Of a stretch of DNA of 64,000 nt, positions 1 to 64,000 are shown piece after piece; position 1 is the first letter of the stretch, and every line of letters begins with the position of its first letter. A program made the translations under genes and the position numbers. Below the pieces are notes generated by a model that saw only the letters and a program-made list of their open reading frames with translations, was not told the DNA's origin and did not search any database. The stretch comes from Pseudonocardiaceae bacterium (lineage in GTDB: Bacteria; Actinomycetota; Actinomycetes; Mycobacteriales; Pseudonocardiaceae): contig WHTH01000014.1 in assembly GCA_009377865.1 (NCBI GenBank), forward strand, positions 1 through 64,000, read 5' to 3'.

Positions 1-140
1 CCGTGCCCGACCTCACCGACGCCATCCGACGGTTCATCGACGGCTGGAACGACCGCTGCCAACCCTTCACCTGGACCAAAGACGCCGACACCATCCTGTC
101 CAAAGCAAACCGCAAAACAACTTCAAACACGCGACACTAG
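1..140 (+). pseudogene. IS630-type transposase, C-terminal end (5' part outside window)
   Basis: An open frame runs from the left edge to a TAG at 138-140 and encodes about 45 residues. The stretch FIDGWNDRCQPFTWTK followed by a short basic tail is typical of the C-terminus of IS630/Tc1-like DDE transposases, where a W-x-x-x-x-PFxWTK motif closes the catalytic domain. Only the tail is visible, so I cannot tell whether the element is intact upstream. The reading frame and its stop are directly seen; the family assignment rests on this short motif. Confidence 0.6.
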
Positions 141-171
141 TGGTTGTCGCCGCATGACCGCCCGTTCGTCG

Positions 172-220
172 CCGTGAAGGGCCCATTCACGGCGTCGGAA
201 GCAGTGAAGGTGCCCTTCAC
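172..220. repeat. tandem palindromes of the GTGAAGGGCCC type
   Basis: Two short palindromes follow each other. One at 172-192 has arms CCGTGAA/TTCACGG around GGGCCCA. One at 204-220 has arms GTGAAGG/CCTTCAC around TGC. They are 11 bases apart and share the GTGAAGG...TTCAC pattern, so they look like two units of one dispersed repeat. They lie between the transposase tail and the penicillin-binding protein gene and could act as hairpin terminators or simply be repeat DNA. Confidence 0.6.
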
Positions 221-262
221 GACGGCAGGGAGCGGGCGGGTGCCGCTTCGAGTCGGCACGGC

Positions 263-2083
263 GTGGCAGGCATACTCGCGGCCGTGCGTCTTCGGCTGCT
301 CCTCGCCATCAGCGTCCTGCTCGCTCCACTGGCCGGATGCGGTGTCTTCGGCGGTCCCGATCCGGAGGGCGCAGCGTCGGACTTCCTGCAGGCACTGGCT
401 CGTGGTGACGCCATGGCGGCAGGGGCGCTGACCGACGACCCGGGTGCCGCCACCGAGCGGATCCAGCAGGTGCGCGGAGAACTCGAGCCGGAGCGCGTAC
501 GGATCGCACTGGACCGGGCCGAGGAGTCCGAGAGCGCGGAGGGCGCGGCCAGCGCGACCTTCACAGCAACCTGGGAGCTCGGCCAGGGCCGGCAGTGGCG
601 CTACCAGGGCAGCTTCGACCTCGCCCGCGCTGACACCGAGGCCGGCTGGTCGGTGCGCTGGAGCCCGTCGGTGCTGCATCCGGACCTGAGCGCGCAGCAG
701 ACGATCGCGCTGCGCGAGGAGCTGCCCGACCCGGCCCCGGTGGTCGGTCGTGACGGCGACCCGCTGCTCACCGCGGAGACCGTCGTCCCGGTGGTCGTCG
801 AGACCGGGCAGGCGCCCGCGGTGGCGGCACCGCTGGCGGAAGCGCTGAACCGGTTCGACGAGGACATCACCGAGGAGTCGATCGTGCAGGGCGCGGCCGA
901 TGCCCCGCAGCGGCAGCCCTACACGGTGGCCGTGCTGCGTGAGGACGACTACAAGTCGGCCCGGGGCCAGATCTACGAGCTGCCCGGGGTCACGTTTCCC
1001 AGCCAGCAACGATTGCTGCCGCCGGACCGCGACGTCGCGCCGCAGCTGCTGCAGGGGCTGCGTGATGAGCTGCAGCAGCGGCTCGCCGGTGCCGCCGGCT
1101 GGCGGGTCGTGACCGTCGACACCGTGGGTGCCGAGGTCGCCACCCTCGCAGGCCAATCGCCCAGGCCCGCACCGACGGTCTCGACATCGCTGAGCCGCGA
1201 GCTGCAGGCCGTTGCCGAGGACGCGGTGGAGCCGGCAGGCGGGCAGGCGATGATCGTCGCCCTGCAGCCGTCCAGCGGTGACGTGCTGGCAGTGGCGCAG
1301 AACGCCGCCGCCGACGCCGAGGGTTCACTGGCCCTGACGGGACGCTACCCACCCGGCTCGACGTTCAAGATCGTGACTGCCGCGTCGGCGCTGCAGGCCG
1401 GACAGCTGACGCCGCAGACGCCGGTCGACTGCCCGGCCACCACCACGATCAACGGGTACGAGGTCCCCAACATCGATCGCTTCGAGCTCGGCACGGTCCC
1501 ATTCCGCACCGCGTTCGCCCGCTCCTGCAACACCACCTTCTCGCAGCTCGCTGCCGGCTTCGAGCCGGACCAGCTCACCAGAACCGCACAGCAGTTCGGG
1601 ATCGGAGCCGACTACGACATCGCCGGCACGACCACGCTGACGGGCGAGGTGCCCCCGGCACAGGACGAGATCGGGCGCGCCGCGAACGGCTTCGGTCAGG
1701 GCCAGGTGCTCACCACACCGTTCGGGATGGCGATGGTGGCATCGACCGTGGCAGCCGGTGGTGACGCTCCGACCCCGCAGCTGATCCGCGGTATCCCGAC
1801 CGAGGTCAACGAGCCGGCCGGGCCGCCGCTCGACCCGGCTGCGGCTGACGTGCTGCCGGCAATGATGCGTCAGGTGGTCACCGAGGGGACCGCGACCGCG
1901 TTGAACGGACTCGGCGACGTGCACGGCAAGACCGGGACCGCGGAGTACAGCCCGGACGGCTCGCACGGCTGGTTCGTGGGCTATCGCGGCGACCTGGCGT
2001 TCGCGGTACTGGTGGTCGACGCCGGTTCCTCGGGGCCCGCGGTCGAGGCGGCCGGCCGGTTCCTGACCGCGGGGGGCGAATGA
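263..2083 (+). CDS. penicillin-binding lipoprotein (transpeptidase with NTF2-like N-terminal domain)
   Basis: This is a cell-wall D,D-transpeptidase that should cross-link peptidoglycan at the outer face of the membrane. The N-terminus is a lipoprotein signal ending in the lipobox LAPLAGC. An NTF2/MecA-N-like domain follows (about residues 30-150), then a linker domain, then the penicillin-binding fold. All three active-site motifs are visible: STFK (SxxK) near residue 368, SCN near 418 and KTG near 556. Length (606 aa) and order match the mycobacterial PBP-lipo family (Rv2864c), which in M. tuberculosis also lies close to mapB. GTG at 263 opens the frame; GTG at 284, immediately before RLRLLL, is an equally good start. 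Confidence 0.92.
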   Translation: MAGILAAVRLRLLLAISVLLAPLAGCGVFGGPDPEGAASDFLQALARGDAMAAGALTDDPGAATERIQQVRGELEPERVRIALDRAEESESAEGAASATFTATWELGQGRQWRYQGSFDLARADTEAGWSVRWSPSVLHPDLSAQQTIALREELPDPAPVVGRDGDPLLTAETVVPVVVETGQAPAVAAPLAEALNRFDEDITEESIVQGAADAPQRQPYTVAVLREDDYKSARGQIYELPGVTFPSQQRLLPPDRDVAPQLLQGLRDELQQRLAGAAGWRVVTVDTVGAEVATLAGQSPRPAPTVSTSLSRELQAVAEDAVEPAGGQAMIVALQPSSGDVLAVAQNAAADAEGSLALTGRYPPGSTFKIVTAASALQAGQLTPQTPVDCPATTTINGYEVPNIDRFELGTVPFRTAFARSCNTTFSQLAAGFEPDQLTRTAQQFGIGADYDIAGTTTLTGEVPPAQDEIGRAANGFGQGQVLTTPFGMAMVASTVAAGGDAPTPQLIRGIPTEVNEPAGPPLDPAAADVLPAMMRQVVTEGTATALNGLGDVHGKTGTAEYSPDGSHGWFVGYRGDLAFAVLVVDAGSSGPAVEAAGRFLTAGGE

Positions 2084-2101
2084 GCGCATAGGGTGGATGG
2101 C

Positions 2102-2959
2102 ATGTCCGTGCGAACAGCGCTGCGCCCCGGCAGGCAGACCCCGATCCGGTCCGTGCCCACGCACATTCCGCGGCCGGAATACGTCGGCAAGCCGGCGCCG
2201 ACCCCCAACGCCGATCCCTGGATGCAGCCGCCGGAGATCATCGAGGGGATGCGGGTGGCGAGCAAGGTGGCCGCACAGGCGCTGGCCGAGGGCGGCAGGG
2301 CGGTCGCTCCCGGCGTGACCACCGACGAGGTGGACCGGGTGGTCCACGACTTCCTATGCGACCAGGGCGCCTACCCCTCGACGCTGGGTTACCGCGGCTT
2401 CCCGAAGTCGTGCTGCACCTCGCTGAACGAGGTGATCTGCCACGGCATCCCCGACTCGACCGTCATCGAGGACGGCGACATCGTCAACATCGACGTGACC
2501 GCCTATCTGGGAGGCGTGCACGGCGACACGAACGCGACGTTCCTGGCGGGCAACGTCTCCGAGGAGGACCGGCTGCTCGTCGAGCGCACCCACGAGGCGA
2601 TGATGCGCGGCATCCGCGCAGTGAAGCCGGGGCGGGCCCTCAACGTGGTCGGGCGTGTGATCGAGTCCTACGCCAAGCGGTTCGACTACGGGGTGGTGCG
2701 CGACTTCACCGGCCACGGCATCGGGCGAGCGTTTCACAGCGGCCTGGTGGTGCTGCACTACGACGAGCCGAACGTGGACACGGTGCTCGAGCCCGGGATG
2801 ACCTTCACCATCGAGCCGATGATCACGCTGGGCGGGATCGACTACGACGTGTGGGACGACGCCTGGACCGTCACGACCAAGGACAAGCGGCGCACCGCCC
2901 AGTTCGAACACACCCTGGTCGTCACGACCGACGGCGCCGAGATCCTCACGCTGCTCTGA
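2102..2959 (+). CDS. map: type I methionine aminopeptidase
   Basis: Removes the initiator methionine from nascent cytosolic proteins using two divalent metals. The M24 pita-bread fold is clear: HGIPD supplies the substrate-binding His, NIDVTAY and HGDTNATF carry the two Asp ligands, GHGIG the His ligand, and FTIEPM and FEHT the two Glu ligands. The N-terminal extension of about 40 residues with RPEYVGKP resembles the mycobacterial MapB type. ATG at 2102 gives 285 aa; an in-frame GTG nine bases upstream adds three residues. It lies 18 bp after the penicillin-binding protein. Confidence 0.95.
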
Positions 2960-2976
2960 CGCTTGGTCTTGCCGCA

Positions 2977-3537
2977 ATGGGGAAGGTATACGAGCGCATC
3001 GACGAGCGGATGGCGGCGTGGATCGAGCGGCAGCCGGTGTTCTTCGTGGCCACGGCGCCGCTGGCGTCCGATGGCCTGGTGAACGTCTCGCCCAAAGCGA
3101 CCCGCGGCACGTTCCGGGTCCTCGACGAGCACACCTTCGGTTACGTCGACCTGACCGGAAGCGGGATCGAGACCGTCGCGCACCTGCGCGAGAACGGCCG
3201 GATCTGCGTGATGTTCTGCGCCTTCGACGGGCGGCCCGACATCGTGCGGCTGCACGGCATCGGCAGCGCGGTGACGCTCGGCGAGCCGGGATTCGAAGCA
3301 GCCTGCGCGCCGTTCGCCGACGCCGTCGCGCCCCGGGAACCCGCCGTGCGGGCGGTGGTGACGGTGGAGGTGCACCGGATCGCTGACTCGTGCGGGTTCG
3401 GCGTGCCGCTGATGGATCTGCGGGCCGAGCGCGATGTGCTCGACTCCTGGTCCGAGAAGAAGGGCCCTGACCGCCTGCACCGCTACCGTGCCGAGCACAA
3501 CGTCGCAAGTCTCGACGACTTGCCCGGGCTCGACTGA
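2977..3537 (+). CDS. pyridoxamine 5'-phosphate oxidase-fold protein
   Basis: A 186-residue cytosolic split-barrel flavin-binding protein. Features typical of PNPOx-like proteins are the early FFVATAPL strand, VNVSPKA, YVDLTGSG followed by an ETVAHLRENGR helix, and CVMFCAFDG. The same fold binds FMN or F420 in actinobacteria, and the substrate cannot be told from sequence. ATG 2977 is chosen because it opens the conserved core 17 bp after the map stop; a longer in-frame extension upstream overlaps map and is not coding. It may be cotranscribed with map and cobQ. Confidence 0.8.
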   Translation: MGKVYERIDERMAAWIERQPVFFVATAPLASDGLVNVSPKATRGTFRVLDEHTFGYVDLTGSGIETVAHLRENGRICVMFCAFDGRPDIVRLHGIGSAVTLGEPGFEAACAPFADAVAPREPAVRAVVTVEVHRIADSCGFGVPLMDLRAERDVLDSWSEKKGPDRLHRYRAEHNVASLDDLPGLD

Positions 3538-3558
3538 TGCACGACGGAGGGAGCGACC

Positions 3559-5106
3559 GTGGGCGGGGCGTTGCTGGTCGCGGGGACCACGTCGGATGCC
3601 GGCAAGAGCGTGCTGGTGGCCGGGATCTGCCGGTGGCTGGCACGGCGGGGCGTGTCCGTGGCGCCGTTCAAGGCCCAGAACATGTCGAACAACTCGGTGG
3701 TCACCCCGGATGGCGGCGAGATCGGGCGGGCGCAGGCCCTGCAGGCGGCGGCGTGCGGCATCGAGCCGTCGGTGCAACTGAACCCGGTGCTGCTCAAGCC
3801 CGGCAGTGACCGCTCCTCCCAGCTGGTGCTGCTCGGGCGCGCCGACGGCACGGTATCGGCGATGTCCTACCGCGACCGCAAGGCGGCGCTACTCGACGTC
3901 GTGGCCGGCAGCCTGGCGAGGTTGCGGGCCGAGCACGACGTCGTGGTCTGCGAGGGCGCGGGCTCACCGGCCGAGATCAACCTGCGCGACGCCGACATCG
4001 CCAACATGGGGTTGGCGCGTGCGGCCGGCCTGCCCGTGCTCGTGATCGGCGACATCGACCGCGGCGGCGTGCTGGCGCACCTGTTCGGCACGCTGGCGCT
4101 GCTCGACTCCGCCGACCAGGCGCTGGTCGCGGGGTTCGTGATCAACAAGTTCCGCGGCGACCCCGCGCTACTGGCCCCCGGGTTGGAGCAGCTGCGCGCG
4201 CTGACCGGACGGCCCAGTTACGGGGTGCTGCCCGTCAGCGACGAGCTCTGGATCGACGCCGAGGACTCGCTGTCGCACGCCGTCGACGAGATCGTCGGGA
4301 GACCGGCGTTGCCGCAGGGCAGCCAGTGGCTGCGGGTGGCCGCGGTGCGGCTGCCCCGGATCTCGAACGGGACCGATGTCGACGCGCTGGCCTGCGAGCC
4401 GGGCGTGGCGGTCCGCTACGTCACCGAGCCGTCGCGGCTTGCCGACGCCGACCTCGTCGTGCTGCCGGGTTCGAAGTCCACCGTGGATGACATGGCGTGG
4501 CTGCGCCGGACCGGTCTGGCGGACGCGATCAGCGAACACGTCGCCGCCGGCCGCGGGATCGTCGGGCTCTGCGGCGGGTTCCAGATGCTGGGCCGCCGGC
4601 TGGTCGACGAGGTCGAGTCGGGGGCCGGGGACGTGCCAGGGCTGGGCCTGCTCGACCTCGAGGTCTGCTTCGACCCGGACAAGCACCTCGGCAGGCCCAC
4701 CGGCACGGCGCTGGGTGAGCCGGTGACCGGCTACGAGATCCACCACGGCCGGATCACCCATCGCGGCGACCCGCCGCTGGTGACGCTGGCCGACGGGACG
4801 GGCGAAGGGGCCGACGCGGGGCCCGTCATGGGCACCCACTGGCACGGCCTGTTCGAGAACGACGGGTTCCGGCGCGCGCTGCTGAGCCGCGCCGCGTGGC
4901 TGGCCGGTCGGCACGGGTTCTGCCCCGCACCGGCGACGAGCTTCGCGGCGGTCCGTACCGCGCAGCTCGACCTGCTCGGCGACCTGGTCGAGACCCACCT
5001 CGATACCGACGCTGTCACCGAACTACTGGAGCACGGCGCGCCGCCGGGACTCCCGTTCGTCCCACCGGGTGCGCCGTCTACCGTTGCCTGGTCTGATCAG
5101 ACTTGA
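3559..5106 (+). CDS. cobQ: cobyric acid synthase CobQ
   Basis: Amidates four carboxylates of adenosylcobyrinic a,c-diamide with glutamine-derived ammonia and ATP to give adenosylcobyric acid. The N-terminal dethiobiotin-synthetase-like domain begins with the P-loop GTTSDAGKS and holds KAQNMSNNS. The C-terminal class-I-like glutaminase carries the nucleophile in [10 protein letters not shown] and a His in [11 protein letters not shown]. Length (515 aa) is normal. GTG 3559 has GGAGG 8 bases upstream. It stands apart from the main cob block 15 kb downstream. Confidence 0.95.
5091..5102. promoter_or_regulatory. perfect palindrome GTCTGATCAGAC before vapBC
   Basis: A perfect 12-bp palindrome lies 21 bp upstream of the antitoxin start and reaches into the last codons of cobQ. 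TTGACC follows at 5103-5108. VapB-type antitoxins commonly bind palindromes at their own promoter, so this is a candidate autoregulatory operator. The palindrome is seen directly; the function is inferred. Confidence 0.45.
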
Positions 5107-5123
5107 CCAGATAGGCTGGCGGA

Positions 5124-5390
5124 GTGAGCAAGCAGGTCAACGTCTACGAGGCCAAGACGCAGCTGTCCAAGCTGCTCGAGCAGGTCGAGGCCGGCGACGA
5201 GATCGTCATCGCACGTCACGGCAGGCCCGTCGCCCGGCTCGTCCCGCTGCAGCGATCCCGGGCCGAGCGGATCCCCGGTGGCTGGGAGGGCAAGGTCTGG
5301 ATAGCTGACGACTTCGACGAGCGCGATGCCGAGCTGGAAGATCTGTTCTACAACGGATCGATCTTTCCGGACGAGGACGACAGGCGGTGA
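5124..5390 (+). CDS. vapB: antitoxin of a VapBC module (Phd/YefM-type fold)
   Basis: An 88-residue protein with the Phd/YefM N-terminal DNA-binding pattern: VNVYEAKTQLSKLLEQVEAG, then EIVIARHGRPVARLVPL. The acidic C-terminal third (DDFDERDAELEDLFYNG) is the usual toxin-neutralising tail. It should repress its own promoter and bind the PIN toxin encoded next. The GTG start at 5124 follows GGCGGA. The stop overlaps the toxin start by 4 bp (GTGA), which couples translation. Confidence 0.9.
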   Translation: MSKQVNVYEAKTQLSKLLEQVEAGDEIVIARHGRPVARLVPLQRSRAERIPGGWEGKVWIADDFDERDAELEDLFYNGSIFPDEDDRR

Positions 5391-5761
5391 GGCTCCTGCT
5401 GGACACGCACGTGGTGATCTGGTGGCTTGAAGCGTCCCCGCGATTGCGCGACGAGACGCGTGAGGCGATCGCCCAGGCAGCCGACGTCTTCGTTTCGGCG
5501 GTCAGCGCGGTCGAGATCGCTGCAAAGACCGCGATAGGCAAGCTGTCCACTCCGGACGACTTCGCCGAACGGATCGCTGCGCATTCGATGATCGAGCTGC
5601 CCGTCATAGTACGCCACGGGTTGGCGCTGCAGGACCTGCCGCTGCATCATCGGGATCCGTTCGACCGGCTGCTCATCGCACAAGCGCGCTGCGAGGGGTT
5701 GACAATCGTCACGAATGACCGCGCCTTCACCGCTTACGACGTTGCGATCCTGGCTGCGTAG
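5387..5761 (+). CDS. vapC: PIN-domain ribonuclease toxin VapC
   Basis: A 124-residue PIN-domain protein. The metal-binding acidic residues are visible in LLLDTHVVIWW, SAVEIAAK, HRDPFDRLL and TNDRAF. VapC toxins are Mg2+-dependent RNases that commonly cleave tRNA or rRNA. The WW after the first motif and HRDPFDR place it in the common DUF5615-free PIN subgroup paired with Phd-like antitoxins. GTG 5387 overlaps the antitoxin stop. The pair sits between cobQ and cobN, so it looks like an accessory insertion in cobalamin genes. Confidence 0.9.
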   Translation: MRLLLDTHVVIWWLEASPRLRDETREAIAQAADVFVSAVSAVEIAAKTAIGKLSTPDDFAERIAAHSMIELPVIVRHGLALQDLPLHHRDPFDRLLIAQARCEGLTIVTNDRAFTAYDVAILAA

Positions 5762-5884
5762 CTACAGCGCCAAGCCGAGCAGCGCGTTCTCGACGACTTC
5801 GGGCTGACCCTGGCCGCGTGGTTGGCGGCCCCGCCGGACCTACCCCCGTTTACCATGACCTGGCCCTGCGAGAGGACACCATTC

Positions 5885-8800
5885 GTGCGCATCCTGCTGC
5901 TGTCGACCGCTGACACCGACCTGCTCGCCGCCCGCGCGTCGGGAGCGGATTATCGGGTGGGCAACCCAGCGCGCATCGAGCCCGCGGAGCTGCCGGAGCT
6001 TCTCGACGGCGTCGATCTCGTTGTGCTACGGTTGCTCGGCGGCCGCCGCGCGTGGGAGCAGGGCAGGGCGGCGCTGCTGGCCCCCGGCGTGCCGACCGTG
6101 TGCCTGGGCGGAGAGGCCACACCCGACGCCGAGCTGATGGCCGCGTCCACCGTGCCCGCTGGGGTGGCGGCCGAGGCGCTGCGCTACCTGGTCGCAGGTG
6201 GCCCGGACAACCTCGCCGAGCTGGCGCGCTTCCTGTCCGACACCGTGCTGCTCACGGGGAGGGGCTTCGCCCCGCCGGCGCCGACTCCCGAGTTCGAGGT
6301 GCACGGAGACGCCGAGGACGGCGGCCCCGGTCCTACCGTCGGTATCGTCTTCTACCGGGCGCACGCGCTGGCGGGCAACACCGCCTTCGTCGACGTCCTG
6401 GCCGACGCGGTACGCGCTGCGGGTGGTGCTCCGCTCGCCGTCTACTGTGGATCGTTGCGGGGGCTGGATACGGAGCAGGCCGAGGGGCTGCGGGAGCTGC
6501 TGTCGCGCTGCGACGCGCTGGTCGCCACTGTGCTCGCTGCGGGTGGGTCGGCCGCGGCCGGCGCCGGCGCGGAGGAGGACTCCTGGGATGCCGGTGCGTT
6601 GGCGGCGCTCGACGTCCCGGTGCTGCAGGGACTGTGCCTGACCACGTCACGCGCGACCTGGGAGGCCAGCGACGCCGCGCTGTCCCCGATGGACGCCGCG
6701 ATGCAGGTGGCCATCCCGGAGTTCGACGGGCGGCTGGTGTCGGTGCCGTTCTCCTTCAAGGAACCCGGCGGGGAGGACACCGCCGGGATCCCGGTCTACG
6801 CCGCCGACCCCGAGCGTGCCGCGCGGGTGGCGGGCACTGCGGTGTCGCTGGCCCGGTTGCGGTCGGTACCTGCGGCGGACAAGAGGCTCGCTGTGGTGCT
6901 GTCGGCCTATCCGACCAAGCACTCCCGGATCGGCAACGCTGTCGGGCTGGACACCCCCGCCTCCGCCGTGGCGCTGCTGCGCGCGCTGGCAGCCGCCGGC
7001 TACGACCTCGGCGGCCTCGACGTGGCGGCGCTGGACGGTGACACGCTGATCCACGAGTTGATCGCGGCGGGCGGCCACGACGTCGAGTGGCTGACCGAGC
7101 AGCAGATGGCGGATGCTCCGATCCGGGTGCCCGCCGGTGAGTACGCGCGGTGGTTCGCCGGCCTGCCGTCGGCGCTGCGCGAGGCCGTCGTCGCGGCGTG
7201 GGGCCGGCCGCCGGGGGAGATGTACGTGGATCGGGACGCGATCTACGTGGCGTCGCTGCAATTCGGCAACGTGGTGCTGCTCATCCAGCCGCCCCGGGGG
7301 TTCGGCGAGAACCCGGTGGCGATCTACCACGACCCGGACCTCGCGCCGAGCCACCAGTACCTGGCCGCCTACCGCTGGCTCGACCGGTCGTTCGGGGCGC
7401 ACGCCGTGGTGCACCTGGGCAAGCACGGCACGCTGGAGTGGCTGCCGGGCAAGGGCGTCGGGCTGGCCGCGTCCGACGCCCCGGACGCGGTGCTCGGCAA
7501 CCTGCCGATGATCTACCCGTTCATCGTCAACGATCCCGGTGAGGGCACCCAGGCCAAGAGACGGGTGCACGCCACCATCGTCGATCACATGATCCCGCCG
7601 ATGGCGCGCGCCGACACCTACGGCGAGCTCGCCCGGCTCGAGCAACTGCTCGACGAATACGCCACGGTGGCGGCGCTGGACCCCGAGAAGCTGCCCACGT
7701 TGCGTGGCCAGATCTGGACGACGATCCAGGCCGCGCAGCTGCATCACGACCTCGGTGCCGACGCCCAGCCCGGCGCCGAGGAGTTCGACGACTTCGTGAT
7801 GCACCTCGACGGCTACCTCTGCGAGATCAAGGACGTGCAGATCCGTGACGGGCTGCACGTGCTGGGCCGGGCGCCCGGCGGTGACGAGCTCGACAACGAC
7901 GTGCTAGCCGTGCTGCGGGCCCGGCAGGTCTTCGGCGGTGCCAGCGCGCTGCCCGGGCTGCGGACCGCCCTGGCTGCTGGGTTCGGACTCGACGAGCAGG
8001 GGCTGCTGGCCGACCCGGGTCGTCCTGTCGAGGCACCCGCGGTACTGACCGGGCTGGTCGACGGGCCGGCGCGCACCGGTGCCGACGTCACCGACCTGCT
8101 CGAGTCACTCGCCCGCGACCTCGTGCAGCGGTGCCACAAGGTGGGCTGGGAGCCCGAAGCCGTGCCGGCCCTGGTGGCCGACCTGCTCGGACGCCCCGAC
8201 GAGGGGGTGGCGGCGGTGCTGCGGTTCGGCTGCACCGAGCTGGTGCCCCGGCTGGCGGGTACCACCGCCGAGATCGACAACGTGCTGCGCGCGCTCGACG
8301 GCCGCTTCGTCGAGCCCGGCCCGTCCGGCTCACCCACCCGCGGGCTGGTGTCGGTGCTGCCCACCGGGCGCAACTTCTACTCCGTCGACCCCAAGGCGGT
8401 GCCGTCGCGCAACTCCTTCGACGTCGGTGCTGCGCTGGCCGAGTCGCTGCTCTCGCGGCATCGCGACGACACCGGGCAGTGGCCGCGCAGCGTGGGGCTG
8501 ACGGTGTGGGGGACGTCGGCGATGCGGACCCAGGGCGACGACCTCGCCGAGGTGCTCGCGCTGCTCGGGGTGCGCCCGGTGTGGGACGACGCCTCGCGCC
8601 GGGTGACCGGGCTCGAGGTGGTGGGCGTCGCGGAGCTCGGCAGGCCCCGCATCGACGTGGTGCTGCGGATCTCCGGGTTCTTCCGCGATGCCTTCCCGCA
8701 CGTGATCGCGCTGCTCGATGACGCGGTCGAGACCGTGGCCCGGCTCGATGAGTCCGATGAGGACAACTTCGTCGCGGCGCACTACCGGGCCGATCTCGAG

Positions 8801-9550
8801 TCCCACGGCGACGATCGGCGCGCCCGCACCCGCATCTTCGGCTCCAAGCCCGGCGCATACGGGGCCGGGCTGCTCCCGCTCATCGACTCCGGGCAGTGGC
8901 GCACCGGTGCCGACTTCGCCGAGGTCTACGCCACCTGGGGCGGCTACGCCTACGGCCGCGGGCTCGACGGCGCCGCCGCCCGCGGCGACATGGAACACGC
9001 GTTTCGGCGCATCGCCGTGGCGGCCAAGAACGTCGACACCCGCGAGCACGACATCGCCGACTCCGACGACTACTTCCAGTACCACGGCGGCATGGTCGCC
9101 ATGGTCCGCACGCTGACCGGCAGCGACCCGGCGGCCTACGTCGGCGACTCTGCGGTGCCACACGCCGTGAAGACCCGGTCGCTGGCCGAGGAGACCCGCC
9201 GGGTGTTCCGTTCCCGGGTCGTCAACCCGCGCTGGATCTCGGCGATGCAGCGCCACGGCTACAAGGGCGCCTTCGAGCTCGCCGCCACGGTGGACTACCT
9301 GTTCGGCTTCGACGCCACCGCCGGCGTCGTCGACGACTGGATGTACTCGAAACTCGCCGAGTCCTACGTGCACGACGAGGGTGTGCAGCAGTTCCTGCGG
9401 GAGTCGAACCCGTGGGCGCTGCGGGGGATGACCGAGCGGCTGCTCGAGGCCGCCGACCGTGGGTTGTGGGCCGAGCCCGACCCGGCCGAGCTGGATGCAC
9501 TGCGTGCGGTCTACCTCGATCTCGAAGGCGACCTCGAAGGTGGTGAGTGA
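5885..9550 (+). CDS. cobN: cobaltochelatase large subunit CobN
   Basis: The large, porphyrin-binding subunit of the ATP-dependent aerobic-type cobaltochelatase, which inserts cobalt into hydrogenobyrinic a,c-diamide. The protein (1221 aa) matches the CobN/BchH/ChlH family throughout, for example VVHLGKHGTLEWLPGKG, SVGLTVWGTSAMRTQGDD and GAYGAGLLPLID. Its AAA+/VWA partner is the fused chlI-chlD gene about 11 kb downstream. I place the start at GTG 5885 because AGAGG lies 9 bases before it; the frame stays open upstream to 5822. The stop codon lies inside a 44-bp palindrome. Confidence 0.95.
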   Translation: MRILLLSTADTDLLAARASGADYRVGNPARIEPAELPELLDGVDLVVLRLLGGRRAWEQGRAALLAPGVPTVCLGGEATPDAELMAASTVPAGVAAEALRYLVAGGPDNLAELARFLSDTVLLTGRGFAPPAPTPEFEVHGDAEDGGPGPTVGIVFYRAHALAGNTAFVDVLADAVRAAGGAPLAVYCGSLRGLDTEQAEGLRELLSRCDALVATVLAAGGSAAAGAGAEEDSWDAGALAALDVPVLQGLCLTTSRATWEASDAALSPMDAAMQVAIPEFDGRLVSVPFSFKEPGGEDTAGIPVYAADPERAARVAGTAVSLARLRSVPAADKRLAVVLSAYPTKHSRIGNAVGLDTPASAVALLRALAAAGYDLGGLDVAALDGDTLIHELIAAGGHDVEWLTEQQMADAPIRVPAGEYARWFAGLPSALREAVVAAWGRPPGEMYVDRDAIYVASLQFGNVVLLIQPPRGFGENPVAIYHDPDLAPSHQYLAAYRWLDRSFGAHAVVHLGKHGTLEWLPGKGVGLAASDAPDAVLGNLPMIYPFIVNDPGEGTQAKRRVHATIVDHMIPPMARADTYGELARLEQLLDEYATVAALDPEKLPTLRGQIWTTIQAAQLHHDLGADAQPGAEEFDDFVMHLDGYLCEIKDVQIRDGLHVLGRAPGGDELDNDVLAVLRARQVFGGASALPGLRTALAAGFGLDEQGLLADPGRPVEAPAVLTGLVDGPARTGADVTDLLESLARDLVQRCHKVGWEPEAVPALVADLLGRPDEGVAAVLRFGCTELVPRLAGTTAEIDNVLRALDGRFVEPGPSGSPTRGLVSVLPTGRNFYSVDPKAVPSRNSFDVGAALAESLLSRHRDDTGQWPRSVGLTVWGTSAMRTQGDDLAEVLALLGVRPVWDDASRRVTGLEVVGVAELGRPRIDVVLRISGFFRDAFPHVIALLDDAVETVARLDESDEDNFVAAHYRADLESHGDDRRARTRIFGSKPGAYGAGLLPLIDSGQWRTGADFAEVYATWGGYAYGRGLDGAAARGDMEHAFRRIAVAAKNVDTREHDIADSDDYFQYHGGMVAMVRTLTGSDPAAYVGDSAVPHAVKTRSLAEETRRVFRSRVVNPRWISAMQRHGYKGAFELAATVDYLFGFDATAGVVDDWMYSKLAESYVHDEGVQQFLRESNPWALRGMTERLLEAADRGLWAEPDPAELDALRAVYLDLEGDLEGGE

Positions 9551-9584
9551 TTCTTGTGGTTATAGCCACAAGAATCACTCACCA
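9541..9584. repeat. 44-bp perfect palindrome at the cobN stop (likely bidirectional terminator)
   Basis: The arms TGGTGAGTGATTCTTGTGGT and its complement meet at the centre TATA, with the core GGTTATAGCC. The cobN TGA at 9548-9550 is part of the left arm, and the convergent M15 peptidase gene ends at 9591. The position suits a two-way transcription terminator. The same outer GTGAGTG/CACTCAC and central TTATA recur at 22988-23027 and 31199-31244, so it belongs to a dispersed family. Confidence 0.85.
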
Positions 9585-9590
9585 CGGAGG

Positions 9591-10475
9591 TCAGTCGCCG
9601 GTGGCGGAGAAGTGCATGATGTCGAGCGGTCGAGTCCACCGGCTGCCCCACAACCACCCGATCTCCTCGAATGCGGACACGGCCGGTCGGCCGTCGAGCA
9701 GCATCCCGGGCCGCTGCCAGGAGCGGTCCAGGTAGGCCGAGGCCAGCTCGGGCAGTACCAGGTCGTCGCGCTGGTAGGGGTTGTGGAACGGGTTGACGTC
9801 GATCGCCAGCCCGTAGGCGTGCGCTGACCAGCGGCTCTGGCCGACGGTCGGCCGGCAGACGAACGCGGTGGTGTTGTTGCCGTCACCGGTCGGCGGGGCG
9901 TCGAGTTCCGGGGCCGCCACGACGCGCATCTCCTCGATCGGGAAGCCCGCCGAGAACAGCTGCTCGAAGACCGAGACGACGTCGCGGGCCACGTCGGCGT
10001 GCACGATCATCTCGCCGGTGTGCGGCCGCCTGTCGAAGCCGACGAACGACATCGTGAGGTAGCGCAGTTCCTCGGCGGCAACGGGGCAGGCCGGCTGCCA
10101 GGTGCTGCGAGCCAGCACGTCGTCCGGCACGGGCGCGCTCGTCGACTCGTAGTCACCGGAAACCGGCGGCGGCAGCATGTCGCGGGTGGGCAGGTCGCGC
10201 ACGGCGAGCACCTCCGGGGTGGCTAGCACCGCACCGAAGTCGTCGGGCCGCAGCGGCAGCTCCCGTGCGCCGACCACCCATCCGGGTTCCGGCGGGGGCG
10301 CGACCGGGGGTGCCGGCGCAGCGGACGTGGGGGAGCCTGGGGCGGCCGTGCCTGTCGGTGCTGTGCCCGGCGGGGAGGCGCCACAGCCTGCCGTTGCAGC
10401 AACGGCGAGTGTGACGATCGTGACGAGGACGACGAGCAGCAAGGGGCGCGCCACGACCTCAGCGTGGCATAGCAT
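9591..10475 (-). CDS. secreted M15-family peptidase (VanY/D-alanyl-D-alanine carboxypeptidase type)
   Basis: A 294-residue probable lipoprotein: hydrophobic segment then TVAATAGC lipobox, then a Pro/Ala-rich low-complexity linker (residues 34-62). The C-terminal half has the Zn2+-binding M15 signature SAHAYGLAIDVNP (HxxxxxxD) and DIMHFS with the third ligand, as in Peptidase_M15_4 proteins that trim peptidoglycan stem peptides. The start is at 10475, or the GTG 21 bases inside it just before ARPLLL. It is divergent from the trypsin-like gene with a 35-bp gap and converges on cobN. Confidence 0.85.
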   Translation of the reverse strand: MLCHAEVVARPLLLVVLVTIVTLAVAATAGCGASPPGTAPTGTAAPGSPTSAAPAPPVAPPPEPGWVVGARELPLRPDDFGAVLATPEVLAVRDLPTRDMLPPPVSGDYESTSAPVPDDVLARSTWQPACPVAAEELRYLTMSFVGFDRRPHTGEMIVHADVARDVVSVFEQLFSAGFPIEEMRVVAAPELDAPPTGDGNNTTAFVCRPTVGQSRWSAHAYGLAIDVNPFHNPYQRDDLVLPELASAYLDRSWQRPGMLLDGRPAVSAFEEIGWLWGSRWTRPLDIMHFSATGD

Positions 10476-10510
10476 CCAGTAGACGGGACACCCTGTACTG
10501 GAGGGCCTGG

Positions 10511-11335
10511 ATGCGGGTCAGGGTCTGGCGACGGCGGGCGGTGCGGCTCGCGCTGCCCGTGGTGGCTGCTGCGGTGGTATGGAGCCCGGTCGCCGCGGCC
10601 GGCCCGCCTGCCGCCGGGCTGCCGGTCGTGCCAGGGGACGATGGCCAGCCCACGCAGCCATTCATCGTGGGGGGCAGCGACACCAGCACCGACGAGCACC
10701 CCTGGATGGTGGCGCTGACCGACGCTGCGGCCTCGCCTTACTGCGGTGGTGCGCTGGTCGGCCCGGACCGTGTCGTCACCGCCGCGCACTGCGTCGCCAA
10801 TCGGGACCAGGCCGAGCTGACCGTCATCGCGGGCCGCACCGACATGCGCACCAGCGAGGGCGTCGAGACCGGGGTGCGGCAGGTGTGGGTGCACCCGGGT
10901 TTCGACGGCGATCCGATGGGTGGCGACGACGTCGCGGTGCTGACGCTCGAGCGCGAACCCGGCTACCGCACCCTCCCGCTCAACGAGGACCCCAGTGCCT
11001 ATCAGCCCGGCACACCGGCCACCGTGCTCGGCTGGGGCTACACCGACGAGAGCGGTCCGTCCTCGCCGGTGCTGCAGGAGGTCGACGTACCGCTGCAGTC
11101 CGATTCCGACTGCTCCGGCACCTACTCGCAGTACGACGCGAGCGAGATGGTCTGTGCGGGCGACCCCGAGGGTGAGCGTGACGCCTGCTACGGCGATTCC
11201 GGGGGTCCGCTCGTGGTCGACGGCCGGTTGATCGGGGTCACGTCGTGGGGCACCGGCTGCGCCCGGCCCGGGCTGCCCGGCGTATACGTCCGGATCTCCT
11301 CCTACGCCGACGACCTGCAAGCACAGCTGTCCTGA
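10511..11335 (+). CDS. secreted trypsin-like serine protease (S1A)
   Basis: A 274-residue exported protease. The signal peptide is Arg-rich then hydrophobic, ending near AAAGPPA. A propeptide follows, then IVGG as the expected activation site (about residue 52). The catalytic triad is complete: His in TAAHC, Asp in GGDDVAVL and Ser in GDSGGP. Cys pairs flank the triad as in Streptomyces trypsin. An Asp six residues before the Ser (RDACYGDSGG) suggests Lys/Arg specificity. It is divergent from the M15 peptidase. Confidence 0.92.
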   Translation: MRVRVWRRRAVRLALPVVAAAVVWSPVAAAGPPAAGLPVVPGDDGQPTQPFIVGGSDTSTDEHPWMVALTDAAASPYCGGALVGPDRVVTAAHCVANRDQAELTVIAGRTDMRTSEGVETGVRQVWVHPGFDGDPMGGDDVAVLTLEREPGYRTLPLNEDPSAYQPGTPATVLGWGYTDESGPSSPVLQEVDVPLQSDSDCSGTYSQYDASEMVCAGDPEGERDACYGDSGGPLVVDGRLIGVTSWGTGCARPGLPGVYVRISSYADDLQAQLS

Positions 11336-11407
11336 GACCTGCTTGCAGGGTCGAAGCAATAGGATTGACGGCTGCTCGAGGCGGTGCGGTCTGGTAGGCA
11401 TTGCAGC

Positions 11408-11860
11408 GTGGAACGTCTCGTGCTGCACCGCAGCCTCTCCCCCGACGTGCCGGTCGGCACGCTTTACTCGTTGCTGCGGCTGCGAATCGAGGTGTTCGTT
11501 GTCGAGCAGGAATGTCCTTACCAGGAACTCGACGGTCGCGACCTGGATGTCGAGACCCGGCACTTCTGGTTGTCCCCCCAGGAACGGACCGAGGAAGTGC
11601 AGGCTTACCTGCGCCTCGTCGAGCAGCCCGGCGGTAGGTTCCGCATCGGGCGGGTCTGCGTGGCGCAGCACGCGCGGCGCAAGGGAGCTGCCCGGCGACT
11701 GATGGAGGCCGCGCTCGGCGAAGTGGGCGACGGGGCGTGCGTGCTCGACGCGCAGAGCGACCTGACCGGCATCTACACCGCGTTCGGCTTCGAGCCTGAC
11801 GGCGAGGAGTTCACCGAGGACGGCATCGCCCACACCCCGATGCGGCGGACCATCCGGTGA
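11408..11860 (+). CDS. GNAT acetyltransferase, ElaA-like
   Basis: A 150-residue protein of the GNAT fold. LYSLLRLRIEVFVVEQECPYQELDGRD is the ElaA/YjcF-type N-terminus (quoted in parts: RIEVFVVEQ, ECPYQELDG), followed by RIGRVCV and the acetyl-CoA loop QHARRKGAARRLM. The acceptor substrate is unknown. GTG 11408 is preferred because it immediately precedes the conserved ERLVLHRS; the frame is open 24 bases further up. It is monocistronic, with a short gap to the minus-strand operon behind it. Confidence 0.75.
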   Translation: MERLVLHRSLSPDVPVGTLYSLLRLRIEVFVVEQECPYQELDGRDLDVETRHFWLSPQERTEEVQAYLRLVEQPGGRFRIGRVCVAQHARRKGAARRLMEAALGEVGDGACVLDAQSDLTGIYTAFGFEPDGEEFTEDGIAHTPMRRTIR

Positions 11861-11936
11861 TCGGCACCGCGCTCCCTGGCTGTGGTACGGGCTGCGCGAT
11901 GGTGACACACCCCGTGGGGCCGATCAGCCGCGTCGG

Positions 11937-12204
11937 CTACCCCTTTGCCGCGACGACTTTCCGCGCTGCGCTGGCCAGGTCGCGGGCGTCGCTGCCGGAC
12001 CGGGCGTCGAGCGCCTCGGCAAGCGGCACGAGCTGGTCGCGTGCAGGAACAGACAGCGCGATCAACCAGCCACGGGGTGTAGTGGCACACGGCGGCGCCG
12101 AACAGGTCGGCCTGCCCACCGAACTGCCGTGCCAGGCCTCGCAGCCACCGCTGCCTCCTCGGTGTCTGCGCGGTCGCAGTAGCTGCCCGCGCGGCGCTAC
12201 GCAT
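11937..12204 (-). pseudogene. small protein at the end of the unknown minus-strand operon, one frameshift
   Basis: The 5' part starts at ATG 12204, overlapping the end of the HPr-kinase-like gene, and reads through FGGQADLFGAAVCHYTPWL. The 3' part is in another frame and reads IALSVPARDQLVPLAEALDARSG to AARKVVAAKG and a stop at 11937. Joining them with a one-base shift near 12070 gives a coherent product of about 88 residues. I recognise no family. It is the last of seven overlapping genes. Confidence 0.55.
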
Positions 12205-13180
12205 CGATGTCGAGCTGATGGAGGAGTGCGCGGCTGGCCATGGCGTCGTGGGTGAGAACGACTCGGTGGGTGGGCAGCGACGAGACCTGTTCGGTGGTCA
12301 GCGCCCAGACCCGGCGCCGCTGGGCTGGGGTGATGGTGGCCAGACCGAGGAAGTCGGGGTAGCGGTCGTCGGTGTCGGCGTCGAAGAGGTCGGTGTCGGC
12401 CAGCGCCGGGGTGGTGGGTTCGAGCGCGGGCTCGGCGGTGGGGTCGATGCGGGGAAACAGCAGCTTGGTCGCGTGGGCGTGGCGGGCCAGCGGTAGTCCG
12501 AGCCAGTCGGTGAGCTGGTCGGGGAAGAACTGGGTCGAGTTCCTTGCCGGCGTCGTCGACGAGGGGTGCGGTGCACCCGGCGAGCACCGCGTCGACGACG
12601 GCGGGGTCGACGGTGGGGTGTAACTGGTGTCCGGCGTCGAGGCGCTCGCGGACGCCGGTCAACAGCCCGTGGGCGTGCAGCAGACCGATGCCCAGGGCTG
12701 CTGCGGACGGCCAGGGCAGCAGGGCAAGCGTTGACGGGTGGCAGAAGACTCGGTCGTTGGCCAGCAGTTGCCACCCGGCGCGGGTGAGCAGCAGTGCGGT
12801 GGTGGTCTTGCCGGCGGCCTTGGGTCCGAGGGTGATTACCGCGGCGCCGTCGCGGACCGCGGCGCTGGCGTGCAGGATGGCCCAGCCTGCGGCCTCGAGC
12901 TGTACCCGGATGAGCTCGCGGGCCAGCCGGGCGGCGGCCAGGCACAGTCCGGTGGTGTCGGCGGCGGTGAGGGTCACGTGGCGCCTGCCGTCCTCGGTGC
13001 GGTCACCTGCTCGGTGGGTCGGCGGCGTGTACCGCGGCGCCGAGGTAGGCGACGTGTATCGGGTGTCGGGCGAATTCGACGACGGGTTGGCCATGGACCA
13101 GCTCGCGCCCGATGCTGTAGGCGTCGGGGTCGAGTCGGCAGGCCAGCCGCGTGGCCGTCGCCGGGTGATCCGTGGGGCAT
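12197..13180 (-). pseudogene. HPr kinase-like P-loop protein, frameshifted
   Basis: Three frame segments together form an HprK-like kinase. The first (about 13165-13013) reads RLDPDAYSIGRELVHGQPVV...HVAYLGAAVHAAD. The second (about 13010-12545) holds GWAILHASAAV and the P-loop TLGPKAAGKTTTALLL, then LLANDRVF. The third (about 12540-12197) reads FFPDQLTDWLGLPLARHA...LLHQLDIDA then TAG. Shifts are needed near 13010 and 12540. HprK-related kinases phosphorylate proteins or peptides in several peptide-modification clusters; the target here is unknown. Confidence 0.6.
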
Positions 13181-13817
13181 GTAGCTGCTCGCGCAGTTGC
13201 GGCCACGGCAGCTCGATCGTCTTGCCGTGCACGCGGGTGGCGTTGGTGCACCGGATCGCCCCGGGTCCGTGCTCGCCGAGCACCGATCCGGTCACGACGC
13301 CGACGTCGACGCGGGCGTGACCGGCGACCAGTGCCCGGTAGCGGGCGGAGTCGAGGTTGGAGCCGATCCCGAACAATGGTGCGATGTTGTGGTCGGCCCA
13401 GAGCCGGGTCATCAGGTCGACCGGGTTGGTGACCATGACGACGGTGCCGTGGTGGTCGCGCAGCTGGTGGGCGAGGTCAGTGACCAACGGGGCGTTGGCG
13501 GCCAGTCCGGTTGCCCTGCAGCGGTCGGGGTTGTCGAACCGTGCCCGTAGGCTGACCACGATCACCGAGCAGCCGAGCAGCTCGCGGGGGTGTCCGACCG
13601 CTGCGATCGTCGTGGGCAGATGTTGGGTGGCAGCCAGGTCGGTGGCGTCGGTGGCCAGCGCGTCGGCCTCGACACGGCGTCGGCTGTAGACGAGCACGGT
13701 CGAGACCAGGCCCGCAGTGACCACCGCGGCGGTAACGGCCCGGCCGACCCGGCCGGCGCCGATCACGCCAAGGGTGTGCGGACGCCGCGGCGCGTGCAGC
13801 GGACGGGTCATGGTCAT
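13181..13817 (-). pseudogene. lactate/malate dehydrogenase-like protein, C-terminally truncated
   Basis: ATG 13817 overlaps the stop of the kinase gene (ATGA). The frame encodes a Rossmann NAD-binding motif VIGAGRVGRAV, then NPVDLM, FGIGSNLDSARYRALVAG and the catalytic-His loop SVLGEHGPGA, all hallmarks of the LDH/MDH family. After ELPWPQLREQL (about residue 205) similarity stops, and the next frame carries the HPr-kinase-like sequence. The C-terminal helical third of a normal 310-residue enzyme is missing. Either the gene is truncated or it is a short specialised paralogue. Confidence 0.6.
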
Positions 13818-15038
13818 GGGTGGTCACCGCTGGCCAGTGGGCGGATCCCGCGCAAGCCGGCGTCCCAGGCGCGGCCGGGGTCGGTCCGCAGCCCCGCGGC
13901 GGTCTCGGCGGCCAGCGCACGCAGGGGACCGGCGTGTGCGGCGGCGCCGAGCAGGGTCGGCGGCAGTGGCAGACCCGACTCCGGGGGCAGCGACAGGCCG
14001 CTGGCCAGGTAGTTGGCCCAGTCGGCCAGCCACAGCGCAATCAGCCGCCGCAGCGTGGGCCGCGGGTGTGGCCACATGTTCGGTGACCAGGGCGTGGCGT
14101 GCGTCGGTGACCGCGGTGACCCGAGCAGGGGAGGGGTGGGCGGTGATCAGGGCCAGCGCGACCCGGGAGATCAGCTTGGCGACCTCGGGCGGTGGGGTCG
14201 GCCCACTGCAGGCCCGGGTCGATCCAGGTTTGCCGCGAGCCGTCGGCTGTCAGCAGAACGTGCTCGGGCTTGAGATCGCCGTAGATCACGGTGCCCGACG
14301 TGGCGCGTTGCAGCAGGTGCCAGTATCGGGCGCAGCGCGCCCAGCGCGTGCTGGATGCGGCGTCGAGCTGGCGGATCGGCCCAGCCGGCGGCCAGGGCGG
14401 CGAGGTAGCGCGCGCCGGTGGGAGACAGGAACTTGCGCGTGTAGGTGGCGGCGATCGAGGTGTGCGGGTGGGTCAGCATCGCCGGGGACACCGCGGCGGC
14501 CAGGGCGCGGTCCTGGTGTAGCCGGTCCGCTGCGGCGGCGACCCCGGCGAGCAGCTCATCGGCGCCGCGGTGGCCGTGGAGCAGTTCGGTGGCCAGGCTG
14601 TGCCCGTCGACAGCGGTGGTGATGAGCACGCCGCCCTGGTGGGCGATGACCTGCGGCACCCGCAGGCTTGCCGCTGCCCCGGTGCGGCGGGTGTGGGTGG
14701 CGAGCGCGCGCAGCTGAGCCCGTTCCCGGGCTAGCTGTTCGTGCGGGTCGCGGATGTAGTCGCGCTGCGCGGCCAGCACCGCCTCCCAGTCCCCGCGCAG
14801 GCCGCGGACCACCGAGACCAGGGAGGTGTCGAGCAGCGAGTACTTGGCGACGTAGCTGGCGCGGCCGACCTGCAGCGCGGTGACGTAGTTGGTCACCGAC
14901 GGGATCTGCGGCCCTTAGCACGACCGGCTCGCCCGGCCACACCGCCGCGACCACCGATCCCACCGCCGCCCGGGCATGCTCGAGCACCCACGCTGGCTGC
15001 ACCGGCGGCCCGGACGGTACGGCGGTGGGGTCGCTCAC
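13814..15038 (-). pseudogene. aminoglycoside-phosphotransferase-like kinase, at least four frameshifts
   Basis: GTG 15038 overlaps the previous gene by 4 bp. Segments in different frames read in order: AWVLEHARAAVGSVVAAVWP; then TNYVTALQVGRASYVAKYSL to ARRRIQHALG; then the kinase catalytic loop VIYGDLKPEHVLL with WIDPGLQWADPT; then EVAKLISRVALALITAHP; then LIALWLADWANYLASGLSLP to the TGA at 13814. Shifts are needed near 14905, 14340, 14180 and 14070. The fold is APH/choline-kinase-like, and the substrate is unknown. Conserved sequence on both sides of each break suggests very recent decay or base-calling indels. Confidence 0.65.
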
Positions 15039-15190
15039 TGCCCGAGGCTCTCGGCATCATCCCGGGCGGCGTTGACAAGCGCGGCGCGTGCGTCCAGTGT
15101 CGGGGCGACCGCCAGCGTGCACGAGGCGCACACCTGCACGCGGGGCACGTCACCGAGGTCGCTAGTCTGTGGCGCCACACGCGCTGTCAT
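15035..15190 (-). CDS. 51-residue CxxC protein of unknown function
   Basis: ATG 15190 overlaps the stop of the upstream gene (ATGA), and its own TGA overlaps the kinase GTG (GTGA). This double 4-bp coupling is the main argument that it is translated. The product includes VQVCASCTLAVAPTLDARAA, with one CxxC pair that could bind a metal or form a disulfide. I do not recognise a family. It is the third gene of the seven-gene minus-strand operon. Confidence 0.5.
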   Translation of the reverse strand: MTARVAPQTSDLGDVPRVQVCASCTLAVAPTLDARAALVNAARDDAESLGQ

Positions 15191-15564
15191 GGTTGCCGCC
15201 GGTGGTGTCCGCCGCCGGCGAACGAACCCACCAGCTCGTAGTGGATCTGCATCCAGACGGTGCAGGGCCAGGGTCGCCGCCGCCCGAAGTGGCGCCAGCC
15301 GCCAGGTCGGCAGGCACGACATCGGCCGGTCGCGCTCGGTTGGTGGTGTACGAGCACGAACCGCAACGCGGCGACCGGTCCAGGGTCATGCCCATCGCGC
15401 TCGAGAGTGTCGAGTCGTGCCCACACCGACTCGACGAGGCCCTGAGCCCACGGCCACTCCTCGATGCGCGCCCAGGTCTCGGCCGACAATCGAATGGACA
15501 CGTCCACCCCCGGCGCTGTCGGAGACAACACCTCCTGACAGGAGGCCGCCACGGCGGACGTCAT
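15187..15564 (-). CDS. 125-residue protein of unknown function, Cys/Trp/Arg-rich C-terminus
   Basis: The N-terminal half resembles a small helical domain (SIRLSAETWARIEEWPWAQ, VWARLDTLERDG). The C-terminal half has CRACRPGGWRHFGRRR and PWPCTVWMQIHYELVG. I have a general impression of similar small actinobacterial proteins ending in a WPC-VW motif but cannot name a family. ATG 15564 overlaps the preceding 73-codon gene (ATGA). No membrane segment is visible. Confidence 0.6.
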   Translation of the reverse strand: MTSAVAASCQEVLSPTAPGVDVSIRLSAETWARIEEWPWAQGLVESVWARLDTLERDGHDPGPVAALRFVLVHHQPSATGRCRACRPGGWRHFGRRRPWPCTVWMQIHYELVGSFAGGGHHRRQP

Positions 15565-15782
15565 CGGCGGCCATCCGACGATGTCTGGGGGGCGCGGAGT
15601 GCCTGCAGCGCGGCCGCGATGAGGTCGTCATTTGCCGCGTTGTCGCCGCGGTTCGCGTTGACGACGAAGTTGTCCCGCAGCGCCTGGTAGGCGTCCGTGA
15701 CGCTGCAAACCACATCGCCGCTAGCATTCGCGCCACTCGGCGTGGTTTCCGTCGGCTGCTCCTCTGACGACGGCTGGTCCAT
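15561..15782 (-). CDS. 73-residue leading protein of the unknown operon (possible peptide substrate)
   Basis: The first gene of the minus-strand operon. The product is acidic and rich in Ser/Thr/Pro at the N-terminus (QPSSEEQPTETTPSG), has one Cys (GDVVCSVTDAYQALRDNF) and ends in a basic tail SSDGRR. Small size, first position and two downstream kinase-like genes make a substrate or RiPP-precursor role conceivable, but nothing shows it. A strong hairpin lies 30 bp upstream, in what would be its leader RNA. Confidence 0.5.
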   Translation of the reverse strand: MDQPSSEEQPTETTPSGANASGDVVCSVTDAYQALRDNFVVNANRGDNAANDDLIAAALQALRAPQTSSDGRR

Positions 15783-15811
15783 CGCTGCACTCCCGACTCG
15801 AGGTTGGGAGA

Positions 15812-15852
15812 CGATGGGCCCGCCCGGTTCGGGGGCACGGGCGGGCCCATCG
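15812..15852 (-). promoter_or_regulatory. 15-bp perfect-stem hairpin in the leader of the unknown operon
   Basis: CGATGGGCCCGCCCG (15812-15826) pairs perfectly with 15838-15852 across an 11-base loop. No gene ends here on either strand: the operon starts at 15782 on the minus strand and the regulator at 16032 on the plus strand. A stem this G+C-rich in a 5' leader is a candidate attenuator. It lacks an obvious U-tract. Confidence 0.5.
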
Positions 15853-15910
15853 CCGCCTAGGTCCCTGGCCGACCCGGGCGAACACGAAGAAACACGAGAC
15901 GATCAGGGAA

Positions 15911-15936
15911 CTACAGCGTAGCGCACTACTTCGTAG
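15911..15936. promoter_or_regulatory. two CTACnnCGTAG dyads, candidate operator
   Basis: CTACAGCGTAG (15911-15921) and CTACTTCGTAG (15926-15936) are 11-bp dyads with a 15-bp period, and another CTAC half-site follows at 15942-15945. The stretch is unusually A+T-rich for this genome and lies between the divergent unknown operon and the XRE regulator. It is a plausible binding site for that regulator or a divergent promoter. Confidence 0.45.
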
Positions 15937-16031
15937 ATAGCTACCAGGTGTCAAATGAGGCAGTTGATGAAGGCTGCTGGCAGTAACACTTGATCTCGGT
16001 CGACCCGGGAGGGAACGGGAGGTGGGGCGCG

Positions 16032-16901
16032 GTGGCGGTGTCATCGGGTTCACCGACGGCGCTGAAGAGGTGGATCGCCTTCGAGTTGCGCGCGATGCGC
16101 GAGGAAGCAGGGCGCAGCCGGCCACAGGCCGCTGAACGGCTCGGTCGAGCCGTGACCCAGATCGGCCACCTTGAGACAGGGCGGAATCTGCCGTCCCTGC
16201 CCGACGTGGAGGTACTACTGGCCTGGTACGGCCGCCCAGAACGGGTGGAAGTCTTCCGCGACCTCATCCGCCGGGCCAGGAAGGGCCGCGACTGGTGGAT
16301 CGGGTTTACCGACGCTATGCCCGAGTGGTTCGGCCTCTACCTCGGACTGGAAGCGAGCGCCGTCGAGGCCGCAAGCTACGACGCCGTGCACGTCCCCGGA
16401 CTGTTACAGACCGCTCCGTACGCCGAGGCGATCATCCGGGCCGGCGAGCGCGCGCTATCCGAGGCCGAGATCGCCCGCCGCACCGAGCTGCGCATGGCCC
16501 GCCACGCGCTCTACGAACGCCAGCAGGACCCGCTGCGGGTATGGGCTGTACTCGACGAAGCCGCGCTACGGCGCCAGGTCGGCGGCCCCGCCGTACTCCG
16601 GGATCAGCTCCACCTTCTCGCAGAGCTGGCCAACCGACCTAACATCGACCTGCAGCTGCTTCCGGCCTCCAGTGGCGCTCACGCTGGCGTCGAGGGCACC
16701 TTCACGCTCCTGACGTTCCCACCGGAACTGGAGGGCGACCACGGGGTCGCCTACGTCGAAACCCGAGTGCGGGGTATCTACTACGAGGATCCAGCCGAGA
16801 TCCTCTTGTACCGCCAGGCGCTGACCCGGCTGCAGGTACAGGCCCTGGACCCGGAAGAATCCCGCGACGCCATCAACCGTATCGCCCAGGAGATGACATG
16901 A
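16032..16901 (+). CDS. XRE-family regulator with DUF5753 domain
   Basis: A 290-residue protein. The N-terminal helix-turn-helix spans about residues 20-70 (LRAMREEAGRSRPQAAERLG, then VTQIGHLETGRNLPS). The DUF5753 ligand/partner domain fills the rest (VPGLLQTAPYAEAII, RVWAVLDEAALRRQVGG). Such proteins pair with DUF397 proteins and often control development or specialised metabolism in actinobacteria. GTG 16032 is chosen for GGGAGG 9 bases upstream. The stop overlaps the DUF397 start by 4 bp. Confidence 0.92.
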   Translation: MAVSSGSPTALKRWIAFELRAMREEAGRSRPQAAERLGRAVTQIGHLETGRNLPSLPDVEVLLAWYGRPERVEVFRDLIRRARKGRDWWIGFTDAMPEWFGLYLGLEASAVEAASYDAVHVPGLLQTAPYAEAIIRAGERALSEAEIARRTELRMARHALYERQQDPLRVWAVLDEAALRRQVGGPAVLRDQLHLLAELANRPNIDLQLLPASSGAHAGVEGTFTLLTFPPELEGDHGVAYVETRVRGIYYEDPAEILLYRQALTRLQVQALDPEESRDAINRIAQEMT

Positions 16902-17140
16902 CTCACCACGACACACTCACAGCTCTGGCCTGCGCGGGCGGATGGCATAAGTCCTCGCGCTCCCAAGGCCAGGGGGGCTGCGTCGAAGTCACCACCGCAC
17001 TACCCGGGTGGGTCGGCGTCCGCGACACGAAACTCGGAGCCGACAGCCCAATCCTGGCGTTCACCACCTCCGAGTGGACAGCGATGCTTGCCGGCGCAAG
17101 AACCGGTGAATTCGATGTACCACCAGTAGTGATGTCGTGA
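16898..17140 (+). CDS. DUF397 protein, partner of the XRE/DUF5753 regulator
   Basis: An 80-residue protein with the DUF397 signature WHKSSRSQGQGGCVEV, VGVRDTKLG and AFTTSEWTAMLAGARTGEF. DUF397 proteins modulate their cognate XRE-DUF5753 regulators in Streptomyces (BldB and WhiJ-associated types). ATG 16898 overlaps the regulator stop, so expression is coupled. It is followed directly by a second, broken copy. Confidence 0.93.
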   Translation: MTHHDTLTALACAGGWHKSSRSQGQGGCVEVTTALPGWVGVRDTKLGADSPILAFTTSEWTAMLAGARTGEFDVPPVVMS

Positions 17141-17371
17141 CTTCCGTACCCGGCTGGAAGGTCAAGGGCTCGCGCGGGTGTCAAGTCGTCATACTCGCAG
17201 GGCGCGAACAACTGCGTGGAGGTCACCACCACCGTGCCCGGCTGGATCGGGCTGCGCGACAGCAAGCTCGGCGACGCCTCGCCGCTGCTTGCCTTCACCC
17301 TCTCGGAGTGGCGTGCCATGCTCGCCGTGGCCCCGTGCCGGGCAGCTCGACGCCTGATACGACAGCTGTAG
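17137..17371 (+). pseudogene. second DUF397 gene, frameshifted
   Basis: GTG 17137 overlaps the previous stop and reads SVPGWKVKGSRG. The conserved body then continues in another frame as SSYSQGANNCVEVTTTVPGW, IGLRDSKLGDASPLLAFTLSEWRAML, up to a TAG at 17369-17371. One small indel near 17180 explains it. The C-terminus is also poorly conserved after MLAVAP. The tandem arrangement suggests a duplication of the DUF397 gene followed by inactivation. Confidence 0.7.
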
Positions 17372-17558
17372 ATCGTGATCTTCATGGTCTAGCCGCTCGT
17401 CGCTGGTAGTGGCTGATCTTGGCGCGATGTTGGTGTCGTCTTCGCCAGGTTGACCAGCGCAGTCGGTGCCAGAGGTGCGCCGTTCTCGCCGAAGGTGGGT
17501 GGCCGCGGAGTGGCGAAGCTGGTGGAGGTGGACTGATCGCGCGCCGCGCGGACGCCGG

Positions 17559-18731
17559 TTACCCGGTGGGTGCCAGCGGCCAGCTGTGCGCGCCGTCCGG
17601 GTCGTCGAGCCAGGCGAACTGTCCGTCGACTGAGTTCAGGGCGGTGATGCCGAGCCGGCCGGGACCGGGACGGTCGAGGGCGGTCCAGGTGGCGTAGCCG
17701 TGTTCGACGATGTCCCACAGCCGGAAGGCGCCGCGTTGCTTGACCAGCCAGGTGCCGTCCTCGCCCGCGGCGAGTTCGACCTCGGCGAGCGCGGCGGCGG
17801 TGTTGACGTAGAGGCGGCCGAGTTCGTCGGCGCGGGCGATGCGCAGGCCGGGGGCGTGCAGCCACAGGAACAGTGCGAGGTCGGTGCCGCCCTCGGTGAG
17901 CAGCGCGGGGTCGAGGCCGGTGGTGCCGTAGTGCGGAACTCCCGTCCCGGTGAAGCCGGTGGTCTGGCCCTGCCCGAGCGGATCGTCGGCTCGGTCACGT
18001 AGCGGCATGAAGTGCGCTGGGTAGGGGTCGATGCGGCCGGTGACCTCGTCGGGCGCGGTCTTGTCCATTACGAGCAGCGGCCCGGCTTCGCCGGCGTCGA
18101 GCGGTGCGACGATCCGTCCGGCCCCGGTGAGCTGGTCGATCCACGCGGGCGGGATGCAGGTCACCGCGCAGGTGGCGAGGATGCGGTTGAACGGGGCGTG
18201 CTTGGCCCAGCCGTCCGCGCCGTCGGCCGCGGCCAGCTGTGGGTGCTGGCCGAGCCTGGCCAGGTGATCGCGGGCGCCGTCGACCAACGAGGGATCGATA
18301 TCCACGGAGTACACGTTCTCGGCGCCGAGGTGGTGGCTGAGCAGTGCGGTGTTGTAGCCGGTGCCGGTGCCGATCTCCAGCACCTTCTGTCCATGTTGGA
18401 CGTTGAGCCGGTCGAGCATGGTGGCCATGACCCGTGGCCGGCTCGACGACGAGCTGGGCATTTCGTGGCGACCGAGACCGTCTCCGGCCGCGATGGTCTG
18501 GGTGAGCAGCGTTTCGTCGGCGTAGACCAGATCGAGCCAGCCGGCCTCGTCGACCTGCACCGGCGTCCGGTCGTCGCCGAGGATTCGCGGGACGAACACA
18601 TGTCGCGGCACCTCGCGGAACGCGCGCGACCACTCGGGATCGGGCAGCACGCCCGCCGCGACCAGCTCGGCCGTCAGCGCCGCGGCGCGGGTCTCCCATC
18701 CGGCGATAGCAACCGTGTCCAAGGCGGTCAC
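17559..18731 (-). CDS. PIMT-like peptide-aspartate O-methyltransferase of a graspetide locus
   Basis: A 390-residue protein: PIMT domain with FREVPRHVFVPR, the substrate-loop motif EMPSSSSSRPRVM and SAM-binding VLEIGTGTGYNTALLS (about residues 113-128), then a C-terminal extension of about 170 residues as in graspetide-associated enzymes. Relatives (for example ThfM of the fuscimiditide pathway) methylate an Asp of the crosslinked peptide, which then forms an aspartimide. GTG 18731 overlaps the ATP-grasp stop (GTGA); the frame upstream of it is noncoding. It is the last gene of the three-gene operon. Confidence 0.85.
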   Translation of the reverse strand: MTALDTVAIAGWETRAAALTAELVAAGVLPDPEWSRAFREVPRHVFVPRILGDDRTPVQVDEAGWLDLVYADETLLTQTIAAGDGLGRHEMPSSSSSRPRVMATMLDRLNVQHGQKVLEIGTGTGYNTALLSHHLGAENVYSVDIDPSLVDGARDHLARLGQHPQLAAADGADGWAKHAPFNRILATCAVTCIPPAWIDQLTGAGRIVAPLDAGEAGPLLVMDKTAPDEVTGRIDPYPAHFMPLRDRADDPLGQGQTTGFTGTGVPHYGTTGLDPALLTEGGTDLALFLWLHAPGLRIARADELGRLYVNTAAALAEVELAAGEDGTWLVKQRGAFRLWDIVEHGYATWTALDRPGPGRLGITALNSVDGQFAWLDDPDGAHSWPLAPTG

Positions 18732-19696
18732 TCCTTGGTCAGCGTGTCGGCGAACGCGGCCGCGATCGGTAGCTGGCATTCCTCGGCCAGCCAGCCCCAC
18801 GTCCCAGCGCCGTTGGCTTCATAAGCGGTCCAGCCGTCGGGGCGGATGACGAAGTCGAACACGCTGGACGCCAGCCCGGCCAGCTGTAGGTAACGTAAGA
18901 TCCCCGCCCGCACCCGGTCGGGAACCTCGATCACCTCGTAGGTCAGGGCGTCATAGTCGCAGCGCCAATCGATGTAGGCGGCGTCGCTGCCGGCGTGAAT
19001 GGCGACGGCGAACAGCTGGTCGCCGACCGCGACCACGCGGGCTTCGCCACGCGGTTTTTCTTGCCATTGCTGGAAAAGGTGCGCTGTGGCGTCCACTCCG
19101 GACAGATCAGCGAAGTCAGCGGCCGTGAGGCGGCGGGTGTAGACGACGGACTCGCCGCCGCCTTCCCACACGATCGGCTCGGCCAGCGGCTTCACCACGA
19201 GATCCCCGTGGTCAGCGGCGAATTCGCGGACCGCAGCCGCGCTGTTCGTGATCAACGTCGGTGGCACCGCGAGCCCTGCCCGCCGCAGGAGCGTGATCTG
19301 CCTGGGCTTATAGGCCGCGTCTGCCAGAGCGGAGGGATGCGACACCCACCGGGTTGGTAGGCTGGCCAGTACCCCGCCGACTCCGACGCGGGCCTGCGCG
19401 CGGGCGAACCGCAGCTCCGGCCCGGACATCTCGGTCGGGAACTCGAAGTCGGTCGGCTTGCCGTAGTAGACCGCATTCACCTCGGCCAACCGTACCCGCG
19501 TCGGGCCGACGACCAGCTCGCCGAGCCAGTCCGCACCGTTCGGCTCGAGCTGCACGTCCATCGTCATGCGTTGCGGGAAGTCCGCGGTGTTCAGCAGCGC
19601 CCACCGGACCCCGCGCGCGTCGAGTTCCTTGCCGACCTCGGCCAGCGCCCAATCGGCGGCGCCGCCGAGCACCAGCACCACCGGATGTACAGGCAC
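18728..19696 (-). CDS. ATP-grasp peptide ligase (graspetide maturase, TgmB/MvdD-like)
   Basis: A 322-residue ATP-grasp enzyme that should activate Asp/Glu side chains of the precursor as acyl phosphates and join them to Ser/Thr or Lys side chains. Visible landmarks are YYGKPTDFEFP near the N-terminus, VSHPSALADAAYKPRQITLL, the nucleotide-binding strand DLVVKPLAE, and C-terminal FDFVIRPDGWTAYEANGAG with the Mg2+-binding acid/Asn pair. GTG 19696 follows the precursor stop by only 3 bp, so translation is coupled. Confidence 0.88.
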   Translation of the reverse strand: MPVHPVVLVLGGAADWALAEVGKELDARGVRWALLNTADFPQRMTMDVQLEPNGADWLGELVVGPTRVRLAEVNAVYYGKPTDFEFPTEMSGPELRFARAQARVGVGGVLASLPTRWVSHPSALADAAYKPRQITLLRRAGLAVPPTLITNSAAAVREFAADHGDLVVKPLAEPIVWEGGGESVVYTRRLTAADFADLSGVDATAHLFQQWQEKPRGEARVVAVGDQLFAVAIHAGSDAAYIDWRCDYDALTYEVIEVPDRVRAGILRYLQLAGLASSVFDFVIRPDGWTAYEANGAGTWGWLAEECQLPIAAAFADTLTKE

Positions 19697-19699
19697 GAC

Positions 19700-19960
19700 T
19701 CAGTCGTCCGGAACCGTGTAGGAATCGTCGATCAGCTTGCCGTCCTCGTTGCACGTGCGCGGAACGAGCGTCTGCCCCGGCGAGGTGCGGTGCTTCGCCG
19801 ACACGAGCTCGGCGGTCGCCCGCACCGGGCGGGGTGTCACCCCGCGCAGGATGAACGGGCGCGCCGCACTCGGCAGTTCGTCGCTGTCCGGCGGTGCCGA
19901 CACGTTCACCGGGAAGCGGTGCGTCCCCGGTATCAGCGGCTGACCATCCACGATCCTCAC
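19700..19960 (-). CDS. graspetide/imiditide precursor peptide (TgmA-like)
   Basis: An 86-residue peptide encoded directly upstream of the ATP-grasp gene. The leader part has RPFILRGVTPRP, resembling the PFxLR element recognised by ATP-grasp maturases. The C-terminal part (about residues 55-86) is rich in Ser/Thr and Asp/Glu, for example SPGQTLVPRTC, NEDGKLIDDSYTVPDD. The Asp-Gly step at 73-74 is the kind of site prone to aspartimide formation. GTG 19960 has GAGGGG 8 bases upstream. The frame extends further 5' but there overlaps the opposite-strand riboswitch region. Confidence 0.75.
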   Translation of the reverse strand: MRIVDGQPLIPGTHRFPVNVSAPPDSDELPSAARPFILRGVTPRPVRATAELVSAKHRTSPGQTLVPRTCNEDGKLIDDSYTVPDD

Positions 19961-20099
19961 CGTCCCTTCCCCTCGACCCTGCCGCAAACCGGGAGCCCGG
20001 TCAACGCGGTCAGCCCGGCGGGTTGCTCCGGTGCCGGTCGTAGCGGCTGCGTCGTTAGGGTAGTGGGCGGCGGGTGGGACTGGCCAGATGCGACGATAC

Positions 20100-20280
20100 G
20101 CGGCGACAAGGACGGGTGGTGTGCGACAAGCCGGCCTGCGAATCCGGTGCGGCCGCACCACTGTGACCGGGTAGCGAGCCTCCACGCGACGGCCCCGCGA
20201 CAGCGGGAAGGCCGGAGGTGGGCCGCGAGCAGTTCGCGGTTCGATCGCGGCGACCCGGGAGCCAGGAACTGGAGTCCTCT
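20100..20280 (+). ncRNA. adenosylcobalamin riboswitch upstream of chlID-cobO-cobB
   Basis: The conserved B12-box elements appear in order: GAATCCGGTGCGGCCGCACC then ACTGTGACCGGG (20140-20171), a variable helix, GGGAAGGCCGGAGG (20204-20218), and GACCCGGGAGCCAGGA (20252-20267). This matches the core of cobalamin riboswitches. It sits about 70 bp before the chlID start, so it should repress the plus-strand cobalamin block when AdoCbl is abundant. The exact 5' and 3' limits are approximate. Confidence 0.9.
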
Positions 20281-20339
20281 ATTTTGGGACCACCCGCGCA
20301 GAACCGACCCGGGCGCGAGAACCCGAGGAAGGACGTGCC

Positions 20340-22352
20340 GTGCGCCCTGCCGCGCGCTATCCGTTCGCCGCTGTCGTCGGCCACGACGACCTCAGGTTGG
20401 CCTTGCTGTTGACCGCGGTACACCCCGGTATCGGGGGCGTGCTGGTGCGGGGCGAGAAGGGCACGGCGAAGTCGACCGCAGTCCGCGCGCTTGCCGCGCT
20501 GCTGCCGCCGGTGACGGCGCTGGGCGGCTGCCGGTTTGGCTGCGATCCGGCGGCACCGGACCGCGACTGCCCGGATTCGCAGCACCATGACGGCCGGACC
20601 GGGACCCGGCCGGCCCGGCTGGTCGAGCTGCCGGTCGGCGCAACCGAGGACAGGGTGGCGGGCTCGCTGGATCTGCAGCGCGCGCTGACCGAGGGGGTGT
20701 CGGCATACCAGCCGGGGTTGCTGGCCGCCGCGCACCGCGGCGTGCTCTACGTCGACGAGGTCAACCTGCTGGCCGACCATCTCGTCGACCTGCTGCTCGA
20801 CGCCGCCGCGATGGGCCGCGCGCATGTCGAGCGCGACGGCGTGTCGGTGTCGCACGCGGCGTCGTTCCTGCTGGTGGGGACCATGAACCCGGAGGAGGGC
20901 GAGCTGCGTCCGCAGTTGCTCGACCGGTTCGGGCTCACCGTCGATGTGACAGCTTCCCGCGACGTCGACACCCGCGTCGAAGTGGTGCGCCGCCGGCTGG
21001 CCTACGAGACTGATCCGGGCGGGTTCGCCGACGGCTGGGCGGTTGAGGACGAGGTGCTGGCGCGACGCATCGCCGCTGCCCGCGCCCGGCTGCCGGAAGT
21101 CGCGCTCCCCGACGCCGAGCTTCGGCGTATCGCCGCGGTCTGTGCCGCGTTCGAGGTGGACGGCATGCGTGCCGACCTGGTGCTGGCGCGGACCGCGCTG
21201 GCGCACGCTGCCTGGCGCGACGCCCCGCGCGTCGAGGACGCCGACATCCGCGCGGCTGCGCGGCTGGCGCTGCCGCACCGGCGCCGCCGCGATCCGTTCG
21301 ACGCGCCCGAGCTCGACGGCGAGCAGCTCGAGGACGCGCTGCGCGAGGCCGGTGACGACGGGACCGCACCGCCCGACGAGCCGCCCGGGGAGCCGCCCTG
21401 GGATGGCGGCCCGGACGAGGGGCCCGATGGCGGCCCCGAGGATGGCGGCCCCGGCGGGGGTGGCGGCGCCAGTGGCGACGGTGGCTCCCCCGAGACGCAA
21501 GGCAACGGCGCTGCGCCGCAGCGCGCGCCCCAGCAAATGCCCCAGAAGGTGCCCGAGCCGTCCGAACCATTCCGAGCGCGGCTGCTCACGCTGCCGGGGG
21601 TCGGCGCCGGCGCCCCCGGGCGCCGCTCCCGAGCCCGTACCGGGGCCGGCCGCTCGGTCCGGGCGTCGACGAGCGAGGGCCGCTGGCTGCACCTGGTGGG
21701 GACCGTGTCGGCTGCCGCGCCGCACCAGCACACCCGGGGTCGCACCGGTCCCGGCCTCGTGCTGCGGCCCGGTGACCTGCGCCGGGCGGTGCGGGAGGGC
21801 AGGGAGTCGAACCTGGTGCTCTTCGCCGTCGATGCCTCGGGGTCCATGGCGGCGCGGGCGCGGATGTCGGCGGTCAGCGGTGCCGTGCTATCGCTGCTGC
21901 GCGACGCCTACCAGCGTCGCGACAAGGTCGGGCTGGTGAGCTTCCGGGGGGCCGATGCCGAGCTGGTACTGCCACCGACCTGGGCGGTCGATACCGCGGC
22001 AGCGCGGCTGCGGTCGCTGCACACCGGTGGGCGGACGCCGCTGGCGCAGGGGTTGCTGCGCAGTGCCCGGGTGCTGGCCGCCGAGCGGTTGCGCGACCCG
22101 TCGCGCCGCGCGCTGCTGGTGCTGCTCACCGACGGCCGTGCCACCTCCGGCGGCTTCGACGCCGCACTGGCCGCTGCCGGGCTGCTACGGCGGGACAGGG
22201 TCGCGTCGGTCGTGGTCGACTGCGAGTCAGGGCCGGTGCGGCTCGGGCTGGCCGCCCGGCTCGCCGTCGCGGCCGATGCCGCCTGCGTGCGGCTCGAGGA
22301 ACTGTCCGCTGCTGCCGTGGCCGGCGTGGTACACGCCGCCCGCGCGGCATAG
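20340..22352 (+). CDS. cobaltochelatase AAA+/VWA subunit, fused ChlI-ChlD type
   Basis: A 670-residue motor subunit that works with CobN. The N-terminal AAA+ domain has Walker [11 protein letters not shown] and Walker [11 protein letters not shown], plus [16 protein letters not shown]. An acidic, Pro/Gly-rich linker follows (about residues 345-400). The C-terminal VWA domain has the MIDAS motif [12 protein letters not shown] and TDGRATSGG. It combines the roles of CobS and CobT in one chain, as is usual in actinobacteria. GTG 20340 has GAGGAAGGA upstream. First gene behind the riboswitch. Confidence 0.93.
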
Positions 22353-22365
22353 CTGGAGGGGTGTC

Positions 22366-22980
22366 ATGCCGCAGGGGCAACCCGAGACCGTTCCCGACGA
22401 CGGTCTGACCACCCGGCAGCGCCGCAACCGCCCGCTGCTGGTGGTCCACACCGGCGAGATGAAGGGCAAGTCCACCGCCGCGTTCGGTATGGCGCTGCGT
22501 GGCTGGAACGCGGGCTTCTCGATCGGGGTCTTCCAGTTCGTCAAGTCGGCGAAGTGGAAGGTGGGGGAGGAGACCGCGTTGCGTGCGCTGGGTGATGTGC
22601 ACGCGCGGACCGGGCAGGGCGGCGCCGTCGAGTGGCACAAGATGGGCGAGGGCTGGTCCTGGGCGCGCAAGCAGGGCAGCGAGGACGATCATGCCGCCGC
22701 GGCCGCCGAGGGCTGGGCGGAGATCGCCCGCCGGCTGGCCGCGCAGACCCACGACCTCTACGTGCTCGACGAGTTCACCTACCCACTGGATTGGGGCTGG
22801 GTCGACGTCGAGGAGGTGGTGACCGCATTGCGGCAGCGTCCGGGCCGCCAGCACGTCGTGATCACCGGGCGGCGCGCGCCGTCCGTCCTGGTCGAGGCTG
22901 CGGACCTGGTGGTGGAGATGACCAAGGTCAAGCACCCGATGGACGCCGGCCAGAAGGGCCAGCGGGGCATTGAGTGGTGA
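22366..22980 (+). CDS. cobO: cob(I)yrinic acid a,c-diamide adenosyltransferase
   Basis: Transfers the 5'-deoxyadenosyl group of ATP to the corrin cobalt, in the CobA/CobO family. The 204-residue protein has the P-loop GEMKGKSTAAFG, FQFVKSAKWKVGEE, WHKMGEGWSW and YVLDEFTYPLDWGWVD. The Lys/Trp-rich GMGEGF-like loop is conserved. ATG 22366 follows GGAGGGG and is 14 bp from the chlID stop; a longer in-frame extension overlaps chlID and is rejected. The stop is 8 bp before the cobB start. Confidence 0.95.
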   Translation: MPQGQPETVPDDGLTTRQRRNRPLLVVHTGEMKGKSTAAFGMALRGWNAGFSIGVFQFVKSAKWKVGEETALRALGDVHARTGQGGAVEWHKMGEGWSWARKQGSEDDHAAAAAEGWAEIARRLAAQTHDLYVLDEFTYPLDWGWVDVEEVVTALRQRPGRQHVVITGRRAPSVLVEAADLVVEMTKVKHPMDAGQKGQRGIEW

Positions 22981-22987
22981 CCTTTCC

Positions 22988-23027
22988 GTGAGTGGCGATT
23001 CGAGTTATAGCTCACATTCCCGCTCAC
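22988..23027. repeat. imperfect 40-bp palindrome at the cobB start
   Basis: Outer arms GTGAGTGG and CGCTCAC flank an inner AGTTATAGCT core, with mismatches in between. It is a degenerate member of the family seen at 9541-9584 and 31199-31244. It begins at the likely GTG start of cobB, so about 13 codons of cobB would be palindrome sequence (VSGDSSYSSHSRS). Confidence 0.7.
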
Positions 23028-24373
23028 AAACGATCGTGATCGGAGCGCCGGCGTCGGGCAGCGGCAAGACCACCGTGGCGACCGGGCTGATGGCGGCGCT
23101 GCGCCACCGGGGCACCACGGTGGCCGGCGCCAAGGTCGGCCCGGACTACATCGACCCCGGCTATCACGCGCTGGCCACCGGACGGCCCGGCCGCAACCTC
23201 GACCCGGTGCTGCTCGGCGAGCATCGGATCGCGCCGCTGGCCGCGCACGGGTCGGCCGGCGCCGATGTGTGCGTCGTCGAGGGGGTGATGGGGCTGTTCG
23301 ACGGCCGCGCCGGCACGGCAGGATTCGGGTCGACCGCGCACGTGGCCGCGCTGCTCGGCGCGCCGGTGCTGCTGGTGGTCGATGCGCGCGGGCAGGGCCG
23401 CAGCCTGGCGGCGCTGCTGCACGGATTCCGCTCGTTCGACCCGGCGGTGCGCATCACGGGTGTCGTGCTCAACCGGGTCGGTTCGGACCGCCACGAACAG
23501 GTCTGCCGGCAGGCCTGCGAGGAGGTCGGGCTCGACGTGCTCGGGGCGCTGCGACGCGACGATGCGCTGGCGGTGCCGTCGCGGCACCTGGGCCTGGTCA
23601 CCGCCGCCGAGCACGCCGCCGCCCGGCAGGTGGTCGACACCTGGGGTGACGCCGTTGCGGCGCAGCTCGACCTCGACGCGGTGCTGCGGGCGGCCGCTGG
23701 CGCGACGTCCGCGGCACCCTGGCAGCCGGAGCGCGAGGTACGGCCGGTCGGCGGTGAGCCCGTGGTGGCGCTGGCGGGTGGTCCGGCGTTCTCGTTCGGC
23801 TACGCCGAGCATGCCGAGCTGCTCGCCGCGGCCGGTGCGACCGTGGTCACGGTCGATCCGCTGCACGACGAGTCACTGCCGGACGGCACGGCCGGGCTGG
23901 TGCTGCCCGGCGGCTTCCCCGAGGAGCATGTCGGCGAGCTGTCCGCCAACATCGCGCTGCGCCGGCAGGTGGCCACGCTCGCCGCATCCGGCGCTCCGAT
24001 TCACGCCGAGTGCGGCGGGCTGCTCTACCTCACCCGGGCCCTCGACGGGCTGCCGCTGTGCGGGGTGCTCGACGCCGAGGCGACCATGACCGGTCGTCTG
24101 ACGCTGGGTTACCGCGATGCGGTGGCGGTGTCCGGCTCGTCGCTGCACCCTGCGGGGAACCGCGTAACGGGGCATGAGTTCCACCGCACCACGGTCACGC
24201 CGCGTGCGGGCGGGCGAGCTCATGGTGAGCCCGCGTGGGGGTGGGCCAACGCCGCGCCCGAGGGGTTCGTGCAGCGTCGCGTGCACGCGTCCTTCCTGCA
24301 CACCCACCCGGCCGGGTCGCCGGCAGCGGTGCAACGCTTCGTGGCGGGCTGCAACCGGGAGGATCCGTCATGA
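22988..24373 (+). CDS. cobB: cobyrinate a,c-diamide synthase
   Basis: Amidates the a and c carboxylates of (hydrogeno)byrinic acid with glutamine and ATP. The P-loop APASGSGKTT opens the dethiobiotin-synthetase-like half, KVGPDYIDPGYH and EGVMGLFDGR are family signatures, and the glutaminase half has VLPGGFPEEH and the nucleophile in HAECGGLLYLT. GTG 22988 gives about 461 aa, with an N-terminus derived from a palindromic repeat. GTG 23036, just before IGAPASGSG, is an alternative that would drop the repeat-encoded residues. It overlaps cobI by 4 bp. Confidence 0.94.
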   Translation: MSGDSSYSSHSRSQTIVIGAPASGSGKTTVATGLMAALRHRGTTVAGAKVGPDYIDPGYHALATGRPGRNLDPVLLGEHRIAPLAAHGSAGADVCVVEGVMGLFDGRAGTAGFGSTAHVAALLGAPVLLVVDARGQGRSLAALLHGFRSFDPAVRITGVVLNRVGSDRHEQVCRQACEEVGLDVLGALRRDDALAVPSRHLGLVTAAEHAAARQVVDTWGDAVAAQLDLDAVLRAAAGATSAAPWQPEREVRPVGGEPVVALAGGPAFSFGYAEHAELLAAAGATVVTVDPLHDESLPDGTAGLVLPGGFPEEHVGELSANIALRRQVATLAASGAPIHAECGGLLYLTRALDGLPLCGVLDAEATMTGRLTLGYRDAVAVSGSSLHPAGNRVTGHEFHRTTVTPRAGGRAHGEPAWGWANAAPEGFVQRRVHASFLHTHPAGSPAAVQRFVAGCNREDPS

Positions 24374-25098
24374 CGCAGTTGGTCGGCATCGGGGTGGGCC
24401 CGGGCGATCCGGACCTGCTGACCGTCGCGGCGGTGCGAGAGCTCGACACCGCCGGGCTGGTGTTCGTCCCGGTGATGGCTCCCGACACCCCGGGCCGCGC
24501 GGAGGCCGTGGTGCGCGCCCACCTGCGCCACGACCGGATCGAGCGGCTGGTCTTCGCGCTGTCCGACGACGTCGCCGGCTCGCAACAGCGCCGTCAGCAG
24601 CACTGGGACGCCGCCGCGAGCCGGGTGTCCGAGCAGCTGCGCGAGCACGGCGGCACGGTGGCGTTCGCCACGTTGGGCGACCCTGCGGTGTACTCGACGT
24701 TCAGCTACCTCGCGGCCGGAGTGCGCGCGGAGCTACCCGGGGTGGTGGTATGGACCGTACCGGGGATCACCGCCATGCAGGCCGCCGCCAGCGCCGCCGG
24801 CGTGACCCTGGCCGAGGGCGCCGAGACGCTGACGCTGCTGCCGCTTGCGCGCGACCTGCGCGAACTCGACGACGCGCTGGCCGCCGGTGGGACTGTCGTC
24901 GCCTACAAGGGCGGCCGGCGACTGCCCGAGCTGCGGGACCGGATCGAGGCCGCTGGGGCGCTGCAGCGCGCCTGGTGCGCCGAGCACCTGGGTACCACCG
25001 ACGAGCGGGTCGCCCCGCTGGCCGAGGTCGCGGCGGCGAGCTACCTGTCGACGGTGCTGGTGCTGCCGCACCGACAGGGGCGAGGAGCCCAGCTGTGA
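24370..25098 (+). CDS. cobI: precorrin-2 C20-methyltransferase
   Basis: SAM-dependent methylation of C20 of precorrin-2 in corrin synthesis. The 242-residue protein has the tetrapyrrole-methylase hallmarks GIGVGPGDPDLLT at the N-terminus, then VAFATLGDPAVYSTFSYL and VPGITAMQAAAS, which are specific for the CobI/CbiL branch. ATG 24370 overlaps the cobB stop (ATGA), and its own stop overlaps the cbiD GTG. CobI and CobJ are separate genes here and lie in different blocks. Confidence 0.93.
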   Translation: MTQLVGIGVGPGDPDLLTVAAVRELDTAGLVFVPVMAPDTPGRAEAVVRAHLRHDRIERLVFALSDDVAGSQQRRQQHWDAAASRVSEQLREHGGTVAFATLGDPAVYSTFSYLAAGVRAELPGVVVWTVPGITAMQAAASAAGVTLAEGAETLTLLPLARDLRELDDALAAGGTVVAYKGGRRLPELRDRIEAAGALQRAWCAEHLGTTDERVAPLAEVAAASYLSTVLVLPHRQGRGAQL

Positions 25099-26270
25099 CC
25101 GCCGACCGCCCACTGGGTCAGCCGGACCTGCGTCAGCCGGACCTGCGCGAGCCGGACCTGCCGCGCACCGCGAAGGTCCGCCCGAACGCGCTGCGCACCG
25201 GCTTCACCACCGGCGCCTGCTCGGCTGCCGCCGCCAAGGCCGCGGTGCTGGTGCTGCGCGACGGTGCGCCACAGTCCACAGTGGACATACCGTTCCCGTC
25301 GGGCGACCGCCACAGCTTCACCGTCCACAGCGGCCAGATCGACGGCGACAGTGCCACCGCCGTGGTGGTCAAGGACGCCGGCGACGACCCGGACGTCACC
25401 CACGGCGCGCACCTCACCGTCACGGTGAGCTGGCGCGGCGACGCCGAGGTGATGCTGCACGGCGGCAGCGGGGTCGGCGTCGTCACCAAGGACGGGCTGG
25501 GACTGCCGGTGGGACAGCCCGCCATCAACCCGGTGCCCCGCCAGATGATCGCGGCGGCGGTGGCCGAGGCGGCGCCACGGCGCGGCGTGGACGTGACGAT
25601 CAGCGTGCCCGAGGGTGAGCGGATGGCCCGCAAGACCACCAACCGGCGCCTCGGCATCGAGGGCGGCATATCGATCCTCGGCACCACCGGCATCGTGCGC
25701 CCGTTCTCCACGGCGTCCTGGCGGGCCTCGGTGGAGCAGGCCGTGCAGATCATGGGCGCGCAGCACATCCCGACCCTGGTGCTGGCCACCGGCGGCCGCA
25801 CCGAGCGGGGCGCGATGCGGCTGCTGCCGCACCTGCCGCAGGTGGCGTTCGTCGAGGTCGGTGACTTCACCGGGGCCGCGCTGCGTCGTGCCGTGGAGCA
25901 CGGCCTGACCGAGGTGGTCTTCGTCGGGATGATCGGCAAGCTCACCAAGCTCGCATCGGGCGTGCTCATGACGCACTACACCCGGTCCAAGGTGGATACC
26001 CCGCTGCTCGCAGAGATCACGGCCGCGCATGGCGGGACGGCCGAGCAGGCCGAGGAGATCCGTGCCGCACCCACCGCACGGCGGGCCTACGAGGTGTGGG
26101 AATCGGCAGGACTGCTGCGCTCGTGCGGCGACGACGTCTGCGCCCGGGTCGCCGACACACTGCGCAGGTTCTCCGCCGAAGCGGGCCGCGAGCTGGCGGC
26201 GCGGGTGGCGATGGTCGACTTCACCGGCGAGCGCGTGATCGCCGCGACCGAGCAGCGGTGGGTGCCGTGA
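25095..26270 (+). CDS. cbiD: cobalt-precorrin-5B C1-methyltransferase CbiD
   Basis: Methylates C1 during ring contraction, in the CbiD family rather than the CobF family. The conserved start is LRTGFTTGACSAAAAKAA, followed by TKDGLGLPVGQPAINPVPR, ILGTTGIVRPFS and FVGMIGKLTKLASGV. At 391 aa it is slightly long because of a 24-residue N-terminal extension containing three QPDLR-like repeats. GTG 25095 overlaps the cobI stop. CbiD is associated mainly with the cobalt-early route, yet it lies beside the late-insertion chelatase subunits CobN/ChlID. Confidence 0.93.
   Translation: MTADRPLGQPDLRQPDLREPDLPRTAKVRPNALRTGFTTGACSAAAAKAAVLVLRDGAPQSTVDIPFPSGDRHSFTVHSGQIDGDSATAVVVKDAGDDPDVTHGAHLTVTVSWRGDAEVMLHGGSGVGVVTKDGLGLPVGQPAINPVPRQMIAAAVAEAAPRRGVDVTISVPEGERMARKTTNRRLGIEGGISILGTTGIVRPFSTASWRASVEQAVQIMGAQHIPTLVLATGGRTERGAMRLLPHLPQVAFVEVGDFTGAALRRAVEHGLTEVVFVGMIGKLTKLASGVLMTHYTRSKVDTPLLAEITAAHGGTAEQAEEIRAAPTARRAYEVWESAGLLRSCGDDVCARVADTLRRFSAEAGRELAARVAMVDFTGERVIAATEQRWVP
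25119..25163 (+). repeat. three 15-bp tandem units in the cbiD N-terminus
   Basis: Three consecutive 15-bp units near CAGCCGGACCTGCGT encode the pentapeptides QPDLR, QPDLR and EPDLP. The first two units differ at one base and the third at three. They lie in the variable extension before the conserved CbiD core, so copy-number change should be tolerated. Confidence 0.8.
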
Positions 26271-27478
26271 GCGAGCGTAGCGAGCGAACCATCGGACACA
26301 GCAGCGAGCGAACCATGGGACGCCGCACGGTCACCGTCATCGGGCTCGACGGTGCCGAGCTGCCGCCGGGCGGGGCCGAGGCGCTGGCCGCAGCCGAGGT
26401 CGTGCTCGGCGCCCGGTACCAGCTCGACGCGGTACCGCTGCCCGACGGCGCGGTGCTGGCCGACGCCACCGACCTCGATGCGCTGGACGGCCGGCGCGCG
26501 GTCGTGCTCGCCAGCGGCGACCCCGGCTTCTTCGGCATCGTCCGATCGCTGCGCGCCCGTGGGCTGCGCCCGGCGGTGCTGCCCGGACGTTCCAGCGTTG
26601 CGCGGGCATTCGCCCTGCTCGGCCGGTCGTGGGACGACGTCACGGTGGTCTCGGCGCACGGGCGGGCGCTGCGTCCCGCACTCAACGTCTGCCGCGCCCG
26701 CCCGGCCGTCGCGGTGCTCACCGCGCCGGGGGCCGGTGCAGCACAGATCGCGGCCGGGCTCGACGGCTGGAGCCGGACGCTGCTCGTCGCCGAGGACCTC
26801 GGGGGACCCGGCGAGCGGGTACGCCGCTACGACGGTGGCGATGTCGTCGACCCGCATGTGGCACTGTGCCTGGCCGACGAGAGCGCCGTTCCCGAACGGG
26901 GCTGGATGGCGGGTGGCGAGCCCGTGGCCCCGGCAGCGGGATGGGCACTTCCCGAGGACCAGTTCTCCCACCGCGACGGCATGATCACCAAGTCCGAGGT
27001 GCGCGCGCTGGCGCTGGCCCGGTTGGCGCCGGGACCGGGCCGGCTGGTCTGGGACGTCGGGGCCGGCTCGGGATCGGTCGGCGTCGAGTGCGCCCGGCTC
27101 GGCGCCGCCGTGATCGCCGTGGAGCGCGATCCCGTGCAGTGCTCCCGGCTGGTCGCCAACGCCGGCGCTCACGACGTCGACGTCCGTGTCGTGGAGGGCG
27201 GTGCCCCCGCAGCCCTGGACGGGTTGCCGGAGCCCGACGCGGTGTTCGTCGGCGGTGGCGGGCTCGAGGCGGTGCGGGCCGTCGCCGGGGCCGCACACCG
27301 GGTCGTCGTCGCGCTCGCGGCGCTGGACCGGGTCGCGCCCTGCCGCGAGGCGCTGCTCGCAGCCGGGCACGAGGTCGACGGGGTGGCGCTGGCCGCGTCG
27401 CGGCTGGCCGAGCTGCCCGACGGTGGCCTGCGGCTGGCCGCGACCAACCCGGTGTTCCTGCTGTGGGGGCAGCGGTGA
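26267..27478 (+). CDS. cobL: precorrin-6Y C5,15-methyltransferase (decarboxylating), CbiE-CbiT fusion
   Basis: Methylates C5 and C15 and decarboxylates the C12 acetate side chain. The N-terminal CbiE-like tetrapyrrole methylase (about residues 15-210) has VVLASGDPGFFGIVRSL and VVSAHGR. The C-terminal CbiT-like class-I methyltransferase (about 230-403) starts with EDQFSHRDGMITKSEVRA and has SAM-binding WDVGAGSGSVGVECA. GTG 26267 overlaps the cbiD stop; ATG 26315 directly before GRRTVTVIGL is an alternative that excludes a repeat-encoded N-terminus. It overlaps the next gene by 4 bp. Confidence 0.94.
   Translation: MSERSERTIGHSSERTMGRRTVTVIGLDGAELPPGGAEALAAAEVVLGARYQLDAVPLPDGAVLADATDLDALDGRRAVVLASGDPGFFGIVRSLRARGLRPAVLPGRSSVARAFALLGRSWDDVTVVSAHGRALRPALNVCRARPAVAVLTAPGAGAAQIAAGLDGWSRTLLVAEDLGGPGERVRRYDGGDVVDPHVALCLADESAVPERGWMAGGEPVAPAAGWALPEDQFSHRDGMITKSEVRALALARLAPGPGRLVWDVGAGSGSVGVECARLGAAVIAVERDPVQCSRLVANAGAHDVDVRVVEGGAPAALDGLPEPDAVFVGGGGLEAVRAVAGAAHRVVVALAALDRVAPCREALLAAGHEVDGVALAASRLAELPDGGLRLAATNPVFLLWGQR
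26279..26320 (+). repeat. direct repeat AGCGAGCGAACCAT at the cobL 5' end
   Basis: Two 18-bp copies (26279-26296 and 26303-26320) differ at one base and start 24 bp apart, so they are in phase (SERTIG and SERTMG). The preceding GAGCGAGCGTAGCGAGC is itself quasi-palindromic. Similar GAGCG-AGCGAGC strings are widespread as intergenic repeats in actinobacteria, so this looks like repeat DNA captured at the gene start. Confidence 0.6.
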
Positions 27479-28017
27479 CGGGCGTCGTCGTGGGCCTGGG
27501 GTCCTCGCTCGGTGTCTGTGCCGACGCGGTCCGCGCCGCCGTCGACCGCGCGCTCGACGGCCGGTGTGACGTCGCGGCGTTCGCCACCGTCGACCGCCGC
27601 CGCGACGAGCCCGGGCTGCTCGCCGTGGTCCAGGAGTGGGGTGCGACGCTGCAGTGCTACCCGGCCGAGGCGCTCGATGCGGTCGAGGTGCCGCATCCCA
27701 GCGACGCCGTCCGCGGTCACGTCGGCACCGGCAGCGTCGCCGAGGCCGCGGCGCTGCTCGCGGCCCGCGAGCACGGGGGCGGCAACCTGGTGGTGCCCAA
27801 GCTGCGCGGCGAGCACGTCACGGTGGCCGTCGTCGAGCTCGTGCCGCTGACGATCAGCACGGCGTGCACCGCCTGCGGGGCCTGCCTGCTGACCTGCCCG
27901 GAGCACGCGCTGCGTCCCGCACCCGGCCGCCCGGTGGTCGTTCCGTCGCGCTGCACGTCGTGCGGGGAGTGCGTGGAGGTCTGCCCGACCGACGCGATCA
28001 CGCTCTTCTCGCTGTGA
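27475..28017 (+). CDS. CobE/CbiG C-terminal-like domain fused to a two-cluster ferredoxin
   Basis: A 180-residue protein with two parts. Residues 1 to about 118 match the small CobE/CbiG-C fold (VVGLGSSLGV, FATVDRRRDEPGLL, VEVPHPSDAV, GNLVVPKLRGEHVTVAV). Residues 123-176 contain two 4Fe-4S binding motifs, CTACGACLLTCP and CTSCGECVEVCP. CobE-like domains take part in corrin ring contraction and can bind precorrin intermediates. The fused ferredoxin suggests electron delivery in the same step. GTG 27475 overlaps the cobL stop; it is the last gene of the plus-strand block. Confidence 0.85.
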   Translation: MTGVVVGLGSSLGVCADAVRAAVDRALDGRCDVAAFATVDRRRDEPGLLAVVQEWGATLQCYPAEALDAVEVPHPSDAVRGHVGTGSVAEAAALLAAREHGGGNLVVPKLRGEHVTVAVVELVPLTISTACTACGACLLTCPEHALRPAPGRPVVVPSRCTSCGECVEVCPTDAITLFSL

Positions 28018-28068
28018 CGCGTGCTGGAATCAGATTGCGGTTCGCGCGCCCTGTGATCGCGTTTGCGG

Positions 28069-28652
28069 TTACGGCTTCCCCAGCCGTGGCAGCGCTTCGG
28101 CGAGGTCCCGGTCGCGATGGAAGCCCCGCTCGGTGATCAGATCGATCGCCTCGCGTGCCAGTTGCACTTCTGCGGCTGTGGCGACCGCGTGTAGTGCACG
28201 GAGATCAGCGACGTCCTGTGGTCGCGAGTCGTCGTCGCGGGCAAGCAGCTTGACCGCGATCAGGTGTCCTGTACGGGCAACCGGAATCGCGAGGCCCGGC
28301 ATTATCTCCATCACTTCGGCGGCGTTCGCGATCTCCGTCTCGATCCCGGAACTCGCGAACAACAGATCGATGACGATCCGTGCTCGGGTTCACGGCCAAG
28401 CCGGACCGTCGCCAGCCGGTTGACGGCATCCTGCTCGACAGCAGCGAGCAGCCGGTACCCCTCACCGCCGAGTGCGTGGACGAGGATCTCGGCACTGCGA
28501 TCATCGGGAACCGCGACCGCGATGTCGACATCCCGGGTGAATCGAGGCTCCGCTCGCGCCGAGACTGCGAATCCTCCGACCAATGCCCAAGGCAGGCTAC
28601 GACGAGTGAGGTCGGCGGCAATGCGGCGTAGCGCCGCTTCGACCTCGTTCAT
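28069..28652 (-). pseudogene. AbiEii-like nucleotidyltransferase (toxin-like), one frameshift
   Basis: ATG 28652 overlaps the stop of its partner (ATGA). The first frame has the nucleotidyltransferase core LPWALVGGFAVSARA and TRDVDIAVAV. After RLGREPEHG the sequence continues in another frame as VIDLLFASSGIETEIANAA, then LIAVKLLARDD, VADLRAL and a stop at 28069. A one-base indel near 28370 explains the break. Such proteins act as toxins in type IV-like or abortive-infection systems. If the shift is real, the toxin is dead. Confidence 0.7.
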
Positions 28653-28879
28653 TCGAACCGGCGAGACGGTGGCCCGGGGAAGTCACCGAATTCGGCACCA
28701 GGTCGGTGACCCAGCCACGTCCGGATCTCGGCGTCGATCTCCGCTGCGCTCGCCTCGGGACGGATTCTGCGCAACCGCGTCCGGTACATCCGCTCGCCGA
28801 CCTCGTAGAGGTCGAGCGCGGTTCGCAAGCGCCGCGCGACACCCTCGTCCACGAGATCAAGTCTAGCTGGCTGGTCCAC
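28649..28879 (-). CDS. 76-residue partner of the nucleotidyltransferase, candidate antitoxin
   Basis: A small charged helical protein: VARRLRTALDLYEVGERMYR, then ASAAEIDAEIRTWLGHRPG. It lies directly upstream of, and overlaps by 4 bp, the nucleotidyltransferase-like gene. The order small gene then nucleotidyltransferase is typical of toxin-antitoxin pairs. I do not recognise a specific antitoxin family. GTG 28879 is the start giving the compact product. Confidence 0.6.
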   Translation of the reverse strand: MDQPARLDLVDEGVARRLRTALDLYEVGERMYRTRLRRIRPEASAAEIDAEIRTWLGHRPGAEFGDFPGPPSRRFE

Positions 28880-28938
28880 AGTCGCAGCTCACTGGAACCG
28901 CGTCGCATCCAGGGCCGGTCGCCGGAAGCTGAGAAGTG

Positions 28939-29424
28939 TCACGCCTCCCGGGCGACGATGCTTCGCTGGGCCAGGTGCGCCAGCAGGCGGTCCAGGAACG
29001 CGTCCTGACCGGAGACGAGCTTGGACCTCGCCGTGGCGCAGTCGACCCACTCCGCCCGGTCGACCTCGGGGAAGCTGCGCATCGCTCCCGATCCCCTTGG
29101 CCACTCCATCTCGAACTCATTGCTGCGGATGCCGGCGGCATCGAAGTCTGCATCGACGGCGTATGCGGCGATCCGCTTGCCGCTGGACTGCCTGATGGCG
29201 CCGAGCGGGACGAGCTGCCCGGGTGGTGGTGGCGATCCCATCTCCTCGGTGAACTCGCGTACCGCAGCTGCCTCCGGGTCGTCGCCGTCGTCGTACTCGC
29301 CCTTGGGGATCGACCAGGCACCTTCGTCCTTGCGGGCCCAGAACGGCCCGCCCATGTGTGCGATGAGCACCCACAGCACGCCTGCGTCGATCCGGTAGAG
29401 CAGCATTCCGGCGCTGTGGACCAT
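28939..29424 (-). CDS. NUDIX hydrolase
   Basis: A 161-residue NUDIX-fold protein with AGMLLYRIDAGVLWVLIAH, WARKDEGAWSIPKGEYDDG and the box core VREFTEEMG. The Glu eight residues before REFTEE is replaced by Asp, so the box is slightly degenerate. The family hydrolyses nucleoside-diphosphate-linked compounds, and the FWARKDEGAWSIPKGE pattern is common in NTP-pyrophosphohydrolase-like actinobacterial proteins. The substrate is unknown. No operon partner. Confidence 0.85.
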   Translation of the reverse strand: MVHSAGMLLYRIDAGVLWVLIAHMGGPFWARKDEGAWSIPKGEYDDGDDPEAAAVREFTEEMGSPPPPGQLVPLGAIRQSSGKRIAAYAVDADFDAAGIRSNEFEMEWPRGSGAMRSFPEVDRAEWVDCATARSKLVSGQDAFLDRLLAHLAQRSIVAREA

Positions 29425-29490
29425 GTCGCTCCTCTCCCCTGTCGTCGTGCAGGCCCGCCTGCGGTCCTGGCGGCTGATCGGCGTCGAGGG

Positions 29491-30090
29491 TCAGTCGTCG
29501 AGAGTGCGCCGCTGCGGGTAGACGGTTTCGCCGCAGGCCAGCATGGCGACGAACTGGTCGATGCGTCGCGCCCGGGTGCCGGGTCGTTTCGCGCTCGCGA
29601 TCCGGTACAGGATCGCATAGCGGTTCTGGCTGGTGAGGATGTCGAACATCGCCCGTGCCCTGGGTGCTGCGGTCAACGCGGCGGTCAGGTCGATCGGCAT
29701 CTCGATACTGGCCGGCCCGGCGTAGGCGCTGTCCCAGCGACCGTCGGCCTTGGCCCGTTCCACCTCGGCGAGGCCGGCTGGACGCATCCGCCGCTCGGCG
29801 GTCAGCCGCTCGGCAATGCCTACGTTGCGTTTCGACCACTGACTCTGCGCCCGCCGCGGGGTGAAGCGTTGCCGGTAGGTGGTCTCGTCCAGCCGCCGTG
29901 CCTGGCCGTCGATCCAGCCGTGACACAGCGCCTCGTCGAGCGCCTGGCCGTAGCTGAGGCTGGTGGGTTGGGTCGTGCCCTTCTTGGCGAGCACCAGCCA
30001 GACGCCGGTCGCGCTGTCGTGGTGCTCGCCGAGCCAATCGCGCCACGCGCCGACGTCGGCGACCGTCAGTTCCGTTAGGTCATCGGCCAT
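29491..30090 (-). CDS. YdeI/OmpD-associated family protein
   Basis: A 199-residue cytosolic protein with WRDWLGEHHDSATGVWLVLAKKG, LDEALCHGWIDGQARRLD and RFTPRRAQSQWSKRN, the conserved pattern of the YdeI/OmpD-associated (bacteriocin-protection-like) family. The biochemical role is not established; a link with peptide stress has been proposed for relatives. ATG 30090 opens the frame. It stands alone on the minus strand between the NUDIX gene and the MOSC remnant. Confidence 0.85.
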   Translation of the reverse strand: MADDLTELTVADVGAWRDWLGEHHDSATGVWLVLAKKGTTQPTSLSYGQALDEALCHGWIDGQARRLDETTYRQRFTPRRAQSQWSKRNVGIAERLTAERRMRPAGLAEVERAKADGRWDSAYAGPASIEMPIDLTAALTAAPRARAMFDILTSQNRYAILYRIASAKRPGTRARRIDQFVAMLACGETVYPQRRTLDD

Positions 30091-30135
30091 CGGCCTGCAG
30101 CATCACAGGTCATCGACGTCCGTGACAGCATTCGG

Positions 30136-30465
30136 TCACACCCGTTCGAGCGGGACGTGAGGCTCGTCGGGCAGGTCGACGCTGATGGCATCGGCAGGCC
30201 GCACCGGCCCACCGCGCACGACGACTCCCATGATCCCGGCCCTGCGCACGATCCGGCCCTGGTCGTCACGATCGAGGACGGCCGGCAACAAGCCGGAGCG
30301 GAACCCGTTGAGCTGCCCGCAGGGGTTGCGCAGACCGGTGATCCTCACGGCGGCCTCCGACCCCAGCCGCACAATGGCGCCCCTCGGGAGGTCCAGCAGA
30401 TCGAGCCCCCATTTCGTCGAGTTCACGGACGTGGCGGGGGAACAGCAAGCACTGCCCTCTCTCAC
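30136..30465 (-). pseudogene. MOSC-domain protein remnant
   Basis: The frame from a GTG at 30465, overlapping the cbiO stop, contains the second half of a MOSC domain: LDLLDLPRGAIVRLGSEAAV, ITGLRNPCGQLNGF, VRRAGIMGVVVRGG and PADAISVDLP. The N-terminal half of the domain is absent, and FPRHVRELDEMG, which should precede it, is in another frame. MOSC domains bind sulfur-carrying metal cofactors; NPCGQL includes the expected Cys. The gene appears truncated. Confidence 0.6.
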
Positions 30466-32177
30466 CCTCCCAGCGGGTTGAACCCGGCAGGCAGCTCGAG
30501 GCGGTGCGCGGTCATGAAACCGGTGTCAGCGAGCACCTCCCGGGTCGGGCCGTCGGCGACGATCTGGCCATGGTCGAGCACCACCGAGCGGGGGCACAGC
30601 TCCAGCGCGTAGGGCAGGTCGTGGGTGACCAGCAGCGTCGTCATGCCCAGCCGCTTGACGAGGTCGGCGAACTCCCGGCGCGCCGCCGGGTCGAGGTTCG
30701 ACGTCGGCTCGTCGAGCACCAGTACCTCCGGGTGCATCGCCAGCACGGTGGCGACGGCGGCCCGGCGCCGCTCCCCGAACGAGAGCCGGTGCGGCGGCCG
30801 GTTCACGGCATCGAGCAGCCCGACGCGCGACAGCGCCTCGGTGACCCGCTCGTCGAGCTCGTCACCGCGCAGCCCCAGGTGGGCGGGACCGAACGCGACG
30901 TCGCGGCCCACGGTGGGGGTGAACAGCTGGTCGTCGGGATCCTGGAACACCACGCCCACCCGCCGGCGCACCTCGGCCAGGTTCTTGCGGTCGACCGCCA
31001 GGCCGCTGATCCGCACCGACCCGGATGACGGCGTGAGCACACCGTTGAGCTGCAGCACCAGCGAGGTCTTGCCCGCACCGTTCGGGCCGAGCAGCGCGAC
31101 CCGCTCGCCCGGCTCGACCTGCAGTGACACCACGGACAGCGCTTGGCGCCCGTCCTGGTAGGCGAACGACAGCTCGCTGACCTCGATCGCCGGTGGCTGT
31201 GGTGAGTGATTTTCGGGGTTATAACCCCGAAAATCACTCACCACGAATCGGCCGCGGCGGACCGGGATGCGGGGGGGCGCGGCGGGGGCGCGGGTGGAAC
31301 GTCGGGCGCCACGGCGACCGCGCGCCGGGGCGTCGCCGTGCGGGGTCAGCGAGATCGGGGTGCCCACCTTGGACTCGTAGCCGGGCAGCTGGACCCGGTA
31401 GGCGCACAGGTCGCAGTTCATCCGGACGTCGCCGTGGCGCGCCTCGCGGTAGCGCTCGACCACCAGCGCAGCCAGCCGCGGATCCGCCCCGAGATGCGCG
31501 GCACCACGCACCGTGACCTCGGGGTGGTCGGTGGCCCACTCAGCGGCCTGATCGTGGATGCGATTCAGCAGCACGCCGGGGAACAGGAAGAACGGGGCGA
31601 CGACGGCGGTGGCCGCGCCGAGCAGTCGCAACCGCTCCAGCGTCTCGGGCACCGAGGGGCCGGCCACCGAGACGAACCCTGGCTCTATGGTGCCGAGGCC
31701 GCGGCCGTCGGACAGCAGCCGCCCGACCTTCCACAGGTCGGCGCAGGCGTCGGGGTCCGACGAGCCGCGGCCGATGAGCGCGACGCCGAGCTTCTCCGGG
31801 TCGGCGTCAGAGGCGGCGTCGCGGATCCGGTCGGTGGCGGCGTCGAGCACCCGCGGCTCGATCCCAAGGTCACGGGCTAGCCGGAACCGGACCTCGGGGT
31901 GGCGGGCTCGGGCCCGGGCGAGCGCGGCCGGGCCGTCGTTCTTCAAGTGTCCTGCCGACAGCAGCACCAGCGGCACGCTGACGATCTCGGTGGCACCGTC
32001 GGCCACCAGCGCGTCGATCGCCTCGTCGACGGTCGGCGAGGCGAGCTCGATGAATCCGAAGCCGACCGGGACGGGGCTGACGGCGCGGATCGCCGCGGCC
32101 AGCTCCCAGAACTCCTCGATACCGTCGGCATCGCGGCTGCCGTGCCCGACCACGAGCATCGCCGTCTCGGTCCTCAC
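30462..32177 (-). CDS. sirohydrochlorin cobaltochelatase-like CbiX fused in frame to cobalt ABC ATPase CbiO
   Basis: One uninterrupted frame of 571 residues. Residues 1 to about 280 are CbiX-like: VVGHGSRDADG, LLSAGHLKND and LIGRGSSDP, then a Cys pair in NCDLCAYRVQLPGYESKVG. A basic low-complexity linker (about 285-325) includes a stretch encoded by a perfect palindrome. Residues 325-571 are the CbiO ATPase: LLGPNGAGKTSLV, SFGERRRAAVATV and LVLDEPTSNLDP. GTG 32177 overlaps the cbiQ stop. If translation also starts at GTG 31244 inside the palindrome, a separate CbiO could be made. Confidence 0.8.
   Translation of the reverse strand: MRTETAMLVVGHGSRDADGIEEFWELAAAIRAVSPVPVGFGFIELASPTVDEAIDALVADGATEIVSVPLVLLSAGHLKNDGPAALARARARHPEVRFRLARDLGIEPRVLDAATDRIRDAASDADPEKLGVALIGRGSSDPDACADLWKVGRLLSDGRGLGTIEPGFVSVAGPSVPETLERLRLLGAATAVVAPFFLFPGVLLNRIHDQAAEWATDHPEVTVRGAAHLGADPRLAALVVERYREARHGDVRMNCDLCAYRVQLPGYESKVGTPISLTPHGDAPARGRRGARRSTRAPAAPPRIPVRRGRFVVSDFRGYNPENHSPQPPAIEVSELSFAYQDGRQALSVVSLQVEPGERVALLGPNGAGKTSLVLQLNGVLTPSSGSVRISGLAVDRKNLAEVRRRVGVVFQDPDDQLFTPTVGRDVAFGPAHLGLRGDELDERVTEALSRVGLLDAVNRPPHRLSFGERRRAAVATVLAMHPEVLVLDEPTSNLDPAARREFADLVKRLGMTTLLVTHDLPYALELCPRSVVLDHGQIVADGPTREVLADTGFMTAHRLELPAGFNPLGG
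31199..31244. repeat. 46-bp perfect palindrome inside the cbiX-cbiO frame
   Basis: Arms GTGGTGAGTGATTTTCGGGG and its complement meet around TTATAA. It has the same outer GGTGAGTGAT/ATCACTCACC and central GTTATA as the element at 9541-9584, but different, fully compensated inner arms. On the minus strand it reads in frame as VVSDFRGYNPENHSP, between the CbiX and CbiO domains. Confidence 0.9.
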
Positions 32178-32944
32178 AGCGCCACCGCACCGATCGTCGC
32201 GATCGCCGCCAGCAGCGGGACGGTCAGCGCCGCCGCCCAGGCGGGGCGCGCCGCCGCGGTGCCGGTGAGGACGTCGGGCAGCGCGCCAGTGTAGCCGCGG
32301 GAGGCCATCGCGAGATACACCCGCTCGCCCCGTTCGAACGACCGCACGAACAACGCACCGACGCCTGCCGCGACGTCGCGGGCCTGCCACAGCCAGCGGG
32401 TGTCACCGCCGCGGCAGGCACGGGCGGTGCGCAGCCGGGCCAGCTCGGACAGCAGCACCTCGGTGTAGCGGACCATGAACGCCGCGACCGCGGTGAACAG
32501 CCGCGGCACCCGCAGCCGCTCCAACCCGGTGAGGATCTCAGGCAGCGGCGTGGTGGCCGCGAGCACCCCCGTGGCCAGCAGCCCGAACGACGCCTTGAGC
32601 GCGATGGAGGCCGCCGCCTGCAGCCCGACCACCGACAGACCCACCCCGAGCACCTCGACGTGGGGCGCTTGGCCGAGGAACGGCAGCGCGAGCACGAACA
32701 GCAGGAACGGGACCTCGATGACGAGCCGGCGCAGCAGCGTCAGCGGTGGCAACTGGGCGAGCACGGCCACCGCGGCCAGCAGCATCCCGTACCAGGCATA
32801 CGGCCAGAACACCTCCCGCGGCGTGCAGGCCACCGCCAGCACGAACAGTGCCGTCGCGGCGACCTTGCACTGCGGCGCCATCCGGTGCACCGGTGTGTCG
32901 GCGGGGATCAGCAGCTCCGCGCCGGGGTCGTGCGAGGAACTCAC
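32174..32944 (-). CDS. cbiQ: cobalt ECF transporter transmembrane protein CbiQ
   Basis: The T-component of the cobalt energy-coupling-factor transporter. The 256-residue protein has about five hydrophobic segments and the cytoplasmic Ala-Arg-Gly coupling motifs LRTARACRGGDT and LAMASRGYTG, which touch the ATPase. GTG 32944 overlaps the cbiM stop and begins VSSSHDPG; upstream sequence in that frame is noncoding. The stop overlaps the cbiX-cbiO start by 4 bp. Confidence 0.9.
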   Translation of the reverse strand: MSSSHDPGAELLIPADTPVHRMAPQCKVAATALFVLAVACTPREVFWPYAWYGMLLAAVAVLAQLPPLTLLRRLVIEVPFLLFVLALPFLGQAPHVEVLGVGLSVVGLQAAASIALKASFGLLATGVLAATTPLPEILTGLERLRVPRLFTAVAAFMVRYTEVLLSELARLRTARACRGGDTRWLWQARDVAAGVGALFVRSFERGERVYLAMASRGYTGALPDVLTGTAAARPAWAAALTVPLLAAIATIGAVAL

Positions 32945-33615
32945 CGGACCGGCTCCGGTTCGTGGGGCGCGACCCGGACGAGGTCGGCGCGCAGCGCCAG
33001 CAGGGCCCGGACCACCAGCGCGGTCACGATTCCCTCGAAGAGCGCCACAACGGCATAGACGCCGACCGTCGAGACGGCCACGGTGCGCACCGGCAGCCCC
33101 GCCGCACCGCCCAGCGCGTACTCGGTGGCGAACAGCACCGAGCCCACGATCACGGTGACGACCGCGGCCCCACCGCAGGCCAGCGCGGTGCCGCTCGGCG
33201 AGCGCGGCAGGATCCGGCCCAGTAGCCGGCGCAGCCCCAGCAGCACGGGATAGCCGACCACCGCGGGCACCAGCGCGAGGTTCACCAGGTTCACCCCGAG
33301 TACCGACAGCCCGCCGGCCCCGGTGAACAGGGTCTGCACGACCGTCACAACCGTGATCACGATCGGGCCCAGCCATGGCCCGAGCAGCGCGACGGCCAGC
33401 GTCCCCCCGAGCAGGTGGCCACTGGTACCGACCGCGACCGGCACGATCGGCGCCTGCAGCACGAGGAAGAACGCCGCAGCCAGCCCGGCCAGTGGCAGCT
33501 GCCGCTCGGACAGCGCCTTGCCCGCCTGCCGGGTGCAGACGGCGAGGCCGGCCGCGGCGACGGCGGCTCCGGCGACGGCGACCGGAGCGGAGACGAAGCC
33601 GTCAGGGATGTGCAC
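32941..33615 (-). CDS. cbiM: cobalt ECF transporter substrate-binding protein CbiM
   Basis: The S-component that captures Co2+. The start at GTG 33615 is decided by the family rule that the mature protein begins Met-His-Ile-Pro-Asp-Gly, where the amino terminus and His2 coordinate the metal; GGAGGG lies 5 bases upstream. The 224 residues have about six to seven hydrophobic segments with VPVAVGTSGHLLGGTLAV as a conserved binding segment. No separate cbiN gene is visible beside it. It overlaps the end of cobA by 14 bp. Confidence 0.9.
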   Translation of the reverse strand: MHIPDGFVSAPVAVAGAAVAAAGLAVCTRQAGKALSERQLPLAGLAAAFFLVLQAPIVPVAVGTSGHLLGGTLAVALLGPWLGPIVITVVTVVQTLFTGAGGLSVLGVNLVNLALVPAVVGYPVLLGLRRLLGRILPRSPSGTALACGGAAVVTVIVGSVLFATEYALGGAAGLPVRTVAVSTVGVYAVVALFEGIVTALVVRALLALRADLVRVAPHEPEPVR

Positions 33616-34348
33616 GGCTGCCCTCCGGTCGTGTCGCAACGTGCTGCGTCACGTCGCATCGGGCGACGTCGCCGATCACCACGGTCAGTGGCGGTGGCAG
33701 CCGTGCATCGGGTGGCGCGGCCAGCGTGCCACGGACGGTGCGCTGCTGCGGCTGGCTCGCAGCGCTGATCGCGGCGACGGGGGTGCCGGGCGCCATCCCG
33801 GCGGCCAGCAGCGCGGCGGTGATCCGCCGCAGCGCCGCGCGCCCGGTGAGCAGCACGACCGTGCCGCCGAGGCGGGTGAGGGCATCCCAGTTGACCTCGC
33901 CGGGGTACTCGGGGTCGTCGTTGGCCGCGACGACCGTCACGGTGCGGGCCTGCTGGCGCACCATCACCGGGATGCCGGCCGCCGCCGGCGCGGCGACCGC
34001 GGCCGACACTCCCGGCACGAGCTCGACGTCGATCCCGGCGGCGGCCAGCGCGAGCGCCTCCTCGCCTCCCCGCGACACCACGCACGGGTCGCCTGCTTTG
34101 AGTCGCACCACGCATACACCGGTCCGGCCGAGCGCGATGAGCAGGTCGTCGATGTCGTGTTGCGCGGCGGCGGGCGTCGAGCCGTGCTTGCCGACGCAGT
34201 GCCGTCGCGCCCATGGCGCGAGCTCGAGGATGGCGTCCATCGACGGCCGGTCGTAGACGACGTGCTCGGCGCGCTCGAGCAGCGCGGCGCCCCGCCGGGT
34301 GAGCAGGTCGGGGTCGCCCGGTCCTGCGCCGACCAGGTGCACGGTCAT
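33602..34348 (-). CDS. cobA: uroporphyrinogen-III C-methyltransferase (SUMT)
   Basis: Methylates C2 and C7 of uroporphyrinogen III to give precorrin-2, the branch point to corrins and siroheme. The 248-residue single-domain enzyme starts VHLVGAGPGDPDLLT and has VVRLKAGDPCVVSRGGEE, VPGVSAAVAAPAAAGIP and TVVLLTGRAALRRI. It lacks the CysG dehydrogenase/chelatase part. ATG 34348 overlaps the cobJ stop (ATGA). Confidence 0.94.
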   Translation of the reverse strand: MTVHLVGAGPGDPDLLTRRGAALLERAEHVVYDRPSMDAILELAPWARRHCVGKHGSTPAAAQHDIDDLLIALGRTGVCVVRLKAGDPCVVSRGGEEALALAAAGIDVELVPGVSAAVAAPAAAGIPVMVRQQARTVTVVAANDDPEYPGEVNWDALTRLGGTVVLLTGRAALRRITAALLAAGMAPGTPVAAISAASQPQQRTVRGTLAAPPDARLPPPLTVVIGDVARCDVTQHVATRPEGSRAHP

Positions 34349-35088
34349 GGGGTCACCTCGCGGGCGGTGACCAGCCAGTCCTGCAGCCGCGTCGTGGCAC
34401 AGCACCCGATGACCACGACGGTGCGCATCCCGGCTTCGCCGACGTCCACGTCATCCAAAGTGGACACCGTCACCCGCTCACCGTCGCGGCCCGCATCGGT
34501 GACCAGCCCGACCGGGGTGTCACCGCAGCGGTGTTCGCGCAGCAGCTCGCACGCCCGTCCGAGCTGCCAGGGCCTCCCGGACGAGCGCGGGTTGTACAGC
34601 GCCAGCGCCAGATCGGTGGCGGCCAGTGCCCGCAGCCGGGCCTCCACCGCCTCCCAGGGCGCGAGCAGGTCCGACAGCGTCAGGCAGGCGAAGTCGCGGG
34701 CCAGCGGCGCGCCGAGCAGCGCGGCCGCGGCGGTGGCCGCGGTGACGCCGGGCACCACCTGCACGGCCGGGCGCTCGCCGGACGGCAGCGCGGCCACCGC
34801 CGCCAGCGCGAGCGATGCCATGCCGTAGACGCCGGCGTCGCCGGAGGACACCAGCGCCACCCGGAACCCGTCGGCGGCGGCGGCCACGGCGTCGTCGGCG
34901 CGCTGCTGCTCGGCACCCATCCCGCCGGGCACGAGCGTCTGGTGCTCGCCGGTGAGGTCGTTGCACTGCGCCAGGTAGGAGTGGTAACCCACGACGACCT
35001 CGGCATTGCGCACAGCCTCCTCGGCTGCCCGGGTTCGGTGCGCCGGCCCGCCCGGCCCGAGCCCGACGATGCTCAACCGGCCGGTCAC
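34345..35088 (-). CDS. cobJ: precorrin-3B C17-methyltransferase
   Basis: Catalyses C17 methylation with ring contraction. The 247-residue protein has LSIVGLGPGGPAHRT, VVGYHSYL, LVSSGDAGVYGMASL, CLTLSDLLAPWEAVEARL and LYNPRSSGRPWQL, all characteristic of CobJ/CbiH. GTG 35088 overlaps the cobM stop (GTGA). It is separate from cobI, in contrast to the CobIJ fusion found in some actinobacteria. Confidence 0.94.
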   Translation of the reverse strand: MTGRLSIVGLGPGGPAHRTRAAEEAVRNAEVVVGYHSYLAQCNDLTGEHQTLVPGGMGAEQQRADDAVAAAADGFRVALVSSGDAGVYGMASLALAAVAALPSGERPAVQVVPGVTAATAAAALLGAPLARDFACLTLSDLLAPWEAVEARLRALAATDLALALYNPRSSGRPWQLGRACELLREHRCGDTPVGLVTDAGRDGERVTVSTLDDVDVGEAGMRTVVVIGCCATTRLQDWLVTAREVTP

Positions 35089-35906
35089 GGGCGCCTGCGC
35101 TTGGCGGCGGGGATGGGCCTGCCGGTGGTGGCACCCGCGGCGGAGCGGCGGCGGCAGCCGTGCGAGTAGGCCGGGTCGTAGAGCCGGCTGCGGCCGCTGG
35201 ACGCCAGCGCCGGGCCCACCAGCACCAGCGCTGCGGTGCGGATCCCGGATGCTGCGAGCGCGTCGGCAAGCCCATCGACGGTGGTGGTGATGACCGTCTC
35301 GTCCGGCCAGCTGGCCTTGGCGACCACCACGGCCGGGGTGTCGGGTGCATAGCCCGCGAGCAGTTCGCCGCGCAGCGACTCCGGCCGGGCCGCCGAGAGG
35401 TAGACGGCCATGGTGGTGCCGTGGCGGGCGAAAGCCGCGACGGTCTCGCCGTCGGGCATCGATGTCGCCGTGCGTCCGCCGCCGAGCCGGGTCAGCACCG
35501 CGCTCTGCGCCACCCCGGGAACGGTCAGCTCCACGCCGGCGGTCGCGGCGGCCGCGGCCAGCGACCCCACTCCGGGGACGATCTCGAAGGCCCGCTCGTG
35601 CTCGGCGCACCACATCATCTGCTCGGTCAGCGTGGAGTAGAGCGACACGTCGCCGGAGTGCAACCGCACGATCGCGGCACCGAGGTGGGCGTCGTAGACG
35701 GCGAGCACGTCCTCCAGCGTCATACCCGCCGAGTCGTGCAGAACGGCACCCTCCTGGCAGTGCTCGAGCACCTCAGCAGGTACCAGTGACGACGCCCAGA
35801 CGACGACATCCGCGGTCGCGAGGCGGTGCGCGCCGCGCAGCGTGAGCAGGTCGGCTGCTCCGGGACCCGCCCCGACGAACGAGATCACGCCCTCGGCGTC
35901 GCGCAT
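35085..35906 (-). CDS. cobM: precorrin-4 C11-methyltransferase
   Basis: Methylates C11 of precorrin-4. The 273-residue protein has FVGAGPGAADLLTLRG, VVWASSLVP, RLHSGDVSLYSTLTEQM and VPGVGSLAAAAATAGVELT, as in CobM/CbiF. ATG 35906 opens the conserved N-terminus; GGAGG lies 13 bases upstream. It is the first gene behind the minus-strand cobalamin riboswitch and heads an operon of six overlapping or abutting genes ending with cbiX-cbiO. The last 35 residues are basic and poorly conserved. Confidence 0.93.
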   Translation of the reverse strand: MRDAEGVISFVGAGPGAADLLTLRGAHRLATADVVVWASSLVPAEVLEHCQEGAVLHDSAGMTLEDVLAVYDAHLGAAIVRLHSGDVSLYSTLTEQMMWCAEHERAFEIVPGVGSLAAAAATAGVELTVPGVAQSAVLTRLGGGRTATSMPDGETVAAFARHGTTMAVYLSAARPESLRGELLAGYAPDTPAVVVAKASWPDETVITTTVDGLADALAASGIRTAALVLVGPALASSGRSRLYDPAYSHGCRRRSAAGATTGRPIPAAKRRRP

Positions 35907-35939
35907 CGAGCCACCACATCCTCCGTGTAGGTCGGCTGT

Positions 35940-36100
35940 CAGCGCGTGGCCGGTCTCCTGGCTCCCGGATCGTCGCTCGCCCCCGCCTTCCAGCCCACGG
36001 GCCGTGGCACTTCGAGGGTCTGCTCCCCGGTCACAGTGGCGGGACCGCACCGGACTCGCACCGGTTTCCCGTCACCACGCTCGCAGCCAGCGTAACCGAA
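35940..36100 (-). ncRNA. adenosylcobalamin riboswitch upstream of cobM
   Basis: Read on the minus strand from about 36080: GGGAAACCGGTGCGAGTCC, GGTGCGGTCCCGCCACTGTGA, a helix, then CTGGAAGGCGGG and GATCCGGGAGCCAGGAGACC near 35975-35950. These are the canonical B12-box elements in order. The element ends about 35 bp before the cobM start and should control the cobM-to-cbiO operon, including cobalt uptake. Limits are approximate. Confidence 0.94.
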
Positions 36101-36140
36101 GCCCGCGAAGCATCGCGGTTGCCACACTGACCGGCAGCCG

Positions 36141-36392
36141 TCATTGCGAGTCGTCCGGGCTCGCCTCCATCGCGAGCACGAAGTTCCGGACGAAGCGCAG
36201 CGCCAGCTCGCGGCGGTCGGCGGGCTCCGGCTCCCACACCAGCGCATCACCGGCGTAGCGCAGCAACTCATCCTCGGTGAGCCTCGACACGATCACCTCG
36301 GAGAGCTGCTGCTCGTCGGCGTCGGGACGCTGCCGCCGGGCCAGGACGTACTTCGTGGCGAGCTCGTCGTCGAAATGATCCTTGGCGCTCAT
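36141..36392 (-). CDS. 83-residue protein of unknown function
   Basis: The product starts SAKDHFDDELATKYVLARRQ and contains LSEVIVSRLTEDELLRYAGD and RELALRFVRNFVLAMEA. It is acidic, helical by appearance and has no membrane segment or Cys. I do not recognise it. It lies between the cobM riboswitch and the phosphopantetheinyl transferase on the same strand as the latter, so it may belong to the metabolite cluster. Confidence 0.55.
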   Translation of the reverse strand: MSAKDHFDDELATKYVLARRQRPDADEQQLSEVIVSRLTEDELLRYAGDALVWEPEPADRRELALRFVRNFVLAMEASPDDSQ

Positions 36393-36443
36393 GCTCGGTC
36401 TCCGTTCGGCCTGCCACCAGTGTGCCGGTCGGTCGCGCCGCCG

Positions 36444-37118
36444 TCACCGGTGCAGCCAGGCGGCAGTGCGGATCAGCCCATCGTCGGCGGCCCATCGTCC
36501 GGCCAGCCTGCTGATCTTCCGGTTGCCGCGAGTCTGGTCCAGCACGATGCGCGCGGTGAAGGTGCCCGCGGCGGGGTCGATGTGCAGCGCGACGTCGAGG
36601 AACCCGAGCCAGCGCCGCGCCATCGGGTACCAGGCCTTGTAGACGCTCTCCTTGGCGCTGAACAGCACACGGTCCCAGCACACCGTGGGATCTCGCTGCG
36701 CCAGCGTCCGCAGCAGGTCACGCTCGTTCGAGGTGGCGACGCTGTCGTGTACACCCTCGGGCAACACCTCGTTGATCTCGGCATCGATACCCAGTGCAGC
36801 GATCTCGTCCTCGCCGGCCACCGCGGCGGCGCAGTAGCCGGTGCAGTGGGTCAGGCTGCCCACCACACCTGGCGGCCAGCAGGGTTCGCGGCGATCACCG
36901 GGAAGGATGGCCACCGGCTCGATCCCGAGTTCGGCAAGGGCGCGCCGGGCGCAGCCGCGCGCCGCGGCGAACTCGCGGCGGCGGGCCGGAATGGCGCCCG
37001 CGACGAACGGCGCCTCCTCCGGATGCACCGGAAGCTGTTGCCCGGCACCTCGCAACTCCGCGCACGCCGCCGCAGCGGGCAGCAGCCGTTGCAGCGCCAG
37101 GGGCGCCACGACGATCAC
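36444..37118 (-). CDS. 4'-phosphopantetheinyl transferase
   Basis: Converts apo carrier proteins to the holo form with coenzyme A. The 224-residue EntD/Sfp-like enzyme has GSLTHCTGYCAAAVA, the Mg2+-binding ALGIDAE, and FSAKESVYKAWYP. GTG 37118 overlaps the stop of the PaaK-like gene by 4 bp, so the two are cotranscribed. A dedicated transferase fits the PCP domain of the NRPS at 54.6-57.8 kb. Confidence 0.93.
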   Translation of the reverse strand: MIVVAPLALQRLLPAAAACAELRGAGQQLPVHPEEAPFVAGAIPARRREFAAARGCARRALAELGIEPVAILPGDRREPCWPPGVVGSLTHCTGYCAAAVAGEDEIAALGIDAEINEVLPEGVHDSVATSNERDLLRTLAQRDPTVCWDRVLFSAKESVYKAWYPMARRWLGFLDVALHIDPAAGTFTARIVLDQTRGNRKISRLAGRWAADDGLIRTAAWLHR

Positions 37119-38545
37119 GGCTGCGTTGAGCCGACACAGCGCAGGTCGGTGACCCGCCTGGCCTTGCGCTCGGTCGGCGGCAGGGTGCCGTGCGCCAGCA
37201 CCTCGACCACCGGCCGGAGCTCACACCGGGAACGGACCTCCCGGTGCACGGCAGCCGCGAGCAGCGCCTCGTCGGTCCCGGGCATCGCCTCGACCCGTAC
37301 CGTGAGCACGTCGAGTTCGTTCTCGGTGGTGATCTCGATCGCGTACTCGTCGCCAACACCCGTCACCGAGCGCACGGCGTCCTCGACACTGGTGGGTAAC
37401 AGTGTCACTCCTCGCACATTGAGCATGTCGTCGGCCCTGCCCTGGAAGCCGCCGAGTGCCCGGGTGTGGGTGCGACCGCAGGCGCAGCGCTCGCGGGTCA
37501 GCGCCGTGTAGTCACCCACGACGAAGCGCAGTTGCGGCGAGGCTTCGGAGAGCAGGTTGGTCACCACCGAGATGCCCCGCACCCCGTCGTCGACCGGCGC
37601 ATCGGTCACGGGGTCGACGACCTCCCAGATATGGGTGTCATCGGCGACGTGCATGCTCACCGTCGTGTCCTTCTCGGCAGTGATCTCCGCGCAGGTGAAG
37701 GCGCCCGCCGTCGGCGCCGCTTCGGTGCAGCCGTAGAACTCGTGCAGCTGTGCACCCCAGACCCGCTCCAGCCTGGCCCTGGTGGCCGGTACGGACAGCG
37801 CGGGCTCTCCGGCGCAGAACAGGTACTGCACCGAGCTCGCCGCCGGATCGATGCCGATGTCGCGCATCAGGGTGGCCAGGTAGAGCGCGTAGGACGGGGT
37901 GCAGGCCAAGATCGTCGGGCGCGCCGACTCGATCAGCCGGGCACGCATGGCCGAGCTGAGTCCACCAGCGGTGACGATGGGGATACCCATCAGGTTCATC
38001 GCGTGGTGCACGCCCCACAACCACACGTGCGGCCCGTAACCGAACGCGATCAGGGCGACGTCGCGACCGGGACGGAAGCCCATCGCCCACATCGCCCGGG
38101 CGTTCGCCCACTCCCAGGTCCGGCGATCGAAGTCGGTGTAACGGAACATCCGTGGCCCGGTCGTGGTACCCGACGTCATGAAGGTCTGCCACCCGCGCTC
38201 GAGCCAGGTGGCGTCGTCGACGGCGGTGTAGGAACCCCACGGAGGGTACTCGGCCAGGTCGGCTGCCATGTCCTGCTTGGTGGTCAGCGGGATCAGCCCC
38301 AGGTCGTCCACCGAGGCGATGTCCGCCGGCGCCAGCCCGATGGCGTCGAACCTCTGTCGGTAGAACGGGATGCACTCGTAGGCGTAGGGCACCGCGGCCC
38401 GCAGCTTCTCGTCCTGGATGGCCCGCAGCTCGTCGCGGCCTGCCGTCTCCAGTGATCGTGACCACATCTGTCCGTCGTCGGGCTCGTGCGGCGCGCGACG
38501 GAACCGCTCGACGGTCGCCAGCCAGTGGCTACGGGTCTCGTCCAT
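37115..38545 (-). CDS. PaaK-like acyl/aryl-CoA ligase (ANL superfamily)
   Basis: A 476-residue adenylate-forming enzyme related to phenylacetate-CoA ligase. Landmarks are FDAIGLAPADIASVDDL, LIPLTTKQDM, the P-loop-like TFMTSGTTTGPRMFRY, FYGCTEAAPTAG, GDYTAL, CGRTHTRALGGFQGRADDML and C-terminal PTERKARRV with the catalytic Lys region. It should activate an aromatic or other carboxylic acid as AMP ester or CoA thioester. ATG 38545 has GAGGAG 9 bases upstream. Likely supplies a starter or side chain. Confidence 0.88.
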   Translation of the reverse strand: MDETRSHWLATVERFRRAPHEPDDGQMWSRSLETAGRDELRAIQDEKLRAAVPYAYECIPFYRQRFDAIGLAPADIASVDDLGLIPLTTKQDMAADLAEYPPWGSYTAVDDATWLERGWQTFMTSGTTTGPRMFRYTDFDRRTWEWANARAMWAMGFRPGRDVALIAFGYGPHVWLWGVHHAMNLMGIPIVTAGGLSSAMRARLIESARPTILACTPSYALYLATLMRDIGIDPAASSVQYLFCAGEPALSVPATRARLERVWGAQLHEFYGCTEAAPTAGAFTCAEITAEKDTTVSMHVADDTHIWEVVDPVTDAPVDDGVRGISVVTNLLSEASPQLRFVVGDYTALTRERCACGRTHTRALGGFQGRADDMLNVRGVTLLPTSVEDAVRSVTGVGDEYAIEITTENELDVLTVRVEAMPGTDEALLAAAVHREVRSRCELRPVVEVLAHGTLPPTERKARRVTDLRCVGSTQP

Positions 38546-38651
38546 GACAGGCACTCCTCGTGACCCCCGACCCCGGCACCGTGCGTCGACCGCTTGACGG
38601 TCGCACACCACCTTGTCAGGCTCCAAGCAGGTGTGGCGAGGAGCGGAGGCG

Positions 38652-39866
38652 GTGCTGAGCACGGGCGAATCGGCCGCAGCGGCCATCGTGGTGGGCGCCG
38701 GCCCCGTCGGGCTCACCGCAGCCCTCGCGCTCCGGTCGCAGGGCATCCCAGTGCGCGTCGTGGAGGCGGAACCAGCCGACCGGGCCCGGCCGGGCAGCCG
38801 CGCGATCTTCGTGCACCGGGCGTCGCTGGACCTGCTCGACGCGGCCAGCCCCGGCCTCGGCGAGCTGCTCGTCGGCAACGGCATCCGATGGCAGACCAAG
38901 CGCACCTGCTGGCGCGGCCGGGAGGTCTTCTCCCGGACCTACCCGCCGCCGGATCCCACCCGCCCGGCGCCGTTCACCAGCCTGCCCCAGACCCAGATCG
39001 AGCAGCACATGCTCGAGCGGTGCAAGGCCGCCGGCGTGGAGTTCCACTGGGATTCGCCGGTCACCGCCCTCGACGTCACCGCCGACGGCGTCGCCGTGGG
39101 CACCGGGAACGGCGACACGCGCCACGCCGGCTACGTCATCGCCGCGGACGGCGCCAACTCGGCGGTACGTGAGTTGCTCGGCATCGACATGCAGGGCAGC
39201 CGGTCGGACAACAGCTTCGTCATCGTCGACATCGCCGAGGACCCCGATGACCCGTTACCGGTCGAGCGGGTCTTCCACTACGAGCACCCCGCAGTCGACG
39301 GCAGGCACGTGCTGCTGGTGCCCTTCGCCGGCGGCTGGCGCGTCGACCTGCAGTGCCGCCGCGACGACGATCTCGGCGCGTTCGCCGGCATCGATGGCGT
39401 GCGGCGGTGGCTGCCCAGGGTCGTCGACGAGCGCTACGCCGAGCGGATCAGCTGGGTGTCGAGTTACCGGTTCCTGCAAGTCGTCGCGGACTCCTTTATC
39501 GACGAGCACCGGCGCGTGCTGCTCGCCGGCGAGGCCGCGCACCTGTTCGCCCCGTTCGGCGCCAGGGGCATGAACTCCGGCATCGCCGACGCGGATGCGG
39601 CAGCCAGGGCGATCGGTGCTGGCATCGACGACCCGGCGACCGGCCAGCTGGAGGAGTTCGCGCGCACCCGGAGACAGGCCGCGAAGTACAACCGCGATGC
39701 CGCCGGCGCGGCGCTGGCCCACATGCAGGCGCACGGGCCGGTGCTGCAGGGCAAGCGGCGGCTCGCGGCGGCCGCGGCGCTGGCCGGGGCACGGGCGGGA
39801 GCGTGGCTGGACCGTTCGCCGTACGGCCCGCGCGCCGGCCCGGGCTCGACCGGCTCGAAGTACTAG
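38652..39866 (+). CDS. FAD-dependent aromatic-hydroxylase-type monooxygenase
   Basis: A class A flavoprotein monooxygenase (PheA/TfdB/MhpA-like), about 404 aa. The FAD-binding motif IVVGAGPVGLTAAL is at the N-terminus, YVIAADGANSAVRELLGI is the middle DG motif, and RVLLAGEAAHLFAPFGARGMN replaces the usual GD motif with GEAAH, also seen in functional relatives. GTG 38652 directly precedes the FAD motif region; a TTG 39 bases upstream keeps the frame open. It is divergent from the PaaK-like gene, and its stop overlaps the convergent MBL gene stop at CTAG. Confidence 0.87.
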   Translation: MLSTGESAAAAIVVGAGPVGLTAALALRSQGIPVRVVEAEPADRARPGSRAIFVHRASLDLLDAASPGLGELLVGNGIRWQTKRTCWRGREVFSRTYPPPDPTRPAPFTSLPQTQIEQHMLERCKAAGVEFHWDSPVTALDVTADGVAVGTGNGDTRHAGYVIAADGANSAVRELLGIDMQGSRSDNSFVIVDIAEDPDDPLPVERVFHYEHPAVDGRHVLLVPFAGGWRVDLQCRRDDDLGAFAGIDGVRRWLPRVVDERYAERISWVSSYRFLQVVADSFIDEHRRVLLAGEAAHLFAPFGARGMNSGIADADAAARAIGAGIDDPATGQLEEFARTRRQAAKYNRDAAGAALAHMQAHGPVLQGKRRLAAAAALAGARAGAWLDRSPYGPRAGPGSTGSKY

Positions 39867-40870
39867 ACGGTCAGGTCCAGCAGGTCCTGACCGACGACGA
39901 CCTCGCCGTCGAAACCCGTGACGCCGTCCGTCCAGTGCTCGTCGGGCAGCTCGTCGTCGCCGGGGATGAAGTGGGTGAGCACGAGCCTGCGCACGCCCGC
40001 CCGCGCCGCCACCGCGCCCACCTCGCTCAGCGGGGTGTGCGAGGTGACGAGGTGGCGCCGGCGCCGCACCGACTCCAGGGTCGGCGGGTCATCGTGGTCA
40101 CCGTCGCGCCCGCCGGCGGGTTCGTCGGTGTAGACCTCGTGCACCAGGATGTCGGCCCCCCGCGCCAGCCCGATCAGGTTGGCCGACGGGGTGGTGTCCC
40201 CGGAGACCACGACCGAGCCGTCGGCGGTGTCGAAGCGGTAGGCGAAGGCGGGGAACACCGGCGGGTGGTGCACGAGGACCGCGCTGACCCGGACGTCCTC
40301 GTTCTCCATCACCGGGATCGGGTCCATCGCCGGAGCCACCCGGTCGGGACCGCGGGCACCGAGCGCGGCGGGGACGGCGATCTCCTGCGGGACGACGAGC
40401 TCGCGGAGATCACTGCGGCCGGAGTCCCGGATGCGCGCGTTGATGTCGTAGGCATGGGCCGCAAACCGGTAGGCGGTGGAGTCGATCAGCCCCGGTGTGG
40501 GGTGGGCCGGGGACACCACCGGGAAGGCGGCGGCGTCCGGCTCGTCCGGTGGCAGTGAGTCCAGGCCGCCGGCGCTGCCGGGCCCGTGGACGGGGACCGG
40601 GGGGAGGTGCTGCAGCAGCGGCCAGCCGAGCAGGAACAGGTTGAAGTAGTCGCAGTCGTGATCCGAGTGCAGGTGGGTGAGGAAGACCCCCGCGAGGCTG
40701 GTCAGCAGCCGGGCACGGCGCAGCTGCCGGGTGGCGCCGTAGCCACAGTCGACGAGGTAGGCACGCCCGCCGACCACGACCGCCTGGGCTATCCCCGCCC
40801 GCGACGGCGACGGCAACGGCCCCCCACTGGTGCCGAGCAGCACCAGGTGGGTGTTCGCGGTCTGACGCAT
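39863..40870 (-). CDS. MBL-fold metal-dependent hydrolase
   Basis: A 335-residue metallo-beta-lactamase-fold protein. The Zn2+-binding motif THLHSDHDCDY is near residue 64, VVSGDTTPS carries the bridging Asp, and VTSHTPLSEVG and LTHFIPGDDE carry later His ligands. The layout resembles RNase Z/arylsulfatase-type (AtsA) enzymes, where a substrate ester or phosphodiester is cleaved; the substrate is unknown. It shares stop-codon bases with the convergent monooxygenase gene and follows a strong terminator hairpin. Confidence 0.87.
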   Translation of the reverse strand: MRQTANTHLVLLGTSGGPLPSPSRAGIAQAVVVGGRAYLVDCGYGATRQLRRARLLTSLAGVFLTHLHSDHDCDYFNLFLLGWPLLQHLPPVPVHGPGSAGGLDSLPPDEPDAAAFPVVSPAHPTPGLIDSTAYRFAAHAYDINARIRDSGRSDLRELVVPQEIAVPAALGARGPDRVAPAMDPIPVMENEDVRVSAVLVHHPPVFPAFAYRFDTADGSVVVSGDTTPSANLIGLARGADILVHEVYTDEPAGGRDGDHDDPPTLESVRRRRHLVTSHTPLSEVGAVAARAGVRRLVLTHFIPGDDELPDEHWTDGVTGFDGEVVVGQDLLDLTV

Positions 40871-40899
40871 TGGCGACCTCTCCGCGTGTCATACGCAGC

Positions 40900-40942
40900 G
40901 ATCAGGCGCTGCCGACCGCCATCGGGCCGGCAGCGCCTGATC
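40900..40942 (-). terminator. 15-bp hairpin after the first beta-helix gene
   Basis: GATCAGGCGCTGCCG (40900-40914) pairs perfectly with 40928-40942 across 13 bases. It lies just past the stop of the minus-strand beta-helix gene at 40952 and before the MBL gene start at 40870, the expected place of an intrinsic terminator. No U-tract is visible, as is common in actinobacteria. Confidence 0.7.
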
Positions 40943-40951
40943 CGCTGAACC

Positions 40952-42319
40952 TCAACGGCCACCTGGAGCGTCACCGGAACGGCCGGGGCCTCCGACCCGT
41001 CCGGTGCCGTCGGTCGCCACGCATTCGTGGTTGACGGAACCGAACCGGTTGCGCGACCAGTCGAAGCCGTCACAGCCGGTGGGATCGTACCCGTCCACCC
41101 CGCCGTGGCCGGCGAACCGGTACTCCTCGTTGACCTGCTCGGCGCGGTCGCCGTTGCCGTGGCCGCGATTGCCGGTCAGCACGTTGCTCGGACCGTCCGG
41201 ATCACCGGGTCCCTCGACGCCGATGCCGTCGAGGCCGTTGTTGTTGACGACGTTGCCGCGGACGGTGGTGCCGGAAAGGGTCTCGCGGCTGTCGAGGTAG
41301 ACGCCGTTGCCGAGGTTGCGCGAGGAGTTGTTGCCCTCGATGAGGGTGCCCTCGGCGCTCGGCGACGCGGACGACCGCATCAAGGCGATGCCGTGCGAGT
41401 GTGCCCTGCCCTCTTTCTCCGGGTCGCCCTGAGTGCTCCTGGCGGTGTCCGAGATGCGGTTGTTGCGCACCACGTTGTCGCTACTCTGCGGGCCGTCGGT
41501 GAGCTGGCCGACCACGCCGACGCCGGCCATGCTGGCGTTTCTCACCTGGTTGCCTTCGACCACGTTGCGGTCGGAGCCAGGGCCCTCGATCTTGACCCCG
41601 ATGGTCATCGACAAGCGACCTTCGCTCATATTACCGGGAGGCCCGCCGCAGACGGTGATCTCACCGTCCGGGTTGGCGTTGAGGACGTCGTTGTCCAAGA
41701 TCTTGTTCTTGGCGACCACGTTGTCGTCCGAGTCCTCGATCAGCGAGATGCCCCCATACGGTCCGTTACCGGTGACGTTGTTCTGCTCGACGCTGTTTCC
41801 ACTAGAGTTGAACACGGCGATACCATCACCGTAGTCGCAGAACGGGCCGGTTTCCCGATCGATGTCGTCGAGCGTCGAGTCACGACCCGTCAGCACCCGG
41901 TAATTGACGTTGTCACTGGCGGTGACCTTGCGGATGGTGTTCTCCGCGCCTCCCCTGACCACCACGCCGCCGTCGAAGTTCGCTACGGTGCCATTGGTGA
42001 CCGTCACCCCGCTCACGCGGTAAAGCAGGATCCCCGCCTTGTCCGGGGCGCGGCGGGCGTTCGGGTCACCGGTAATCGTGTGGCCACCCAGGTCGAGGGT
42101 GACGCCGTCAGCCTCGACGATGAGTCCGTCGCCTGGGCAGGGGCCGATGTCGGCCGCGAGCGTGGTGTCCTCGGTAATGACATCGCCGCAGCCGATGGCG
42201 TCTTGGCCCGCTGCGGTTCCGACGAATGTGGTGGCGGACAGCAGCGTGGTGCCGGCGGCGATCGCGAGGCTGCGTCGCAGGTGATGCTGTGTCCCCCCCG
42301 CCGTGACTATGTCAGTCAT
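40952..42319 (-). CDS. secreted right-handed parallel beta-helix protein (copy 1)
   Basis: A 455-residue exported protein. The signal peptide has Arg-Arg, then SLAIAAGTTLLSATTFVG, with cleavage likely near TAAGQ. The mature protein is built of NosD/pectate-lyase-like beta-helix coils rich in Asn/Gly/Val, such as NTIRKVTASDN, GNSVEQNNVTGN and NVVRNNRISDT. It ends with DGFDWSRNRFGSVNHECV. Such folds bind or process polysaccharides, or only serve as scaffolds; no catalytic set can be assigned. A paralogue lies at 52371-53648, with the transporter/glycosyltransferase genes in between. Confidence 0.85.
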   Translation of the reverse strand: MTDIVTAGGTQHHLRRSLAIAAGTTLLSATTFVGTAAGQDAIGCGDVITEDTTLAADIGPCPGDGLIVEADGVTLDLGGHTITGDPNARRAPDKAGILLYRVSGVTVTNGTVANFDGGVVVRGGAENTIRKVTASDNVNYRVLTGRDSTLDDIDRETGPFCDYGDGIAVFNSSGNSVEQNNVTGNGPYGGISLIEDSDDNVVAKNKILDNDVLNANPDGEITVCGGPPGNMSEGRLSMTIGVKIEGPGSDRNVVEGNQVRNASMAGVGVVGQLTDGPQSSDNVVRNNRISDTARSTQGDPEKEGRAHSHGIALMRSSASPSAEGTLIEGNNSSRNLGNGVYLDSRETLSGTTVRGNVVNNNGLDGIGVEGPGDPDGPSNVLTGNRGHGNGDRAEQVNEEYRFAGHGGVDGYDPTGCDGFDWSRNRFGSVNHECVATDGTGRVGGPGRSGDAPGGR

Positions 42320-42421
42320 GAACGAACTCCTCGCACTGGCTGGCCCCGCGTGCGGTCAGCTGAGCAGAAAACGCCTTCGATCGAGCCGCACGCTGGATTG
42401 TCACGACAGTGGAACAGAACC

Positions 42422-42469
42422 AGCCGGCGTATGGTAGTGGCAAATCGCATATACACTACGCCATCCGGC
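42422..42469. promoter_or_regulatory. imperfect dyad with GTAGTG/CACTAC arms in the divergent promoter region
   Basis: GCCGGCGTATGGTAGTG and CACTACGCCATCCGGC form an imperfect inverted repeat around a 14-base A+T-rich spacer containing CATATAC. It lies in the 256-bp gap between the divergent beta-helix and permease genes. It is a candidate operator overlapping a promoter for one or both. Confidence 0.45.
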
Positions 42470-42575
42470 GCTGCGCCTCGGGGAATCGAATAATCCTTGC
42501 GGACGCCGTGGCGGGGCTATGAGCCGCGCAGTGTCGTATACTCCGGCTTCGCGGTGAGGTGCGAGGGAGGTGGCG

Positions 42576-43634
42576 GTGACGACCGGCTCTGCGGAACAGC
42601 TCGACACGGAGCGCGTCGATGCGGGCGCCGGTGATTCTCGCGAACCGGATGCTTCACGGCGGCGGCAGGAATGGTGGGTGCCGGTCGTCACCTACTCGGT
42701 CACGCTGTTCGCGCTCGTCACGTTGAACTTCCTGCTGCCGAGGCTGATGCCGGGCGATCCCATCGACTCGCTGTTCGCTTCCGGCTCGCCGAACTATGTA
42801 TACGACGAGCAGACGCGCGCCGCGCTGGCCGCCTACTACGGGCTGGATCAGCCGCTGCTGTCGCAGTACGGCACGTACTTACAGGGCCTGCTGACGGGCG
42901 ACCTCGGTTACTCGATCGCCGGCAACGAGCCCGTCGGCGCACTGATCGCCGGTCAGCTGCCGTGGACGCTGCTGCTGATGGGCACGGCGACGGCGTTGTC
43001 GACGGCGGTCGGCATCCTCGCGGGGGTTCACGGCGGGTGGCGCCGTGGCCGGCCGGTGGACCGCAACATGCTCGTCGCCTTCATCTTCCTGCTGACCATG
43101 CCGGCCTTCCTGCTGGCCGTGCTGGCCGTGTTCGTCTTCGCGGTCACGCTGGGGTGGGTGCCGCTGTCGGGCGCGCAGACCCCGTTCGCCTCGTTCGGCC
43201 CGGTGGCCACGGTCGCCGACATCTCATACCACCTCCTCATGCCGGCCATCGTGCTGGCCATCGGGCTCAGCTCCTACCAGTACCTGCTGACGCGGGCCGG
43301 TGTCGTCGGAGAACTCGGTGCCGACTACCTCGTCCTCGGCCGGGCCAAGGGGCTGACCGAACGCCGGTTGAAGTACCGCTACGGGGCTCGCAACGCCCTG
43401 CTGCCGGTCGTCAGCCAGGCGGCGATGCAGCTCGGAACGGCGGTGACCGGCGCCGTGCTCGTGGAGCGGGTCTTCGCCTATCCGGGCATCGGCAACACGA
43501 TGGTCGAGGCGATTCCGTCGCTGGACTACCCGGTTGTGCAGGGCTGCTTCCTGATGTTCACCGTCCTGGTGCTGTCCGCCAACCTCGTCGCCGACCTGCT
43601 CTACCGGTGGCTGGACCCCAGGACCACGGCATGA
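42576..43634 (+). CDS. ABC transporter permease, DppB/OppB type
   Basis: One of two permeases of a peptide/nickel-type ABC transporter. The 352-residue protein has an N-terminal cytosolic segment, about six membrane spans, LPRLMPGDPIDSL after the first span, and the EAA loop VLGRAKGLTERRLKYRYGARN that docks on the ATPase. GTG 42576 has GGGAGG 5 bases upstream. The stop overlaps the next permease (ATGA). ATPase and binding protein are encoded 3-5 kb away on the opposite strand. Confidence 0.93.
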   Translation: MTTGSAEQLDTERVDAGAGDSREPDASRRRQEWWVPVVTYSVTLFALVTLNFLLPRLMPGDPIDSLFASGSPNYVYDEQTRAALAAYYGLDQPLLSQYGTYLQGLLTGDLGYSIAGNEPVGALIAGQLPWTLLLMGTATALSTAVGILAGVHGGWRRGRPVDRNMLVAFIFLLTMPAFLLAVLAVFVFAVTLGWVPLSGAQTPFASFGPVATVADISYHLLMPAIVLAIGLSSYQYLLTRAGVVGELGADYLVLGRAKGLTERRLKYRYGARNALLPVVSQAAMQLGTAVTGAVLVERVFAYPGIGNTMVEAIPSLDYPVVQGCFLMFTVLVLSANLVADLLYRWLDPRTTA

Positions 43635-44512
43635 CCCGCGCGAGACCTGCGCCAGACCCGCTGGTCAGGGTCGGGCCAGTGAACGCGGTGCTGCGCTCGG
43701 GCATGGCGCTGGCCGGGCTGGCCATCATTGCCGTGCTCATCGGTGTCGCGCTGTTCGCCCCGCTGCTCGCGCCCTACGACCCGACGGTCCCGTCGGGCCC
43801 GTCGCTCGCATCGCCGTCGGCGGCTCACCTGCTGGGCACCAGCGAGATCGGGGCGGACGTCCTCTCGGGACTGATCTGGGGGACCCGGGAATCGCTGCTG
43901 GTGGCGGTCCCTGCCGCCGCACTCGCGGTCACCGTGGGAGCGGTGGTCGGCACCGGCGCCGGCATGCTCGGCGGGCGTGCCGGGCAGGTCACCGCGCGGG
44001 TGCTCGACGGATTCCTCGCGCTGCCCATGCTGCCGCTGATCATCCTGCTCGCCGCCTTCGCCGGGCAGAGTCCGCCGGTGCTGGCCGTGATCGTCGCGCT
44101 GGCGTTGTGGGCGCCGACCGCGCGGATACTGCGCGCCCAGACCCTGACGCTGCGCCAGCGCGGCTTCCTCGCCGTGGCCCGCGGCCTCGGCGGTGGCCGC
44201 GGCTACCTGATGCGCCGCCACCTGGTCCCGGCACTGGCCCCGGTCATCGTGGCCGCGTTCGTGAATGCGACGGCCCTGGCGTTCATGCTGCACGCCTCGC
44301 TGGCGTTCCTGGGCATCGGTGACCCGACCGGCGTCGCCTGGGGAATGATCATCAACCGGGCGCTGGAGCAGTCGGGCATCTACACCGGCGGCGGCTTGAC
44401 CTGGCTGGTGCTGCCCGCCGGTACCGCGATCGCCGTCGCTGTGCTGGGCTTCAGCCTGCTCGGGGTGGGTCTGGAGTCGGCCACGAACCCCCGCTGGCGA
44501 CGGGAGACGTGA
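43631..44512 (+). CDS. ABC transporter permease, DppC/OppC type
   Basis: The partner permease, 293 residues with about six membrane spans. It has FAPLLAPYDPTVP and HLLGTSEIGADVLSGLIWGT at the N-terminus and the EAA loop FLAVARGLGGGRGYLMRRHL. The last 62 bp overlap, tail to tail, the 3' end of the convergent glycosyltransferase gene, which is unusual and suggests close co-evolution of the two transcripts. Confidence 0.93.
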   Translation: MTRARPAPDPLVRVGPVNAVLRSGMALAGLAIIAVLIGVALFAPLLAPYDPTVPSGPSLASPSAAHLLGTSEIGADVLSGLIWGTRESLLVAVPAAALAVTVGAVVGTGAGMLGGRAGQVTARVLDGFLALPMLPLIILLAAFAGQSPPVLAVIVALALWAPTARILRAQTLTLRQRGFLAVARGLGGGRGYLMRRHLVPALAPVIVAAFVNATALAFMLHASLAFLGIGDPTGVAWGMIINRALEQSGIYTGGGLTWLVLPAGTAIAVAVLGFSLLGVGLESATNPRWRRET

Positions 44513-45692
44513 TGCCTACCAGCTCCTCGAGCAGCTCGACGGCCCGCTCCGGGCCCGGCATCTCCCGGATCTCCTGCTGCAGCCGGCGGGCCTGGGTCCG
44601 GTAGCTGCGCCGGGACAGCAGGCCGCGTACCGCGCCGCGGACCGCGGCGGGTGTCGCCTCGGCGTCCCGCAGCACGGTGCCGGCGCCGCACTCGGCGATG
44701 CGGCGTGCGTTGCCGAGCTGGTCGGCCCCTTGCGGCAGCAACAGCGAGGGCAGGCCGTGGGCCAGCGCGGCGAACGTCGTGCCCGAGCCCCCGTGTGCCA
44801 CCACCACGTCGCAATGGGGCAGCAGCAGGGACTGCGGCAGGTAGCGCTGGACGTGCACGTTGCCGGGCTGGGTGCCCAGCTGCGCGGGATCGCGGTCCAG
44901 CCCGACGGTCACCACGACGTTGACCGGTTCGTGCGCCAGCGCCGCCAGGATCGTCTCGAACAGGCCGGGGGTGGTGTTGAACACCGTGCCCAGCGTGACG
45001 TAGACGGTCGGGGCCGGTCCGAGCTCGCCGACCCAGGCGGGCAGCCGGTCCGTCCCGGTCGTGTCGAACAGGACCGGGCGCAGCCGGCGAGCCGCAGCGA
45101 CGTCGGTGATGTGCGGGGACTGCAGGCTGGGCGGGCAGGTGTCGAGGTAGAGCTGGGGGAACAGTCGTGACCAGCCACCCGTGCCCGGCTGTGACCACCG
45201 CGATCGGGGCCACAGCGGCCGCAACAGTTCCCAGGCCGGTTCCCAGAACTCGACCGGCTGCAGCGCGCCGACGCTGTGGGCGGCATAGGGCAGGCCCGCC
45301 GCGGCGGCAGCCAGCGGCGCCCCGAAGTCGACCGGGTCGTGCACCAGCAGCGACGGCGCCCAGTCGCGGATCACCGCTGTCAGGTCGCCGACCTTCGCCG
45401 GGCCCGCCACGCCGGCGAACATGGCCGCGCCGAAACGAGCCTGCTGTGCCTCGTCGTCGGCAGCAGCCTCGTTCCCGGCCGCCGGGTCTTGCTGTGCCAG
45501 CCTGTCCTGCACGTCCAGCGGGCTCAGCCCGGCGGGGAATGCGAGGAAGCCGGCCGGCTCGATGACGTTGCGGCAGAATCGCTCGGCGGTGGCGAAGGCC
45601 ACCTCATGTCCGGCAGCCCGCAGTGCCAGGGCCGCCGGGACCATGGGATGGAAGTGCCCGAAACCCGGCACGCAGCACAGCAGGACACGCAT
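44451..45692 (-). CDS. GT1-family glycosyltransferase (copy A)
   Basis: A 413-residue GT-B enzyme of the macrolide/aglycone glycosyltransferase type. The acceptor domain starts VLLCCVPGFGHFHPMVPAAL, and the nucleotide-sugar domain has YVTLGTVFNTTPG, LPHCDVVVAHGGSGTTF and LPSLLLPQGADQLGNA. The HGGSGT motif binds the sugar-nucleotide diphosphate. It is clearly paralogous to the gene at 51080-52279 and is the last gene of that operon, 15 bp after the binding-protein gene. The 3' end overlaps the DppC-type permease. Confidence 0.9.
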   Translation of the reverse strand: MRVLLCCVPGFGHFHPMVPAALALRAAGHEVAFATAERFCRNVIEPAGFLAFPAGLSPLDVQDRLAQQDPAAGNEAAADDEAQQARFGAAMFAGVAGPAKVGDLTAVIRDWAPSLLVHDPVDFGAPLAAAAAGLPYAAHSVGALQPVEFWEPAWELLRPLWPRSRWSQPGTGGWSRLFPQLYLDTCPPSLQSPHITDVAAARRLRPVLFDTTGTDRLPAWVGELGPAPTVYVTLGTVFNTTPGLFETILAALAHEPVNVVVTVGLDRDPAQLGTQPGNVHVQRYLPQSLLLPHCDVVVAHGGSGTTFAALAHGLPSLLLPQGADQLGNARRIAECGAGTVLRDAEATPAAVRGAVRGLLSRRSYRTQARRLQQEIREMPGPERAVELLEELVGITSPVASGGSWPTPDPPRAG

Positions 45693-45707
45693 TTGCCGTA
45701 GCCGTGC

Positions 45708-47396
45708 TCAGCCCGGCTGCCGGATCTCGAGCCCGGCCTTGCGCCCGGTGATGAAGGCCTGCTTGTTGACCACGTCGACCGGGAACCCGCCAGGTGTGGT
45801 GTACCACTGGTCGAACGCCTCGCGGCGGAAGATGTAGTGCGACGTGCTGTAGTACAGCGGCAGCAGCGGCAGGTCCGTGGCGACGATGCGCTGCATCTCG
45901 GCGATGAGCTCGCGCCGCTGCGGGCCGTCGGGCGTCGCCACCTGGCGCATCGCGAGCTGGTCGAACCGCTGGTTGGTGTACCCGGCGGCACCGGTCGGGG
46001 TCGGCGCCGGGAGTGTCGACGAGTACACCATCCGGAGCTGGTCCGGGTCGGATGTCGGAGGCGTCCCGCCCGGCCCGGGATAGGGCAGGATCGCCAGGTC
46101 GAACTGGCCCATCATCTTGGGACCGAACAGTTGTGGGCCCAGTGGCATGGACCTCGGGGCGACCTGCACGCCGGCGCGCCCGAGGTCTTGTGCCACGAGC
46201 TGGGCGGCCCGCGCGAGCGGGGCGCCGGTCAGCAGCGGCAACGACAGCGGGGCGCCATCAGGCCCGGTGCGCATCCCGTCACCACCGCGCCGGTAGCCCG
46301 CCGCGTCCAGCATGCTGTCGGCCGCGGCCACGTCGTAGGGGTATTGCTCGACGTCGACGTGATAGGGGTGCTCGGGTGGCAGGAAGCCGGGATTGCCGGG
46401 CTGCCCGTTGCGGCCGGTGAGGCGCTCGACGAGGTTGCGCCGGTTGATGGCGCGGGCGCAGGCCTGCCGGAACCGCTGGTCGGCCAGCGCGCCGCCGCGG
46501 CCGAGATTGAAGTACAGCGGGTAGACCATGGCGGCCGGCGCCTCGACGATGCCGAACGCGGAGTCGTTGCGGAACGGCTCGAGCACCTCTGGCCGGGTGC
46601 CGCCGAGCGTCTCCATGTTGCCGCCGGCGTCCACGTCACCGGCGCGCAGCGCGGCCAGCGGGTCGCCCACCGGGATCATCTCGATCCGCTCGACGAACGG
46701 CGTGCCGAGGAAGTAGTCGTCGCGGGCGGTGTAGGCCAGCGGCCGGTCGGGTCCGCCGTAGGAGTCCAGCCGGTAGGCCCCCGAGCCGACGAGCACCTCC
46801 GGGTCCATCGCCCGCGCCGGATCCCCGATCGGCTCCCACACGTGCCTTGGCACGATCGGGACGGCGCCGGCGACGAATTCGCCGAACGTGCCGATGGGCG
46901 CCGCGAGCTGGATCTGGACCGTCCGCTCGCCGGTCGCCCGGGCACCGGCGACCCCGCGCGGTTGGGCTATGACCTGCGGCGGCAGCGTCTTCTGGTTGAA
47001 GTAGCCGAACGTGAAGGCGACGTCGTCGGCGGTCAGCGGCCTACCGTCGGACCAGCGCAGCCCCTCACGCAGCGTGAAGGTGTGGCTCATCCCGTCCTCG
47101 GAACGCTGGTAGTCCGAGGCCAGCCACGGCAACAGCTCGCCAGTCGAGTCCTTCCACAGCAGCGTGTCGTAGAGCAGGCTCATCTGGTAGTAGCCGAGGG
47201 CGGAGGCGTAGCCGAACGGGGACGGGAAGCCCACCGGCCCGCCTGCCATCCGCACCGTCGGCCTGCCTCCGGCGGAGCCGGTGCCCCCGGCGTTGCCAGG
47301 GCCGGTGCCCCCGCCGGAACAGCCGCCCAAGGCCACGGCACCGGCCGTGCCGAACACGCCGGCCAGGAATGTCCTGCGCGCACACTGCGGGGTCAT
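45708..47396 (-). CDS. peptide/nickel-type ABC transporter substrate-binding lipoprotein
   Basis: A 562-residue SBP_bac_5 family protein. The N-terminus carries a Tat-like RRTFLAG, a hydrophobic stretch and the lipobox VALGGC. The mature part shows LLYDTLLWKDSTGELLPWLA, FTLREGLRWSDGRPLTADDV and later domain motifs typical of DppA/OppA. The ligand is not predictable. ATG 47396 overlaps the ATPase gene stop by 4 bp. In this cluster it could import a precursor or recapture a peptide-like product. Confidence 0.92.
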   Translation of the reverse strand: MTPQCARRTFLAGVFGTAGAVALGGCSGGGTGPGNAGGTGSAGGRPTVRMAGGPVGFPSPFGYASALGYYQMSLLYDTLLWKDSTGELLPWLASDYQRSEDGMSHTFTLREGLRWSDGRPLTADDVAFTFGYFNQKTLPPQVIAQPRGVAGARATGERTVQIQLAAPIGTFGEFVAGAVPIVPRHVWEPIGDPARAMDPEVLVGSGAYRLDSYGGPDRPLAYTARDDYFLGTPFVERIEMIPVGDPLAALRAGDVDAGGNMETLGGTRPEVLEPFRNDSAFGIVEAPAAMVYPLYFNLGRGGALADQRFRQACARAINRRNLVERLTGRNGQPGNPGFLPPEHPYHVDVEQYPYDVAAADSMLDAAGYRRGGDGMRTGPDGAPLSLPLLTGAPLARAAQLVAQDLGRAGVQVAPRSMPLGPQLFGPKMMGQFDLAILPYPGPGGTPPTSDPDQLRMVYSSTLPAPTPTGAAGYTNQRFDQLAMRQVATPDGPQRRELIAEMQRIVATDLPLLPLYYSTSHYIFRREAFDQWYTTPGGFPVDVVNKQAFITGRKAGLEIRQPG

Positions 47397-49189
47397 CTGC
47401 AGTTCCTCTCTTCGATGATGGGCGTGCCGGGCTCGGCCGGCGTCCTGGTGGCGAATGCCGGCGCGGCAGCGACCATGCGGCGCGCGGTCAGGCTCTGCGG
47501 CGACAACGACACGAGGTGCGACGGACCCTCCTCCACCGCCCTGCCACCGTCCACTACCAGGATCCGGTCGGTGACCTTGCGCACCAGCGCGATGTCGTGC
47601 GAGACGAGTACCAGGCCGATGCCCAGCTCGACCTGACGTTCCCGCAGCACCACCAGCAGCCGCGCCTGCTCCGATGCGTCGAGCATGCTCGTCGGCTCGT
47701 CTGCCACCAGCAGCTTCGGCCTGGCCAGCAGCGCCCTGGCGAGCGAGACGCGCTGCTGCTGCCCGCCGGAGAGCTCGTGCGCCAGCGCTGCCAGGAAACC
47801 TCCCGATGACGGCAGCCCGACGCTGTTCAGCGCCTCGGCCACCGCCGCCTCCGGCGCCGCGGGCTCCTCGTCACCGGCGAGATCGAGCGCCTCGCGCACG
47901 ATCTCGGCCACCGACATGCGCGGTGACAGCCCGTCGGCGGGGTCCTGCAGCACCAGCTGGATGCGCCGCCGCAGCATCCGGGCGTCGCGGTGCCACGAGG
48001 CCGTCAGCGCGGTGTCCTCGAGGACGACCTCGCCGGCATCCGCCGCGATGTGGCCGGCGATGACCCAGGCCAGTGTGGTCTTGCCGCTGCCGGAGGGACC
48101 CACGATGCCGAGCGACTCACCCTCACGCACGGTCAGCGACACCCCCCGCAGTGCCGGCACCGCGCGGCGGCCCCTGCCGAACGTCTTGTGGATCCCGGTC
48201 GCCGCCAGCAGCGTCTTCAGGCCACCGAAGTGGCAGGCCACCAGCCGGCCCCGGGACGGTTCCAGCAGTGGCCGCTGCTGCTGGCACACCGCCTCGGCCT
48301 GGGTGCAGCGGGGGTGGTAGGCACATCCGGAGGGGATCTCCCGCGGGTCGGGAGGCGTGCCACGGATCGGCCGCAGGTCCTTGGTGGTCGTCATGACCGG
48401 GTACGCGCTGACCAGCGCGGCGCTGTAGGGGTGCGCGGCATCCTCGACGATATCGGCGGTGCGGCCGGCCTCCATGACGACACCGGCGTAGAGCACGAGG
48501 GTGGTCTCGGCGAGCCGGGACGCGTCCGCGAGGTCGTGCGTGATGACGATCAGGCCGAAGCCGCGCTGGACCGCGAGAGCCCCGATGCGGTCGATCAGTT
48601 CCTGCCGCCGGGCCGGGTCGAGTGCGGCGGTGGGTTCGTCGAGGACCAGCAGGTCGGGGTCCAGGGTCAGCGCCATCGCCAGCAGCGCGAGGCGCCGCTG
48701 GCCACCGGAGAGCTGGTGGGGAAAGCGGTCCAGCAGGGCGGGGTCGAGCGCCACCTCGCCGGCCAGCTCCGCCGCCCTGCGCCGCGCCGCGCGCCTGCCC
48801 ATCCCGCGGTGGGTGCGCAGCGGCTCGGCGACCTGCTCGCCGACGGCCACGACGGGATTGAACGGGGTTCCCTGCACGGCGAGCGCCACCGTGTCCCAGC
48901 GCAGCGCGCGCAGCTGCTCCGCCGGCGCGGCCAGCAGTTCCTGGCCGTGGATGCGCACGCTGCCCCGTGCCTGCGGTGGTTGGACGAGCCCGGCCAGGCA
49001 GTGCGCGAGGGTGGTCTTGCCGGCCCCGCTCTCCCCGACGATCGCCAGCGACTCGCCGCCCGCCAGTGTGAAGCTCACGCCTCGGAGCGCCTCGACACCG
49101 CCCTGGTAGCTCACTGCGAGGTCGGTGACCTCCAGCAGCGTGCCCGGTCCGGAGCCGTTGCGGCTCCCTGTCGTGATCTCCACGGTCAT
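47393..49189 (-). CDS. fused DppD-DppF-type ABC ATPase
   Basis: Two nucleotide-binding domains in one 598-residue chain. NBD1 has VGESGAGKTT, LSGGQRRLALLAMA and LVLDEPTAALDP. The oligopeptide-ABC C-terminal Cys motif SGCAYHPRCTQAEAVC sits between the halves. NBD2 has VGPSGSGKTT, LSGGQQQRVSLA and VADEPTSMLD. NBD1 has a shifted Q-loop (VALAVQGTPFNP). ATG 49189 overlaps the VOC gene stop. It powers the two permeases encoded on the plus strand. Confidence 0.93.
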   Translation of the reverse strand: MTVEITTGSRNGSGPGTLLEVTDLAVSYQGGVEALRGVSFTLAGGESLAIVGESGAGKTTLAHCLAGLVQPPQARGSVRIHGQELLAAPAEQLRALRWDTVALAVQGTPFNPVVAVGEQVAEPLRTHRGMGRRAARRRAAELAGEVALDPALLDRFPHQLSGGQRRLALLAMALTLDPDLLVLDEPTAALDPARRQELIDRIGALAVQRGFGLIVITHDLADASRLAETTLVLYAGVVMEAGRTADIVEDAAHPYSAALVSAYPVMTTTKDLRPIRGTPPDPREIPSGCAYHPRCTQAEAVCQQQRPLLEPSRGRLVACHFGGLKTLLAATGIHKTFGRGRRAVPALRGVSLTVREGESLGIVGPSGSGKTTLAWVIAGHIAADAGEVVLEDTALTASWHRDARMLRRRIQLVLQDPADGLSPRMSVAEIVREALDLAGDEEPAAPEAAVAEALNSVGLPSSGGFLAALAHELSGGQQQRVSLARALLARPKLLVADEPTSMLDASEQARLLVVLRERQVELGIGLVLVSHDIALVRKVTDRILVVDGGRAVEEGPSHLVSLSPQSLTARRMVAAAPAFATRTPAEPGTPIIEERNCR

Positions 49190-49665
49190 CCCTCGGCTGT
49201 GCCGGTTGATGCCGGTTGATGCCGGGGCTGGAACAGCTCGATGGTGACCCCGTCGGGGTCGCGAAGGTAGGCGATCCGGGCACCGGCCTGCGGGCCGGCC
49301 GGCACCTCGATCCACCCGCCGCCGGTGACCGGCACCGCCCCGCACGCCTCGGCATGGGCATGGGCCGACGGCAGGTCGTCGACGGCCAGGCAGACGTGCA
49401 CGTTGCCGGGGTGCGCCGTGCCGGTCTCGTAGCCGGCCTCGTCGGGTTCGAGGTACTGCAGCAGCTCCAGGCTCGGCCCGCCCGGCAGCGTCAGCCAGCG
49501 ACGGTCGATGCACACCGAGGGGTAGCCGACCAGCCGGCCGAGTTGCGGCCCGCGGAGCTGCTCGACCGGGCCGGGGGTGACACCGAGCAGCGCGCTCCAG
49601 AACCCCGCCGAGCGCTCGAGGTCGGCGACCGTCAGTCCGATGTGGTGGGTGGCTGCCGGCATCAT
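49186..49665 (-). CDS. VOC (glyoxalase/bleomycin-resistance fold) protein
   Basis: A 159-residue protein of two beta-alpha-beta-beta-beta units. The potential metal ligands are HHIGLTVADLERS (His), LELLQYLEP (Glu), NVHVCLAVDDL (His) and GVTIELFQP (Glu). The family includes isomerases, dioxygenases and drug-binding resistance proteins. ATG 49665 overlaps the aminotransferase stop, and its own stop overlaps the ATPase start. The last residues are encoded by 10-bp direct repeats. A self-resistance or tailoring role is possible. Confidence 0.85.
   Translation of the reverse strand: MMPAATHHIGLTVADLERSAGFWSALLGVTPGPVEQLRGPQLGRLVGYPSVCIDRRWLTLPGGPSLELLQYLEPDEAGYETGTAHPGNVHVCLAVDDLPSAHAHAEACGAVPVTGGGWIEVPAGPQAGARIAYLRDPDGVTIELFQPRHQPASTGTAEG
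49199..49225 (-). repeat. 10-bp direct repeats in the VOC gene 3' end
   Basis: GCCGGTTGAT is repeated twice from 49201 and followed by a partial third copy (GCCGG). Because 10 is not a multiple of three, gain or loss of a unit would change the C-terminal frame of the VOC protein and its overlap with the ATPase gene. Confidence 0.6.
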
Positions 49666-51083
49666 CGGAGCCCCCCGGTGCCGATGTCGAAATCGCGCTC
49701 CACCTCGGTGAGTGCGTCGTCGAGCAGCTCCATCGCGCGCAGCGCCAGCCGCTGGGAGATGACCAGCGGCGGGGACAGCCGCAGCACCGGCCCCGGGCTG
49801 GCGGTGAGCACACCGCGACGCGCCAGCGCCACCATCAGCGCGCGGGGCACCGTGGCCGGCGGCCGCTCCCTGGTCTCCCGGTCGGTGACCAGCTCCACGC
49901 CCAGCAGCAGGCCGGCGCCACGCACGTCGCCGATGATCGGGTGGCGAGCCTGCAACTCCTGCAGCGCGGACAGCATCAGCTCGCCGGTCCGGCGGACACC
50001 CGCCAGGATCGTCCCGTCCGCCAGCATCCCCAGCGTGGCCGCGCCGGCAGTGCAGGCCAGGCTGCCGCTGGCGAAGGTGGAGGCACCCGCGCCCGGTTTC
50101 CCGAAGTGGCCGGCGTCGAGCACCTCCCGCCGGCTGGCGAGCAGCGACAGCGGGTAGCCCGAGCCGAGGCCCTTGCCGGCCACCAGCACGTCGGGCAGCA
50201 CCCCCGACTGCTCGAAGGCCCACATCGAACCGGTGCGGCCGGCGCCGGTGAGGACCTCGTCGAAGATGAGCAGCGCACCGGTCCGGTCGCAGAACTCCCG
50301 GAGGTGGGCGAGGAACTCTGGCGGTTGCGGGATCACCCCACCGACGCCCTGCACCGGCTCGATGATCACTGCCGCGAGCCGGCCCTCGCCGGACTCCGCA
50401 TAGACGCGGTCGATGGCGCGGGCACAATCGAGCCGGCAGGTGTCTTGGGTTATCTTACCGCAGCTCCCGACCGGGCAGCGGTACGGGTAGGCGTTCGGGC
50501 TGCGGATGGCGCCGGGGGGGAACGGGCCGTAACCCTGCTTGAGCGGAGATGCGCCCGACAGCGCCATGGTCGCCAGGGTACGGCCGTGCCAGGCCCGGTC
50601 GAAGCAGACGACCTCGTAGCCGCCGGTGTAGGACTTCGCCAGCCGGATCGCCGCCTCCACCGCCTCGGCTCCCGTGGTGTACATCTGGAATGTCTGCAGG
50701 CTGGGCGGCAGCGTGGCGGCGAGCGCTTCGAAGAAGGCCGGCCGCGCCGGGGTGACGAAGTCGAAGAAGTGCATCAGGCGGCCCAGCTCCTGCTGCAGGG
50801 CGGCCACGACCGGTGCGGGGGCGTGGCCGAGGTTGGTCACCACGACGCCCGAGCACAGGTCGATGTAGACGTTGCCGTCGACGTCGCGGATCAGCGCGCC
50901 GTGGCCGTCCTCGGGCACGACGCGCAGCAGCTGCGCCGGCGGCGAGGAGTTGGAGGCGTGGTGGCGGGCGTCGCGGTCAGCCAACTCGAGCGAGCGGGGG
51001 CCGGGGACCTCGGTGCGAAGCTGCGGCACGCTTCCCTCGTCGAGGTCGCCGAGCGCGCCGTGGTGGCCGACCTGCGCCGTCAT
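49662..51083 (-). CDS. class-III PLP-dependent aminotransferase
   Basis: A 473-residue fold-type-I transaminase. It has MYTTGAEAVEAAIRLAKSYT, WHGRTLATMALSG, LIFDEVLTGAGRTG with the PLP-pairing Asp, and VAGKGLGSGYPLS with the Schiff-base Lys. A Cys-containing insert (YRCPVGSCGKITQDTCRLDC) follows residue 200. It probably moves an amino group onto a terminal aldehyde or keto group of a building block. It overlaps the neighbouring genes by 4 bp on both sides. Confidence 0.92.
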   Translation of the reverse strand: MTAQVGHHGALGDLDEGSVPQLRTEVPGPRSLELADRDARHHASNSSPPAQLLRVVPEDGHGALIRDVDGNVYIDLCSGVVVTNLGHAPAPVVAALQQELGRLMHFFDFVTPARPAFFEALAATLPPSLQTFQMYTTGAEAVEAAIRLAKSYTGGYEVVCFDRAWHGRTLATMALSGASPLKQGYGPFPPGAIRSPNAYPYRCPVGSCGKITQDTCRLDCARAIDRVYAESGEGRLAAVIIEPVQGVGGVIPQPPEFLAHLREFCDRTGALLIFDEVLTGAGRTGSMWAFEQSGVLPDVLVAGKGLGSGYPLSLLASRREVLDAGHFGKPGAGASTFASGSLACTAGAATLGMLADGTILAGVRRTGELMLSALQELQARHPIIGDVRGAGLLLGVELVTDRETRERPPATVPRALMVALARRGVLTASPGPVLRLSPPLVISQRLALRAMELLDDALTEVERDFDIGTGGLR

Positions 51084-52279
51084 CTGGACCGCACCATCGG
51101 GGCCGCCTCCCGGGCCAGCCGCTCGAGGAGGGTGACGCCGTGCTTGGGATCGGGCATCTCCGCGATCTGGCCTGCGATCTGCCCGGCCCGCTCCCGGTAG
51201 CCGGGCTCGTCGAGCAGCAGACGAACCTCGCGGTGCACCGCCGCCGGGTCGACCTCATCGGGGAGCAGCACCCGGCCGACCCCGGCGTCGACGCAGGCCT
51301 CGGCATTGTGGAACTGGTTGGCACCGCGGGGAAGCACCAGCAGTGGCAGCCCGTGGGCCAGGATGGACAGGATCGCGGTGCCTCCCTGGTTGATGACCGC
51401 GTCGCAGTGCGGCAGCAGCAGGTCCTGCGGGATGAAGCCCGCGACGTGGACGTTGTCGGGTTGCGGGCTGAGCACGGCCGGGTCGGCGTCGGGCCCGAGC
51501 GTGACGATCACGGTGATCGGCTCGTCGGCCAGGCTGGCCAGGATGGTGCGAAAGATCCCGGGATCGCTGTTGAAGATGGTCCCCAGGCTCAGGTAGACGG
51601 TGGGTCGGACTGGATCGAGGTGATCGAGCCACGGTGGGGGCTGCGCCGCGTCGGCAGGGCCGGCCGGAGCGTCGAGATCGACCCCGCGCAGCGGGTGGGC
51701 CACCTCGATGTCGGTGATCTCGCCGGACTGCAGGCCGGGTGGGCAGACGTCGAGGTAGAGGTAGCGGAACAGACCGGCGAAGGCGCCGACGTCGACGGCC
51801 CACTCGGCGGCCAGCGGGGCGAGGGTCTCGCCCGCCAGCCGCAACATCGACAGCGGCCGCAGGATTCCCACGCTGTGGCCGGCCCACGGGATGCCGGCGG
51901 CGGCCGCCGCCACCGGCCCGCCCAGCTCGGTCTCGTCGTGCAGCAGCAGGTCCGGCTGCCACATCCGCAGCAGCTCCGCGAGGTCGGCGGCCCGCGGCGG
52001 CGCGGCGACACCGGCGAGCATCCGAGGCACGAAGGAGGTGAAGCGCTCCTTTCCGGGCGGCAGCGCACTCTCGGGGATCGACGCGTTCGCCCGCTCGAGC
52101 TGAGCCTCGAGGCTCAGCCCCGCCGGGAAGGTGTCGAAGCCGGCCCGCTCGATCTGCGGGCAGAAGTCCGCGGCGGTCGCGATCACAACCTCGTGGCCGC
52201 CGCCGGCCAGCGCGGTCGCCAGCGGCGCGATCGGGATGAAATGCCCGTAGCCCGGCAAGCAGGTGCAGACGACTCTCAT
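51080..52279 (-). CDS. GT1-family glycosyltransferase (copy B)
   Basis: A 399-residue GT-B enzyme paralogous to copy A: RVVCTCLPGYGHFIPIAPLA, YLSLGTIFNSDPGIF, LPHCDAVINQGGTAIL and LPLLVLPRGANQFHNA. The usual HGG of the nucleotide-sugar site is replaced by NQGG, which may alter donor binding. ATG 52279 is chosen by alignment with copy A (MRV start); an ATG 9 bases upstream is also in frame. It is the first gene of the six-gene operon, after the terminator of the second beta-helix gene. Confidence 0.88.
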   Translation of the reverse strand: MRVVCTCLPGYGHFIPIAPLATALAGGGHEVVIATAADFCPQIERAGFDTFPAGLSLEAQLERANASIPESALPPGKERFTSFVPRMLAGVAAPPRAADLAELLRMWQPDLLLHDETELGGPVAAAAAGIPWAGHSVGILRPLSMLRLAGETLAPLAAEWAVDVGAFAGLFRYLYLDVCPPGLQSGEITDIEVAHPLRGVDLDAPAGPADAAQPPPWLDHLDPVRPTVYLSLGTIFNSDPGIFRTILASLADEPITVIVTLGPDADPAVLSPQPDNVHVAGFIPQDLLLPHCDAVINQGGTAILSILAHGLPLLVLPRGANQFHNAEACVDAGVGRVLLPDEVDPAAVHREVRLLLDEPGYRERAGQIAGQIAEMPDPKHGVTLLERLAREAAPMVRSR

Positions 52280-52303
52280 ATGTGTCAACCCCTGGTCCGG
52301 GTG

Positions 52304-52336
52304 CTGGCCCGGCTCCCGTGATGGGAGCCGGGCCAG
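52304..52336 (-). terminator. 14-bp hairpin after the second beta-helix gene
   Basis: CTGGCCCGGCTCCC (52304-52317) pairs perfectly with 52323-52336 around the 5-base loop GTGAT. It lies between the stop of the minus-strand beta-helix gene (52371) and the start of glycosyltransferase B (52279), the position of an intrinsic terminator. Both beta-helix genes thus end in strong hairpins. Confidence 0.75.
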
Positions 52337-52370
52337 TCACCCGACTAGTGACGAACCGGTACTCGATGTG

Positions 52371-53648
52371 TTACTGGCCGGGACCGGACACGCAGGCCTG
52401 GTTCACATCGCCGAACTGGTTGCCTCGCCACTGGTTGTTGTCGCAGCCCGGGGTCCCGTCGAACCCGTCGAACCCGCCGCTGCCGGTGGCGTCGTTGTCG
52501 TTGATCCGGCTGTCCACCACTCCGGGGATCTCATCGCTCGCCGGCGCCTGCAGATGGATGCCGTCGGCGCCGTTGCCGTTGACGCTGTTGGCGTTGATCT
52601 GGTGGCCCGAGCTGCCGCGACCGCCCACGAAGACGCCGTGCCCGAAGTTGTTGCTCGAGTCGTTGCCGATGATCCGGGCCGCGTCGGACACGCAGACCAC
52701 GGTTGCCGGACCGGTCGCGAGCATGGCGATGCCGTGGGCGTGCGGATCGTCCTCACCCGTGGTGGCGCCGGTCTCCGAGATGCGGTTGTTCTGGATCGTG
52801 GTGTTGTCGTTGCCCGAGGTGATCGGAGCGCCTGCGTCGTTCTCGCCGCAGACCCAGCCGTGCACGGCGACGCCGGCCAGTGCGTTGTTGGTGACCTCGT
52901 TGCCGGCGATCCGGTTGTCCTCGGCGCCCGGCCCCTCGACGCGGATGCCGACGTTCTGCACCTCCCGGCCGCTGCCCATCGGGCCCTGGTCGTCGCCGGT
53001 GCCGCACAGGATGCTCTCGCCCGCGGGATTCAGAGCCCTGATGTTGTTGTCGACGACCTGGTTGCGCACCACCTCGTTGCCGTCCGAGTTGTAGATCAGG
53101 GCGACGCCGGACAGCGGCCCGTTGCTCGCGATCCGGTTGCCGGCGATGCGGTTGTCGCTCGAGTTGACCAGGGCGATGCCGTCACCGAAGTTGCACGGGT
53201 TGTCCTCTGCCTCGTCCTGCAGCGCGCCGTGGTTGATGTTGTGGTGGACGTTCATGCCCTGCACGGTGTTGCGGGTGCTGTTCCCCATGGCCACACCCGC
53301 GTCGAAGTTGTGCACCTCGCCGTTCTGGACGGTGACACCGCTCACTCCGCGGAGGTTGATGCCGACTGCTTCACCGGCCTGCTCCTGAACGTCCGACCCG
53401 TGCGGGCCGGTGATGGTGTGGCCGTTGAGGTCGAGCGTGACGTTGTCGGCCGTCACGATCAGGCCATTGCCGGGACAGGGCCCGAGGTCCTGGGTCAGCG
53501 TGGTGTCCTGGGTGATCTCGTCCCCGCAGCTCACCTCGGCCTGGGCCGAGGCCGGGGCGACCAGCACACTGCCCATGGCCAGGGCCGCCAGGCCCGGCAC
53601 CGCGATGGCGGCGCGACCCAGCCTGGGCATGGCTCGCAGCCTTGTCAT
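52371..53648 (-). CDS. secreted right-handed parallel beta-helix protein (copy 2)
   Basis: A 425-residue paralogue of the protein at 40952-42319. The signal peptide ends near APASAQA, followed by VSCGDEITQDTTLTQDLGPC, very similar to the GCGDVITEDTTL start of copy 1. The body has repeated NosD-like coils (DNRIAGNRIASN, NEVVRNQVVDNN) and ends NQWRGNQFGDVNQACV. ATG 53648 gives the best signal peptide; the open frame continues upstream. Function is unknown; it may act on the cell surface or on a polysaccharide. Confidence 0.85.
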   Translation of the reverse strand: MTRLRAMPRLGRAAIAVPGLAALAMGSVLVAPASAQAEVSCGDEITQDTTLTQDLGPCPGNGLIVTADNVTLDLNGHTITGPHGSDVQEQAGEAVGINLRGVSGVTVQNGEVHNFDAGVAMGNSTRNTVQGMNVHHNINHGALQDEAEDNPCNFGDGIALVNSSDNRIAGNRIASNGPLSGVALIYNSDGNEVVRNQVVDNNIRALNPAGESILCGTGDDQGPMGSGREVQNVGIRVEGPGAEDNRIAGNEVTNNALAGVAVHGWVCGENDAGAPITSGNDNTTIQNNRISETGATTGEDDPHAHGIAMLATGPATVVCVSDAARIIGNDSSNNFGHGVFVGGRGSSGHQINANSVNGNGADGIHLQAPASDEIPGVVDSRINDNDATGSGGFDGFDGTPGCDNNQWRGNQFGDVNQACVSGPGQ

Positions 53649-53977
53649 GGATCGACGTCTAGTCAATGGACCGAACCTTTCGTCTCGTGGCCCGCGCCGT
53701 GTAGCAGGTAGCGCCGCCGCATATGTGGGCAGCGGTGCGGTGTGGCGTGGTTGTCGACTGTGATCGGACAAACATCCCGCCGTACGGGGCCTGCAGTGTC
53801 CGGCTACCGGTAACCGAGGGATGTGAACACGGAGTAAGATAACCACTCGTTAGCGCGACAAGTCACTAAGTACATTCCACATATACTGACCCAGCGCGGA
53901 CAAATGGCGGGGTAACTGGCCACTTCCGGGTGTAGCGAGACCTGATCGAGACCTGGCCGCCCATCGTTGTACAGCTC
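53649..53977. promoter_or_regulatory. 329-bp A+T-richer intergenic region, probable promoters
   Basis: No gene is visible. The part at 53835-53895 is strikingly A+T-rich for this genome (GTAAGATAACC, TTAGCGC, CACTAAGTACATTCC, CACATATACTG). On the minus strand it contains CAGTATATGTGG, resembling the TGTATATGCGA found upstream of the first beta-helix gene. The CCACATAT(G/A)C string occurs twice here. It should hold the beta-helix promoter. Confidence 0.4.
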
Positions 53978-54556
53978 TTAGCGGGGTGAACCGTGATCGG
54001 GGTCGCGGCCGAGGAAGCCGACCAGGCGCGCCATCGGTCCGGCATCATCGGGCACGGGCACAGCCGCCCCGAACTGGTGACCGGGACCGCGGCTGTCGGC
54101 CGTGAGCATCGGGGTGACGGCTGCCAGCGCGGCTTCGGCCTGCGCATCGGTATAGGGAGCCGGTTGACCGGTCGCGACCGCCACGTCCCAGCCGTGGGTG
54201 AGGCACTCGACCAGCATCAGGTCGAAGGCCAGCGCTCCCGGCACCTCGTCCGGGCCGACCGTCACGAGCCGCTGTGCCGCGCCGTCACGCCACCCCTCGA
54301 CGGCCAGATCGGCCGCTGCCCGGAACTCCCGCGCCGGCCCGTCCCCGGTGGGCTGGGCATCGGTGAGCTGGGCCGCAGCGGACTGCCCGCTGACGGCGGC
54401 GGCGAAGGTCCGGAGGAACTCGACGAGATGGCCGGCCAGCGCGGCCACGTCATAGTCCGGGCAGGGCGTCGGCAACTCCCACTGCTCGCGCCCGATCCCG
54501 TCCAGCAGGCCTGCTGTCCGGTCGAAGACGCCCTGCAGTATCGCGGGCTCGGCCAC
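53978..54556 (-). CDS. TIGR03086-type DinB/maleylpyruvate-isomerase-fold protein
   Basis: A 192-residue four-helix-bundle protein. The N-terminal LDGIGREQWELPTPCPDYDV and ALAGHLVEFLRTF include the first metal His, and VECLTHGWDVAVATGQ the second His and motif. The family is mycothiol-related in actinobacteria and includes S-transferases and isomerases. It is 20 bp downstream of the NRPS stop on the same strand, so it is probably cotranscribed and may have a tailoring or detoxifying role. Confidence 0.87.
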   Translation of the reverse strand: MAEPAILQGVFDRTAGLLDGIGREQWELPTPCPDYDVAALAGHLVEFLRTFAAAVSGQSAAAQLTDAQPTGDGPAREFRAAADLAVEGWRDGAAQRLVTVGPDEVPGALAFDLMLVECLTHGWDVAVATGQPAPYTDAQAEAALAAVTPMLTADSRGPGHQFGAAVPVPDDAGPMARLVGFLGRDPDHGSPR

Positions 54557-54576
54557 GGTGTCCTCCCGTGTTCTCG

Positions 54577-57500
54577 TCAGGGCAGCGGGATCGCGGACAG
54601 TCGCTGCTCCGGTTCGGCGACCACCGCCTCGAGCAGCCGATGCAGTCCGTCACGAAGCCGCTCGATCGTCACCTCGTCGTAGAAGTCCTGCTTGTAGACC
54701 ACCTCGCCCCACACCTCGGTCCCGTCGTCGAGCAGCGAGAGGCTCAGCGGGTGCAGCTGGCCGCGGAAGTACAGCTCGTCGGGGCCCTTGTCGGGGCCGG
54801 GGCGTTCGACGACACCGGTCCCCGGCACCCAGTGGTCGTGAGCGGCTCGGAAGTACTGCAGGTCGACGGGCAGCATGGCCAGCGGCGGGCCATTGCCATG
54901 GTGACGTGACAGCTCGGGCAGCACCGCGTCGCGCACCCGTGAGAACGGGATGTCCTGGTGCTCGAACAGTCCGATCACCGCGTCCCGCGCACGGGCCACG
55001 GCCTTCGTGAAGCTCGGGTCGCCGGAGAGGTCGGTGCGGATCCGCCCGGTTCCGGCAAAGGTACCGATCACACCTTCGAGCTCGGCTCGCCGTCGCCCGG
55101 ACAGCGTCGTGCTGAGCACGATGTCGCTCGTCTCGCCCAGCCGGGAGAGCAGCGCCGAGACCGCCGCCACGCAGAGCATGAACACGCTGGCCTGGGACTG
55201 CCGGGCCAGCTCCGACAGCGACTCGTACCGGGCTCGCCCGATTCGGACGGGCAGCGAGCGCAACCTCCTGGTCGGCTCGGCCGGGATCCGGTCGAGCGGC
55301 AGCGCCGGGCCGATCGGTGCCCCTGCCAGCGCGCGCCGCCAGTAGTCGAGCTGGTCCGCCAGCCGATCCTCGGTCAGCCAGCGACGCTGCCAGTCGGCGA
55401 AGTCGGCGTACTGCACCGGAAGCGGCCGCAGCTGCACCGCCGTCCCGGCGGCCATCGCGTGGTAGGTGGCCACCAGCTCGGAGAGAAAGATGTAGGCCGA
55501 GGGCCCGTCGCAGATCAGGTGGTCGAACGTGACCGCCAGCACGCAGCGCTGCGTGTCGAGCCGGTAGCGGCGGGCCCGGAACAGTGGTGGCCGGTCGAGC
55601 TCGAACCGTTCGGAATCCTGCCGGGCCAGCAGCTTGTCCATGTGGCCGTCCACGTCGCCGTCCCGCTCGGCGGACAGGTCGACCGTGGCCAGCTCGACGG
55701 GCACGTCTGCGGCGACCTGCTGGCAGGGACTGTCGCAGTGGATCGAGAAGCGGGTGCGCAGGATCTCGTGGCGCTCGACCAGCACCCGCAGCGCCGCTCC
55801 CAGCGCTTCCGCGTCGACCGGCTCGGAGAAGTGATGGCAGGCGGTGACGTTCTGGTTGGCGATCAGGCCCGTCGCGGTCTCGAGCTGCCACATCTGCTCC
55901 TGCGGCAGCGACAGCGGAACCCTGGTTCCGCGCCGGCGATGTGACGCGACCAGGGTCGGCACGTCGGGAGCCCGGCGGGGACCTTCGGCGTCGAGGTAGC
56001 GGGCCAGCGCGGCCACCGTCGGTTCGGCGAGCAGGGTTGCGAGCGGAATCGGCGTGCCGAACGTCTCCTGCACCGCGGCGGCGATCTGGGCCACCCGCAA
56101 CGAGTCGCCACCCGACTCGAACAGGTCGTCGTCCGTCCCGACCTCCCCGATGCCGAGCACCGCCGACCAGATGTCGGCCACGGCCTTCTCCACGGGGGTG
56201 CGCGGCGCCACGACGTGGTCACGCGGGTCCGGTCGCGGCCGCTGCGGTGAGGCGAGCGCGGCATGATCGACCTTGCCGTTCGGGGTCATCGGGAACTCGC
56301 TGAGCAGCACGAAGTTCGCCGGTACCAGGTACGCCGGAAGCCGCGTCGTCAGATGCCGGCGCAGGCCGGCCGCCAGCACGGTGGCGCCGGGGGCGGTGAC
56401 GACGTAGCCGATCAACCGGCGCTGGCCGGACGGCTCCTGGTCCGGCAGCACCACGGCGTCCGTCACGCCGGGATGCGACCGCAGCGCCACCTCCACCTCG
56501 CCGGGCTCCACGCGAAACCCGCCCGACACCTTCACCTGCCGGTCCCGGCGACCGACGAACTCGAGCTCACCGTCGGGCCGGACCCGGGCCATGTCGCCGG
56601 TGCGGTACAGCCGGCCCTGTCCATCGCGGGAGAACGGATCGGCGACGAAGCCCTCGGCCGTCAGCTCGGGCTGGTTGAGGTAACCGCGCGCCAGGCCGAC
56701 GCCCCCGATGTGCAGCTCCCCGGTCTCGCCGTCCGCAACGGGGCGGCCCTCGGAGTCGAGCACGTGGACCGTCACTCCGGGCAGCGGGCGCCCGATCGGG
56801 GGGTCGCTGTCCCCGGCGCCGATCTCCCCGCCGGGCGGAGCCTGGAAGATCGTCGCCATCACGCTGGCCTCGGTCGGCCCGTAGGCGTTGAACCACCGGA
56901 CCCGGTCCCCGCCGGCCCGCAGCCAGCTGCGGTAGGCCGCCGCCGTCGCCCGCTCGCCCCCGACGATCACTACCCGCAGGCCGGCCGGCGGCTGCATGCC
57001 GAGCGTCTCGAGGTCACGCACCCACGCGTGCCAGTAGGCGGTGGGGAGGTTCAGCACGGTGAGACCCTCGGCGGCGAGCCAGTCCAACCAGGGCCGTCCC
57101 AGGATCGCGAGCCGGTCGGGGCGCAGCACCACCCGGGCTCCGGCGGCCCAGGTCGGGAAGAGTTCCTCGACGCTGACGTCGAAGCTCGGGGAGCAGAACT
57201 GCAGGACCCGGTCGGCGGGCCCCACGTCGTACAGGTCGACGGCGGCCAGGCAGTGGTTGACCAGGGCGCGGTGCGGCAGCAGCACGCCCCTCGGCTCGCC
57301 GGTCGAGCCGGAGGTGTAGATCAGATAGGCGAGCGCCTCGGGGACCCGCTGCCGCTCGGGCCGCCCCGCCGGGCCTGTGCCGTGATGCGCATCGAGGTCG
57401 ACGATCCTGGCCTGCGGGTTGCGCGCGGCCTCGATCAGCTCGGCCGATCCCGGCTGTACGAGGACCACCGGGGGTTGCGCGTCGGCGAGCATGAACCGCA

Positions 57501-57807
57501 GTCGCTCGACCGGGTAGGACGGGTCGAGGGGCAGGCATGCGCCGCCCGCCTTGAGGATGGCCAGCAGGCCGACGGGCATCGCCAGGCAGCGCCGCACGCA
57601 GATGCCCACCGGCGCCTCGGGGGCCACGCCCAACTCCAGCAGGTGGTGCGCCAGCCGGTTCGCGGCGACGTCGAGTTCGGCGTAGGTCATCGATGCGTCG
57701 CCGCTGGTCACCGCCACAGCGTCGGGGCACGCCTCGACGCTGCGCTCGACCAGCTCGGCGAGATCCGCTGGTGGCGCCAGGTGGGCAGGCGATGACTCAG
57801 AGCACAC
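54577..57807 (-). CDS. single-module NRPS with order adenylation-carrier-condensation
   Basis: A 1076-residue enzyme. Adenylation (about 10-510): LIYTSGSTGEPRGV, FDVSVEELF, NAYGPTEASVMAT, YRTGDMAR and MTPNGKVDH. Carrier (about 530-605): DDLFESGGDSLRVAQ with the phosphopantetheine Ser. Condensation (about 625-1076): SLPQEQMW and VTFDHLICDGPSA, where the first His of HHxxxDG is Asp but the catalytic His is kept. No thioesterase or reductase. The C domain presumably joins the carried amino acid to a free acceptor or to another carrier. The start is GTG 57807. Confidence 0.93.
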   Translation of the reverse strand: MCSESSPAHLAPPADLAELVERSVEACPDAVAVTSGDASMTYAELDVAANRLAHHLLELGVAPEAPVGICVRRCLAMPVGLLAILKAGGACLPLDPSYPVERLRFMLADAQPPVVLVQPGSAELIEAARNPQARIVDLDAHHGTGPAGRPERQRVPEALAYLIYTSGSTGEPRGVLLPHRALVNHCLAAVDLYDVGPADRVLQFCSPSFDVSVEELFPTWAAGARVVLRPDRLAILGRPWLDWLAAEGLTVLNLPTAYWHAWVRDLETLGMQPPAGLRVVIVGGERATAAAYRSWLRAGGDRVRWFNAYGPTEASVMATIFQAPPGGEIGAGDSDPPIGRPLPGVTVHVLDSEGRPVADGETGELHIGGVGLARGYLNQPELTAEGFVADPFSRDGQGRLYRTGDMARVRPDGELEFVGRRDRQVKVSGGFRVEPGEVEVALRSHPGVTDAVVLPDQEPSGQRRLIGYVVTAPGATVLAAGLRRHLTTRLPAYLVPANFVLLSEFPMTPNGKVDHAALASPQRPRPDPRDHVVAPRTPVEKAVADIWSAVLGIGEVGTDDDLFESGGDSLRVAQIAAAVQETFGTPIPLATLLAEPTVAALARYLDAEGPRRAPDVPTLVASHRRRGTRVPLSLPQEQMWQLETATGLIANQNVTACHHFSEPVDAEALGAALRVLVERHEILRTRFSIHCDSPCQQVAADVPVELATVDLSAERDGDVDGHMDKLLARQDSERFELDRPPLFRARRYRLDTQRCVLAVTFDHLICDGPSAYIFLSELVATYHAMAAGTAVQLRPLPVQYADFADWQRRWLTEDRLADQLDYWRRALAGAPIGPALPLDRIPAEPTRRLRSLPVRIGRARYESLSELARQSQASVFMLCVAAVSALLSRLGETSDIVLSTTLSGRRRAELEGVIGTFAGTGRIRTDLSGDPSFTKAVARARDAVIGLFEHQDIPFSRVRDAVLPELSRHHGNGPPLAMLPVDLQYFRAAHDHWVPGTGVVERPGPDKGPDELYFRGQLHPLSLSLLDDGTEVWGEVVYKQDFYDEVTIERLRDGLHRLLEAVVAEPEQRLSAIPLP

Positions 57808-57931
57808 AGTTCGCCACCTTATCGAGATTGATCCCGCACCCTCGCGGATTGCGCATTCACGACGACAGGTGGTATTTCACCATAGGTAGTCATAGCGGTG
57901 TACTTCGCAACCGATCGGGTGGAGGTGGGGT
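57808..57931. promoter_or_regulatory. divergent promoter region, NRPS and CoA-transferase
   Basis: A 124-bp gap between divergent genes. It is A+T-richer than its surroundings, with GGTGGTATTTCACCATAGG (57871-57889) and TAGTCATAGCGG. The string GGTG-GTATTT-CACC is a short dyad that could be an operator. No RNA element recognised. Confidence 0.4.
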
Positions 57932-59803
57932 GTGGCACGAGCGACCGCGGCCGGCGCACCGACCGGTGTCGCCCTGGCCGTGACGACGTGCCACCGCCGG
58001 CTCGACGGCTATGGCACTCGGCCCCGCCACAGTCCGGAGCCCGGGGTGCTGGAGATCCCGACGGGTGGGCTCGGACGCGCGGTCGAGTGCGAGGTGTCGC
58101 CGTTCGGGCCGGCCCCGGGCCCACCGTCGGACGCAGGCGCGGCCGGCTGTGGCATCGAGCTGCTCGTGCAGGCCATGTCCGGCCTGATGGCCGTCAACGG
58201 CAGGGACGAGGGCCGTCCCGCGCGGATCGGCCTCGAGGTCGCATCGGTCGCCGCCGGCATCCTCGCCACCCAGGGCGTGCTGGCCGCTCTGGTCGGCGCG
58301 GCGCGGGGATCGGCGGCACGCACGGTCCGCACCTCGCTGCTGCAGGCGGCGCTGCTGGCCTGCTCGCACTACATCGCCCGAGCCACCGGCGACGAGGATC
58401 CGACACCGGCGCGAGCGGAGCCGGCGCCCGGCCCGCCGTTTCGCAGCCTCGACGGCTGCTGGTTCGAGATCGAGACCCTCGATCCCGACGTGTGGCGATC
58501 GTTCTGGCAACGCCTCGGTGCCCCGGACGACGCCCTGGGTAGGGCATGGACCAGGTTTCGTCCCCGCTACTTCGCGGGGAGCTGCACGCTGCCCCCGGGC
58601 CTTCACGAGGCGACAACCCGCCACTCGCTCGCCGAGCTGTCGGCCGTCGCGGACTCACTCGGGGTGAGCCTGTGCCCGTTACGGGGCTACGACGCCGTGG
58701 TCGCCGATCTCGGCGGGTGGCTGGGGACGCCCGGCATCGCCCCGCTCGATCCGGGGCGGTCAGGTCCGCCGACGCCGGCGCCCGCCGGCAACGGCAGCCC
58801 GCTGACCGGCACGCTACCGCTGGAAGGGCTGCAGGTCGTGGAGGCGACGAACCGGATGCAGGGACCGCTCGCCGGGCTCCTGCTGCGCATGCTGGGCGCG
58901 ACCGTGATCAAGGTCGAGCCGCCCGGCGGCGACATCGGTCGCATGGTGCCCCCGATGGCGGGCGACACCGGCGCCTTCTTTCTGTGCTTCAACCGGGGCA
59001 AGCAGCCACTCGAGTGCGATCTCAGCACGCCGTCCGGGCGCGCTGACCTGCTCGAGTTGCTGGGAGGCGCCGATGTGTTCCTGCACAACTGGCGGCCGGG
59101 CCGGGACCGGAACTGGTCGCTGGGCCCCGGCGACCTCGCCCCGCACAACCCGAGCCTGATCTACGCCCGGGCCTCCGGATGGGGAGCGCGACCCGAGCTC
59201 GACCACCTGCTGGGGATGGACTTCCCCGTCCAGGCCTTCGCGGGCCTCGGCTACGGGCTGACGCCGCCGGACGAGCCGCCGAGGACGAGCCGGCTGACCT
59301 TGACCGACTTCATGGGGGCGCTGGTGACCTGCGAGGGGATCTTGGCGGCGCTGTATGCGCGCCTCGGCGACGGCCTGGGTCGGCAGGTCGAGGCCTCGCT
59401 GCTGGCCGGCGGCATGACGCTGCAGGCCCACGTCCTCGACGGCCTCACCACCGGGCGGGAAGCCGGTAGGTGCGGGGGCCGGCCGGTGTGGGGACCGCTC
59501 GACCAACCGATCGAGACCGCCGATGGTGCGCTGGTGGTGGGTGCCGGCGACGGCGGGTTGGCCCGGCTGGCCGCTGCCTGTGGCCTGGAGCACACCGCCG
59601 ATCTCGAGCACCGCGTCGCCGAGCGCATCGGGACAGGCACCGCAGCCGGCTGGCACGCCAGGCTGGATCGCGCCGGGGTGCCCTGCGCGGTCGTGCGTAC
59701 CGAGCTGGCAGCGCTGTCCCGCGATCCTGCCCTGCGGGGCCTGCTCGAACCGCTCGGGGCGGGCTGCTGCACCGCCGCATCGCCATGGACGGTGGGCACC
59801 TGA
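57932..59803 (+). CDS. CaiB/BaiF-type (class III) CoA-transferase, extended tandem form
   Basis: A 623-residue protein, longer than the usual 380-450. The N-terminal part (about 70-280) resembles the second half of a CaiB unit (GIELLVQAMSGLMAVNGR, LASVAAGI-like helix, FRSLDGCWFEIETLD). The second part is a more complete unit: LEGLQVVEATNRMQGPLAG, VIKVEPPGGDIGR, FNRGKQPLECDL, and LTDFMGALVTCEG with the candidate catalytic Asp. It should move CoA between acids. The start GTG 57932 has GGAGG upstream; the stop overlaps the sulfotransferase start (TGATG). Confidence 0.85.
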   Translation: MARATAAGAPTGVALAVTTCHRRLDGYGTRPRHSPEPGVLEIPTGGLGRAVECEVSPFGPAPGPPSDAGAAGCGIELLVQAMSGLMAVNGRDEGRPARIGLEVASVAAGILATQGVLAALVGAARGSAARTVRTSLLQAALLACSHYIARATGDEDPTPARAEPAPGPPFRSLDGCWFEIETLDPDVWRSFWQRLGAPDDALGRAWTRFRPRYFAGSCTLPPGLHEATTRHSLAELSAVADSLGVSLCPLRGYDAVVADLGGWLGTPGIAPLDPGRSGPPTPAPAGNGSPLTGTLPLEGLQVVEATNRMQGPLAGLLLRMLGATVIKVEPPGGDIGRMVPPMAGDTGAFFLCFNRGKQPLECDLSTPSGRADLLELLGGADVFLHNWRPGRDRNWSLGPGDLAPHNPSLIYARASGWGARPELDHLLGMDFPVQAFAGLGYGLTPPDEPPRTSRLTLTDFMGALVTCEGILAALYARLGDGLGRQVEASLLAGGMTLQAHVLDGLTTGREAGRCGGRPVWGPLDQPIETADGALVVGAGDGGLARLAAACGLEHTADLEHRVAERIGTGTAAGWHARLDRAGVPCAVVRTELAALSRDPALRGLLEPLGAGCCTAASPWTVGT

Positions 59804-60978
59804 TGAGCGCACCGACCGCATCGATCCGCGACGTCCTGGAGTCGGCCGGCTCCCGGCCGGGCAGTGGCGACTGGGGCGATCTCGGATTCGTCCCCGCGCT
59901 GGAGCTGCTGCTGCAATCCTGCCGGGAGACGGCCGAGCTGACACCGGCAGGGTGCCACGTACTGGACCGGATCGTGCGACGGCACCTGCGCAACCGGCTC
60001 GCGCTGCGCGAGCACCTCCGCCACAGCCCGATGCCGGTCACGCCGCCGCTGGCACCGATCGTGATCGTCGGCCTGCCGCGCACCGGGACGACGGTGCTGC
60101 ACAACCTGTTGGCGCAGGACCGCGAGCACCGGACGCTGCGGTTGTGGGAGGCGCTGCGTCCGGGCGCCGCCGCCGCCGCTGACGACCCCGACCGCCGCCA
60201 CCTCATCGACCAGGCGCACTCCTGGCTGCAGCGCTCCTACCAGGTCGCCCCTGATCTCCCGGCGGTCCACCCGCTCACCGCGGAGGGGCCCGAGGAGTGC
60301 GACACCCTGCTGCAGAACAGCTTCGCCAGCCAGCACTTCGACGACATGTTCAACGCCGAGCGCTACTCCGGCTGGTTCGCCACTGCCGATCTCGACGGGG
60401 AGTACCGCTACTACGCGACGCAGCTCGCGGTCCTCGCGGCACCGGACCCCGGCACCGAGCAATGGGTCCTCAAGTCACCGTCACACCTCGGTCACCTCGA
60501 CGCGCTGCTCGAGGTGCTGCCCGGCGCCGTGATCCTGTGGTGTCACCGCGATCCCCGCCAGGCCGTCGCCTCCTATGCCAGCCTCATCCGGTCGGTGCGC
60601 AGTCCGCACACCGAACGGTTCGATCCGTTGCTCGCCGGCGCCCAGGCGGTGCAGCGCTGCTCGCTGGCCATGCGGCGGGCGATGGCGACCCGGGAGCCGG
60701 CGACCCGGGAGACAGCAGCCGGGGGCCGGTTCATCGACGTCTCCTACGACCGGTTGGTGCGCGATCCGCTCGGAGCCGTCGCCGGGATCTATGACCGGAT
60801 GGGCTGGTCACTGCGCCGGAACACCCGGGCGCGGATGCAGCGCTGGCTGGCGGGCAACCCACAGCACCGCTTCGGCGAGCACCGCTACGGTCCTGCCGAG
60901 TTCGGCTTGCGCGAGGAGCAGCTGACCGAGGAGTTCGCCGGCTACCTCGACAGGTTCGCGGCGCTGGTCGGTCGCTGA
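59803..60978 (+). CDS. sulfotransferase-family protein
   Basis: A 391-residue P-loop sulfotransferase. The PAPS 5'-phosphosulfate loop is IVIVGLPRTGTTVLHNLLAQ near residue 85. WVLKSPSHLGHLDALL and ILWCHRDPRQAVASYASL supply the 3'-phosphate-binding residues. It resembles the Sulfotransfer_3 proteins of mycobacteria and Streptomyces, which sulfate lipids or natural products. ATG 59803 overlaps the CoA-transferase stop, so the two are cotranscribed. Its stop lies 2 bp from the convergent acyl-CoA synthetase stop. Confidence 0.92.
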   Translation: MSAPTASIRDVLESAGSRPGSGDWGDLGFVPALELLLQSCRETAELTPAGCHVLDRIVRRHLRNRLALREHLRHSPMPVTPPLAPIVIVGLPRTGTTVLHNLLAQDREHRTLRLWEALRPGAAAAADDPDRRHLIDQAHSWLQRSYQVAPDLPAVHPLTAEGPEECDTLLQNSFASQHFDDMFNAERYSGWFATADLDGEYRYYATQLAVLAAPDPGTEQWVLKSPSHLGHLDALLEVLPGAVILWCHRDPRQAVASYASLIRSVRSPHTERFDPLLAGAQAVQRCSLAMRRAMATREPATRETAAGGRFIDVSYDRLVRDPLGAVAGIYDRMGWSLRRNTRARMQRWLAGNPQHRFGEHRYGPAEFGLREEQLTEEFAGYLDRFAALVGR

Positions 60979-60980
60979 GA

Positions 60981-62585
60981 TCAGCGAGGGCGCCAGCGCT
61001 GCACCGGGACCTCCTGGTGCACGACGAGCTCGGTCAGGACCGGCCGATCCACCTTTCCGATCTTGGTACGCGGAATCTTCGGCACCACGCACAGCTCGTC
61101 GGGCAGCTTGTGCCGCGCCAGCAGGTCCGCGAGGAACGCGCGGAGCTCGGTCAGGTCGGGCACCGCGCCGTCGAACGGGGTGATGCAGGCGCAGATCGCC
61201 TCCCCGAGCACCGGGTCGGGAGCGGCGACGACGCCGGCGTCGGCGACCGCCTCGTGGCGGACGATGGCCGCCTCGATCTCGCTCGGTGCGACCTTGAGCC
61301 CGCCCCGGTTGACCAGCTCCTTGAGCCGCCCGACGACGAACAGGCAGCCGTCGGGATCGATGCGGCCCAGGTCCCCGGTGTGATACCAGCCCTCGGTGGC
61401 GGCGTCGGGATCGTCCCAGTACCGCACCGGCGTGGCGGCCCCGAAGACGATCTCACCGACCTCGCCGGCCGGCAGTGGCCGGTTGTCGGCCGGGTCGATG
61501 ATCTGGACCCGGCCGTCCTGGGGCTTGCCGTCCGGCGAGCGGAACACCGTGCGGCCGACCGAGCCACGCGCGATCTCGCCCCGATCAGTGGTGCGCGTGG
61601 TGAAGCCCTCCGCGCATCCGAACACGTACATCATCTCGACGCCGAAGCGATCGTGGATCTCGTCGGCCAGCCCGGCGGGCAGTGCGGTGGCGGCCGAGAT
61701 CGCCCAGCGCAGCGTGTCCACCCGGTGCCGCTCGGGGTCCAGCGCGCGCAGCAGCAGCGTGAAGTGGGTGGGCATGCCGGGCAGCACGGTGACGCCCTGC
61801 TCGCTCACCAGTCGCAGCGCATCGTCGGGTGAGAACCGGTCGAGCAGCACCAGCCGGCCGCCGGTCAGCAGCGGGATCAGCGCCAGCCGCATCCCGAAGA
61901 CGTGCGCGATCGGCTGGAACACCAGGTGCACGTCGTCGGGACCCGGGCGGTAGGCGTCGGCGAAGAACTGCATCTTCGCCCAGCAGGCGGTGTGGGTCTC
62001 CTTGACCGCCTTCGAACGGCCGGTGGTGCCGGAGGTCAGGTGCAGCACCGCGGTGTGGTCCGGATCCGCGGGCGGTGGCAGCGCCACCCCCTCGGGGACA
62101 TCGCCGTGTAGCAGGTCGCCGAGACGGTGCACGCCGTGATCGCCGAGCTCGGGCGGCGCCGCGGCGTTGACGAGCAGGTGGGTACCGGGACGGGCGCTGC
62201 GGATGCTGGTCATCGCGCCGGGCACATCGGCGGCATCGGCGCGCGGCTCGTACAGCAACGTGCGGGCATCCACCTGGTCGAGCAGGACCGTCAGTTCGCC
62301 GGGGGTGAGGTCGTTGTCGGTGCCGACGTGCAGCGCGCCGACGGTCCACGCGGCGCCGATGGCCACGACGTGGTCGATGCCGTTGGGCAGCTGGCAGACC
62401 ACCCGGTCACCGGGACGCACGCCCAGCTCCAGGTAGGACGCGGCCAGCCGGGACACCCGCTGCCAGAGCTCGGCGTAGCTGATGGTTTCGTCACCGAAGG
62501 TGATCGCTGGGCGGTCGGACCAGCGTCGACAGGCCGCATCGAGGCTGGCGGCGAGCGGGGTGGGGCTCACGGTCGGTGCTTTCAC
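60981..62585 (-). CDS. acyl/aryl-CoA synthetase (ANL superfamily)
   Basis: A 534-residue adenylate-forming ligase. It has LHLTSGTTGRSKAVK, FQPIAHVFGMRLALIPLL, YVFGCAEGFTTR (in place of the usual YGMTE), GWYHTGDLGRIDPDG, GRLKELVNRGGLKVAPSEIE and PRTKIGKVDR with the catalytic Lys. It resembles aryl-CoA and medium-chain acid ligases. GTG 62585 begins VKAPTVSPTPLAASLD; the frame continues upstream without support. It could supply the acid substrate of the CoA-transferase. Confidence 0.9.
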   Translation of the reverse strand: MKAPTVSPTPLAASLDAACRRWSDRPAITFGDETISYAELWQRVSRLAASYLELGVRPGDRVVCQLPNGIDHVVAIGAAWTVGALHVGTDNDLTPGELTVLLDQVDARTLLYEPRADAADVPGAMTSIRSARPGTHLLVNAAAPPELGDHGVHRLGDLLHGDVPEGVALPPPADPDHTAVLHLTSGTTGRSKAVKETHTACWAKMQFFADAYRPGPDDVHLVFQPIAHVFGMRLALIPLLTGGRLVLLDRFSPDDALRLVSEQGVTVLPGMPTHFTLLLRALDPERHRVDTLRWAISAATALPAGLADEIHDRFGVEMMYVFGCAEGFTTRTTDRGEIARGSVGRTVFRSPDGKPQDGRVQIIDPADNRPLPAGEVGEIVFGAATPVRYWDDPDAATEGWYHTGDLGRIDPDGCLFVVGRLKELVNRGGLKVAPSEIEAAIVRHEAVADAGVVAAPDPVLGEAICACITPFDGAVPDLTELRAFLADLLARHKLPDELCVVPKIPRTKIGKVDRPVLTELVVHQEVPVQRWRPR

Positions 62586-62716
62586 GACCGGACCGTAACG
62601 GACGGATCGGGCGGGCCGCCATCGTCCAACTCGGGGTCCCCACCCGCCGTCCGCGCCGCCGCCGTGCCACATCTTGATCATTGCGCGGCGCTTCCTGATC
62701 CGCTACCATCGAACAC

Positions 62717-64000
62717 ATGTTCGAGGAATCGGCAGTGCTTGAGCACATGCCGGGGGTGTGCGCCGGCGAGTGCCGTCCGGATGAGCTGCTGGACCCGGTG
62801 CATCCCTGGTCGTCGTATGCCCCTGACGGGCTGTTGGCGATGTTGCTGGATCACCAGGTCTGTACCGAGGGCGGGGCCGAGCAGGTGGAGCGCATCGGGG
62901 CGTGGGAGAAGGTCGTGGCCTGGGGGCAGGCGATACAGCTGCGGGAGCTGGCCTCGTTCACCGCGCGGGAGGCGGCGACTGCGCAGGCGGAGGCGGCCGA
63001 GCGGGCGACGGCCCGGGCCGCGGGCGAGCCGGTCGCGCCCGAGGTGGCGTACGCGGACGGGCAGGAGCAGGCCGGCGCGCAGGTGGCTCTCGCGCTGCGC
63101 ATCTCGCCCGAGTCGGCCGATTGCAGGGTCGCCGAAGCGCTCACCCTCACCCGGCGCCACGCGGCCGCGGTGGACGCCCTGGAGGCAGGGGCGGTGACGC
63201 TGACCAAGGTGCGGATCATCGCCGAACAGACCGAGCAGCTGTCCGATGAGCAGGCCGCCGCGGTGACCGAACGGGTGCTGCCGAAGGCCGGGCAGCAGAC
63301 CCCGCCGCTGCTGCGGCGGGCCGTGCGTCGCGCTGTCGCGCGCACCGACGCCGACGCGCTGCGCCGCCGCCAGCAGGCTGCGGTCGCCGACCGCGGGGTC
63401 ACGCTCTACGAGCTCCCGGACGGGATGGCGATGCTCTCGGCCCGGCTCCCGGCTCCGGAGGCGGTCGGGGCCTACGCGGTGCTCGACCACCACGCCCGCA
63501 GCGCCCAGGGCCCTCACGACGATCGCACGTTGGACGCGCGGCGCGCCGACGCCCTGATCGACCTGATCTGCGGCCCGGCCGGGCACCTCTCACCCGGTAC
63601 CACCACCACCCGCAATCAGCCCGGTCAGGACGACCACGGCGACCAGTGCGACCACGGCGACCGGGGTGTTGGCCGCGGCCCCGCCTGGCGCAAGCAGGTG
63701 CAGGTGCAGGTGCGGGTCACCGTGCCGTTCTCCACCCTGTTCGGCCTCGACGACCAGCCCGGTGACCTCGCCGGTTATGGCCCCATCACTCCTGAGCAGG
63801 CCCGCCAGCTGGCTGCCGCGGGCACCTGGCGCCGCGTGCTCACCGACCCGCCCACCGGCCTTCCGATCGACTTCGGCACCACCACCTACCGGCCCCCACC
63901 CGCACTCCGCGACGCCATCCTGACCGCACACCCGCTGTGCCAGGCGCCCGGCTGCACCCGCGCGGCCGTCGGCTGCGACCTCGACCACCACACACCGTTC
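62717..64000 (+). CDS. DUF222/HNH endonuclease-domain protein (3' end outside window)
   Basis: ATG 62717 opens a frame that runs through the right edge (428 codons). The DUF222 region includes LRELASFTAREA, ADCRVAEALTLTRRHAAAVD and LTKVRIIAEQ, and the HNH module begins at the edge with CQAPGCTRAAVGCDLDHHTPF (Zn Cys pair and catalytic His-His). A Gly/His-rich insert (residues about 302-318, DDHGDQCDHGD) separates the halves. These 13E12-type repeat-family proteins are abundant in actinobacterial genomes and often multicopy. Confidence 0.92.
   Translation, partial: MFEESAVLEHMPGVCAGECRPDELLDPVHPWSSYAPDGLLAMLLDHQVCTEGGAEQVERIGAWEKVVAWGQAIQLRELASFTAREAATAQAEAAERATARAAGEPVAPEVAYADGQEQAGAQVALALRISPESADCRVAEALTLTRRHAAAVDALEAGAVTLTKVRIIAEQTEQLSDEQAAAVTERVLPKAGQQTPPLLRRAVRRAVARTDADALRRRQQAAVADRGVTLYELPDGMAMLSARLPAPEAVGAYAVLDHHARSAQGPHDDRTLDARRADALIDLICGPAGHLSPGTTTTRNQPGQDDHGDQCDHGDRGVGRGPAWRKQVQVQVRVTVPFSTLFGLDDQPGDLAGYGPITPEQARQLAAAGTWRRVLTDPPTGLPIDFGTTTYRPPPALRDAILTAHPLCQAPGCTRAAVGCDLDHHTPF

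Follow-up and report, generated by a model that had tools for sequence, protein, structure and literature searches.

A probable minimal graspimiditide operon with a new precursor family in which a candidate crosslink residue is Cys or Thr

What does a bacterium make with three tightly packed genes for a short peptide, an ATP-grasp ligase and a methyltransferase, and does a Cys residue of the peptide take part in the chemistry? Such a trio lies on the minus strand of the window, by which we mean the whole 64,000-nucleotide stretch of Pseudonocardiaceae DNA analysed here. A GTG at 19960, preceded by the purine-rich GAGGGGAAGGGACG (19961–19974, minus strand) that is likely its ribosome-binding site, starts an open reading frame for an 86-aa precursor peptide (19700–19960), which has orthologues in other genomes. 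Three bases separate its stop codon from the GTG (19696) of the gene for a 322-aa ATP-grasp enzyme (18728–19696), whose own stop codon (18728–18730) overlaps the GTG (18731) of a 390-aa methyltransferase gene (17559–18731) as GTGA (18728–18731), so that the ATP-grasp gene sits between the other two. An earlier note on this DNA had described a coupled three-gene operon with an 86-aa precursor containing Cys70, Asp73 and Gly74; the three genes indeed lie intact on the minus strand where it placed them, and its residue numbering is correct.

The ATP-grasp enzyme matches the family profile TIGR04187 (GRASP_SAV_5884) with 312.8 bits (E 2e-93), a strong match though under the curated cut-off of 350, which three of the 20 ligase pieces in the source genome reach. 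It matches GSH-S_ATP and the MvdD pre-ATP-grasp domain weakly. Its sequence matches in the PDB are 9bou (PruB, which presumably makes a graspetide), 5ig9 (MdnC), 7m4s (AMdnB), 5ig8 (MdnB), 7mgv (a RiPP-associated ATP-grasp ligase) and 7drm (PsnB), and the motifs 'DWR' and 'E.N..G' are kept, respectively, in four and in all five of the PDB alignments examined. When a structure model based on five sequences (pLDDT 65) was searched with Foldseek, rows 1–32 were chains of MdnC, AMdnB, MdnB, PsnB, PruB and the RiPP-associated ligase, headed by MdnC (E 2.9e-22), with ArgX at row 33. By profile, PDB sequence match and fold, the enzyme is a ligase of the graspetide macrocyclase type.

The third gene encodes, by its profiles, a PIMT/PAMT-type O-methyltransferase with an extra C-terminal domain. 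Its match to TIGR04188 (methyltr_grsp; 289.9 bits, E 3e-86) is likewise strong and under the curated cut-off (380), and Pfam PCMT also matches. The TIGR04188 match spans positions 1–356 of 363 in the profile and residues 19–364 of 390 in the enzyme (residues 42–387 of the 413-residue frame used for the scan); six aligned sequences all share the SAM motif GTGTG, and the extra domain comprises a predicted β-α-β4-α part. Row 1 of VIA-align for the structure model, which is poor overall (pLDDT 51), was a weak match to 1DL5 (Z 5.2, rmsd 7.1, 210 aligned) that may reflect just a common arrangement. In place of the strict WXXXGXP motif that RiPP PIMTs have near the C-terminus, the window enzyme has WTALDRP. 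Twelve methyltransferases of the clade, the window's among them, can be compared in this region (that of locus L074 ends before the motif); the strict form occurs in that of G872 alone, and the counterpart at L044 was read by eye as WDHLAEP; all four sister cassettes examined from the source genome carry it. Because this motif is described as carried by most, not all, RiPP PIMT homologues of this type (PMC13001092), its absence does not exclude the window enzyme.

The ligase-methyltransferase pair is kept in orthologous loci, and tblastn found the precursor upstream of the same pair in other genomes. Close ligases (E ≤ 1e-84) occur in at least 11 of the 390 family genomes, counting the source genome, among the best five or fewer candidates scored per genome; in seven of 80 genomes of the genus holding G338; and in G120, which is Fodinicola feengrottensis by its sequences. 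Named records with orthologues are Amycolatopsis iheyensis, F. feengrottensis (two copies), a Pseudonocardiales MAG and, as a fragment, A. coloradensis. Precursor-profile searches of 397 genomes of the order and 396 of the phylum, taking the best 13 or fewer candidates per genome, gave matches in at least three genomes each, those from the phylum including G519 (E 1.8e-4) and G571 (E 9.6e-4); G081 was not among the genomes listed and may be outside the sample of these searches. A match in G067 (L040) sits in a 548-residue frame and was not accepted. The comparison below covers ten intact precursors, from the window, G872, A. iheyensis, G826, G338, G882, the MAG, Fodinicola, G081 and G963. The G841 precursor equals that of A. 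iheyensis and the G962 contig equals that of the MAG, each being counted once, and the second Fodinicola copy, whose precursor is frameshifted and whose ligase contains a stop, stands outside the counts.

Aligned without gaps from the C-terminus, all ten precursors contain Thr59, Asp73, Pro84 and the candidate acid donors Asp79 (19724–19726, minus strand) and Asp85 (19706–19708, minus strand). From this conservation we take the core to be residues 59–86 (19703–19786, minus strand). Asp78 is present in nine precursors and is Pro in one orthologue; Thr is found at position 64 in eight and at 65 in the remaining two. The predicted methylation or aspartimide site, Asp73-Gly74 (19739–19744, minus strand), varies in its second residue, which is Gly in seven precursors, Asn in two and Ser in one. 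Over the last 32 precursor codons dN was lower than dS in all eight pairs, with ratios of 0.06–0.62 for these short sequences, and this, together with the kept synteny, rules out that the short ORF is a chance frame.

Position 70 (codon 19751–19753, minus strand) is Cys in six precursors (window, G872, A. iheyensis, G826, G338 and G882, with identical cores in G826 and G338) and Thr in the other four (MAG, Fodinicola, G081 and G963). The earlier note had singled out Cys70 as a distinguishing feature of this precursor; it does fall in a conserved column, but one shared with five orthologues, which rules out that it is unique to the window peptide. Five Cys types have Cys70 as the sole Ser, Thr, Cys or Lys among residues 65–72, just ahead of the predicted modification site; the sixth is the window peptide, where Thr69 lies between Arg68 and Cys70. 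The A. iheyensis peptide has Asn at 69. The spacing from Thr64 to residue 70 in the Cys types is that of the Thr types G081 and G963; in the MAG and Fodinicola the Thr residues are five apart, not six. Since all ten orthologues have either Cys (six) or Thr (four) in this column, Cys70 is a candidate crosslink residue and, given also the lone nucleophile in five Cys types, we conclude from the alignment that it replaces a conserved candidate crosslink Thr. The ligase tree groups the Cys types (95/91 with 18 rows, 83/84 with 15 rows); the methyltransferase tree splits them, though forcing them into one group was not rejected (AU p 0.26). Trees from concatenated sequences are either undecided or give 76/70. 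A single Thr/Cys exchange could explain all Cys types.

The precursor family is the new part of the locus, going by the profiles: NCBIfam, whose TIGR04187 and TIGR04188 detect the enzymes, does not recognise it. The window precursor was not among the matches of TIGR04186 (GRASP_targ) in the source genome at E 0.1, and this profile matched none of the nine clade precursors scanned at E 1, the tenth, from G963, having been found later. One related core, searched against the PDB, had no match. The leader, on the other hand, is related to those of other precursors beside such enzymes. It contains RPFILR at residues 34–39 (19844–19861, minus strand), a form of the RPFxLR/RPWxLR motif common to related precursors, and hhalign of the leader against 19 other precursors beside TIGR04187 genes gave Prob 93.7 and a score of 41.6, column-shuffled controls reaching at most 15.8 (n = 50). 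Because an RPFxLR-like motif had served to select the 19 precursors, the comparison was repeated with the motif masked, and then gave Prob 24 and a score of 23.1 (controls at most 15.3, n = 100). Kinship with the leaders of other ATP-grasp/PIMT precursors thus holds, resting largely on the motif.

Together, these features make the locus very probably a graspetide operon of group 13 (a graspimiditide operon) in minimal form, predicted to encode a crosslinked peptide with additional chemistry at Asp73. The earlier note had called it fuscimiditide-type, which agrees with the enzymes, the gene order, the related leader and an Asp73 invariant in ten of ten orthologous precursors. Its label 'imiditide' does not fit. 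Imiditides and type I pamtides also employ a PIMT homologue that bears an additional C-terminal domain and modifies an Asp, but their pathways are described as having linear precursors and neither an ATP-grasp nor another primary modifying enzyme (PMC13001092), and the ATP-grasp gene in this cluster rules out a plain imiditide or pamtide.

Fuscimiditide (ThfA/ThfB/ThfM, Thermobifida fusca), compared by its published description, is likewise made from a precursor by one ATP-grasp enzyme and one PIMT homologue, and likewise carries the modified Asp in a loop between nucleophiles on the N-terminal side and Asp residues on the C-terminal side. It is reported to join Thr3 and Thr7 to Asp18 and Asp22 by esters around a 10-residue loop (PMC12291112). 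The members of each of these pairs are four apart, whereas Thr64/Cys70 and Asp79/Asp85 are six apart here, with an inner column of Cys or Thr and eight residues enclosed from Cys70 to Asp79. Amycolimiditide, albusimiditide and SsfA(BM) are characterised members of group 13 (PMC13001092, PMC10787088), the group proposed here. Four crosslinks are reported for amycolimiditide and five for SsfA, against two or three proposed for the window peptide, and no Cys linkage comparable to the candidate Cys70 was found in the available portions of these accounts.

In the route that we infer, from ring pattern to core boundary and leader removal, the ATP-grasp enzyme would recognise the leader and phosphorylate the C-terminal Asp79 and Asp85, possibly also Asp78 or Asp86, and the activated residues would be joined to the upstream nucleophiles Thr59, Thr64 and either Cys70 or Thr69. 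Two or three crosslinks around Asp73 would thereby shape the peptide into a stem-loop. A ladder of Cys70-Asp79 and Thr64-Asp85 is plausible because the members of both pairs are six apart and the loop would hold eight residues; Thr59, with Asp86, Asp78 or the C-terminus, may provide a third link. The methyltransferase would next methylate Asp73 of the cyclised peptide, and loss of methanol would give an aspartimide, whose hydrolysis may yield mostly isoaspartate. An unlinked protease would remove the leader. The best reading of the product is therefore a peptide predicted to have two or three side-chain crosslinks and aspartimide/isoaspartate chemistry at Asp73.

Which of the two forms would be the physiological end product is less certain. 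That the aspartimide is no more than an intermediate and residue 73 ends up as isoaspartate is a real though somewhat less than even prospect: SsfA is reported as an isoAsp/Asp mixture (PMC10787088), and hydrolysis of the aspartimide in fuscimiditide and amycolimiditide is said to favour isoAsp, although purification gave the aspartimide form for three of the four graspimiditides characterised (PMC13001092). That the locus is a decaying remnant without any product is very improbable. Several sister cassettes in the source genome are split, and at the Amycolatopsis-type loci L091, L092 and L077 we found no precursor, the ligase match there starting late, at residues 29, 106 and 293, respectively; yet in the window all three genes are intact with coupled junctions, and dN is lower than dS across the precursor core.

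The role of Cys70 is the more delicate question, and other cores of the wider family provide a background for it. Among 29 related cores, Thr or Ser occurs three residues ahead of Asp-Gly in 13 and five residues ahead in 23; Cys occurs within 16 residues ahead in one (own cassette C62, 15 residues ahead, in what looks like linker) and C-terminal to Asp-Gly in four. The tally began with 31 cores, all picked by the leader motif, from which G112 and G101 were dropped for want of a usable Asp-Gly, and for at least four (G114, G053, G075 and own C39) the Asp-Gly used as anchor is possibly not the site of modification. The tally contains neither spurious frames nor the clade itself, nor the precursors from own cassettes C47, C102, C14, C88 (second site) and C91.

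With close to an even chance, Cys70 is left uncrosslinked by the ligase and the rings are formed through Thr59 and Thr64, together with Thr69 in the window precursor, which offers that residue too. The thiol would then be available for a disulfide, metal binding, attack on the neighbouring aspartimide or a thioether made by another enzyme. Conserved Cys residues have been reported in many graspetide precursors and read as possible sulfur donors in radical-SAM thioethers (PMC8939145), so that a conserved Cys is not new in itself; Cys also follows Asp-Gly in four of the 29 related cores, and ThfB is reported to have left Cys uncrosslinked in pandonodin chimeras (PMC13003496). A thioether made by a linked radical-SAM enzyme is not supported, none of the 17 radical-SAM matches found in the source genome being on the window's contig. 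A link from Thr64 to Asp78 or Asp79 would span 13–14 residues, which exceeds the 10–12 given for natural graspimiditides, although ThfB, described as fully modifying loops of 4 to 12 residues, partly cyclises longer ones (PMC12291112). Against an idle thiol stand the restriction of position 70 to Cys or Thr in all ten precursors, the five Cys types without Ser, Thr or Lys in residues 65–72, the Thr64-to-residue-70 spacing shared with G081 and G963, and the finding that no gene beyond the trio is common to the orthologous loci.

The same features point, tentatively and with clearly less than an even chance, to a natural graspetide thioester: a macrothiolactone between Cys70 and an Asp residue, probably Asp79, closing the loop around Asp73. 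Thioester linkages in graspetides have been termed non-native (PMC13097080); nucleophile substitutions are reported to have given thioesters, including a thioester-linked ThfA (PMC12291112). We found no natural graspetide thioester among the matches listed from the open literature, where PMC10885120, the sole paper to mention both graspetide and thiolactone, concerns staphylococcal AIPs. Were the Cys70 thioester real, this family, with its evolved Thr/Cys exchange in a conserved column, would be the first natural case of such a linkage known to us, and six or more of its genes would encode small peptides combining an exchangeable thioester with an aspartimide electrophile. The family would also supply a natural ligase adapted to making thioester macrocycles, and the matched Cys- and Thr-type orthologues would allow one to ask how the linkage affects stability and recognition by the methyltransferase.

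Because only the precursor-ligase-methyltransferase trio was common to at least three of the 12 loci compared (flanks of about 9 kb in nine loci and shorter in three; ORFs of at least 60 aa, E 1e-8), the comparison yielded no gene for a protease, a transporter or immunity. In the window, domain matches identify an HTH-DUF5753 regulator gene (15990–16901, plus strand), convergent to the operon and possibly linked to it, and an adjoining gene for a DUF397 protein (16898–17140, plus strand). Genes for DUF397 and DUF5753 may co-occur with graspetides of groups 11 and 13, according to PMC13097080. Besides the window and its closest relative, G872, the pair was not found in the other orthologous loci examined; in G872 it lies about 460 bases upstream of the precursor gene.

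At an E value of 1e-20 or better, the genome holding the window (Pseudonocardiaceae bacterium, 4.0 Mb) contains at least 14 matches to TIGR04187, the profile of graspetide ATP-grasp ligases, with up to 13 candidates scored per genome. These 14 matches correspond to 12 sites, two of which are each represented by two pieces. In contrast, none of the 149 relatives compared at the same threshold, and with the same number of candidates scored, has more than five matches. Relaxing the threshold to E 0.001 yielded 20 pieces at 14 sites in the window's genome, and the pieces on contigs C102 and C104, both close to contig ends, may belong to a single gene. The same genome contains 25 matches to the associated methyltransferase profile TIGR04188 and 31 to the Pfam profile PCMT.

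Among the sister ligase genes on contigs C14, C39, C88 (two sites), C91 and C114, several are broken across two reading frames or miss an internal segment, reflecting either decay or errors in the draft assembly. Three sister cassettes of this genome share a conserved small ORF of around 80 aa upstream of the ligase (L018, 867-1106; L021, 946-1160; L023, 887-1105), with the motif GWVxLDxGYTxRWRRxDP. DUF397-like stretches occur near three sister cassettes (L024, 10-926; L020, 115-177; L030, 987-1088), one of which also has an HTH-DUF5753-like gene nearby. In the window, translation revealed a second, shorter DUF397-like frame (17141-17371, + strand) directly 3' of the first.

Fodinicola carries a second copy of the window-type cassette (locus L075, 3741-5029), in which the precursor frame is shifted and the ligase is interrupted by a stop; its methyltransferase frame is open up to the contig end.

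The window methyltransferase (17562-18731, - strand) matched the viral methyltransferase family phrog_13505 (E 2.6e-80). This match spans residues 14-383, indicating that a viral family of the long PIMT form is catalogued.
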